Positions 1 through 36,111 of a DNA stretch of 36,111 bases are shown here, piece after piece. The notes below the pieces were generated by a model that searched no databases, was not told the origin of the DNA, and was given only the letters and a program-made list of their open reading frames with translations. Position 1 is the stretch's first letter. Each line of letters starts with the position of its first letter. This DNA comes from Alphaproteobacteria bacterium (GTDB lineage Bacteria > Pseudomonadota > Alphaproteobacteria > Micropepsales > Micropepsaceae): positions 1 to 36,111 of the forward strand of contig CANFDA010000006.1 in the NCBI GenBank assembly GCA_947445215.1, read 5' to 3'. The translations under genes were made by a program, and so were the position numbers.

Positions 1-90
1 CACCCGAAGCAGCAGCCACAGCACCGGCAGCGCCAACAGCCCCGTAAGGAGCCAGGGCGCGCCGAAACTGATCTGCGACAGCAACTCCAT
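1..90 (-). CDS. BatA-like / DUF4159-type membrane protein, N-terminal fragment
   Basis: Only the first 30 codons lie in the window; the gene runs off its left edge. The ATG at 90 is 3 bases past the TAA of the DUF58 gene. The visible peptide begins MELLSQISFGAPWLL and continues into a leucine-rich hydrophobic stretch ending in Arg. This 'aPWLL..LLaLPvlWlLLR' pattern is typical of the N-terminal double-membrane-segment domain of BatA and DUF4159 proteins, which commonly follow moxR and DUF58 genes. The assignment rests on this short peptide plus gene order. The rest of the protein, including whether it carries a VWA or DUF4159 domain, cannot be seen. Confidence 0.7.
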   Translation of the reverse strand, partial: MELLSQISFGAPWLLTGLLALPVLWLLLRV

Positions 91-93
91 CTC

Positions 94-984
94 TTACATC
101 CCGCCGATGGCGCCATAGAGCGCAATCAGCGCCGCTTGCGGCGCATGATCGGTGCGATGTACGGTCGAGCTCCAGCCCAGCCGCGACGCGACCTGCACGA
201 TCATCTCGCCATGGGCGGTAAATTTGGCGCGATAGGCCGATTGCAGCCACTCGACCCGGCTGAAGATTTCGCTTTCGCGGCTGCCGCTTTCGAAGCGGGT
301 GCGCCCGGCATAGGGAAATTCTTCCTCCGCTGGATCGATGATGCGCACCAGATGGCCTTTGACACCGGCGCGGGAGATGCGCCGTATCGCTTCTTCGGTT
401 TCGGGATCGAGAAAGTCGCCGAACCAGACCAGCTGCGCCCCGCGCAGCACTGGTGCGGGCGGCGGGATGCCGCCATCGGCGCGCGGGACCATCAGCTTGC
501 GGGCGATGCGGGTGAGCGAGAGTTTCGAGGCCGCCGCCGGATCGCCGCCCGCCCAATAGCCGACACGCTCACCGCCCCGGATCAGCAGCGACGTCAGCGC
601 CAGCAGCAACAGATCGGCGCGCGCCTTCTTAGTCGGGACATCCTTAGCCGACGCGAAATCCATGTTGGCGCCGCCGTCGCGCCACAGCCACACCGTCTGC
701 GCCGCTTCCCATTCACGCTCGCGGACATAGAGATGCTGCGACTTTGCGGATTGGCGCCAGTCGATGGCCGTCACCGGGTCCTGGGCGCGATAGCGGCGAA
801 ACTGCCAGAAGCTTTCGCCGGTGCCGGTGCGGCGGCGGCCATGCACGCCCAGACTTACGCTCGCAGCGAGATGGTCGGCCTGCACCAGCAGCGGCGGCAG
901 GGTTGCGCTTAGGCCTTCGGCTTCATGCTGAAGCGTGGAACTCAAAGAAGACAACTCATAGGAGACCTTGGCAAAGCCTTTCAA
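94..984 (-). CDS. DUF58 domain-containing protein
   Basis: This is a 296-residue protein of the DUF58 family, which almost always sits beside a MoxR ATPase and VWA/BatA membrane proteins; the biochemical role is not settled. The family signature is clear near residues 65-90: a YRAQDP stretch, then IDWRQSAK, then LYVREREWE. Two upstream basic runs (HGRRRTG) also fit the family. No N-terminal membrane helices are visible, so this is the short soluble form. The ATG at 984 lies inside the 3' end of moxR, a 29-base overlap, implying co-transcription and probably translational coupling. The next gene starts 3 bases after the stop. Confidence 0.9.
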   Translation of the reverse strand: MKGFAKVSYELSSLSSTLQHEAEGLSATLPPLLVQADHLAASVSLGVHGRRRTGTGESFWQFRRYRAQDPVTAIDWRQSAKSQHLYVREREWEAAQTVWLWRDGGANMDFASAKDVPTKKARADLLLLALTSLLIRGGERVGYWAGGDPAAASKLSLTRIARKLMVPRADGGIPPPAPVLRGAQLVWFGDFLDPETEEAIRRISRAGVKGHLVRIIDPAEEEFPYAGRTRFESGSRESEIFSRVEWLQSAYRAKFTAHGEMIVQVASRLGWSSTVHRTDHAPQAALIALYGAIGGM

Positions 985-1975
985 TGACGCTGGCCGTGGT
1001 CAGGCCTTCGGCGCGGGCGGTAAAGGACAATGCCATGCGATGGCGCAGCACCGGCCCAGCCAGGGCCACGACATCATCGGTGGACGGCGCGAAGCGTCCT
1101 TCCAGCAGGGCGCGGGCGCGCACCGCCAGTATCAGCGCCTGGCTAGCGCGCGGGCCGGGGCCCCAGGCGATGGCGCCCTCTTCAATAATAGCGGCATCGG
1201 CGCCGCCGCTGCCAGGGCGCGCGGCGCGCACCAGCTTGAGAATAGACTCCATGACCTTCTCGCCGACGGGCACGCGGCGCACCAGCGCCTGCGCTTCCAC
1301 CAGTTGCTCGGGCCCGCAGACGCGGGTGGCGCGGGTTTCTTCACCCATGGTGGTGGCCAGGAGCATGCGGCGCTCGGCCTCCAGGCCGGGATAGTCGACA
1401 TCGATCTGCAAAAGGAAACGGTCGAGCTGCGCTTCGGGCAGGGGATAGGTGCCTTCCTGCTCCAGCGGGTTCTGCGTCGCCAGCACATGAAAGGGATTCG
1501 GCAGGTCGTGGCGTACGCCCGCCACCGTGACATGCTTTTCCTGCATCGCCTGCAGCAGCGCCGACTGGGTACGAGGCGACGCGCGGTTGATTTCGTCGGC
1601 CATCAGCAATTCGGTGAAGACCGGCCCGCGGATGAAGCGGAAGGCGCGCGAACCGCCGGCGCATTCCTCCATCACTTCCGAGCCGGTGATGTCGGTGGGC
1701 ATCAGGTCGGGAGTGAACTGGATGCGCGACGTATCCAGCCCCAGCACGATGCCTAGGCTTTCGACCAGCTTGGTCTTGGCCAGGCCTGGCACACCGATCA
1801 GCAGGCCGTGACCGCCCGCCAGCAGGGTAATGAGTGTCTGCTCGATCACCTCGTCCTGGCCGAAGATCACCGCCCCCAGCCCGGCTTTCACCTTGGTGAA
1901 GGTCTCGGCAGCTTCGAACAGGCGGGCGGCGGCATCCTTGCCGTCCGTCAGGTTCAGGATGTCGGCGTCGCTCAT
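956..1975 (-). CDS. MoxR-family AAA+ ATPase
   Basis: A 339-residue AAA+ ATPase of the MoxR group, thought to act as a chaperone-like partner of VWA/DUF58 membrane systems. The Walker A loop is GVPGLAKTK, and Walker B is LLMADEINRASPRTQSALLQ, with the insertion typical of MoxR; the C-terminal lid domain follows. The open frame extends upstream to 2176, but ATG 1975 (MSDADIL) is preferred because AGAAGG lies 4 bases before it and the length then fits the family. ATG 2035 (MTLDFDE) is an alternative without a clear ribosome site. It heads an operon with the DUF58 and BatA-like genes and diverges from the Nudix gene at 2115. Confidence 0.9.
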   Translation of the reverse strand: MSDADILNLTDGKDAAARLFEAAETFTKVKAGLGAVIFGQDEVIEQTLITLLAGGHGLLIGVPGLAKTKLVESLGIVLGLDTSRIQFTPDLMPTDITGSEVMEECAGGSRAFRFIRGPVFTELLMADEINRASPRTQSALLQAMQEKHVTVAGVRHDLPNPFHVLATQNPLEQEGTYPLPEAQLDRFLLQIDVDYPGLEAERRMLLATTMGEETRATRVCGPEQLVEAQALVRRVPVGEKVMESILKLVRAARPGSGGADAAIIEEGAIAWGPGPRASQALILAVRARALLEGRFAPSTDDVVALAGPVLRHRMALSFTARAEGLTTASVIERLCQGLL

Positions 1976-2114
1976 GGTGCCTTCTGGGTGCTTGGGCTTG
2001 CTGGAATTGCCCGTTTCGTCAAAATCCAAAGTCATGTTGCACCGTGGCCGGAGGGGGGACAACCCCGCCACCATCTGGATTAAATGCAAGGGAGAGCGTC
2101 GAAAAGGCGTAAAT

Positions 2115-2747
2115 ATGTCCGCTTCCCATCCCCCTTTCCCCGGTATCGCGTTTCGCCCCGAAACGCTCGCGGCCATGCTGGCCGCACGGCTGGCCCAGAG
2201 CCCGCCGGAAGGGGGCGGCCATGACGATTATCACCTTGATGACGCCGTGCCCCTGATCTTGGGCGGCACGCCGGCGGCGGTGCTGGTCCCCATCATCGCC
2301 CGCCCGGAACCCGCGCTGCTCTTCACCCGCCGGACGGAGCGGCTGGCGCGACATGCGGGGCAGGTGAGCTTTCCCGGTGGGCGGGTGAAGGCGCTGGATC
2401 GCTCGCCGCTGGAAACCGCCTTACGCGAAACCGCGGAGGAGATGGGCATAGCGCCATCCCAGGTCGTGGTGGCGGGCTATCTGCCGCGCTATCGCACCGG
2501 AACTGGCTTCGACATTCAGCCAGTCGTGGGCGTGCTGCCGCCGGAGCTGACGCTGACGCCCGATCCCGCCGAAGTGGCAGAAATCTTCGAGGCGCCGCTC
2601 GTCTTCTTTCGCGATGCGCGCAATCGCCGCCGCGAGACGCGTGAATGGAACGGGCAGAAGCGCAGCTTCTACACCTTCAGCCATGGCGGGCATGAGATCT
2701 GGGGGGGCGACAGCCGCCCTGATCATGGCGCTGGTGGCGCGGATTGA
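2115..2747 (+). CDS. Nudix hydrolase, CoA pyrophosphatase (NudL/YeaB) type, C-terminus out of frame
   Basis: As written this ORF gives 210 residues. The region around residues 65-105 has the CoA-pyrophosphatase signature: LLFTRRTERLARHAGQVSFP, then GGR, and a Nudix box reading LRETAEEMGI. Such enzymes cleave CoA and related dinucleotide derivatives. The last residues are abnormal. After HEIW the frame reads GGDSRPDHGAGGAD, whereas removing one G from the run of seven at 2701-2707 gives IWGATAALIMALVARIDGMEA. That is the conserved family ending, with a TGA at 2761-2763 overlapping the ATG of cca. The gene therefore carries a +1 frameshift, or a base-call error in a homopolymer. The start ATG at 2115 is the first in frame outside moxR. 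Confidence 0.85.
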   Translation: MSASHPPFPGIAFRPETLAAMLAARLAQSPPEGGGHDDYHLDDAVPLILGGTPAAVLVPIIARPEPALLFTRRTERLARHAGQVSFPGGRVKALDRSPLETALRETAEEMGIAPSQVVVAGYLPRYRTGTGFDIQPVVGVLPPELTLTPDPAEVAEIFEAPLVFFRDARNRRRETREWNGQKRSFYTFSHGGHEIWGGDSRPDHGAGGAD

Positions 2748-2762
2748 TGGTATGGAAGCGTG

Positions 2763-3986
2763 ATGCGTATCGATCCGACTAAACATGCGTGGATGAGCGC
2801 GCCGGAAACGGCGGCGGTGATGGCCGCGCTGGTGGAAGCGCGGTTTGTGGGCGGTGCCGTGCGCAACGCGATCCTGGGCGTGCCTGTGTCCGATATTGAC
2901 ATCGCCGTGCCGATGCCGCCATCCGAAGCGGTCACGCGGTTGTCGGCGGCGGGGATCAGGACCATCCCCACCGGAATCGAGTATGGCACCGTCACGGCGG
3001 TGATGGGGCCGCAGGCATTCGAAGTGACCAGCCTGCGCCGCGACGTCGAGACCGATGGCCGCCACGCCGTCATCGCCTTCACCGACGACTGGGCCGAGGA
3101 TGCTGCGCGGCGCGATTTCACAATCAACGCGCTCTATGCCAGCGCCGAAGGCGAGATCTTTGATTATGCCACCGGCGTGGAAGATTTGATCGCGGGCCGC
3201 GTCCGCTTCATGGGTGATGCCGCCACCCGCATTGCCGAGGACTATCTGCGGGTACTGCGCTTGTTCCGCTTCCACGCCTGGTACGGTACGGCCGATATGG
3301 ACGAAGCGGCGCTGCGCGCTGCTGCGGAGGCGAAAGACAAATTGGCCACCCTGTCGGCGGAGCGGGTGGCGAAGGAATTGCTACGGTTGCTGGAGGCCTG
3401 GCGGCCCGCGCCGGTGCTGCGGGTGATGGTAGCGACGGGCGTGCTGTCTGCCGTGTTGCCCGCGGCGCATGATCTGTCGCGGCTGGAGCGGCTCTGCGAA
3501 CTGGATATCGAGAACATGCTGGCGCCCGACCCGGTTCTGCGGCTGGCGGCGCTGCTGACCGACAGCAAGGCGGCGACGCAGACCGGCGGAGTATTGAAGC
3601 TGTCACGGGCCGATCAGACGCGGCTGGTGGCGGCACTGGACGCATCAGAAAAGACCGCTTCCCATCTGAAGGCGGGCGATGTGCGCAAGCTGCTCTACCG
3701 ACTGGGCGTGCCCACCTTCCGCGATCGTGTGCGGCTGGCCTGGGCGGCGGCGCCCAAATCTCAACCGGCACTGGCCTGGCGCACGCTGCTGGCGATGGCC
3801 GATACGTGGGGAAAGCCGCGCTTCTCGCTGACCGGCCGCGATGTGATTGATGCAGGCGTGACGGAAGGCGCGCGCGTGGGCGAGGTTCTGGCGACGCTGG
3901 AAACCGGCTGGGCAGAGGAAGATTTCGCCACGCCGGAAGAAACGCTGCGCGAACGTCTGGCTCAGCTGATCAAGGACAAATCCTGA
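2763..3986 (+). CDS. cca: CCA tRNA nucleotidyltransferase / poly(A) polymerase family protein
   Basis: A 407-residue class II nucleotidyltransferase that likely builds or repairs the 3' CCA end of tRNAs. The N-terminal catalytic core shows FVGGAVRNAILG followed by SDIDIAV, which supplies the metal-binding Asp pair. It then has GTVTAV, the RRDFTINALY motif, and EDYLRVLRLFRFHA of the neck domain. ATG 2763 is preferred over the GTG at 2760, because GGAAG ends 4 bases before the ATG and the repaired Nudix frame stops at TGA 2761-2763 overlapping it. The stop TGA at 3984-3986 overlaps the next start in the same TGATG manner. PcnB-type poly(A) polymerase activity cannot be excluded by sequence. Confidence 0.92.
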   Translation: MRIDPTKHAWMSAPETAAVMAALVEARFVGGAVRNAILGVPVSDIDIAVPMPPSEAVTRLSAAGIRTIPTGIEYGTVTAVMGPQAFEVTSLRRDVETDGRHAVIAFTDDWAEDAARRDFTINALYASAEGEIFDYATGVEDLIAGRVRFMGDAATRIAEDYLRVLRLFRFHAWYGTADMDEAALRAAAEAKDKLATLSAERVAKELLRLLEAWRPAPVLRVMVATGVLSAVLPAAHDLSRLERLCELDIENMLAPDPVLRLAALLTDSKAATQTGGVLKLSRADQTRLVAALDASEKTASHLKAGDVRKLLYRLGVPTFRDRVRLAWAAAPKSQPALAWRTLLAMADTWGKPRFSLTGRDVIDAGVTEGARVGEVLATLETGWAEEDFATPEETLRERLAQLIKDKS

Positions 3987-4897
3987 TGCTGAAGCTGGTA
4001 GAAAGTTTTTCGTTGGCGGGCGATCCGGCCAAGCCGAACGAAGACGCCTTTGGCGGCAGCGATCAGGCGGCCGTGGTGCTGGACGGCGCGACCATGCTGG
4101 GTGACGGGTTGATGCCGGGCCCCTCCGACGCGGCCTGGATCGCACAGTTCGGGGCACGGCGATTGATCGCGCATCTCAAGGACTGGGAGCCGAAAAAGGC
4201 GCTGAAGCTGGCGCTGGGCGATGTAGAGAAATCCTTCGGCGCCCTTCGCCGGGCCGAGCCCGAGGAATATTGGCAAGTGCCCGTCGCCTCGATGATGCTG
4301 TTTGTGGAAATACAGGCCAGCCTCCCCCTTAGCGCAAAGCGCGACAAGGGGGAGGTGGCCGTAGCTGGCTCTCGAGTCAGCGAAGGCCGGAGGGGGTTGG
4401 AATTCTTATACTTCGGCGACTGCGGCGCACTGGTTGAGCAGCCGGACGGATTGAAGATCATTGGTGAAACGCTGGACAAGCGCGCGGAGGAATCCGCACG
4501 CGCAGCCGCGCTGGCGAAGGAAAAGAATATTTCGCCCGCGTCAGGATTGTCGCGGCCCGAATTCATCGGCCACCTGCGCGCCGCCCGCAACCGGGTCAAT
4601 AATGGCGGCAACTGGCTGTTCTCGCCCGACAAGCGCGCGGCCACCCATGCGCAGCGCCGGCTGGTAGCTGTGGAAAAGGGCGCATATCTACTGTTGGCGA
4701 CGGACGGTTTCCTGTCGCTGGCGTCCGACTATGGCGCCTACGATGCTGCCGGATTGCTGGCAGCGGCGAAGACCAAGGGCCTGAAGGCGCTGGGCGACGA
4801 AATCCGCGCCATCGAAAACGCCGACATGCTGGGCGACAAATTCGCCCGCTTCAAGAAGAGTGACGATGCTACGGCCCTGCTTCTGACAGTGGAATAA
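3986..4897 (+). CDS. PP2C-type serine/threonine phosphatase carrying an in-frame repeat insertion
   Basis: A 303-residue protein with the metal-ligand pattern of PPM/PP2C phosphatases: NEDAF (Asp20), VVLDGAT (Asp33), YFGDCGAL near residue 145, TDGFLSL and the final DDATALLL. It should dephosphorylate Ser/Thr residues with Mn or Mg; its substrate is unknown. Residues of roughly 109-139 are foreign: they are encoded by a 93-bp palindromic insert flanked by TGGAA at 4305-4309 and 4398-4402. Removing one copy plus the insert gives the continuous core LFVE-FLYFGDC. The insert is 31 codons, so the frame is kept and the enzyme may still fold with an extra surface loop. The start overlaps the stop of cca by one base. 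Confidence 0.85.
   Translation: MLKLVESFSLAGDPAKPNEDAFGGSDQAAVVLDGATMLGDGLMPGPSDAAWIAQFGARRLIAHLKDWEPKKALKLALGDVEKSFGALRRAEPEEYWQVPVASMMLFVEIQASLPLSAKRDKGEVAVAGSRVSEGRRGLEFLYFGDCGALVEQPDGLKIIGETLDKRAEESARAAALAKEKNISPASGLSRPEFIGHLRAARNRVNNGGNWLFSPDKRAATHAQRRLVAVEKGAYLLLATDGFLSLASDYGAYDAAGLLAAAKTKGLKALGDEIRAIENADMLGDKFARFKKSDDATALLLTVE
4305..4402 (+). repeat. 93-bp palindromic element inserted in frame in the PP2C gene
   Basis: CCTCCCCCTT at 4321-4330 pairs perfectly with AAGGGGGAGG at 4346-4355. Inside the loop GCGC (4332-4335) pairs with GCGC (4339-4342). A second weaker stem joins GCTGGCT (4364-4370) to AGTCAGC (4375-4381). The tail GGCCGGAGGGGG at 4385-4396 loosely mirrors the head. TGGAA occurs at both edges (4305-4309, 4398-4402), 93 bases apart, and looks like a target-site duplication. 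Composition and form resemble short palindromic intergenic repeats of alphaproteobacterial genomes. The family name is not known to me. Confidence 0.75.
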
Positions 4898-4903
4898 CCG
4901 CGT

Positions 4904-5536
4904 CTACAACAGACCAAAGAAGATCGGTCGGCCTTCCTGATATGCCGTCAGGAGTTCGGCTCCGCCTTTGTAGATCATATCCAGCGCGACATAGACTACG
5001 ATTGCCAAACCGATATATGCGACCCAGCGATACTTCTCGAGCAGGCCCGCGATGTAGCTCGATGCCGCGCCCATCAACCCGATGGAGAGCAGCAGACCGA
5101 TCACAAGCACGTCTATGTGATGGCGCGCCGCGCCCGCCACCGCCAGCACATTGTCCAGCGACATTGAAACGTCGGCGATCAGGATCTGCACCATCGCCTT
5201 CTTGACTGAGGCGCCCGCCTCGATGTGCGGCGCGATCTCATGCTTGCCGTGATTGGCAAGGTCGCGCCACATCCGGTAACAGACCCAGGCCAGCAGAAAG
5301 CCGCCGATAAAGAGTAGCCCGACGATCAACAGCAGCTGCACCGCCACCAGTGACAAGGCGATGCGCAGCACCACCGCCGCGATCAGGCCCAGCAGGATGA
5401 CCTTCTTCCGCATTTGCACCGGCACGCGGGAGGCCGCCAGGCCGATCACCACGGCATTGTCGCCCGCCAGCAGCACATCAATCATCAGCACCTGGCCCAG
5501 TGCGAAGAGCCAGCTTGGATTGAAGATGTCGAACAA
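4904..5536 (-). CDS. TerC family integral membrane protein (YjbE-like)
   Basis: A 210-residue, highly hydrophobic protein of the TerC/LysE superfamily with about seven membrane segments. The two family signatures with acidic residues in membrane helices are present: MIDVLLAGDNAVVIG near residues 18-32, and LIADVSMSLDNVLAVAG in the second half. Related TerC proteins have been linked to manganese export and metal-stress tolerance; the substrate here is unproven. The start is a TTG at 5536, supported by GGAGAG about 7 bases upstream and the conserved MFDIFNPSW beginning. It follows trmL by 20 bases and is probably co-transcribed with it. It converges on the PP2C gene with only 6 bases between them. 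Confidence 0.88.
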   Translation of the reverse strand: MFDIFNPSWLFALGQVLMIDVLLAGDNAVVIGLAASRVPVQMRKKVILLGLIAAVVLRIALSLVAVQLLLIVGLLFIGGFLLAWVCYRMWRDLANHGKHEIAPHIEAGASVKKAMVQILIADVSMSLDNVLAVAGAARHHIDVLVIGLLLSIGLMGAASSYIAGLLEKYRWVAYIGLAIVVYVALDMIYKGGAELLTAYQEGRPIFFGLL

Positions 5537-5556
5537 GGGAATCTCTCCGGGGATGA

Positions 5557-6009
5557 CTAAAGCGGGTGGGGCCCAGTTTGCCTGAGCGCCTCGCCCAGCA
5601 CCATTGCCGCCGCTTGCGTCACATTCAAGGCGCGGGCGGATGCCTGCATGGGAATCAGTAGCCGGGCGTCAGCGGCGTGATGGACCGCGTCGGGCACCCC
5701 GGCGCTCTCCCGCCCCAGCAGCAGGATATCGTCAGGGCGGAAGTTGAATTCCAGATAGGGCTGCGCGCCCTTGGTGGTCAGCAGGATCAAGCGCCCGGAC
5801 GGGCGGTCGGCCTGGAAGCGCTCCCAGGAGGAAAAACGGCGCATTTCCGCCAGTTCGACGTAATCCATGCCCACCCGGCGCAGCGCCTTGTCGGTGAGCA
5901 GGAAGCCGCAGGGCTCGATAATGTCGACGCCCACTCCCAGGCAAGCCCCCAGCCGCAGCAGGGAACCCGTATTCTGCGGAATATCAGGCTCGAACAAGGC
6001 CAGACGCAT
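5557..6009 (-). CDS. trmL: tRNA (cytidine(34)-2'-O)-methyltransferase
   Basis: A 150-residue SPOUT-class methyltransferase that puts a 2'-O-methyl group on the wobble base of certain tRNA-Leu species using SAM. It matches the family across its full length: RLALFEPDIPQNTGSLLRLG at the N-terminus, IIEPCGF, then the knot-forming motifs LLLGRESAGVP and IPMQASARALNVTQAAAM at the C-terminus. ATG 6009 (MRLALFEP) is chosen because family members begin at this residue. A GTG at 6018, three codons upstream, is an alternative. It is the first gene of a likely two-gene operon with terC and diverges from petA across a gap with a strong hairpin. Confidence 0.92.
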   Translation of the reverse strand: MRLALFEPDIPQNTGSLLRLGACLGVGVDIIEPCGFLLTDKALRRVGMDYVELAEMRRFSSWERFQADRPSGRLILLTTKGAQPYLEFNFRPDDILLLGRESAGVPDAVHHAADARLLIPMQASARALNVTQAAAMVLGEALRQTGPHPL

Positions 6010-6042
6010 CAAAACCACTCATGATTTATGGGATTGCTGCAA

Positions 6043-6080
6043 GGCACGGGCAGAAAAGGCATTTTCTGCGTCATCGTGCC
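6043..6080. repeat. Two-part hairpin in the trmL/petA divergent gap
   Basis: GCAGAAAA (6050-6057) and TTTTCTGC (6062-6069) form a perfect 8-bp stem around a 4-base loop. An outer stem joins GGCACG (6043-6048) and CGTGCC (6075-6080) across a small internal loop. No T-run follows on either strand, so it does not look like an intrinsic terminator. It could be a leader structure of petA, a repeat unit or a protein-binding site. The remainder of the 6010-6231 gap shows no gene; a weaker CCGGT/ACCGG pair lies at 6113-6136. Confidence 0.6.
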
Positions 6081-6231
6081 GCAAGACCCCTGAAAAACGA
6101 CTCTCTATTTTGCCGGTCCAGAAAAGCAAGATACCGGGGGGCAACGGCCACGGCGCGTCATCGCGTCATAACCTCTCTCAGTGCCCGGTGTGGCAATAGA
6201 TTTAGCAAGTCAGTTCTGAAGGGTGATCCCA

Positions 6232-6801
6232 GTGGCAGGTACGACAAGTGACTCGGGCACGCGACGAGACTTTATCTATGTGGCGTCCGGCGCGATGGGC
6301 GCATTGGCCGTCGGTGCCGTCGCCTGGCCTCTGGTCCAGCAGATGAATCCCAGCGCTGCTGCGCTGGCGCTGGCCACCACCGAGCTGGACATCGGCACCA
6401 TCCAGCCGGGCCAGCAGGTGATCATCAAGCATCGCGGCCAGCCGCTGTTCGTGCGCCGCCGCACGCCCACTGAGATCAAGTCGGCACAGTCCGTCAACGT
6501 GGCGTCGCTGCCCGACGGCCTGGCGCGCAACGCCGGCAAGGATGCTGCGCTGCCGGCCAGCGACGAGAACCGCGTCATCAAGACCGAGTGGCTGGTGGTC
6601 AGCGGCGTCTGCACCCATCTGGGCTGCACCCCGGCCGTGTCGACCGCCGCCGTGCTGCAAGGCGCACATGGCGGCTGGCTCTGCCATTGCCACGGTTCGG
6701 ACTATGACACCTCGGGGCGCATCCGCTCTGGCCCCGCGCCGGAGAACCTGGCCGTCCCGGTCTATTCGTTCATGTCTGACACGCGCATCCAGGTCGGTTG
6801 A
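6232..6801 (+). CDS. petA: Ubiquinol-cytochrome c reductase iron-sulfur (Rieske) subunit
   Basis: A 189-residue Rieske protein of the cytochrome bc1 complex; it takes an electron from ubiquinol and passes it to cytochrome c1 at the periplasmic side. The N-terminus has a twin-arginine signal-anchor ([19 protein letters not shown]), as expected for Tat export of a folded 2Fe-2S protein. Box 1, CTHLGC (127-132), and box 2, CHCHGS (151-156), give cluster ligands Cys127, His129, Cys151 and His154, with Cys132-Cys153 as the likely disulfide. The start is taken as GTG 6232 because AAGGG lies 9 bases upstream. GTG 6223 would overlap that site. petB follows after 14 bases. Confidence 0.93.
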
Positions 6802-6815
6802 GGAGCACAAGAACA

Positions 6816-8069
6816 ATGTCCGGTCCTTCGACCTACAATCCCAAGCCTGGTTTCGAGAAGTGGCTCGATCAGCGTCTGCCGCTGCCGCGCCTTATGCATG
6901 ACACCATACTCACCTTCCCGACGCCCAGGAACCTTAATTTCTGGTACACGTTCGGCGGCATCCTGACCTTCTGCCTTGCCGTGCAGATCGTCACCGGCAT
7001 CGTGCTGGCGATGCACTATGTCGCCAACGCCGAGCTGGCCTTCAACTCGGTAGAAAAGATCATGCGCGACGTCAACTATGGTTGGCTGATCCGCTACATC
7101 CACGCTAACGGCGCGTCGATGTTCTTCCTCGCCGTCTACATCCACATGTTCCGCGGCATCTATTACGGCTCGTACAAGGCGCCGCGCGAGATCATCTGGA
7201 TCCTAGGCGTGCTGATCTACCTGCTGATGACCGCCACGGCCTTCTTCGGCTATGTGCTGCCCTGGGGCCAGATGTCCTTCTGGGGCGCCACCGTCATCAC
7301 CAACCTGTTCAGCGCCATCCCGGTGATCGGCCCCGGCATCGCCACCTGGCTGTGGGGCGACTTCGCGGTGGGCGATCCCACCCTGAACCGCTTCTTCTCG
7401 CTGCACTACCTGCTGCCCTTCATCATCGCTGGCGTGGTTGGTCTGCACATCTGGGCGCTGCATGTGCCGGGCAACAACAACCCTCTGGGCATCGACGTGA
7501 AGACTCCGCAGGACACGGTGCCCTTCCACCCCTACTACACGATCAAGGACGCCTTCGTCCTGGTCCTGTTCGTGATCTTCTTCGCCAGCTTCGTCTTCTT
7601 CGAGCCGGAGTTCTTCAACGCGCCGGACAACAACATCCCGGCTAACCCGCTGGTGACGCCGGCGCACATCGTGCCGGAATGGTACCTGCTGCCCTTCTAC
7701 GCGATGCTGCGCTCGATCCCCGACAAGCTCCTGGGCGTGCTTGTGATGGGCGCCGCCATCGTCTCGCTGGCGGTGCTGCCATGGACCGACACAAGCCGGG
7801 TGCGTTCCAACCGCTTCCGCCCGACCATGAAGTGGTTCTTCTGGATGTTCGTCGTGGCCTGCGTCGTGCTGGGCTATTGCGGCGCGCAGACGGTCGACGC
7901 GACCATCTTCGGTATCCCGGCGGTCTGGATCGCCCGCGTGGCGACGCTCTACTACTTCGCCTTCATCTTCCCGATCATGTTCTTTGTCGGGTTGTTCGAG
8001 ACGCCGAAACCGCTTCCTGCGTCTATTGCCCAATCCGTGCTCGGCAAGTCCGAAGGCGGTGACAAGTGA
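6816..8069 (+). CDS. petB: Cytochrome b of the bc1 complex
   Basis: A 417-residue membrane protein that holds the two b hemes and both quinone sites of complex III. Expected heme ligands are visible: His96 and His197, and His110 and His211, in the motifs [22 protein letters not shown] and GLHIWALH. The quinol-oxidation motif PEWY is at 287-290, and the ef-loop signature [17 protein letters not shown] is intact. Eight or so membrane helices are apparent. ATG 6816 is chosen over upstream in-frame codons because AGGAG (6801-6805) precedes it and the sequence then starts like the family. Its TGA overlaps the start of petC as GTGA. Confidence 0.96.
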
Positions 8070-8887
8070 GCCAGAACATGCGCCTTGCTCTTCGCATTTC
8101 CCTGGCGGCCGGTCTGGCCCTTGGCCTGGCCGCGCCGTCCTTCGCCGCGGAGGTTTCTACCCGCCGCGAGGACAAGCCAGCGCACTTCGAGTTCGAGACC
8201 CTGCTCGGCACCTATGACCGCGCGGCGCTGCAGCGTGGATATCAGGTCTACAAGGAAGTCTGCGCCGCCTGTCACAGTCTGAAGCGCATCGCCTTCCGCA
8301 ACCTGACCGACGAGGGCGGCCCCGGCTTCTCCGTCCCCCAGGCGCGGGCGCTGGCCACCGCCACCCGGGTTGTCGCCGGTCCCAATGATGCGGGCGAGAC
8401 CCACAATGACAGCGGCGAGCCGTTGACCCGCACCGGCATCCTGGCGGACTATTTCCCGCCGCCCTTCCCGAACGAGAACGCTGCCCGTACCGCCAATGGC
8501 GGCGCGCTGCCGCCGGACCTGTCGCTGTTCGTCAAGACGCGCCGTCACGGCGCGGCTTATGTCTATTCGATCCTCACGGGCTATGGCGAAAAGCCGCCGG
8601 CGGAAATCAAGGTGCCCGAAGGCAAGCACTTCAATCCCTGGTTCGAGGGCGGCTCGATCAGCATGCCCAAGCCGCTGAACGAGAATGGCATCACCTTCTC
8701 CGACGGCACCAAGGCCACCATCGACCAGCAGGCGCATGATGTGGTGACCTTCCTGGCCTGGGCCGCCGAGCCCAAGATGGAAGAGCGAAAGCGCATGGGT
8801 ATCAGCGTGCTGCTGTTCCTGATCGCCTTCGCGGGCGTGCTTGGCCTGGCATACAAGCGGGTCAAGTCCGAGTATGCGCTGAAGTAA
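8066..8887 (+). CDS. petC: Cytochrome c1
   Basis: A 273-residue cytochrome c1, the electron exit subunit of complex III. It has a cleavable signal peptide (MRLALRIS...APSFAAE), the heme-attachment motif CAACH with Cys66, Cys69 and His70, a likely axial Met in SISMPKPL around residue 205, and a single C-terminal membrane anchor ([19 protein letters not shown]) followed by basic residues. GTG 8066 overlaps the petB stop. The internal ATG 8078 is a possible alternative that would start directly at the signal peptide. It is the last gene of petABC, with a terminator hairpin about 30 bases downstream. Confidence 0.95.
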
Positions 8888-8918
8888 AACTGTCATCTCC
8901 GCGCGAGCGGTGAGTCTG

Positions 8919-8954
8919 CAAGCCGCGAGGTTTCCCCTTGCGGCTTGTTTGTTT
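8919..8954 (+). terminator. Intrinsic terminator after petC
   Basis: CAAGCCGC (8919-8926) pairs with GCGGCTTG (8940-8947), leaving a 13-base loop, and is followed by TTTGTTT. It separates petABC from the downstream mtnP operon. Confidence 0.75.
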
Positions 8955-8977
8955 GGCGCTCAGGCCCTCGCCTACGC

Positions 8978-9005
8978 TTGTCTGCTTTCGGGGGTGTGGT
9001 AGAAC
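8978..9005 (+). promoter_or_regulatory. Candidate promoter of the mtnP operon
   Basis: TTGTCT (8978-8983) and TAGAAC (9000-9005) are separated by 16 bases; each matches four of six consensus positions. The site lies between the petC terminator and the mtnP start at 9035, giving a leader of roughly 20-25 bases. No SAM-responsive riboswitch fold is recognisable in this short leader. Confidence 0.35.
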
Positions 9006-9034
9006 GCCCCGCAACCTCCGAGCCCTGAAAATCC

Positions 9035-9910
9035 ATGGCCAAAACCGTCCTCGGCATCATCGGCGGCTCCGGCGTCTATGACATTAAAGGGCTGGAAAAT
9101 GCCCGCTGGCAGGCCGTCAAAAGCCCCTGGGGCGAGCCCTCGGATCAGCTCCTGACCGGCACCCTGCAAGGCGTCGACATGGTCTTCCTGCCGCGCCATG
9201 GCCGCGGCCATATCCAGGCCCCCAGCAGCATCAACTACCGCGCCAATATCGACGCGCTGAAGCGCATCGGAGTCACCGATGTGATCTCGGTTTCGGCCTG
9301 CGGTTCGCTGAAGGAAGAGCTTCCGCCCGGCACCTTCCTGATGGCCGATCAGTTCATCGATCGCACCTTCGCCCGCGAGAAGAGCTTCTACGGTCCCGGC
9401 TTTGTCGCCCATCTGCCGATGGCGCATCCGGTCTGCCCGCGCCTGTCCGACGCCCTGACGCTGGCAGCGCGCGAGCAGAAGATCAGCCACGATCAGGGCG
9501 GTTCCTATATCTGCATCGAGGGGCCGCAATTTTCCACCCGCGCCGAAAGCGAGCTTTATCGTTCCTGGGGCTGCTCGGTGATCGGAATGACCGCCATGCC
9601 GGAAGCTAAGCTCGCGCGCGAGGCCGAGCTGCCCTACGCCATCGTCGCCATGGTGACCGATTATGATTGCTGGCACGACGATCATGACAGCGTCACGGTC
9701 GATGCCGTGATCGCGGTGATGAAGGGTAACGCCGCAAACGCCCGCAAACTGATCGCCGCCGTGGCGACCAAGCTGGAGCCGGAGCGCACGCCGTGCCCGC
9801 TGGGCGTGGAAACCATGTTGGACGTGGCTGTTATGACGGCGCCGGACAAGCGCGACCCCGCCCTGATGGCGAAACTCGATGCGGTCGCCGGCCGCGTCCT
9901 CAAGAAGTAG
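9035..9910 (+). CDS. mtnP: S-methyl-5'-thioadenosine phosphorylase
   Basis: A 291-residue trimeric-type nucleoside phosphorylase that splits methylthioadenosine with phosphate into adenine and 5-methylthioribose-1-phosphate; related enzymes also accept 5'-deoxyadenosine. Diagnostic stretches are [10 protein letters not shown] at the N-terminus, FLPRHGRGH with [35 protein letters not shown] and [16 protein letters not shown], and DYDCWHD near the C-terminus, all in family order. It is the first gene of a five-gene operon. The stop TAG is 13 bases before apt, which would recycle the released adenine, while mtnA downstream acts on the released sugar phosphate. Length and start fit the family. 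Confidence 0.94.
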
Positions 9911-9923
9911 GCGGAGCAGCACC

Positions 9924-10451
9924 ATGGATTTCAAGGACGCCATCCGCACCATCCCGAACTATCCCAAGGACGGGATCATGTTCCGGGACATCACCACCCT
10001 GCTGGGCAATCCGCGCACTTTCCGGCGCGCAGTGGATGAGCTAGTGCAGCCCTGGGCGGGCGGGCGTGTCGACAAGGTGGCTGGGCTGGAAGCGCGCGGC
10101 TTCATTCTGGGCGGCGCGGTGGCGCACCAGCTTTCCACGGGTTTCGTGCCGATTCGCAAGAAAGGCAAGCTACCCTTCAGCGTGATCGGCGAGGATTATG
10201 CGCTGGAATACGGCCAGGACCGGGTCGAGATTCACACCGACGCCATCAAGCCGGGTGACAACGTGCTGCTGATAGACGATTTGATCGCCACCGGCGGCAC
10301 TGCACTGGCGGGCATCAAGCTGATGGAGCGGGCTGGCGCGAAAGTGATCGGCTGTTCTTTTGTCATCGACCTGCCGGAACTGGGCGGCGCCGACCGCCTG
10401 CGCGCCAGCGGCCATTCGGTGCATGCGTTGGTCGCGTTTGAGGGCTGCTGA
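9924..10451 (+). CDS. apt: Adenine phosphoribosyltransferase
   Basis: A 175-residue type I phosphoribosyltransferase that makes AMP from adenine and PRPP. It has the Apt N-terminal motif [18 protein letters not shown], then EARGFILGG and PIRKKGKLP, and the PRPP loop [20 protein letters not shown] 9924 is chosen because GGAG precedes it and family proteins start with this residue; the open frame continues upstream into mtnP. Its position directly behind mtnP implies that its main adenine source is methylthioadenosine or deoxyadenosine breakdown. The TTG start of the next gene is 2 bases beyond its stop. Confidence 0.95.
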
Positions 10452-10453
10452 GC

Positions 10454-11050
10454 TTGAAGCTGTATTCGAACACCGCCTCGCCATTTGGCCGCAAGGCCAA
10501 GGTCATCGCGCATGAACTCGATCTCAAGCTGGAGATCATCCGCACTCTGCCGACGCAGGATCCCGAGTTCCGCCGTGTCAATCCGCTGGGCAAGATCCCG
10601 GCGCTGGTGCTGGATGACGGCTCGGTGCTCTTCGACAGCCCAGTGATCTGCGAATATCTCAACGCCAAGGGCGGCGGGAAATTCTTCCCTGCCGACACGA
10701 TCTGGAAGGCCGCCACCAACCGCTGGAAGTCGCTGGCGCTGCAGGCATTGGGCGACGGTATTTCCGACGCCGCCGTGGCCTGGCTGATGCTGGGGCGCGA
10801 GCCCGTGCCGCCGGAAGCCACGCGTACCCGCCAGCTGGCGGCGATCGAAGCGGGGCTGGATGCGGCGGAACGGGCGAAATTCAACGATCCCGTCACCATC
10901 GGCGAAATCAGCATCGCCTGCGCCATAGGCTATGTCGAATTCCGCCTGCCAGGCTTTGATTGGAAGAGTTCCCGCCCCAAATTGGCAGCATGGTATGCCG
11001 CCTTCGCGCAGCGGACTTCGATGCAGGCCACAGTTCCCGCGGCGCCTTGA
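10454..11050 (+). CDS. Glutathione S-transferase family protein
   Basis: A 198-residue protein with a GST-type thioredoxin fold domain followed by an all-helical C-terminal half. Residues 1-80 give KLYSNTASPFGRKAKV (possible catalytic Ser), the cis-proline region NPLGKIPALVLDDG and the glutathione-binding DSPVICEYL. The start is TTG 10454, placed 2 bases after apt, with GAGGG 9 bases upstream and the conserved KLY beginning. It sits inside the mtnP-mtnA operon, so it may act on an electrophilic or aldehyde by-product of the pathway. That role is only inferred; the substrate cannot be read from sequence. Confidence 0.85.
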   Translation: MKLYSNTASPFGRKAKVIAHELDLKLEIIRTLPTQDPEFRRVNPLGKIPALVLDDGSVLFDSPVICEYLNAKGGGKFFPADTIWKAATNRWKSLALQALGDGISDAAVAWLMLGREPVPPEATRTRQLAAIEAGLDAAERAKFNDPVTIGEISIACAIGYVEFRLPGFDWKSSRPKLAAWYAAFAQRTSMQATVPAAP

Positions 11051-11059
11051 GGTGACGGC

Positions 11060-12145
11060 ATGAAAATTAACGGCAAGCACTATCGCTCCCTCTGGGCCAT
11101 CGGCGATGACGCCTTCGGCATCATCGACCAGACCAAGCTGCCACATGCCTTCGCCACAATTACTATCCGCACGCCGGACGAGGCGGCGTATGCCATCAAA
11201 TCGATGCAGACCCGCGGCGCACCGCTGATCGGCGCGGTGGGGGCCTATGGCCTGGCGCTGGCCGTGCGCACTGATGCCTCCGACGAGGCGATCCAGAAGA
11301 TGCTGGAGATGCTGGCCGAAACCCGGCCCACCGCCATCAATTTGAAATGGGCGCTGTGGCGCATGCACGGCGCACTGCTGAACCAGCCGCATGCCAAGCG
11401 GTCCGCCTTGGCCTGGGAAGAGGCCAAGAGAATTGCAGACGAGGACGTGGCGATGAGCGAGGCCATCGGCGCCAACGGCCTGAACATCATCCAGGCCATC
11501 GCGGCGAAGAAGTCCGGTCAGACCGTCAACATCCTCACCCATTGTAACGCCGGCTGGCTGGCGACGGTGGATTACGGCACCGCGTTGGCGCCGATCTACA
11601 TGGCGCATGATGCCGGCATCCCGCTCCATGTCTGGGTCGACGAAACCCGTCCCCGCAACCAGGGCGCGGCGCTGACCGCATTCGAGCTGGGCAGCCATGG
11701 CGTGCCGCATACCATCCTGGTGGACAATGCCGGCGGCCATTTCATGCAGGCCGGCAAAGTCGACATGGTGATCGTTGGCACCGACCGCGTCACCGCCAAT
11801 GGCGACGTTGCCAACAAGATCGGCACCTATCTCAAGGCACTGGCGGCGAAGGACAACGACATTCCTTTCTATGTGGCGCTGCCGTCCTCGACCATCGACT
11901 GGACGCTGGAATCGGGCCGCGACATTCCCATCGAGGAACGCTCCTCTGGTGAAGTGCTGAAAATGTCCGGCCGCCTTCCCGATGGTTCCGTGACCATCGT
12001 GGAAATCGCCGCTCCCGGTTCCGGCGCGGCCAATCCCGGTTTCGATGTCACGCCGGCGCGGCTGGTCACAGGCTTCATCACCGAACGCGGTACTTGCGCC
12101 GCCACCCCCGAAAGCTTACGCAGCCTTTTTCCGGAAGAAAAGTAA
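11060..12145 (+). CDS. mtnA: S-methyl-5-thioribose-1-phosphate isomerase
   Basis: A 361-residue member of the eIF2B-alpha-related aldose-ketose isomerases. It converts 5-methylthioribose-1-phosphate to 5-methylthioribulose-1-phosphate, and related enzymes handle 5-deoxyribose-1-phosphate. Family landmarks are [28 protein letters not shown] with the catalytic Cys, [11 protein letters not shown], and [18 protein letters not shown] with the catalytic Asp. It lies 9 bases after the GST gene and 13 bases before the aldolase/SDR gene. No methylthioribose kinase is needed, because MtnP makes the phosphorylated sugar directly. The dehydratase and enolase-phosphatase steps of the classical salvage pathway are not encoded in this window. 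Confidence 0.95.
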
Positions 12146-12158
12146 GGGTTTCTCCACC

Positions 12159-14216
12159 ATGCAGAGCAAATGGTCCGCTGAAGAAGCGAAGAAGTATGTC
12201 AGCGATTATGCTGCCAAGGGCGTAAACGAGGATGTGGCGCTGCGCACCTACACCACACGCCTGTTGGGCCGCGACCCGTCGATGGTGCTGCATGGCGGTG
12301 GCAATACGTCGGTGAAGACCACCGCGAAGGACATGCTGGGCCAGGTTGTGTCGGTGCTGCAGATCAAGGGTTCGGGATGGGACATGGGCGAGATCGAGCC
12401 CGCCGGTCTACCCGCCGTGCAGCTGGAGCCGCTGCGCAAGCTGCGCTTGCTGGACAAGCTGTCCGACGAGGACATGGTGAACTACCAGCGCATCAATCTG
12501 ATGGATTCCACGTCGCCCAATCCCTCGGTGGAGGCGCTGCTGCACGCCTTCCTGCCGCACAAGTTTGTAGACCATGTACATTCGACCGCCGTGCTGGCGC
12601 TGACCGACCAGCCCGATGGCGAGGCGGTGGTGCGCGATGTTTATGGTGACCGCGTTGCCTACGTGCCCTACACCATTCCGGGCTTCGCACTGGCCAAGGC
12701 TGTGGCCGAAGTGTTCGACAAGCACCCCAAGGTGGAAGGCCTGGTGTTGCTGCAGCACGGCATCTTCTCCATGGGCGACACGGCCGAGCAGGCCTATAGC
12801 CGTATGATCGAGTTCGTCACGATGGCGGAAGAACGCCTGAAGCAGCAGCGCAAGACGCTGGTCGCGGCCACGTTGCCGACGGATTTGGCCAAGCTGCCGG
12901 AAATCGCGCCCATCCTGCGCGGCGCGGTGGCGATCGACAAGAACGCCAATGCGGGCAGCGCCAAGCGGCAGATCCTGGAATTCCGCAGCAATCCGGCGAT
13001 CCTCGCTTATGTGAATGGCAAGGATGTCGCACGCTACAGTCAGGTTGGCGTCGTGACGCCCGACCACACCATCCGCACCAAGAACTGGCCGCTGCTGGTG
13101 CCCGCGCCGGAAGCCGGCAAGCTCGATGCCTGGACCGTCGAGGTGAAGGCAGCGGTGGACGCCTATGTGGCGCACTATCATTCTTACTTTGCCCGCAACA
13201 ACGAGAAGTCGCCCGACAAGAAAAAGGAGCTCGACGCAGCTCCGCGCGTCATTCTGGTGCCGGGTATCGGCCTGTTCGGCATCGGTGCGACCTCGAAGGA
13301 CGCCGCCATCGCCGCAGACATTGCCGAGAACACGGTGGCGGTGATCACCGATGCGGAAGCCATCGGCGAATACAAGTGCATCAGCGAATACGACATGTTC
13401 GAAGTCGAGTACTGGTCGCTGGAACAGGCCAAGCTGGGCAAGTCGAACGAGAAGGCGCTGGCCCGCCAGGTGGCGGTCGTCACCGGCGGTGGCTCGGGAA
13501 TCGGACTCGCCACAGCCAAGGCGATGGCGAAACAGGGCGCCGAAGTCGCCGTGCTGGACCGCGATCCCGATGCTGCAAAAGCTGCTGCGAAGGTCATTGG
13601 CGGCAAGGCGCTGGGCATCGCCTGCGATGTCACCGATGCGGCCAGCGTCAAGTCCGCGTTCGACGCCGTGGTGTCGAAGTTCGGCGGCGTCGATATCGTG
13701 GTGTCGAATGCGGGCGCGGCCTGGCAGGGCACCATCGGCACGGTCGATGACGAGACCCTGCGCAAATCCTTCGAGCTGAATTTCTGGGCGCACCAGTCTG
13801 TAGCGCAGAACGCCACCCGCATCATGCTGGCACAGGGAACCTTCGGTTGCCTGCTATTCAATACGTCGAAGCAGGCCGTCAATCCGGGCAAGGATTTCGG
13901 ACCCTATGGCCTGCCCAAGTCGGCCACCCTGTTCCTGGTCAAGCAGTATGCGCTGGATCACGGCAAGGACGGCATCCGCTCCAACGCCGTCAACGCCGAC
14001 CGCATCCGCAGCGGCCTCCTGACGGACGAAATGGTGGCGGCGCGCTCCAAGGCACGCGGCGTCTCGGAAGGCGATTACATGGCGGGAAATTTGCTGAAGC
14101 GCGAAGTCACGGCCGACGATGTCGCCGATGCCTTTGTCTATCTCGCCACCGCGTCGAAGACGACCGCTGCCGTAGTCACCGTCGATGGCGGCAATATCGA
14201 GGCGTCGCTGCGGTAA
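12159..14216 (+). CDS. Bifunctional class II aldolase / short-chain dehydrogenase, candidate methylthioribulose-1-P aldolase
   Basis: A 685-residue fusion. The N-terminal half is a zinc class II aldolase: phosphate loop HGGGNTSVK (45-53), likely catalytic Glu125 in NPSVEALLH, and zinc ligands His139, His141 and His200. The C-terminal half is an SDR: TGGGSGIG (442-449), Asp467 after the second strand suggesting NAD, NAG (517-519), Ser570, Tyr583 and Lys587. The architecture matches RhaEW-type rhamnulose-phosphate aldolase/lactaldehyde dehydrogenases. No rhamnose gene is nearby; instead it ends the mtnP-apt-GST-mtnA operon. It may therefore cleave methylthioribulose-1-phosphate or 5-deoxyribulose-1-phosphate to DHAP plus an aldehyde, which the SDR would process. 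ATG 12159 follows AAGGG by about 10 bases. Confidence 0.88.
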   Translation: MQSKWSAEEAKKYVSDYAAKGVNEDVALRTYTTRLLGRDPSMVLHGGGNTSVKTTAKDMLGQVVSVLQIKGSGWDMGEIEPAGLPAVQLEPLRKLRLLDKLSDEDMVNYQRINLMDSTSPNPSVEALLHAFLPHKFVDHVHSTAVLALTDQPDGEAVVRDVYGDRVAYVPYTIPGFALAKAVAEVFDKHPKVEGLVLLQHGIFSMGDTAEQAYSRMIEFVTMAEERLKQQRKTLVAATLPTDLAKLPEIAPILRGAVAIDKNANAGSAKRQILEFRSNPAILAYVNGKDVARYSQVGVVTPDHTIRTKNWPLLVPAPEAGKLDAWTVEVKAAVDAYVAHYHSYFARNNEKSPDKKKELDAAPRVILVPGIGLFGIGATSKDAAIAADIAENTVAVITDAEAIGEYKCISEYDMFEVEYWSLEQAKLGKSNEKALARQVAVVTGGGSGIGLATAKAMAKQGAEVAVLDRDPDAAKAAAKVIGGKALGIACDVTDAASVKSAFDAVVSKFGGVDIVVSNAGAAWQGTIGTVDDETLRKSFELNFWAHQSVAQNATRIMLAQGTFGCLLFNTSKQAVNPGKDFGPYGLPKSATLFLVKQYALDHGKDGIRSNAVNADRIRSGLLTDEMVAARSKARGVSEGDYMAGNLLKREVTADDVADAFVYLATASKTTAAVVTVDGGNIEASLR

Positions 14217-14251
14217 GGGCGTCGGCGAGAACCGGAGCGACCAAAAAGGCG

Positions 14252-15349
14252 CTACGTATTGAACCGGAAGTGCATGACGTCGCCATCGGCGACGACATAA
14301 TCTTTTCCTTCAAGCCGGAACTTGCCTGCCTCGCGCGCGCCAGCTTCGCCCTTGCCCGCGACATAGTCGGGATAGGCGATGGTCTCGGCGCGGATATAGC
14401 CCTTCTCGAAATCGGTGTGGATCACGCCCGCCGCCTGCGGGCCCTTGCTGCCCTTAGTCACGGTCCAGGCGCGGGCTTCCTTCGGGCCCACCGTGAAGAA
14501 GGTAAGCAGGCCCAGAAGCTCGTAACCGGCGCGGATCAGCTTGTTCAGGCCGGGCTCGTCCAGCCCCAGGGATTCCAGGAAGTCGCTGCGCTCGGCGGCG
14601 GGCATCTGGGCGATCTCTTCCTCGATCTTGGCCGAAATCACGACGCTGTGAGCGCCCTGCGATTTCGCCATCGTTTCGGCGCGGGCGGAAATGGAATTGC
14701 CCGTCGCCGCCGAACCTTCCTCGACATTCAGCACATACAGCACCGGTTTGGCCGTCATCAGGCCCAGCTGCGAATAGGGCGCGCGTTCTTCCGGCGCCAG
14801 CTCGGCGACCCGCGCGGGCTTGCCGTCGCGCAGCAGCAACAGCGCCTTGGTCATCAGGGCCAGCGCCTCCTTTGCTTCCTTTTCGCCGCTGTTAGCCTTC
14901 TTCTCCAGTGGCTTGACGCGCTTTTCCAGCGAATCTAGGTCGGCCAGCATCAGTTCGGTCTCGACGGTTTCCGCGTCGGCGTTGGGATCGATCTTGTTCT
15001 CGACATGGGTAATGTCGTCATCCTCGAAGCAGCGCAGCACATGCACCACCGCATCGACCTCGCGAATGTTGGCAAGGAACTGGTTGCCCAACCCTTCCCC
15101 CCTCGAGGCGCCGCGCACCAGGCCCGCGATATCAACGAAGGTGATGCGGGTGGGGATAATCTCCTGCGAACCGGCGATCTGCGCTAGCGTTTCCAGCCGC
15201 GGATCGGGTACCGCTACGTCGCCGACATTGGGCTCGATGGTGCAGAAGGGGTAATTGGCCGCCTGCGCCGCCGCCGTCTGGGTCAGGGCGTTGAACAGGG
15301 TGGACTTGCCGACATTGGGCAGGCCCACGATTCCGCATTTGAAACCCAT
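14252..15349 (-). CDS. ychF: Redox-regulated ATPase YchF (Obg-like)
   Basis: A 365-residue P-loop protein of the YchF/OLA1 family, which binds ribosomes and hydrolyses ATP. The G1 loop is GLPNVGKST (9-17), G3 is DIAGLVRGAS, and the usual NKxD is replaced by NVEE, the change that explains ATP preference in this family. A coiled-coil insert (residues ~125-180) and a C-terminal TGS domain ending VMHFRFNT are present. Its ATG directly abuts the TAG of pth, with no base between them. The rplY-pth-ychF order is common in proteobacteria. It converges on the aldolase/SDR gene across a 35-base gap without an obvious terminator. Confidence 0.95.
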   Translation of the reverse strand: MGFKCGIVGLPNVGKSTLFNALTQTAAAQAANYPFCTIEPNVGDVAVPDPRLETLAQIAGSQEIIPTRITFVDIAGLVRGASRGEGLGNQFLANIREVDAVVHVLRCFEDDDITHVENKIDPNADAETVETELMLADLDSLEKRVKPLEKKANSGEKEAKEALALMTKALLLLRDGKPARVAELAPEERAPYSQLGLMTAKPVLYVLNVEEGSAATGNSISARAETMAKSQGAHSVVISAKIEEEIAQMPAAERSDFLESLGLDEPGLNKLIRAGYELLGLLTFFTVGPKEARAWTVTKGSKGPQAAGVIHTDFEKGYIRAETIAYPDYVAGKGEAGAREAGKFRLEGKDYVVADGDVMHFRFNT

Positions 15350-16003
15350 CTACTCGTCTTCTTTCTTCTTTGGCTTGTCTGGTTTGGGCGTCGCCGTCAG
15401 CAGCGCCACCTTGCTCATGAAACCGGTATTGTCGTCCTTGGCCAGCAGTGGCGCAGCTTCCACCATCGCCATCACCAGCGGCTTCAGCCACCCAATCTCG
15501 TCGGCGCTGAAATTCTGCAGCACATGGCCGCTGACCTGGTCCTTTTCGCCCGGATGTCCGATGCCCAGCCGCACGCGGCGATAATCGGGCCCCAGCGTGG
15601 CGGTGATGGAGCGCAATCCGTTCTGGCCGGCATCGCCGCCGCCGGTCTTCACCTTCAGCTTGCCTGCGGCCAAGTCGATCTCGTCATGCACCACCACCAG
15701 CGCACCCAGCGGCAGCTTGAAGAAACGCAGCGCCGGGCCGACGCAATCGCCGGAGAGGTTCATGAAGGTCTGGGGTTTCAGAAGATACGTCTTGCGGCCA
15801 CCCAGGCTGCCTTCCGACAGCAGGCCGTCGAACTTGCCTTTCCATGGTCCGAAACGATGCGCGGCGTGGATTTCGTCCAGCACGATGAAGCCGGCATTGT
15901 GCCGGTTCTTCGCATATTGCGAGCCAGGGTTTCCCAATCCAGCGATAAGGAGATGCGTCCCGGATGGATCTTTTGTCCCCCGGCTGCGTCGCTCGTCGCT
16001 CAT
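15350..16003 (-). CDS. pth: Peptidyl-tRNA hydrolase
   Basis: A 217-residue esterase that frees tRNAs from prematurely released peptidyl-tRNA. Motifs in order: AGLGNPGSQYAKNRHNAGF with Asn25 and catalytic His35, LLKPQTFMNLSG, and VVHDEIDLAAGKLK with the conserved Asp, then GGGDAGQNGLRS. A short charged tail rich in Lys, Pro and Glu follows the catalytic domain. ATG 16003 (MSDERRS) is preferred; the frame continues upstream only to a weak TTG at 16048. The gene is 66 bases downstream of rplY and ends exactly where ychF starts, so the three are probably co-transcribed. Confidence 0.94.
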   Translation of the reverse strand: MSDERRSRGTKDPSGTHLLIAGLGNPGSQYAKNRHNAGFIVLDEIHAAHRFGPWKGKFDGLLSEGSLGGRKTYLLKPQTFMNLSGDCVGPALRFFKLPLGALVVVHDEIDLAAGKLKVKTGGGDAGQNGLRSITATLGPDYRRVRLGIGHPGEKDQVSGHVLQNFSADEIGWLKPLVMAMVEAAPLLAKDDNTGFMSKVALLTATPKPDKPKKKEDE

Positions 16004-16069
16004 GGACTTCTCGTCCACATCGCTTCTCGCTCCTGGCCGGAGGGCCAAAATCCCCTATCCGGGTGAGTT

Positions 16070-16813
16070 CTACTTCTTCGCCGCGGGCTTGGCAGCGGCA
16101 GCCGGAGCCTTGGCACCAGCGGCCGGAGCCTTCGCACCGGCGGCCGGAGCCTTCGCACCGGCGGCCGGGGCGGCAGCAGCGGCCGGCGCCGCTTCGGCGG
16201 CGGGGGCGTCGGCGCCGGAGGCGGCGGCCTTCTGTTCTTCACGCACCGTGCTCGAGGCGACGATGGAGGCAACAGTGAAGTCGCGGCCACGGATCACGGG
16301 CTTGGCGCCTTCCGGCAGGGTAACGGCCGAGATGTGCACGGTTTCGGCGATGTCCACCTTGGAGATGTCGACGACGATCTCGGTGGGAATATGGTCGGCC
16401 GGGCAGATCATCTCGATCTTGTGGCGCACGATGTTCAGCACGCCGCCCTTTTTCAGGCCGGGCGACTCGCCCTGGCCCTTGAAGTGCACGGGAATTTCGA
16501 TGCGCACGGTGGCGCCCTGCGCCAGGCGCAGGAAGTCGACATGCACGGGGCGGTCGCTGACGGGGTCGAGCTGGACCTGGCGAGGGAGCACGCGGGTCTT
16601 CTTGCCGCCTTCGTTCAGCATCAGCAGGCTGGTCAGGAAGGCGCCCTTTTCAATGGCGCGTTCCAGCGAGCGGGCGTCCACGGTGATGGTCTGGGGTTCG
16701 CCCTCGCCGCCATAGATGATGGCGGGGACAAGGCCCTTCTGGCGGGCCTGATAGGCCGGGCCCTTGCCCTTGTTGGCACGGGACTCGAAAGCAAGTTCTT
16801 GAATCTGCGTCAT
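16070..16813 (-). CDS. rplY: 50S ribosomal protein L25/general stress protein Ctc
   Basis: A 247-residue L25 of the long CTC type that binds 5S rRNA. The N-terminal L25 domain includes the basic stretch ESRANKGKGPAYQARQKG and VPAIIYGG. The TL5-like C-terminal domain covers roughly residues 95-190. Beyond it lies a low-complexity tail of Ala, Pro, Gly and Lys, built from 21-bp DNA repeats and ending in PAAKK. Such tails are common in alphaproteobacterial L25 but vary in length. ATG 16813 is selected by homology; the open frame upstream is non-coding. A plausible promoter lies about 55-83 bases upstream. Confidence 0.94.
   Translation of the reverse strand: MTQIQELAFESRANKGKGPAYQARQKGLVPAIIYGGEGEPQTITVDARSLERAIEKGAFLTSLLMLNEGGKKTRVLPRQVQLDPVSDRPVHVDFLRLAQGATVRIEIPVHFKGQGESPGLKKGGVLNIVRHKIEMICPADHIPTEIVVDISKVDIAETVHISAVTLPEGAKPVIRGRDFTVASIVASSTVREEQKAAASGADAPAAEAAPAAAAAPAAGAKAPAAGAKAPAAGAKAPAAAAKPAAKK
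16101..16163. repeat. Three 21-bp direct repeats in the rplY tail
   Basis: Units at 16101-16121, 16122-16142 and 16143-16163 share GCCGGAGCCTT(G/C)GCACC(A/G)GCG; the last two are identical. They encode the GAKAPAA heptads of the L25 tail. Copy number may vary by slippage without shifting the frame. Confidence 0.85.
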
Positions 16814-16867
16814 TTTTCCGCTCTTCTGGTTTCCAGACGCCAAAGGGCACCCCGAAAAGACACGCGG

Positions 16868-16896
16868 TGTGTAGCGGATGGCCCCGGCAAAGACAA
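16868..16896 (-). promoter_or_regulatory. Candidate promoter of rplY-pth-ychF
   Basis: On the minus strand TTGTCT (16896-16891) is followed after 17 bases by TACACA (16873-16868), a form of -35/-10 pair common for alphaproteobacterial sigma-70. The implied start is near 16861, giving a leader of about 48 bases before ATG 16813. Confidence 0.4.
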
Positions 16897-16929
16897 CCGG
16901 GCTAAAGTCGGGCCAAAATGGAGGATAGC

Positions 16930-17334
16930 ATGGAATATCTCGGCATACCGGCGGCGGCGCTGGCAGCATGGATGTTTGGCGCCTTCTGGAACACCAGCTT
17001 CAGCAAGCCCTGGCTGGCGGCCATCGAGATGAGCAAGGCCGAGGTCGAGAAGCGACCGCGCGTCTACAATCCCATGATCTTGTTGGTGCTTGCCGAACTC
17101 GTGCTGGCGGCGGGCCTGTCCTATGTGCTGGACCGCATGAGCGTGGTGGGTTGGCACTGGGGCGCGATGTGCGGCCTGATCATCGGCCTGTTTGTGGTGG
17201 GGCCGACGGTGGTGGTCAATTACATCTTCCCCGGCCGCAAGCCGATGCTGATGCTGCTCGATAGCGGACACTGGGTCTGTGTTCTCACCATCATGGGCGC
17301 GATACTGGGTTTTGTGTCTGGCTTGGGCCTTTAG
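16930..17334 (+). CDS. DUF1761 domain-containing membrane protein
   Basis: A 134-residue protein of unknown function with four predicted membrane segments: residues 3-20, 48-68, 78-102 and 114-133. The DUF1761 pattern is visible at the start (AAWMFGAFWNTSFSKPW) and in PMILLVLAELVLA. ATG 16930 is chosen because GAGG is 5 bases before it; ATG 16918 is an in-frame alternative without such a site. It is divergent from rplY and monocistronic. Its stop TAG at 17332 and that of prs at 17337 face each other within the palindrome TAGGCCTA. Confidence 0.85.
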   Translation: MEYLGIPAAALAAWMFGAFWNTSFSKPWLAAIEMSKAEVEKRPRVYNPMILLVLAELVLAAGLSYVLDRMSVVGWHWGAMCGLIIGLFVVGPTVVVNYIFPGRKPMLMLLDSGHWVCVLTIMGAILGFVSGLGL

Positions 17335-17336
17335 GC

Positions 17337-18269
17337 CTAGTCAAACAGGCTGGAGACCGACGCTTCTTTGCTGATGCGCCGCATCGCTTCGCCAATCAGC
17401 GGGGCGATGGAAATCTGGCGGATATTGGGGCATTTGCGCACCTCATCGCCATGGGCGATAGAATCGCTCACCACCAGCGATTTCAGCTTGGAACTGCGGA
17501 TGCGCTGCACCGCGCCGCCCGACAGCACGCCGTGGACGACATAGGCATAGACTTCGGTGGCGCCATTCGCCAGCAGTGCTTCGGCGGCGTTGCACAGGGT
17601 GCCGCCGGAATCCACGATGTCGTCCACCAGAACGCAGACCTGGCCTTCGACATGGCCGATGATGTTAATCACTTCGGATTCACCGGCGCGGTCGCGGCGC
17701 TTGTCCACGATGGCCAGGTCGCTGCCCAGCCGCTTGGCCAGGCTGCGGGCGCGCAGCACGCCGCCCACGTCAGGCGACACCACCATCGGATTCTTGTCGC
17801 CGATGTAATCCATGATGTCGCGGTGCATCACGGGCAGGGCGAAGAGATTGTCGGTGGGGATGTCGAAAAAGCCCTGGATCTGCCCGGCATGGAGATCGAC
17901 GGTGAGAACGCGGTTGGCGCCCGCCTCGGTGATCAGATTGGCCACCAGCTTGGCGCTGATCGGCGTGCGCGGACCCACTTTGCGGTCCTGGCGGGCATAG
18001 CCAAAATAGGGGATCACGGCGGTAATGCGCCGTGCCGACGCGCGCCGCAGCGCGTCGATCATGATCAGCAATTCCATCAGATTGTCGTTGGTGGGATAGC
18101 TGGTGCTCTGAAGCACGAACATGTCCTCGCCGCGGACATTTTCCTGGATCTCGACGAAAATCTCCATGTCGGAGAAGCGGCGCACCGCGGCCTTGACGAA
18201 GGGCAGGCCCAGATACTGGCCGATGGCCTCGGCCAGGTGCGGGTTGGAATTGCCGGTAATGAGGCGCAT
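17337..18269 (-). CDS. prs: Ribose-phosphate pyrophosphokinase
   Basis: A 310-residue enzyme that makes PRPP from ribose-5-phosphate and ATP, feeding purine, pyrimidine, histidine and tryptophan synthesis and the Apt reaction encoded in this window. It shows SFSDME-like [18 protein letters not shown], the flexible-loop region [28 protein letters not shown], and the PRPP loop [20 protein letters not shown] 18269 (MRLITGNSN) matches the usual first residue. ATG 18293, eight codons upstream, is also open. The gap of 123 bases to pgeF shows nothing recognisable. Confidence 0.95.
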
Positions 18270-18392
18270 GCCCCGCGAACCGTTATCGCCCATGTGCCCC
18301 CGCAACCCGTGTGACTTTGATGACGGGCTTTTAGCGGTTGGGCGTCTGAGTCGCCAGTCCTATTTCACCGCGCCGCACCCGCGCGGAAGTGC

Positions 18393-19166
18393 TTATTCTG
18401 TCAACAAAATCGCGGAGACTTCCCGGCCATAATCCGGCTCGCCCCGATGGGTGGTGCGGCGGAAGCTGAAATAGCCGTTCTCCGCCGGGTAGGTGCAGAC
18501 GCCCATCGGCTCCACCGACGCCAGCTCCAGCGCCGCCAGCCGGGCTGCGACATAGGCTGCCAGGTCGAAGCGATAATGGCCTTCTTGGCCGCTGGGCACG
18601 AAGAATTTGCGCATCCGCAGGCCACCCTGTTCCAGGAAGCGGTCGCGGAAGTCGAAGCCGACCTCGTAATTCGTCTGGCTGATGCAGGGACCGATTGCAG
18701 CCGCGACGCGTGCGCGCGACGCGCCCAGCGATTCCATAGCGTCCACTGTGGCTTCCAGCACGCCCCCGAACGCACCCTTCCAGCCGGCATGGGCGGCGCC
18801 GATCACCCGGGCTTCGGCGTCGGCGAACAGGACGGGGGCGCAATCAGCAGTAAGGATGCCCAGGGCGATACCCGGCGTGGCGGTGGCCATGCCGTCGCCT
18901 TCGGGATGCTTTGCAGTGTCCCATCCTTCGCCCACCACATGAACGATGGGGCTGTGAATCTGCGCAAGGCTGACTAGCTTGGCGTCGGGCGCCAATGCCT
19001 CGGCAATGCGGCGGCGATTCTCGGTGATGGCGGCGCGGTCGTCCATGGAGCCGGGACCGCAATTGAGCAAAGCATAGAGACCGGTGGAAACGCCGCCATC
19101 GCGGCCGAAAAAGCCGTGCGCGATGCCTGGTAACGCCGAGAGCGTTTTCGCCTCAAGCCGGTTAAT
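18393..19166 (-). CDS. pgeF: Multicopper polyphenol oxidase / purine nucleoside phosphorylase family (YfiH, DUF152), non-ATG start
   Basis: A YfiH/DUF152 protein of about 257 residues; family members bind zinc and have been reported with purine nucleosidase/phosphorylase activity and linked to peptidoglycan fidelity. Metal-site motifs are QIHS, LTADCAPVLFAD, GAAHAGWKGAFGGV and IGPCIS. The first in-frame ATG (19070) is too far in: the frame upstream encodes the conserved IAHGFFGRDGGVSTGLYALL. No ATG, GTG or TTG was found before the family start. ATT at 19166 has GGGAG six bases upstream and overlaps the TAA of the preceding gene (ATTAA), so it is the likely start; CTG 19181 is an alternative. 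It is the last gene of lgt-midA-pgeF. Confidence 0.85.
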   Translation of the reverse strand: MNRLEAKTLSALPGIAHGFFGRDGGVSTGLYALLNCGPGSMDDRAAITENRRRIAEALAPDAKLVSLAQIHSPIVHVVGEGWDTAKHPEGDGMATATPGIALGILTADCAPVLFADAEARVIGAAHAGWKGAFGGVLEATVDAMESLGASRARVAAAIGPCISQTNYEVGFDFRDRFLEQGGLRMRKFFVPSGQEGHYRFDLAAYVAARLAALELASVEPMGVCTYPAENGYFSFRRTTHRGEPDYGREVSAILLTE

Positions 19167-20250
19167 GCGCGGCTCCCACAGTTTCGAAGCCTGGCGCGTT
19201 GACGGCGGCGGGGGGCAGGAATGCCAGTGCCTTGAACAGAGTGCCCATCTTGTCCGGCGCCGTCAGGCGCTCCAGCGCGGCAGCCAGCTCCTGCGCGCTT
19301 GCTGGATTCTTCGCCGCCAGTCCCTGCGCCCTTGTGGCCATGCCCAGCGCGGTCAGCAACGCGCCCTGGCCTATGGGGCCATACACGCCCGCGCCGCCAC
19401 GCTTGCCTGCCGCCGCCAGGGCGGTGAAATCGACATGGGCTGAGAGATCATGCGCGCCCGCCTCGGCTAGAATATCTGCGAATGCGTGGCCGCCCACCGC
19501 CTGCAGCGTCCCGGCGAAGCCGATAGCGTCGTAGCCGTAATCTACCAGCAGCGCCGCGCCGCCCTGAGCGGCGATCAGTCGGGCCATATCCTCCGCTAGC
19601 GCGATGGCCGATGGCGCGGTTTCATAGACACCGCCTTCCGGTGCCGCGGCGTAGGCTTGGGGAATGAGCGCGCCGGGTGCGGGTGTGGGCGCCAGCGCGA
19701 AGGCCAGCGCGCCGTCCTTCACCGTCACCATGCGCTCGCACCAGCCGCGAAGCGTCTTCACATACTGGCGGATTGGCAGAGCGTCGAAGAATTCGTTGGC
19801 GATCAGGAAGATGGGCCGCGCGGGGGGCGGATCGAACTGGCTTTGCCAGACGATGCCAGGATGGGACTTGAGCGCTTTCTGCTGCACGGCGCGGAGATGC
19901 GGGCTGGCTTCCACCATAACCACCGTGGCCTGTTTCAAAAAGTCTGGCGCGGCCTTCAATGTCCGCAACATGTCGGCCATCAGCGTGCCCCGCCCGGGCC
20001 CCAGTTCCACCAGCAGTGGATGGTGCGGACGGCCCTGATCGTCCCAGGCCTGCGCAAGCCACAGGCCCAGAATCTCGCCGAACATCTGGCTGATCTCCGG
20101 CGCGGTGATGAAGTCGCCTTTTGCGCCAAAAGGATCGCGGGTGGCGTAATAGCCGCCTTCCGGCTCATGCAGCGCGATGGTCATGAACTGCGCCACGCCG
20201 ATCGGGCCTTGCGCCGCGATCAGATCGGCAAGGCGTGTCTTGAGGCTCAT
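19162..20250 (-). CDS. Class I SAM-dependent methyltransferase, MidA/NDUFAF7 family
   Basis: A 362-residue methyltransferase related to mitochondrial NDUFAF7, which methylates an arginine of a complex I subunit; the bacterial target is uncertain. Recognisable parts are the N-terminal helix region with PIGVAQFMTIALHEPEGGYY, the sequence FGAKGDFITAPEISQMFGE, the SAM-binding LVELGPGRGTLMADMLR, and IANEFFDALPIRQ. The stretch VEASPHLR marks the acidic end of strand two. Its ATG overlaps the lgt stop as ATGA (20247-20250), and its TAA overlaps the presumed ATT start of pgeF. The lgt-midA-pgeF order recurs in alphaproteobacteria. Confidence 0.9.
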   Translation of the reverse strand: MSLKTRLADLIAAQGPIGVAQFMTIALHEPEGGYYATRDPFGAKGDFITAPEISQMFGEILGLWLAQAWDDQGRPHHPLLVELGPGRGTLMADMLRTLKAAPDFLKQATVVMVEASPHLRAVQQKALKSHPGIVWQSQFDPPPARPIFLIANEFFDALPIRQYVKTLRGWCERMVTVKDGALAFALAPTPAPGALIPQAYAAAPEGGVYETAPSAIALAEDMARLIAAQGGAALLVDYGYDAIGFAGTLQAVGGHAFADILAEAGAHDLSAHVDFTALAAAGKRGGAGVYGPIGQGALLTALGMATRAQGLAAKNPASAQELAAALERLTAPDKMGTLFKALAFLPPAAVNAPGFETVGAAH

Positions 20251-21170
20251 GCTGCTTTCGGCTTCAGCGCCGCGCGCAGCAGCAGCGCCCCGGCCACCCA
20301 GGTCACCAGCGACAGCGCCATGCCCATGGTGAGGAAGCCGAGGAAAGGCGCGTCGGGTTCGCGGAAGAACTCGACCACAAAGCGGAACAGGCCGTAGCCG
20401 AAGAAGAAGATCGCCGCCAGCAGGCCGGGCCGCCGGTGCCAGACATGAAAGGCCAGTTGCAGGATGATGAACAGCAAAACGCCTTCCAGCGCCGCCTCAT
20501 AGAGCTGGCTGGGATGGCGCGGCAGCAGGCCCGCCGGGCAGACATTGCCATAGACGGCGGGGAAGTGCGGGCTGCAGAAGATCATGCCCCAGGGCACGTC
20601 GGTGACACGGCCCCACAATTCGCCATTCACGAAATTGGCCATCCGTCCAAAGAACAGACCGATGGGTGCGAAGATCGCGATCAGGTCCGCAATTGCGAGC
20701 AGGTTCAGCTTGCGCTTGCGGCAGAACAGCCAGACCGAGACCATCACGCCGATCAGCCCGCCATGGAAGGACATGCCGCGCAGCTGCGGCACGAGGCCGT
20801 TCCATTCCGCGATCAGCCGCCAGGGCCGCACCAGGAAATCGCCGGGCAGCCCGTTGCAGGTGCCGCCCGCATCTGGAGTAACGCTGCAAAGGATGATGCC
20901 GTAGAACAGGTCCCAGCCCAAGCGGCCACCCACGATCACGCCCAGCGTCGCCCAGGCCACCAGGTCGCCGATATCGTCCTCAGTGGCGGGGGGCGCACCG
21001 TTGAAGGGCGGCGTGGCCCACAGGCGCTGGCGGCGCAGCGTCCTCACGATCCCCCACCAGGCCAGCACCAGGCCGGCGACATAGGCCATGGCATACCAGT
21101 GGAGCTGCACCGGCCCCAGGCGGAGCAGCACCGGGTCGATGGCGGGGAACGGCAGGGCGGCTTCGATCAT
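20247..21170 (-). CDS. lgt: Prolipoprotein diacylglyceryl transferase
   Basis: A 307-residue inner-membrane enzyme that moves diacylglycerol from phosphatidylglycerol to the lipobox Cys of prolipoproteins. It has about seven membrane segments, the conserved MSFHGGLIGV, and the Lgt signature GRMANFVNGELWGRVTD with essential Arg, Asn and Glu. HPSQLYEAALEG and the final GYGLFRFVVEFFREPD are also typical. A moderately long periplasmic loop with two Cys (CSVTPDAGGTC) precedes the HGG motif. ATG 21170 begins the operon lgt-midA-pgeF and is divergent from ubiK. PgsA, which supplies the phospholipid, and a lipoprotein substrate candidate (23217) are both in this window. Confidence 0.95.
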   Translation of the reverse strand: MIEAALPFPAIDPVLLRLGPVQLHWYAMAYVAGLVLAWWGIVRTLRRQRLWATPPFNGAPPATEDDIGDLVAWATLGVIVGGRLGWDLFYGIILCSVTPDAGGTCNGLPGDFLVRPWRLIAEWNGLVPQLRGMSFHGGLIGVMVSVWLFCRKRKLNLLAIADLIAIFAPIGLFFGRMANFVNGELWGRVTDVPWGMIFCSPHFPAVYGNVCPAGLLPRHPSQLYEAALEGVLLFIILQLAFHVWHRRPGLLAAIFFFGYGLFRFVVEFFREPDAPFLGFLTMGMALSLVTWVAGALLLRAALKPKAA

Positions 21171-21242
21171 GCGGGGTAACGTGCGGCTTCGGGCATTTAA
21201 GTCAAGTCAAGTTGCGGTATAACGCGGGGCAAGGAGATCATC

Positions 21243-21491
21243 ATGGCGCAGACCGACAATCCCTTTCTCGATGGCGTGGCACGCGCCTTCACAGACGCCG
21301 CCGGCATGGCCCAGGGCCTGCGCGCCGAGATCGATACTTTCGTGAAGCAGCGGCTGGAGCGGCTGGTGGCTGACATGGATTTCGTTCCCCGCGAGGAGTT
21401 CGAGGCGGTGAAGGCCATGGCGGCCAAGGCCCGTGAGGAGAACGAATGTCTTACCGCGCGGCTGGCGGCGCTGGAAAGCAAGCAAGGCTAA
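21243..21491 (+). CDS. ubiK: Accessory factor UbiK family protein
   Basis: An 82-residue, mostly helical protein of the UbiK/BMFP (YqiC) family, which assists ubiquinone biosynthesis in proteobacteria and also has membrane-fusogenic behaviour in vitro. The N-terminal half is amphipathic (NPFLDGVARAFTDAAGMA). The C-terminal half is a coiled coil with the family motif DFVPREEFEAVKAMAAKAR followed by a leucine heptad ending RLAALES. The start at 21243 has AAGGAG seven bases upstream. TATAAC at 21218-21223 could be its -10 element. The electron carrier it would help make is used by the bc1 complex encoded at 6232-8887. Confidence 0.85.
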   Translation: MAQTDNPFLDGVARAFTDAAGMAQGLRAEIDTFVKQRLERLVADMDFVPREEFEAVKAMAAKAREENECLTARLAALESKQG

Positions 21492-21507
21492 TTCACACTG
21501 GCGCGGC

Positions 21508-21562
21508 GGTTCAGAAGCCCGCATCATTTTGGCAGCACTTCATACATGCGGGCTTCTGAACC
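21508..21562. repeat. Long perfect hairpin 1, between ubiK and the YbjN gene
   Basis: GGTTCAGAAGCCCGCAT (21508-21524) is perfectly complementary to ATGCGGGCTTCTGAACC (21546-21562) across a 21-base spacer. A short outer pair, GCGGC (21503-21507) with GCCGC (21566-21570), could extend it after a small bulge. No T-run follows, so it is not a standard terminator. It resembles hairpin 2 at 21601. Confidence 0.9.
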
Positions 21563-21600
21563 AGAGCCGCACCAGATCAATAAGTTGGCCAGCGACTTTC

Positions 21601-21652
21601 GATTCCGAAGCCTGTATCCGAATCCGCCGAAGCACTAACAGGCTTCGGAATC
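21601..21652. repeat. Long perfect hairpin 2, diverged copy of hairpin 1
   Basis: GATTCCGAAGCCTGT (21601-21615) is perfectly complementary to ACAGGCTTCGGAATC (21638-21652) across a 22-base spacer. Aligned with hairpin 1, four of fifteen pairs differ and in each case both sides changed together, so pairing is kept. The spacers also share AGCACT. This looks like a REP/BIME-type or structured-RNA pair. Confidence 0.9.
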
Positions 21653-21838
21653 AGACGCCGGCTTTCAAGCCGTTTCGCTGTGGGTGAATCAATCCGCCGC
21701 AGGGGGCATTCACGAACCTGTGGAATCTTTCGCCGCGCCGGGGATGACGACCCCCAGTCTCTTGTCTTCCCAAAATCTTGTGCCAGTTTGGTTCGCAACT
21801 GCTTCGTTTGGTGTTGCAGGGACCAGGAACAGCGGCGC
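21653..21838. other. Rest of the ubiK to YbjN intergenic gap
   Basis: No convincing gene. CGGCTT (21659-21664) and AAGCCG (21667-21672), followed by TTT, could be a short terminator-like stem. GTGAAT (21684-21689) and ATTCAC (21708-21713) make a weak third stem. A promoter for the YbjN gene is likely here but no clear -35/-10 pair was found. Confidence 0.4.
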
Positions 21839-22342
21839 ATGAGCTTACCCCATTTCGATGAACCCCAGACCGTGCTGCACCCGCTCGACCTGCTCGAGCG
21901 CGCGGTGGAAGCCAATGGCTGGGCCTTTGAGCGCTCGGAGCGCGACGAACTGAACCTGTCTGTGGCTGGCCGCTGGAGCGACCATCATTTCAGCTTCGTC
22001 TGGCGCGAGGATCTGAAGTCGCTGCACCTCTCCACCGCCTTCGACATGCGTATCACCGATGGCGTGCGCCGCCAGAACATCTCCGACCTGCTAATGTATG
22101 TAAACGCCAAGCTGTGGATCGGCCATTTCGATCTGTGGCCGCAGGACGGCACCATCGTTTTCCGCCATGCCATGATCTTTCCGGATGCCGAGGCCAGCGC
22201 GCAGCAATGCGAGGCGCTGCTCAATCTGGCGCTGGAAGCCTGCGAGCATTACTATCCCGCCTTCCAGTTCGTGCTCTGGGGCGGCAAGAGCGCCGAAGAC
22301 GCGGTGGCGTCGGCGGTGCTCGAATGCCAGGGACAGGCGTGA
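21839..22342 (+). CDS. YbjN domain-containing protein
   Basis: A 167-residue soluble protein of the YbjN family, which has a fold like type III secretion chaperones; its molecular role is not established. The family character is seen in the N-terminal PLDLLERAVEANGW, the alternating strands SFVWREDLKSLHLSTAFDMRI, LLMYVNAKLWIGHFDLWP, and the FRHAMIFPD region. The start at 21839 has AGGAA about 10 bases upstream. The TGA overlaps the GTG of proC (GTGA at 22339-22342), so the two are translationally linked. YbjN next to proC is a recurrent pair in alphaproteobacteria. Confidence 0.85.
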   Translation: MSLPHFDEPQTVLHPLDLLERAVEANGWAFERSERDELNLSVAGRWSDHHFSFVWREDLKSLHLSTAFDMRITDGVRRQNISDLLMYVNAKLWIGHFDLWPQDGTIVFRHAMIFPDAEASAQQCEALLNLALEACEHYYPAFQFVLWGGKSAEDAVASAVLECQGQA

Positions 22343-23160
22343 GCCCGCGCGCGGAGAAGCTGCGCAATCAAACAAGTGTTCTGCTCATCGGTGCGGGCCG
22401 CATGGGCTCGGCATTGCTGAAGGGCTGGCGCAACAACGGCGTCAAATCCATCATCGTGGTCGAGCCCAACCCGTCGGCGGATATCAAGGCGCTCGCCAGG
22501 GCGAAGGCCATCGCGCTGGTCGATACGCCATCGCAGGTCAGCGCCAACTTCGATGCCTGCATCGTGGCGATCAAGCCGCAGGTACTGAAGGGCGAAGCCG
22601 TCGCGCTGGCGGAGATCGCCAAGACCTCGCTGATGATCTCCATCGCGGCGGGGACTTCCATCGCGGTGCTGCGCAAGGCGTGGGGGCCGAAGGCGCGCAT
22701 CATCCGCGCCATGCCCAACACGCCAGGGGCCATCGGCCGCGGCATTACTGGCCTTACCGCCGCCAAGGGCGTCAGCACCTCCGACAAGAAGACAGCCGAT
22801 ACGCTGCTGGCGGCGCTGGGCCAGACATTGTGGGTGAAAAGCGAGGCGCAGATCGACAGCGTCACGGCGCTGTCAGGTTCGGGACCCGCCTATGTCTTTC
22901 ATCTGGTCGAGGCCATGACGCAGGCGGGCATCGCCATCGGCCTTTCGAACCCGGATTCGGAGAAGCTAGCCCGCGCCACCGTGGCGGGGGCAGGTGCGCT
23001 GCTGGACGCCGACAAGGCCGCCGCCGCTGACCTGCGCGTGGCCGTCACCAGCCCCGGCGGCACCACCGAGGCGGCGCTGAGGGTGTTGATGCCCGAATTG
23101 CCGAAACTGATGACCCGCGCCCTGAAAGCCGCCAAAAAGCGCGCGCAAGAGTTGCGCTGA
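22339..23160 (+). CDS. proC: Pyrroline-5-carboxylate reductase
   Basis: A 273-residue enzyme that makes proline from pyrroline-5-carboxylate with NAD(P)H. It has the Rossmann loop LLIGAGRMGSALLKGW, AIKPQVLKGE, the RAMPNTPGAIGRGITGLT region, and the C-terminal signature DSVTALSGSGPAYVFHLVEAM, with TSPGGTTEAALRVL near the end. GTG 22339 is taken as the start because it overlaps the YbjN stop and AGGGA lies 5-6 bases upstream. The same frame is open further upstream, but that part is a shadow of the YbjN gene. Confidence 0.95.
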   Translation: MSPRAEKLRNQTSVLLIGAGRMGSALLKGWRNNGVKSIIVVEPNPSADIKALARAKAIALVDTPSQVSANFDACIVAIKPQVLKGEAVALAEIAKTSLMISIAAGTSIAVLRKAWGPKARIIRAMPNTPGAIGRGITGLTAAKGVSTSDKKTADTLLAALGQTLWVKSEAQIDSVTALSGSGPAYVFHLVEAMTQAGIAIGLSNPDSEKLARATVAGAGALLDADKAAAADLRVAVTSPGGTTEAALRVLMPELPKLMTRALKAAKKRAQELR

Positions 23161-23216
23161 GGGAACTTTCCGGCTGCTGGCGGCTTACCCACGGGAACTC
23201 TTCGGAGAAAAACGCC

Positions 23217-23675
23217 ATGCGAACCATCCTCAAATATCTTTGCCTCGTCTGCGTCACTTCCCTGCTGGCAGCTTGCGGCGAAAGTGGCGGCAGTACCAGC
23301 ATGAAGGGCCAGGTTCTGGAAAAGGTGCAGAGCCCCGATGGCCTGGTCGCGGCCACCTCCACCCGTGAGGCCGGAGATGAAGACACGCCCGCCAGCTACC
23401 GCGTCTATATCGAGAAATCCCGCGACCCCGCCCAGGCGGTGGAAGTGATGGAGGCGGATCGCAGCGACGCCCCGCGCCTGCGCTGGCTGGGACCTGGTGA
23501 CCTGCAGATCGCCATGGAGTGCGGCCAGATTCACCACTTCGCGAATTTCGCCGATGTCTGGTCCGCGGGTGAAAGCAAGGAGAAGGCCGACCAGGTTTTA
23601 ATGCTGTTGGACAATCAGGACGTCTGCCCGGTGAGCGGCGAAGCAGCGCCTGCCGCAGCACCCGCCAATCCTTAA
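23217..23675 (+). CDS. Putative lipoprotein of unknown function
   Basis: A 152-residue protein I do not recognise. It begins with a basic residue pair and a hydrophobic run ending in the lipobox LLAAC (Cys20), so it should be exported, lipidated by Lgt and anchored in a membrane. The mature part is small and acidic, with VYIEKSRDP and a WLGPGDLQIAMECGQIHHF stretch, and a short Ala/Pro tail. Two further Cys residues in the mature domain could pair. ATG 23217 has GGAG eight bases upstream. It is 56 bases behind proC and converges on the histidine kinase gene, whose stop is 2 bases away. Confidence 0.75.
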   Translation: MRTILKYLCLVCVTSLLAACGESGGSTSMKGQVLEKVQSPDGLVAATSTREAGDEDTPASYRVYIEKSRDPAQAVEVMEADRSDAPRLRWLGPGDLQIAMECGQIHHFANFADVWSAGESKEKADQVLMLLDNQDVCPVSGEAAPAAAPANP

Positions 23676-23677
23676 AG

Positions 23678-25009
23678 CTAGACTGGAAGCCTGATCGTCG
23701 CCCGCAGCCCGCCCAGTGGCGAGCTACCCAGAAAGATGTCGCCGCCATGGGCGCGGGCGACGTCGCGAGCAATCGCAAGTCCCAATCCCGAACCGCCGGT
23801 TTGCAGGTTGCGGCCTTCGTCCAGGCGATGAAAGGGGCGAAAGGCTTCTTCATGCCGCGCTTCGGGGATGCCGGGCCCGTCATCCTCGACTGTGATCTCC
23901 ACCAGCCGCGTGTCGCGTGTCAGCGTCACGTTGACATGACGGCCATGCTTGAGGGCGTTGTCGATCAGGTTGGACAGGCAGCGTTTAAGCGACGCGGGCT
24001 TGACACTCACCAGGTCGCTGCCAGGCGCGGTGACGCGCAGCCATTCCGCACCGGCGCGGCGCGCCCGTGCGATGCCATCGGCGGTATCGCGCACCAGCGC
24101 CGCCAGGTCGGTCCGCTGCGAATCCTCACCGCCTTCGCCGCGGGCGAAAGCGAGATACTCGTCCAGCATGTGCTCCATCTCGGCGATGTCGGCATTCAGC
24201 GCTTCATTGTCGTCGTTGGCGGGCATCATCGCCAGCGCCAGCTTCATGCGGGTCAGCGGTGTCTTGAGGTCGTGGCTGACGCCCGCTAGCATCTCGGTCC
24301 GTTGGCTGACATGGCGCTCGATACGTTCGCGCATAGTGATGAAGGCCTGGGCGGCGCGGCGAACCTCGGTGGCGCCATAGGGCTTGAAGTCCGGTACGGC
24401 GCGGCCCTTACCGAAGGCTTCGGCGGCGCGGGCCAGCTTCTCGATCGGGCGCACTTGGCCGCGGAGGAATAGCACCGCGATGGCGATCAACAGCAGTGAG
24501 GAGCCGGTCATCCAGGCGATGAAGAGATGCGGCTGGCCGATGGTGACGCGGTCGCGCGGCACCAGGATATCCAGCACGCCGCCGCGCACATCGGTGCGGA
24601 TGACGAAATCTTCGCCGCTGCGGCCGGTGACAAAATGGCGTCGCGTTCCGATTTCCTGCGCCATCACTTCATCCAGCGCGCGGTCAATGGTGCTGCGCTG
24701 ATCCACGGGCGGCGGCGTTACTTTCTCGCCGGCATAAAAGCGGATGCGGTAGCGCAATTGCTGCTGCGCCAGCGCACGCACGCGTTCGCGCTCGCCAGGG
24801 GGTGTGCTGTCTTCCAGCGCCACCAGCAGTGCCACATCGGCAGCAACGTCGGTGGCCAGGGCGCGTGTGCTGGTCTCCAGGCTGCGTTCGAAGAAAACAT
24901 AGGAGAGAATGGCGATCAGCAGCAGGATCGGCGCGATGATGATGATCAGCGAACGCCAGAACAGGCCGCGCGGCAAAACCTGCTTGATGTACTGCCAGAG
25001 ACTGATCAC
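23678..25009 (-). CDS. EnvZ-type sensor histidine kinase
   Basis: A 443-residue membrane sensor kinase. The first membrane helix spans residues ~18-40, a periplasmic region of about 120 residues follows, the second helix is ~163-182, then HAMP (~183-235, with RPIEKLARAAEAFGKG) and the dimerisation/phosphoacceptor box AGVSHDLKTPLTRM with His246. The ATPase domain has NLIDNALKHG, EDDGPGIP and GGSGLGLAIARDV. The architecture matches the EnvZ subfamily, but the signal is unknown. Its ATG overlaps the response-regulator stop as ATGA (25006-25009), so the pair is one operon with the regulator translated first. Confidence 0.93.
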   Translation of the reverse strand: MISLWQYIKQVLPRGLFWRSLIIIIAPILLLIAILSYVFFERSLETSTRALATDVAADVALLVALEDSTPPGERERVRALAQQQLRYRIRFYAGEKVTPPPVDQRSTIDRALDEVMAQEIGTRRHFVTGRSGEDFVIRTDVRGGVLDILVPRDRVTIGQPHLFIAWMTGSSLLLIAIAVLFLRGQVRPIEKLARAAEAFGKGRAVPDFKPYGATEVRRAAQAFITMRERIERHVSQRTEMLAGVSHDLKTPLTRMKLALAMMPANDDNEALNADIAEMEHMLDEYLAFARGEGGEDSQRTDLAALVRDTADGIARARRAGAEWLRVTAPGSDLVSVKPASLKRCLSNLIDNALKHGRHVNVTLTRDTRLVEITVEDDGPGIPEARHEEAFRPFHRLDEGRNLQTGGSGLGLAIARDVARAHGGDIFLGSSPLGGLRATIRLPV

Positions 25010-25701
25010 CGGTCAGGCACCAGCATGTATCCGACGCCGCGCACTGTTTGGAGATAGAGCGGCAGCTTGGGATCGTCCTCGATCTTGCGGCGCAGGCGCG
25101 TCACCTGCACGTCGATGGAGCGTTCCAGCGCCACGTTCAGCCGCTTGCAGAGATCGGCGCGGGAGAAGGGCCGCCCGGCATGAGCGGTGAAGAGCTGCAG
25201 CATTGCTGCCTCTGCGCCCGTGAGTTTCACCGGCTTGCCGTCCCGCAACAGCCGCCCGCCTTCGGGATCGAACAGGGCTGCGCCCATTTTCACCGGTTCG
25301 GCGACCGGGCGCGGTGCAGCAGCGGCGGTGCGGCGCAGCAGTGCGTTGATCCGCAGCACCAGCTCACGGGGCTCGAACGGCTTGGCCAGATAATCGTCGG
25401 CGCCGCGCTCCAGCCCCTCGATGCGGTCGGAGGTCTCGCCGCGCGCCGTCAGCATCAGGATGGGAACAGAGGAACTACGGCGCAGATCGCGCGCGAAATC
25501 CAGCCCGGATTCGCCGGGCATCATCACGTCCAGCACTAGCAGGTCGAATCCCATATTGGCCATCAGTGCACGCGCTTCGGCCGCGCCGGCGGCGGCGCTG
25601 ACCCGGTAGCCATTGGTGGCGAGATAGCGTTGCAGCAGGGCGCGCAGTCGATCGTCGTCGTCAACGACCAGAAGATGCGGATCGGCCAGGGGGGCGTTCA
25701 T
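25006..25701 (-). CDS. OmpR-family response regulator
   Basis: A 231-residue two-component regulator. The receiver domain (1-120) has the acidic pocket VVDDDD at 12-17, phosphoacceptor Asp58 in LLVLDVMMPGESG, a conserved Thr in MLTARGE and Lys in DYLAKPFEP. The C-terminal OmpR/PhoB winged helix includes LTGAEAAMLQLF and the recognition segment SIDVQVTRLRRKIEDDPK, ending GVGYMLVPD. ATG 25701 (MNAPLAD) is preferred; ATG 25710 is equally possible. It is divergent from ilvE across 155 bases and overlaps its partner kinase. Confidence 0.93.
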   Translation of the reverse strand: MNAPLADPHLLVVDDDDRLRALLQRYLATNGYRVSAAAGAAEARALMANMGFDLLVLDVMMPGESGLDFARDLRRSSSVPILMLTARGETSDRIEGLERGADDYLAKPFEPRELVLRINALLRRTAAAAPRPVAEPVKMGAALFDPEGGRLLRDGKPVKLTGAEAAMLQLFTAHAGRPFSRADLCKRLNVALERSIDVQVTRLRRKIEDDPKLPLYLQTVRGVGYMLVPDR

Positions 25702-25856
25702 GGCTGCCATGCCCGGAACCGATGCCAAAACCCATTGGCCGGCCTTGCCGTTTTCGTCTCCGCCATGCTGCAATACGTAAAGCCCGGACCGGGGCGGGGG
25801 CAAGCCCCACCGCTCCGCGGGCCCAAAGAACAGTCGAGGGAATAAGGAAGCGTGGT

Positions 25857-26768
25857 ATGGCCGGTGTGATCCCCTTTGACCAGCGCGATGGCGTCATCTG
25901 GAAGGATGGCAAACTGGTGCCCTGGAAGGACGCCACGACCCATGTGCTGACCCATGGCCTGCATTATGGCTCCTGCGTCTTCGAGGGGCAGCGCATGTAT
26001 AACGGCACCATCTACAAGCTGAAGGAACATACCGAGCGGCTGCTTGCCTCGGCCGAGACGCTGGGCATGAAGATTCCCTTCACCCGGGTGGAGATCAACC
26101 AGGCCTGCATCGATGTCTGCAAGGCCAACAACATCGTCGATGGCTATCTGCGCCCCGTCGCCTTTCGCGGCAGCGAGATGATGGCCGTGTCGGCCCAGAC
26201 CACCACCATCCATGTCGCCATCGCCACCTGGGCCTGGCCGTCTTATTTCAGCTCGACGGAGAAGCTCAAAGGCATTCGCCTCGACATCGCCCGCTACAAG
26301 CGGCCCTCGCCGGAAACCGAGCCGGTGCATGCCAAGGCGGCCGGCCTCTACATGATCTGCACGCTCTGCAAGCACGAGGCCGAGGCCAAGGGCTATGCCG
26401 ACGCCATGTTCTACGATTATCGTGGCTATGTCAGCGAGGCGACCGGCGCCAATGTCTTCTTCATAAAAGATGGCGAGATTCACACGCCTATACCGGATTG
26501 CTTTCTCAATGGCCTCACACGCCAGTCGGTGATCCGCATCGCCAAGGAACGCCAGATCAAGGTGATCGAGCGCCACATACTGCCGGAAGAAATGAGCAGA
26601 TTCAGCGAATGCTTCCTCACCGGCTCGGCGGCGGAAGTGACGCCGGTGCGAGAAATCGGGCCTTATACCTTCACACCCGGCACGCTCACAGAGCAGCTGA
26701 TGACCGCCTATGCTGACGAAGTGCGCGGCGTTGTGGCCCCTAAAGTCAAATTGGATAGCGTTATATAG
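25857..26768 (+). CDS. ilvE: Branched-chain-amino-acid aminotransferase
   Basis: A 303-residue fold-type IV PLP enzyme for the last step of Leu, Ile and Val synthesis. Motifs: THVLTHGLHYGSCVFEGQR near the N-terminus, YLRPVAFRGSE, the PLP-lysine region EPVHAKAAGLYMICTL, YVSEATGANVFFIKDGEIHTP, and FLTGSAAEVTPVREIG. ATG 25857 is supported by AAGGAAG and by the family's usual MAGVIPFD-like start; the frame is open upstream but non-coding. The leader has a GGGGC/GCCCC stem at about 25795-25807, with no evidence of an attenuator peptide. It is monocistronic and followed by an AT-richer patch. Confidence 0.94.
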   Translation: MAGVIPFDQRDGVIWKDGKLVPWKDATTHVLTHGLHYGSCVFEGQRMYNGTIYKLKEHTERLLASAETLGMKIPFTRVEINQACIDVCKANNIVDGYLRPVAFRGSEMMAVSAQTTTIHVAIATWAWPSYFSSTEKLKGIRLDIARYKRPSPETEPVHAKAAGLYMICTLCKHEAEAKGYADAMFYDYRGYVSEATGANVFFIKDGEIHTPIPDCFLNGLTRQSVIRIAKERQIKVIERHILPEEMSRFSECFLTGSAAEVTPVREIGPYTFTPGTLTEQLMTAYADEVRGVVAPKVKLDSVI

Positions 26769-26791
26769 CCCGCAGATCCATGAAGTGGTGA

Positions 26792-27154
26792 GTACCGATT
26801 TGGCAAAAATCTCTTACGTTGCCTTCTGATGAACTGACATTCGATCTAGATAGTAAAAGTGTGCAGATCGAAATTCGGCTTGCGCTCAAGTCACAGAATG
26901 TTTTCAGCACAAAGGCGACGCTTAACAAATTGCTCGCGAGTCTCAAAGCTAATGGCGATAAAATTTATGGACGTCGCTATGAACAGGTGGATGAGGATGG
27001 CTAGTATGTTTGGTGGCGATGTTGCAGAGCTTCTACTGAGTTGAGGGCTGCCCTCTGGGCGTTCGGAAACATCATAGATAGTACGGATGAAGACTGGGCT
27101 CATGTCCGCATCCTTTCTGCGCTAAACATATTGCAGACACCCAGCGATCAGTAA
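26792..27154 (+). pseudogene. Broken ORF of unknown origin, interrupted by an amber codon, in an AT-richer patch
   Basis: The frame from 26792 runs 120 codons to TAA 27152-27154, interrupted only by TAG at 27002-27004. Upstream it gives a protein-like stretch including SDELTFDLDSKSVQIEIRL and LLASLKANGDKIYGRRYEQ. Downstream it gives ELRAALWAFGNIIDSTDEDW and VRILSALNIL. There is no good start codon; TTG 26819 is possible. Base composition is visibly lower in GC than the flanking genes, suggesting transferred DNA. I do not recognise the family. A CAG-to-TAG change would explain the stop. Alternatively the region is non-coding and the long frame is chance, so confidence is limited. Confidence 0.45.
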
Positions 27155-27259
27155 GGTCAGGAAAGCTCAGAGTTTCTATGTCTTCCAGCGAGCAGTGGCG
27201 TCGTCGTCACTGGATCGTGCTTCGACCCAGGCTAATCCGCCTTCCCGCGTCTTTTCTTT

Positions 27260-27622
27260 CTAGAAGGGTGCGCGCGTCTTCAAATAGTCCATCAGGAATT
27301 CGCAGGCTGCGAAGGCGTCTGCGCGATGGCCCGATGCCGCGGCCACCAGCAGGATGGGATCGCCCAGCTTCAGGGCGCCAACCCGATGGATCACAATGAC
27401 GCCTGTCAGTGCCCAGCGCACCGCGGCTTCCGCCGCAATACGCGCAATCTCGGGTTCGGTCATGCCGGGATAATGTTCCAGCGTCAGGCTTGTCAGGCCA
27501 TCCTCGGCCCGGACATGGCCTGTGAAGCTGGCCGCCGCGCCGGTGACGCCGTTGGCCGCCAGGGCTGCGATTTCCGCGTTTAGGTCTAACGGTGTCTTCT
27601 GGATGACGATCCGGCTGCGCAT
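27260..27622 (-). CDS. moaE: Molybdopterin synthase catalytic subunit, truncated at an amber codon
   Basis: As written this is 120 residues, while MoaE is normally about 150. MoaE transfers sulfur from the MoaD thiocarboxylate to precursor Z to make molybdopterin. The family core is clear: ASFTGHVR, LTLEHYPGMTEPEIARIA, IVIHRVGALKLGDPILLVA and CEFLMDYLKTRAPF. The stop TAG at 27262-27260 stands where MoaE has Trp (APFWK). Reading on gives KEKTREGGLAWVEARSSDDD and ATARWKT to a TAG at 27178-27176, the normal C-terminus. The missing part includes the Lys equivalent to active-site Lys126 of the E. coli enzyme. The full gene would span 27176-27622. It starts 1 base after moaD. Confidence 0.88.
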   Translation of the reverse strand: MRSRIVIQKTPLDLNAEIAALAANGVTGAAASFTGHVRAEDGLTSLTLEHYPGMTEPEIARIAAEAAVRWALTGVIVIHRVGALKLGDPILLVAAASGHRADAFAACEFLMDYLKTRAPF

Positions 27623-27623
27623 C

Positions 27624-27875
27624 TCAGCCTCCCGTCACCGGCGGAAAGAAGGCCACTTCGTCGCCATCGGCCAGTGCTGCATCCAGCCCGGCATGGTGCT
27701 GGTTCACGGCGACGCGGATGCGGTCTTCCTCGGCAAAGGCGCGGGCGTATTTCTCGTCGCGGCCTTTCATGGTTGCAATCAAACCGCGCACATCACGCAC
27801 GCCTTGTGGCAAGGCCATCTCCTCTTCGCCGGTGCCGTTGATCTGCCGCACCCAGGCGAAATATACGAGCGTCAC
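27624..27875 (-). CDS. moaD: Molybdopterin synthase sulfur-carrier subunit
   Basis: An 83-residue ubiquitin-like protein whose C-terminal Gly-Gly (FFPPVTGG) is adenylylated and thiocarboxylated to donate sulfur for molybdopterin. The beta-grasp pattern begins TLVYFAWVRQ and continues with EEDRIRVAVNQ and DGDEVAFFPP. The start is GTG 27875, overlapping the pgsA stop as GTGA (27872-27875). The upstream part of the open frame is a shadow of pgsA. It pairs with moaE, which follows after a single base and is interrupted. Confidence 0.9.
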   Translation of the reverse strand: MTLVYFAWVRQINGTGEEEMALPQGVRDVRGLIATMKGRDEKYARAFAEEDRIRVAVNQHHAGLDAALADGDEVAFFPPVTGG

Positions 27876-28492
27876 GGCTTCAAGCCTCGAGGGTTGGTGT
27901 CGATATGGGCCATGCCGTTGCGGAAATAGATCACGCCGGTATAGACGGTCAGTGCGGCGGCGACCCACAGCAGGATGAAGGCGATCACTTCATAGGTGGC
28001 GCCGGGCATGCCAGGCACGATCCGGTGTGCCAGCGGCGTCAGCAGCATGGCGCCGATCGCCACCATCTGCACGGCGGTCTTGAACTTGGCGATGGCTGTC
28101 ACAGGCATGCTGACCCGTGTTCCCGCCAGGAATTCGCGCAGGCCCGAGACCAGGATCTCGCGTGACAGGATGATGATGGCAGGCACCAGCTTGAGCAGGC
28201 TGAGCATGCCATTGGATTTCACTTCGGTGAAAAACGTCCCTTCCGCCACCAGCATCATCAGCGCCACCGCCACCAGCACCTTGTCGGCGATGGGGTCCAG
28301 CATGCGGCCGAAATCCGATCCGGCATTGAGCTTGCGCGCGGCGAAGCCGTCCAGCCAGTCGCTGGCCCCGGCAATGGCGAAGATCATAAAGGCGAAAATG
28401 CGGGCTGCATCCCCCGGCATCACGAAGGCGATGGCGAAGACGGGCACCAGCAGGATACGTAGGATGGTGATGACATTTGGCAGGGCGAGCAT
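27872..28492 (-). CDS. pgsA: CDP-diacylglycerol-glycerol-3-phosphate 3-phosphatidyltransferase
   Basis: A 206-residue inner-membrane enzyme making phosphatidylglycerophosphate, the precursor of phosphatidylglycerol. The CDP-alcohol phosphotransferase signature DG-x2-AR-x8-G-x3-D-x3-D is exact: DGFAARKLNAGSDFGRMLDP followed by IAD. The N-terminus ALPNVITILRILLVP is typical, and about five membrane segments are predicted. It lies 32 bases downstream of uvrC, and the uvrC-pgsA-moaD-moaE order is widespread in alphaproteobacteria. The GTG of moaD overlaps its stop. Confidence 0.94.
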   Translation of the reverse strand: MLALPNVITILRILLVPVFAIAFVMPGDAARIFAFMIFAIAGASDWLDGFAARKLNAGSDFGRMLDPIADKVLVAVALMMLVAEGTFFTEVKSNGMLSLLKLVPAIIILSREILVSGLREFLAGTRVSMPVTAIAKFKTAVQMVAIGAMLLTPLAHRIVPGMPGATYEVIAFILLWVAAALTVYTGVIYFRNGMAHIDTNPRGLKP

Positions 28493-28524
28493 GCGCCGAC
28501 CTTAGAACGGCGCGCGTCGAGCCG

Positions 28525-30390
28525 TCACCCGCCTGGATGAAAGAAATCGAAGATTTTCTTAGCCAATGTGGCGCTGACGCCCTCCACCGAGGAGAGGTCG
28601 GTCAGATTGGCCGCCGACACCGCCTTGGCCGAGCCGAAATGCTTCAACAGCGAACGTTTCCGGGCCGCGCCGATGCCGCGGATCTCGTCCAGCGGGTTGG
28701 CGCCGATGGCCGCACTACGCTTCTTGCGATGGCCGCCAATGGCGAAACGGTGCGCTTCGTCACGCAACCGTTGCAGATAATAGAGAACGGGGCTCTTCAA
28801 ATCGAGCCGGAAGGGCTCCTTGCCCGGCAAGTAGAAATGCTCGCGGCCCGCATCGCGGTCATGGCCCTTGGAGATGGAGGCAAGGGCAACATCCTCCACG
28901 CCCAGGTCGGCAAAGACCTGGCAGGCGACGGACAACTGCCCCAGTCCGCCATCGATCAGCACCAGGTCGGGCCGCCGCCACTTCTCGTTGGGCGGCACTT
29001 CCGCTTCCTCCTTTACCAGCCGGGCGAAGCGGCGGCTCAGGACTTCGCGCATCATGGCGTAGTCGTCGCCCGGCGTCAGGTCGGCGGATTTGATGTTGAA
29101 CTTGCGATAATGCGCCTTCTCGAAGCCTTCCGGCCCGGCGACGATGAAAGCGCCAAGCGCATGCGCACCCTGGATGTGGGAATTGTCATAGACCTCGATT
29201 CGGCGCGGCGGTGTATCAAGACCGAAGGCGTCGGCCACGCCTTCCAGCAATTGCGCTTGGGCGCTGTTCTCAGCCATGCGGCGGCCCAATTGCTCGCGGG
29301 CATTGGTAAGGGCGTGCTCCATGATCTGCTGTTTCTCGCCCCGCAGCGGCACGGCGATCTCGACCTTGTGGCCGGCGCTGCTGGCAAGCGCCTCGGCCAT
29401 CAAACCTGCCTCCTTCATCTCGTGCGAAACCAGCAGCAGGCGCGGCGCGGTGCGTTCGTCATAGAACTGGCCGATGAAGGATTTCAGAACTTCCTCCGGC
29501 TTCATGTCGAAGGGCATATTCGGGAAATAAGGCTTGTTGCCCCAGTTCTGTCCGGCGCGGAAGAAGAAGACCTGGATGCAGGTCTGGCCGCCTTCGACAT
29601 GCAGGGCGAAGAGATCGGCCTCGTCGAAACTCGCGGGATTGACGCCCTGGCTCGACTGGATGTGGCTCATGGCGCGCAGCCGGTCGCGCAGCTTGGCGGC
29701 GCGTTCGAACTCCATCGCCTCGGCCGCCTGGTCCATTTCCGCCAACATGGCTTTCTGCACGGCGCTGCTCTTGCCGGAGAGGAAATTCTCCGCCCCCTGC
29801 ACCAGTGCGTTGTAGCCGCTCGCGTCGATGCGCTGGACGCAGGGCGCGCTGCATCGCTTGATCTGGAACAGCAGGCAGGGCCGGGTGCGGCTGTCGAACA
29901 CCGAATCCGAACAGGAGCGCAGCAGGAAGGCGCGTTGCAGCGTATTGAGGGTGCGCGTCACCGCGCCCGCTGAGGCGAAGGGACCGTAATAGACCCCCTT
30001 GGTGCTCTTGGCGCCGCGATGCTTGAGCAGCTGCGGATAGGGGTGATCTTCCCGCAACAGGATATTGGGGAAGCTCTTGTCGTCGCGATAGGAGACGTTG
30101 TAGCGCGGCTTGAGCCGCTTGATCAGGTTAGATTCCAGAAGCAGCGCCTCGGTTTCCGAAGCGGTGGTGACGAACAGCATTTCCGCCGTCTCGAAGATCA
30201 TGCGGGTGAGGCGATCGCTATGGACTCGGCCGGTGGCGTAAGCGGTGACGCGCTTCTTCAGGCTCTTGGCCTTGCCGACATAAAGCACGTCGCCGGTAGC
30301 ACTCAGCATGCGATAGACGCCCGGCGCGTCGGGCAGGGTCTTAAGATAGGCCTGGATGCGGGCAGCCCCGGTCAGGGGTTCGGAACTCAT
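28525..30390 (-). CDS. uvrC: Excinuclease ABC subunit C
   Basis: A 621-residue nuclease that makes both incisions in nucleotide excision repair with UvrA and UvrB. The N-terminal GIY-YIG domain (~15-95) shows DAPGVYRML and [18 protein letters not shown] motif for UvrB contact is near 210 ([14 protein letters not shown]). The RNase H-like 5' nuclease domain includes [13 protein letters not shown] and [11 protein letters not shown]. Two helix-hairpin-helix units are at the end ([31 protein letters not shown]). A Cys-rich patch [13 protein letters not shown] around residue 170-182 fits the reported iron-sulfur site. The start at 30390 is 12 bases after folB. Confidence 0.96.
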
Positions 30391-30402
30391 GCCGCCAATA
30401 TA

Positions 30403-30783
30403 TTATCGGGTGCGTTCAATTTCGATACCCACGCTCTCCGCAGCGGTCAAAGCTTCCAGCTTCTCCACCCTTACCCGCACGGTGCGCACCCGGACATCCT
30501 CGAAGCAGGTGGAGGCGATGCGCTCGGCCAGGGTTTCGGCCAGGCGGACATGGCCTTCGGCGATGATGGCGCGGATGCGCTTCTCGATCACGTGATAGTC
30601 GACCACATTCTCCAGCATATCCTGCGCATCGGCGATGTCGTCGGTGGCAAGGTCGAGATTGATCCGCACCTGTTGGGTGCGGCCTTCCTCGTTGCGATAG
30701 ACGCCGATATGGGCCGGCAGTTCCAGGTTGCGGATGAAGACATGGCGGGTGCCATGCGTAGCGCTTGCAATATAGTCGCTCAT
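30403..30783 (-). CDS. folB: Dihydroneopterin aldolase
   Basis: A 126-residue tunnelling-fold enzyme of folate synthesis that converts dihydroneopterin to hydroxymethyl-dihydropterin and glycolaldehyde. The FolB pattern is present: VFIRNLELPAHIGVYRNE with a conserved Glu, VRINLDLAT, DYHVIEKRIRAII, and LAETLAERIAS with the second conserved Glu, ending VRVEKLEAL. ATG 30783 overlaps the stop of the upstream SDR gene as ATGA (30780-30783). The open frame continues upstream, but that part is a shadow. The linkage to a PTR1/FolM-like reductase strengthens a pterin role for both. Confidence 0.93.
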   Translation of the reverse strand: MSDYIASATHGTRHVFIRNLELPAHIGVYRNEEGRTQQVRINLDLATDDIADAQDMLENVVDYHVIEKRIRAIIAEGHVRLAETLAERIASTCFEDVRVRTVRVRVEKLEALTAAESVGIEIERTR

Positions 30784-31529
30784 TCGTGCCCTGCCGTGTC
30801 GGGGGTCTGCCAAATCAGATGCTGGCCTCCATCCACCGCGATCATCTGGCCGGTGACCGACGGCGCGCCCAGCAGGTAGCGAATAGCGGCGCAGATATCG
30901 GCGGGATCGGCGCCATGGCCCAGCAGGGTGGCATCGCACTGGCGGTCGAAATCCTCCACCGACTGGCGGGCATTGCGCAGCACCGGGCCGGGGCCGACGG
31001 CGTTGACGCGGATGCGCGGCGCCATGCCCTGCGCCAGCGTCGTGGTCAGCCAGTGCAATCCCGCCTTGGACAAGCTGTAGGACAGGAATTGCGGATTGGG
31101 CTTCAGCACTCGCTGGTCGATGATGTTGATGATGCTGCCAGCCGCGCCATCCGGCAGTTGCGCCGCGAAAGCCTGCGACAGCACCAGCGGGCTGCGCAGA
31201 TTCACTTCGATGTGCGTGTCCCAACTGGCGCGCGTGGCGCTTTTCCAATCGTCATTCTCGAAGATGGAAGCAGAGTTGATCAGGGCCGTGAGAGGCCCGA
31301 TGGCGGCGGCGGCGCGTGCCACCAGCGTCTGGTTCTGGGCTTCCTCGGCCAGGTCGGCTTGCAGCAGCGCCACCTTCACGCCCTGCGCCCGCAAGGCATC
31401 GGCGGCGCTTGTCGCATCGGCAGCGCTAGTATTGTAGTGCAGCGCCACGTTCCAGCCTGCGGCAGCCAGGTCGAGAGCGATGGCGCGCCCCAGCCGCTTC
31501 GCCGCGCCGGTGACAAGGACGTTTCTCAT
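30780..31529 (-). CDS. SDR-family pteridine reductase (FolM/PTR1-like)
   Basis: A 249-residue short-chain reductase. The nucleotide loop reads VTGAAKRLGRAIA, the Arg-containing variant typical of pteridine reductases PTR1 and FolM rather than the usual TGxxxGIG. The following LHYNTSAADATSAADAL also resembles PTR1. Catalytic residues lie in YSLSKAGL, and the later NAVGPGPVL and VDGGQHL are conserved. It likely reduces dihydrofolate, dihydrobiopterin or dihydromonapterin with NADPH. It overlaps folB by 4 bases, supporting a pterin role; a different SDR substrate remains possible. ATG 31529 lies at the edge of a hairpin that could mask its ribosome site. Confidence 0.85.
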   Translation of the reverse strand: MRNVLVTGAAKRLGRAIALDLAAAGWNVALHYNTSAADATSAADALRAQGVKVALLQADLAEEAQNQTLVARAAAAIGPLTALINSASIFENDDWKSATRASWDTHIEVNLRSPLVLSQAFAAQLPDGAAGSIINIIDQRVLKPNPQFLSYSLSKAGLHWLTTTLAQGMAPRIRVNAVGPGPVLRNARQSVEDFDRQCDATLLGHGADPADICAAIRYLLGAPSVTGQMIAVDGGQHLIWQTPDTAGHE

Positions 31530-31558
31530 GCCCCTATCCCCCGGTTTGGGAGGGGCAT
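31528..31558 (-). promoter_or_regulatory. Hairpin overlapping the start of the pteridine reductase gene
   Basis: ATGCCCCT (31558-31551, minus strand) pairs perfectly with AGGGGCAT (31535-31528). The second arm includes the first two bases of the ATG at 31529, and the loop contains GGGGGAT, a likely ribosome site. In mRNA the fold could limit initiation. Confidence 0.45.
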
Positions 31559-31662
31559 TTCCAGGAAACGTGCGGGCAAAACGGTACCAAATTTCGCACC
31601 CTCCCCCCTTTGTCCCCGCGTGGTTTGCCGCCCGTGATCCGGGCACGAATATGATTCTTCAA

Positions 31663-31677
31663 ACGTCATGACGTCAT
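31663..31677. promoter_or_regulatory. Overlapping palindromes, possible operator
   Basis: ACGTCATGACGT (31663-31674) and ATGACGTCAT (31668-31677) are both perfect palindromes and share half-sites. They lie in the trpS/reductase gap, 134 bases or more upstream of the reductase start. The remaining gap (31559-31743) shows no gene. A regulator cannot be named. Confidence 0.4.
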
Positions 31678-31743
31678 TCTGCCATGGACGGATGGGGATA
31701 GGCAGGGGCATAGCAGGGCGGCGCGCCGTTTCTGCGGCGCCGG

Positions 31744-32751
31744 TCAGCCGACAAACCCGACCAGCTTCTTGGTTTCCGCCACGATGGGCGCGGCGATGGC
31801 GCGGGCGCGGGCCGAGCCATCGCGCAGGATGCGGTCGATCTGCGCCGGATCGGCCAGCATGCGGCGCATCTCGCTCGCGACGGGCGACAGCTTGGCGACG
31901 GTGAGATCGGCCAGCGTGTTCTTGAATTCGGAAAACTGCTTGCCCGCGAAATCCGGGATCACGTCTTCCAGCTTTCGGTCCGACAGGGCGGCATAGATGG
32001 AGAGCAGATTTTCGGCTTCCGGCCGTCCCGCCAGGCCGTCCTTGTTCTCCGGCAGCGGTTCGGGATCTGTCTTGGCGCGGCGGATCTTGCCCGCAATGGC
32101 GTCGGCATCGTCAGTGAGGTTGATGCGCGACAGGTCGCTTTCGTCCGACTTGGACATTTTCTTGGTGCCATCGCGCAACGACATCACCCGCGTGCCTGGG
32201 CCCATGATCACGGGTTCGGGTTGGGGGAAGAAATCCGGCGCGGCGAAGTCGTTGTTGAATTTCTGGGCGATGTCGCGTGCCAGTTCCAGATGCTGCTTCT
32301 GGTCTTCGCCCACCGGCACATGGGTGGCTTTGTAGACCAGGATATCGGCGGCCATCAGCACCGGATAGGTGTAGAGCCCGACGCTGGCGCGTTCCTTGTG
32401 CTTGCCCGACTTTTCCTTGAACTGGGTCATACGGTCCAGCCAGCCCAGCCGCGCTACGCAATTCAGAATCCAGGCCAGCTCGGCATGTTCCGGCACCTGG
32501 GCCTGGTTGAAAATAGGCGAGCGCGCGGGGTCGATGCCGCCGGCGATATAGGCCGCCGTCACTTCGCGAGTGGCCCGGGCCAGTTCCGCTGGCTCCTGCG
32601 CCACCGTGATGGCGTGCATGTCCACGACGCAGAACAGACAGGGCATCTGGTCCTGCATCTTCACCCAGTTCTTCAGGGCGCCGAGATAATTGCCCAGGTG
32701 CAGGGTGTTGGTGGGCTGCATGCCCGACAGGACGAGAGGCGCATGTGTCAT
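31744..32751 (-). CDS. trpS: Tryptophan-tRNA ligase
   Basis: A 335-residue class I synthetase that charges tRNA-Trp. The HIGH-type motif is HLGN (18-21) and the KMSKS loop is exact at 198-202. Other conserved parts are [20 protein letters not shown]-like residues at the start, [21 protein letters not shown], and [17 protein letters not shown]. The ATG at 32751 follows the glnD stop after 8 bases, so the two are probably co-transcribed. Length and start match the bacterial family. Confidence 0.96.
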
Positions 32752-32759
32752 GCCTGGGT

Positions 32760-35519
32760 TTATGCCCCGGGCGCGGGCGGCGGTGCAACGGGGCCCGCCA
32801 GCGCCTTGTTCAGCCGCGCCTGCACCGCTTCCAGCCGCGCCGGATGGGTGATCTTATGGCCGAAACCGTCGCGGACATAGAAGACGTCCACCGCCTTTTC
32901 GCCATAGGTCGCCACCATCGAGGTCGAGATGGAAAGGCCGGATTCAAAAATCGCCTGGGTGACGTCATAGAGCAGGCCGGGCCGGTCGAGGCATTCCACC
33001 TCCACCACCGTGGCGATCTGCGAGGCCTCATTGTCGAACAGCACCTTGGGCTTGATGCGGAAGACGCTGGCCTTGCTCTTCTGCTGCTTGCCGGAGAGGG
33101 CGTGGCGCGGCCAGACCTGGCCCCGCAGCGTCTTCTCGATCGACTGGCGCAGGCGCGTCAGCCGCTCCTTGTCGTCAAAGGCTTTGCCTTCGGCGTCCTG
33201 CACGGAAAATACGTCCAGCGCGAAGCCTTCGGTGGTGGTGAAGGCCTTGGCGTCGACGATGCTGCCGCCGGACATGGCGATGGCGCCCGCCAGCTGGCTG
33301 AAGAGGCCGGCATGATCGGGCGTGTAGAGCACGATCTCGGTCACGGCGCGGAAGCTGTTGCTGTCGGCGTCCAGCACCAGCAGCTCGCCCCTGGTGTCGG
33401 CGGCTGCGATCAGCCGGGCGTGGCGCTCATGCTCTTCGGGTTCGAAGGCCAGCCAGTAATTGTCATAGTGGCGCGTCAGCGCGCGCTCGCGCTGCTGCGG
33501 CGTGAAATCCTTCAGCCGTTCCAGCAGCACCTGTTTAGCGTAAGCGACGCGCGCGACGCGCGCCGGCACCTGGTCGCCGCCGGTCATCATGCTTTCGGCG
33601 GCATAATAGAGTTCGCGCAGCAGCTGGCCCTTCCAGCCGTTCCACACGCCGGGGCCGACGGCGCGGATGTCGCAGACGGTGAGGATCAGCAGCAGGCGCA
33701 GCAGCTCCGGCGTCTGCACCAGGGCCACGAAATCACGCACCGTCTTGGGATCGGAGACATCGCGGCGCTGGGCGGTGTCGCTCATCACCAGATGGTATTT
33801 CACCAGCCAGGCGACGGCGCTTGTGTCGCTTTCCGACAGGCCCAGGCGCGGACACAGGCTTGTCGCGATGACGGCGCCGACATCGCTATGATCGCCCGGC
33901 AGGCCCTTGGCCATGTCGTGCAGCAGCACGGCGCAATAGAGCGCCTCGCGCGACTTGATGCGCTTGATGACGTCGCTGGTGAGCGGATGCTCGTCCATAT
34001 GCTCGCCGCGCTCGATGGCGGCGATGTTGCCGATGGCGCGGATCAGATGCTCGTCCACCGTATAGTGATGATACATGTTGAACTGCATCAGGCCCACGGC
34101 ATGGCCGAATTCCGGAATGAAGCGGCCCAGCACACCGGCCTCGTTCATCAGGCGGAGCGCGCGTTCCGGATCAAAGCGTGACGACAGGGTTTCCAGAAAG
34201 GCGCGGTTGGCTGCGGGGTCCTGGCGTACCTTGTGGGTGATCAGGTCCAGCGAGCGCGTCACGATGCGCAGCGTATCCGGATGGATGTCGACCTGCTTGG
34301 TATCGGCGACATGGAACAGGCGGATCAGGTTGGCGGGGTCGACCTTGAAGATCGCCGGGTTGGCGCTGAGGCGGCCATTCTCGACGAAGAAATCATCGTC
34401 CGGGCTGCGCTGGCGCAGGAAGCCGGGCAGGATGCGGCGCAGGCTGGGGCGCGGCTTCCGATGCTGCTCCTCCAGCGCGGCGATGAAGATGCGGGTCAAA
34501 TCCCCGACATCCTTGGCCACCAGGAAGTAGGCGCGCATGAAGGCCTCCACGGCGCGGCGCGGCTTCTCGGCGTCGGTATAGCCCATGGCGGCGGCCATGG
34601 CGGGCTGCACATCGAACGAGAGGCGTTCCTCGGCACGCTCCAGCAGGTAATGCAGCCCCACGCGCACGTTCCAGAGAAAGGCTTCGGCCTTCTGGAAGGC
34701 CTTGAACTCTTCCTTGCTGAAGACATTGTGCTCCACCAGGTCGGCGGCGTTCTCGACGCGGTAGAGATATTTTCCCAGCCAGTAGAGCGTCTGCAGGTCG
34801 CGCAACCCGCCTTTGCTTTCCTTGATGTTGGGCTCGACCAGATAGCGGCTTTCGCCCTGGCGGGTGTGGCGCGCCTTGCGTTCGGCCAGCTTGGCTAGGA
34901 CAAAATCGCGGCCATTGGCGGCGGCGTCTTCCCAGAATTTCTTGCGCAGTTCGTCGAACAAAGCGCGGTCGCCGCAGAGATGGCGCACTTCGAGGATGGC
35001 GGTGCGGATGGTCACATCGGCCTTCGCCAGCCGCAGGCATTCAGTGACGCTGCGGGTGGCGTGGCCGACCTTCAGCCCCAGGTCCCACAGCATGTAGAGG
35101 GTGAACTCGATCACCGCTTCGCAGCCGGCGCTTTGGCGCGCGGGCAGCAGGAAGAGCAGGTCGATGTCCGAGCCCGGCGCCAGTTCGCCGCGGCCATAGC
35201 CGCCGGTGGCGGTGACGGAGATGGTCACGCCCGCCGCACCCAGATGGGTGAGGGCGAATGCATGGATCCGCGCGATCAAGGCATCCTGCAGCACCGACAG
35301 GCAGCGCGCGGCGGGCAGGCCTTCCAGCCCGTTCTCCACCGCCTGTCGGACGCGGCTGCGGCCTTCCAGATAGGCACCCTTGATGACGATCATCGCGGCC
35401 TGGCGGCGGTCCGCCGCCGAAGCCGGGCTGGCGGCGACTTCGCCCAGGGCTCGCTTCAGCGCCCCGGCGTCGAGAAGCTCGCCCAGCGTCAGCGTCACAA
35501 GCGGCTTTTCCACGCCCAC
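32760..35519 (-). CDS. glnD: Bifunctional protein-PII uridylyltransferase/uridylyl-removing enzyme
   Basis: A 919-residue nitrogen sensor that uridylylates and deuridylylates PII proteins in response to glutamine. The nucleotidyltransferase domain has [19 protein letters not shown] (106-124) with Asp118 and Asp120. The GlnD linker PII-UTase region includes [18 protein letters not shown]. The HD domain (roughly 480-600) has [19 protein letters not shown]. Two C-terminal ACT domains start near [19 protein letters not shown] and [18 protein letters not shown]. The start is GTG 35519 with GGAG nine bases upstream; GTG 35513 is possible. trpS follows after 8 bases. Confidence 0.95.
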
Positions 35520-35545
35520 GCGCGCAAACTCCAGAAACGGCCCAG

Positions 35546-35574
35546 ATCATAGAGGGCGCCACCCCGGAAGGGAA
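35546..35574 (-). promoter_or_regulatory. Candidate glnD promoter
   Basis: On the minus strand TATGAT (35551-35546) is a good -10; 17 bases upstream TTCCCT (35574-35569) is a weak -35. The implied leader is about 20 bases. The rest of the 35520-35664 divergent gap shows nothing else recognisable. Confidence 0.3.
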
Positions 35575-35699
35575 ACCGCCGGAACCTTGATTAACAGGCC
35601 TACGGCGCGGGATTTGGGGAACCCGGAGGCGGCCCAGGGGTTAGGAATGGCACAGGAGCCCCCCATGCGCAGCTTTCTCTTTTCCGTCTCCCTCTGGCC

Positions 35700-36095
35700 T
35701 TGGCCATCGGCATTGTCGGCGCCGCCACGGCAGCCTTCGCCGCTCAGGATGATCCTTTCACCGTCAACGGCGTGACGGCGGTCTGCACCGGCGTCGGCTC
35801 GTCCAAGGACAAGACGGAATGGGCCAGCTATCCGGTCAAGATCGTGCTGGCCAACTCGGCTGGCGAGAATGTGGCGCCCGCCCATTACACCGTCACCCGC
35901 TCCGGCCAGACCGTGCTGGAAGCCGATTGCGACGCCCCCTGGATACTCATCAAGGGCGCTGCCCCGGGCAACTACGCCACCACCGCCAGCACCGCCGAAG
36001 CCGGCCGCAGCAACAGCGTGACCTTCACCGCCGCTAATGGCCCGCAGAAGGAACTCACCTTGATGTTCCCTACCCGCCAGCAGGCGGCGCGCTAA
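35700..36095 (+). CDS. Small exported protein of unknown function, signal peptide split by a frameshift
   Basis: The main frame yields 131 residues from a poor TTG at 35700: AIGIVGAATAAFAAQDDPF, then a mature domain with two Cys (AVCTGVG, ADCDAPW). I do not recognise the family. The only good start is ATG 35665, preceded by AGGAG, but it lies in another frame (MRSFLFSVSLWPWP). Adding one base near 35690-35694 joins them into MRSFLFSVSL-LALAIGIVG, an ordinary Sec signal peptide with an AFAA cleavage site. The gene is therefore probably 35665-36095 with a single-base deletion, real or from sequencing. It diverges from glnD and ends 16 bases before the window edge. Confidence 0.7.
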   Translation: MAIGIVGAATAAFAAQDDPFTVNGVTAVCTGVGSSKDKTEWASYPVKIVLANSAGENVAPAHYTVTRSGQTVLEADCDAPWILIKGAAPGNYATTASTAEAGRSNSVTFTAANGPQKELTLMFPTRQQAAR

Positions 36096-36111
36096 ACACC
36101 GCATATCCGGC

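Follow-up and report, generated by a model that had tools for sequence, protein, structure and literature searches.

A genus-specific dispersed palindromic element, in frame in a PP2C-type phosphatase gene and in loops of other enzymes of uncultured alphaproteobacteria

The phosphatase gene and the segment within it

The window, the whole stretch of 36,111 nucleotides analysed here, comes from contig C6 of genome G000 (1.92 Mb in 166 contigs, 86% complete) and carries a gene for a PP2C-type phosphatase (Table 1), the open reading frame of which stays open across the whole of an inserted segment. The SpoIIE/PP2C_2 Pfam matches of the product are weak, under the curated cut-offs; the PP2C fold is found in the AlphaFold model (one of a set with seven relatives), with a good core and a pTM of 0.82, in the Foldseek matches of this model, which are the PP2C structures PstP and tPphA (E ~1e-10), and in the conserved motifs NED, DGAT, GDC, DG and DDAT, all of them present. 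The pLDDT falls below 50 for residues 112-134, between the strands 100-110 and 136-143, and the model places the insert in a disordered β-hairpin loop and leaves the phosphatase core intact. Because the conserved motifs are in place, the insert-bearing enzyme is probably still active.

Table 1. Features of the PP2C locus (positions in the window)
Feature	Position	Strand	Basis
PP2C-type phosphatase gene, 303 aa, carrier of the insertion	3986-4897	+	ORF, Pfam, AlphaFold, Foldseek
Left TGGAA, probably ancestral V-E loop codons	4305-4309	+	Empty orthologues, flank test
Palindromic element, forward, reading frame GEVAVAG..SEGRRG	4313-4398	+	Covariance model R1, dispersed copies
Hairpin 1, perfect 10-bp inverted repeat CCTCCCCCTT (4321-4330)/AAGGGGGAGG (4346-4355), inner stem GCGC/GCGC	4321-4355	+	Inverted repeat, covariation in 109 copies
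Hairpin 2, outer stem GGCC (4357-4360)/GGCC (4385-4388), internal loop GTA/GAA, inner stem GCTGGC (4364-4369)/GTCAGC (4376-4381)	4357-4388	+	Fold, covariation
Tract GGAGGGGGTT at the 3' end of the element	4389-4398	+	Alignment of copies
Right flank GGAATTCTTATACTTCGGCGACTGC with a β-strand and the GDC motif, which empty orthologues conserve	4399-4423	+	Orthologue comparison

The covariance model R1 detects a single copy of the element in the window (84.5 bits, E = 1.8e-16), where Rfam gives no hit, and the fold of the segment is more stable (z = -4.6) than that of any of 200 shuffles (0/200). Peptides translated from inserts would include stretches such as GEVAVAGSR and ATGTSPSNASHEGEAG. The family is ~85-105 bp long with two conserved stem-loops; the common two-hairpin structure was obtained from 15 aligned copies, and with 109 copies covariation is strong in four helices, 14 of the 20 pairs having changed on both sides. 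Standard pairs occupy 96.8% of the pair cells in an alignment that was fitted to the model and is thereby biased toward the structure, nonetheless at a large distance from the slid controls, in which 42-48% were paired and none exceeded 48.3%.

Orthologues of the phosphatase are found in 63 of the 69 genomes of the genus, and in nearly all of the aligned empty genes the loop between MML and (L)EF counts seven codons. Since these orthologues lack the segment, the in-frame insertion in the window gene is, on sequence comparison, real. The closest empty relative, in G006 (L197), reads MML-VAAHEKG-LEFLYLGDC, with the codons CTG GTG GCT GCG CAT GAG AAG GGG TTG GAA TTC, and the net gain with respect to this gene is 75 bp, or 25 codons. 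Its flank AAGGGGTTGGAATTC is already similar to the 3' tract of the element.

A preliminary description of the locus had reported a perfect 10-bp inverted repeat with a second stem, lying in frame in a PP2C gene and bordered by TGGAA on both sides (4305-4309 and 4398-4402, 93 bp apart), and these observations hold. The two findings that it had named as contrary to its reading, the same loop with unrelated DNA in close orthologues of distant genera or a lack of further copies in the genome, did not appear. Its interpretation of the two TGGAA as a 5-bp target duplication has to be abandoned, as the empty G006 gene has TGGAA on the right side only, within GGGGTTGGAATTCTTATAC, and the flanks of 86 copies match no more often than shuffled pairs. 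The same applies to the clean unit of 93 bp (31 codons) the deletion of which was to restore an LFVE-FLYF core: the empty genes keep the loop, and the product of that deletion would be six residues shorter than them. This reconstruction is not ancestral because the right TGGAA predates the insertion and the left one belongs to the loop codons, probably the V-E codons seen as VES or VET in empty orthologues.

The phosphatase loop is occupied in six genomes, forward in G000, G014, G051 (its sequence identical to L063), G052 and G043 and reverse in G080, that is, forward in three lineages and reverse in a fourth. What is left in G043 (L286) is the 3' half alone, still in frame and apparently part of a decaying copy. 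The loop of G050 is slightly longer than usual and retains GACCGGAGGGGG, the 3' end of the element, and that of G077 is also longer; both genomes fall within the G014/G051/G052 clade in a three-gene tree, and both loops look like eroded remnants or losses, G050 being the one clear remnant and G077 possibly a deletion.

Copies in the genus and other occupied genes

A nucleotide search revealed ~20 further places in G000 with all or parts of the element, and R1 gives 38 matches in this 1.9-Mb genome (E up to 0.05), so that the other copies which the preliminary description had proposed to look for do exist. In the genus, 40 of 69 genomes contain R1 matches, with a maximum of 58 per genome, and none was detected in 285 sampled genomes of other alphaproteobacteria; in the sample searched, the dispersed element is limited to this genus, which consists of uncultured alphaproteobacteria.

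Most of 103 copies surveyed for their ORF context, drawn from fetched loci rather than from whole genomes, are intergenic, and eight (~8%) lie inside real genes, as recognised by Pfam domains, split matches to orthologues, or both. These are PP2C in G000, G014 and G080, TspO in G000 and G051, dgt and FGase (N-formylglutamate amidohydrolase) in G006, and a 2OG-Fe(II) oxygenase in G017. Many seemingly gene-internal copies, at L146, L156, L190, L126, L176, L122 and other loci, were left uncounted because they lie in mechanical ORFs unrecognisable as genes or simply abut a gene, as was a long frame at L191 that resembles an antisense frame and in which the Pfam domain NAD-GH begins past the element. 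The copies associated with DUF1365 (L078), an acyltransferase (L110) and PMT (L120) precede the domain and were classed as intergenic; the first (L078 1072-2349, G000 C17) is fused in frame directly upstream of the DUF1365 protein and may supply its GTG start codon. Two other cases were noted, one at L124 1426-2286 (G000 C46), where a ROK-family protein has its C-terminus apparently lengthened through an element copy, and one at L099 1022-1738 (G081 C11), where LptE has an in-frame copy after its likely start and ahead of its lipoprotein signal.

Searches of the orthologues extended the list of occupied sites. Six scattered lineages carry the element in the dgt loop, always in reverse orientation (G006, G066, G043, G078, G072 and G049); the oxygenase is filled in G017 and G049, with four empty relatives, TspO twice (G000 and G051) and FGase in G006 only. 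Empty loops are of nearly constant length, six residues in 29 of 32 dgt genes and fifteen in 26 of 27 TspO genes; the filled ones are longer by ~20-36 amino acids. The intragenic copies always provide a stop-free frame and a net gain divisible by three; forward copies are read with GTA (or the aligned codon) in register and reverse copies in an A-T-x-T-S-P register, a frame preference that is suggestive only, with three independent sites in each orientation and other frames often open as well. The dgt gene of G019 (L262) carries after HNGPL a different in-frame insert, two tandem units of TVAALPPQDEEDGE, each containing CCTCCTCA-GGA-TGAGGAGG, which is an unrelated palindromic repeat in the same loop and does not belong to the R1 family.

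Recurrence, choice of site and movement

In a tree built from PP2C, dgt and TspO, the same genes as those tested, after removal of the insert regions, the filled tips are scattered among empty neighbours, mostly with good support. At equal costs, parsimony favours an empty root, PP2C requiring four changes, dgt six and TspO two. Elements that share a site resemble each other, in most cases, no more than they resemble dispersed copies (the TspO pair is 64% identical). Although they come from different genes and species, the reverse copies in G080 PP2C, G006 dgt and the G017 oxygenase share 82-89% identity and so belong to one subfamily. The best explanation, with a probability of about 0.78, would be a genus-specific, non-autonomous dispersed palindrome, residing mostly between genes and sometimes in frame in tolerant gene loops; separate lineages would each have acquired it on their own in the same loops of PP2C, dgt, TspO and the 2OG-Fe(II) oxygenase, in one case in the opposite orientation, with extra residues that are probably disordered, and some of the filled loops would later have been eroded by deletion. 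We infer that the proteins with inserts stay active.

The repeated use of the same loops may reflect either the survival of insertions or their placement. Random insertion followed by selection, with few places tolerating an in-frame insert, has about even odds of being the whole account; it agrees with the variability of the filled loops, which lie between conserved blocks, with the disordered hairpin turn occupied in PP2C, and with the presence of the unrelated repeat in the dgt loop of G019. Nevertheless, the eight surveyed intragenic copies, which are the unbiased set since later orthologue finds came from sites already known, include four same-gene pairs, whereas by our own estimate 0.014 would be expected over ~2,000 genes and ~0.3 if only 100 were permissive, and the orientation common to 6/6 dgt insertions also speaks against selection alone. 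Recognition of sites by the element or its enzyme through their sequence, e.g. AACCCC-like or T/A-rich, is rather unlikely by comparison. The similarity of some empty sites to the element end (AAYCCGCCGCG in the oxygenase, AAGGGGTTGG in G006 PP2C) and the A-rich 3' flank in 86 copies would fit this proposal; the TspO and dgt targets, however, bear little similarity to that end. The flank of the filled dgt loci (L256-L261) shows a synonymous shift: the proline codon that precedes the insert is CCT in 5/6 filled genes and in G019, and in 0/32 other empty genes. As the T-rich flank is thus seen at filled sites, there is no sign that such a motif was present in dgt beforehand. A stronger form, a homing-like preference for the same housekeeping codons across species with no target duplication, is more doubtful still. 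The filled, empty, opposite-oriented and eroded versions of one site that occur in several enzymes, in a genus with genomes of ~2-5 Mb, permit a direct test of targeting by the element versus filtering by selection, and they also bear on whether coding palindromes supply new protein segments.

The recurrence itself would vanish if each gene had received one ancestral insertion, retained in few species and lost in most. The forward PP2C insertions of three lineages have a common site and frame, deletions do happen, as the loops of G050 and possibly G077 indicate, and with gains costed at three times losses the dgt scores are close, 14 for an empty and 15 for a filled root. Against this stand the opposite orientation in G080, the near-constant length of empty loops, where apparent losses leave irregular ones, and the fact that same-site elements are mostly not each other's closest copies, all of which make a single insertion per gene improbable as a general account, even if part of the forward PP2C insertions could descend from one ancestral event with repeated loss.

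With regard to the movement of such recurrently inserted copies, they probably travel as DNA; the likeliest route, a tentative proposal, would be through extruded single-strand hairpins or template switching at short homology, at sites that resemble the AACCCC/GGGGTT end. Mobilisation as a REP element by a RAYT (Y1) transposase, to which the GTAG ahead of a GC-rich hairpin, present in most aligned copies, and the Y1 transposases in 9 of 25 sampled genomes could point, is very improbable and was rejected, as the GTA belongs to an internal loop enclosed by the covarying GGCC/GGCC outer stem with no free foot, no Y1 match was obtained in G000, which is 86% complete, or in the nearly complete, copy-rich G006 (the sample did not include G080), and none of the 12 Y1 loci read is flanked by the element.

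Relation to known coding palindromes

Protein-coding palindromes have mostly been viewed as an oddity of Rickettsia linked to reduced, decaying genomes. The Rickettsia palindromic elements (RPEs) are structured repeats of ~100-150 bp found in frame in unrelated conserved genes, to which they add a peptide (PMC10969869, PMC3733652). The element described here is likewise a structured palindrome, slightly shorter, and likewise inserted in frame in conserved genes with insert-free orthologues (PP2C, dgt, TspO, FGase and the 2OG oxygenase); it differs in its occurrence in one genus of the sample, in both orientations, and with repeated hits at the same codons. The likeness is one of description and behaviour, the sequence search being that of R1 against the 285 alphaproteobacterial genomes, with no match. 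Hence, the comparison with Rickettsia made in the preliminary description is retained for the behaviour of a dispersed in-frame element and does not extend to membership of the RPE family.

Palindromes of the GTAG/CGTC REP type are small and mostly intergenic, some of them encoding 20-30 amino acids inside genes, also in S. alaskensis and E. litoralis, and REPs are located at about the same site in two Xanthomonas recB genes (PMC3733652). The present element is longer, a unit of two hairpins with GTA/GAA as its internal loop; it has neither the unpaired GTAG foot of the hairpin nor, at the Y1 loci mentioned above, copies on the flanks of a cognate RAYT gene, and its consensus lacks both the terminal CGTC and an AT as the first two stem nucleotides, features given in the description of CGTC REPs (PMC3733652), so that by the tests available it is not a REP. 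Intragenic palindromes are thus already known from Rickettsia and, as intragenic REPs, from free-living bacteria. The novelty that had been attached to a free-living alphaproteobacterial host is weakened because such REPs have been reported in free-living bacteria including two alphaproteobacteria; a free-living host is plausible here, with genomes of ~2-5 Mb. What is new is a genus-specific family that has occupied identical sites repeatedly, one of them in both orientations, and that visibly decays, and no published description of it was found in the papers searched.

MITEs fused to genes, such as ERIC, BOX and QMITE1, are non-autonomous and dispersed, and in-frame fusions are possible (PMC10969869), properties that the element shares. 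In contrast to MITEs, the 86 copies compared show no target-site duplication and no parent transposon was found, and its termini are, by eye, vaguely and imperfectly similar. A second conserved module, approximately GCGACCATCCGCTAGGGC, lies 5' of a subset of copies, e.g. L109, L137 and L144.

Follow-up and report, generated by a model that had tools for sequence, protein, structure and literature searches.

Is the moaE gene of this alphaproteobacterium a working gene, and what does the stop codon within its frame mean for synthesis of the molybdenum cofactor (Moco)? The window, which is the whole stretch of 36,111 bases that we analysed, is an entire contig (C6) of a 1.92 Mb genome that is split into 166 contigs and has a listed completeness of 86%. 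The moaE frame lies on the minus strand (27176..27622) and consists of 120 codons closed by a TAG and 27 C-terminal codons closed by another TAG. The translation from 27622 to 27176 reads MRSR...FLMDYLKTRAPF, TAG, KEKTREGGLAWVEARSSDDDATARWKT, TAG. The first in-frame TAG (27262-27260) follows KTRAPF and the second is at 27178-27176; 148 positions precede the second, the stopped codon counted. The 27 codons past the first TAG form a recognisable MoaE C-terminus, and their counterpart is WKQETRNGETRWAEARASDDAAASRWRKP in G006, the nearest relative, whose MoaE matches best (77% over the 120 residues of the head). An earlier note on this DNA had described the tail as the normal C-terminus, running to the second TAG and giving about 148 residues, and both the length of the frame and the matching tail of G006 bear this out.

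The stopped codon was compared with 109 other moaE loci, of which 23 belong to genus members, 6 to other members of the class and 80 are the best of a scan of the collection; 12 of the 42 genomes with a moaE match yielded no locus and lie outside this codon comparison. The codon is TGG (Trp) in 109 of 109 loci and a stop in none. In alignments to chain 1fm0_E, the residues around the stop correspond to F124-W125-K126-R127-E128 of the E. coli protein, placing the TAG (27260..27262, minus strand) at the conserved Trp125. The reading of the gene as a moaE stopped at its conserved Trp, with exact coordinates, thus agrees with the relatives, and the one-base change from TGG to TAG proposed in the earlier note fits the codon of every other locus. 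As in a pseudogene, moaE carries a disabling lesion without counterpart in the 109 relatives.

The MoaE domain is present in the translated part, with PF02391 matching at 120.1 bits (cut-off 23.4) over positions 1-114 of 114. The Pfam model ends just 5' of the stop and scores the broken moaE as complete, which shows how a gene of this kind can be called present when a profile match is the sole criterion. For NF007959 (cut-off 175 bits), the 120-residue MoaE scores 119.7 bits, or 147.6 with an X at the stop, and three intact relatives, at 170.3 to 171.9 bits, also fall below the cut-off. The equivalent of Lys119 (in MDYLK) lies within the 120-residue protein and that of Lys126 lies past the stop, so one of the two active-site lysines is translated. 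The claimed loss of the segment with the Lys126 equivalent holds in the 1fm0_E alignment, and the residue next after Trp is Lys in 109 of 109 loci, as it also is past the stop in this genome. The K126A mutant of the bacterial enzyme is given as nearly 60 times slower in PMC4443979, which cites earlier work. In the mechanism we propose, mutation of the Trp codon to amber would yield a 120-residue MoaE without its last 28 residues, including the catalytic Lys126 equivalent, and MPT synthase activity is predicted to be absent or very low.

The 120-residue MoaE may instead work as it is, if the core tolerates the loss of the tail or if the protein serves to bind MoaD. The complete Pfam domain and the Lys119 equivalent in MDYLK are consistent with this, as are the dN of 0.145 and dS of 0.593 of the moaE head against G006 and the intact moaD (27624..27875, minus strand), which encodes the small subunit of MPT synthase with its GG end (TIGR01682, 75.1 bits, cut-off 66.15). 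However, a stop at this codon is seen in none of the 109 relatives, and the short protein is without the Lys126 equivalent. The constraint on the head is an average over the whole time since divergence from G006 and does not show that it persists today, and no client enzyme of the searched families was found. We regard a working short MoaE as very unlikely.

A second change lies 9 bases beyond the TAG. All 109 other loci have Glu, the equivalent of E. coli Glu128, as the third residue after Trp, and this genome has Lys there (AAG, 27251..27253, minus strand); the untranslated tail is altered at this otherwise invariant Glu. The position altered in the human MOCS2B variant E168K is presumably that of E. 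coli Glu128. PMC9607355 describes E168K as a patient variant in Moco deficiency type B with 50% activity in vitro. The human change is a missense in a translated protein, whereas the Lys here sits past a stop. By analogy with E168K, which on our assumption affects the same position and keeps half of the activity, MoaE could retain function with the second change alone. High divergence of the tail was dropped as evidence of decay since the tail is variable among the relatives too, and the invariant Glu alone counts. Compared with E. coli MoaE, the large subunit of molybdopterin (MPT) synthase (PF02391/NF007959; structures 1fm0, 1fma and 1nvi), this copy is alike in its first 120 residues and its Lys119 equivalent, and its position behind moaD and pgsA is as in G006; it is unlike in ending at the Trp125 equivalent, with Lys126 and the tail untranslated and the Glu128 equivalent replaced by Lys.

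Could the stop be bypassed? The earlier note held that Moco synthesis would be impaired unless the codon is read through or another moaE exists, and it suggested looking for a second copy and for amber-suppressor tRNAs. Both searches were run. The profile search with PF02391 found no second moaE in the genome (86% complete), which speaks against a second copy as the remedy. No CTA anticodon was found among the 34 tRNAs found and typed, a list that is incomplete in that several amino acids have no tRNA, and no suppressor tRNA is among them. TAG is the normal end of 15 of 54 conserved genes, those with ends matching G006; this use of TAG at the homologous place, together with the missing CTA tRNA, led us to reject recoding of TAG. 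Conserved programmed readthrough is likewise rejected, as the stop occurs in none of the 109 relatives. Readthrough of the amber codon, by a suppressor tRNA or the local context, would give a full-length MoaE. The frame that is open for 27 codons to the usual end point and the gaps in the tRNA list would suit it, but the tRNA result, the ordinary use of TAG and the comparison with relatives all speak against it, and any MoaE made in full would have Lys in place of the Glu128 equivalent. We consider such readthrough highly improbable.

The earlier note had also proposed a look for molybdoenzyme genes, which was carried out. In the genome, the profile searches gave no match to PF00174 or PF20256, and no enzyme of the DMSO-reductase or xanthine-oxidase families was found; the sole PF00384 match is NuoG, named in PMC6147048 as a Mo-independent homologue. 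MOSC-type molybdoenzymes lie outside the families searched. G006 has one sulfite-oxidase-family gene (L155:8937-9611, PF00174 142.8 bits). A DNA search with 20 kb around this gene showed that in our genome 62 bases on contig C92 stand in its place, with both flanks contiguous, an absence that the earlier note had not seen. Six other genus members were checked: G002, G010, G013, G017 and G022 carry the gene with these flanks on either side, and in the sixth, G004, the upstream flank alone was seen. The 62-base spacer (L185), between an smpB-like gene and a UDG gene, contains the inverted repeat TTGTCATTCCCGC...GCGGGAATGACAAG.

With these results, the claim of impaired Moco synthesis stands in part. 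The single moaE, the 34 tRNAs without CTA and the ordinary use of TAG support it, but the change at the Glu128 equivalent and the missing molybdoenzyme gene suggest that the pathway is being discarded, not that the cell has a handicap in need of rescue. We infer that loss of the enzyme gene preceded the break in moaE, that the pathway no longer works and that it is not under selection any more.

The remaining Moco genes show how far such a loss may have gone. Contig C11 carries moaC, whose MoaC domain is complete (181 bits). The moaC frame (L186) extends about 100 residues beyond this domain, into a region that matches HTH_26 weakly (20.1 bits, below the cut-off of 22), and moaC of G006 (L187, contig C4) has a similar extension. 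The C-terminal half of moeA was found by DNA search and is open as far as the end of contig C61; the search for MoeA_N was negative because moeA runs off this contig end. The profile search did not find moaA, and a DNA search with the moaA-moeA region of G006 gave no more than a 26-base match inside moaA. The gene may lie past the end of C61 or be lost, and moaA together with the 5' part of moeA may fall in an assembly gap. Complete loss of the pathway, which the negative profiles for moaA, MoeA_N and PF00174 had suggested, is weakened as a reading by the C-terminal part of moeA on C61 and by the moaC that was found. Five of the 22 genus members searched (G001, G008, G012, G015 and G018) are without moaE, moaA, moaC, moeA and PF00174 together, so that absence of the whole Moco-related set recurs in the genus.

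The rates of change give an indication of age. Changes unique to this genome compared with those unique to G006 numbered 10 vs 4 in moaE (p=0.18), 3 vs 5 in moaD, 6 vs 4 in the moeA piece and 6 vs 4 in moaC. Upstream of moaE and in the same direction (minus strand) lie moaD and the two control genes pgsA (27872..28492, TIGR00560 142.6 bits) and uvrC (28525..30390, TIGR00194 520.3 bits). The dN/dS values against G006 were 0.27 for moaE, 0.23 for moaD, 0.19 for pgsA and 0.16 for uvrC. A gene with an NYN domain was excluded as a rate control because its 32 vs 6 unique changes stem from a frameshift. Accelerated decay of the Moco genes is unsupported, as there is no significant excess of unique changes vs G006. 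If selection on moaE has ended, it would have ended recently, since no significant sign of long decay is seen; the same rate data are compatible with a sequencing error or a strain variant.

The stop may instead stem from an error in sequencing or assembly, or belong to a minor variant strain, with moaE intact in the population. The draft state of the assembly, with its 166 contigs, and the lack of significant decay in the other Moco genes are in keeping with this, and so are two frame lesions elsewhere in the sampled contigs of the genome. The NYN-domain gene (L185, about 2200-2370) has an extra base, and an HbpS-like gene (L177, 136-595), near a contig end, has a frame change and a stop; both frames are intact in G006, and both lesions may be real or assembly faults. 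Set against an error or variant are the invariant Glu that is also changed 9 bases on, the molybdoenzyme gene independently missing on another contig, and the window itself, where the frames aligned with G006 have no other lesion. We judge an error or variant unlikely. Frame damage throughout the genome was considered and rejected. Many frames were flagged; in those aligned, the stops proved to lie 5' of the true start or in frames that overlap, except in the NYN-domain and HbpS-like genes, and five flagged frames were judged by their coordinates alone.

The moaE tail borders an AT-rich stretch of 407 bases (26769..27175) that lies between it and a convergent ilvE-like gene and is absent from G006, where the ilvE-like and moaE frames abut end to end. 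The GC content is 46% over 26761-27180 and 64% over the window. Searches of 36 relatives, of plasmids and of phages gave no match to the stretch 26769-27175, and a Pfam search of it gave no family, with one match at chance level.

Taken together, it is likely that moaE lost its function recently, in a lineage on its way to giving up Moco synthesis. The intact moaD and MoaC domain, the open part of moeA, the lack of a significant excess of unique changes and the 86% completeness of the genome count against pathway loss. The stop in moaE probably reflects nothing more unusual than the discarding of a pathway, and the case is ordinary in kind. PMC6147048 reports that a limited number of clades have lost the Mo-utilization trait in parallel and that some organisms have it only in part. 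The trait is partly present here as in the cases described there; those are mostly molybdoproteins without a complete pathway, whereas here pathway genes remain and the gene of a client enzyme is missing. As a further and very improbable speculation, the genome may be a snapshot of the order of Moco loss, with the client enzyme lost first and MPT synthase next, moaC, moaD and at least part of moeA still intact, and the 120-residue MoaE perhaps retained to bind MoaD in some function apart from MPT synthesis. If the inactivation is real, it would represent an early stage of Moco loss in which pathway genes outlast an enzyme that they served. Some members of the genus have the full set and in others none of it was detected, and the order of loss would then be traceable within the genus.
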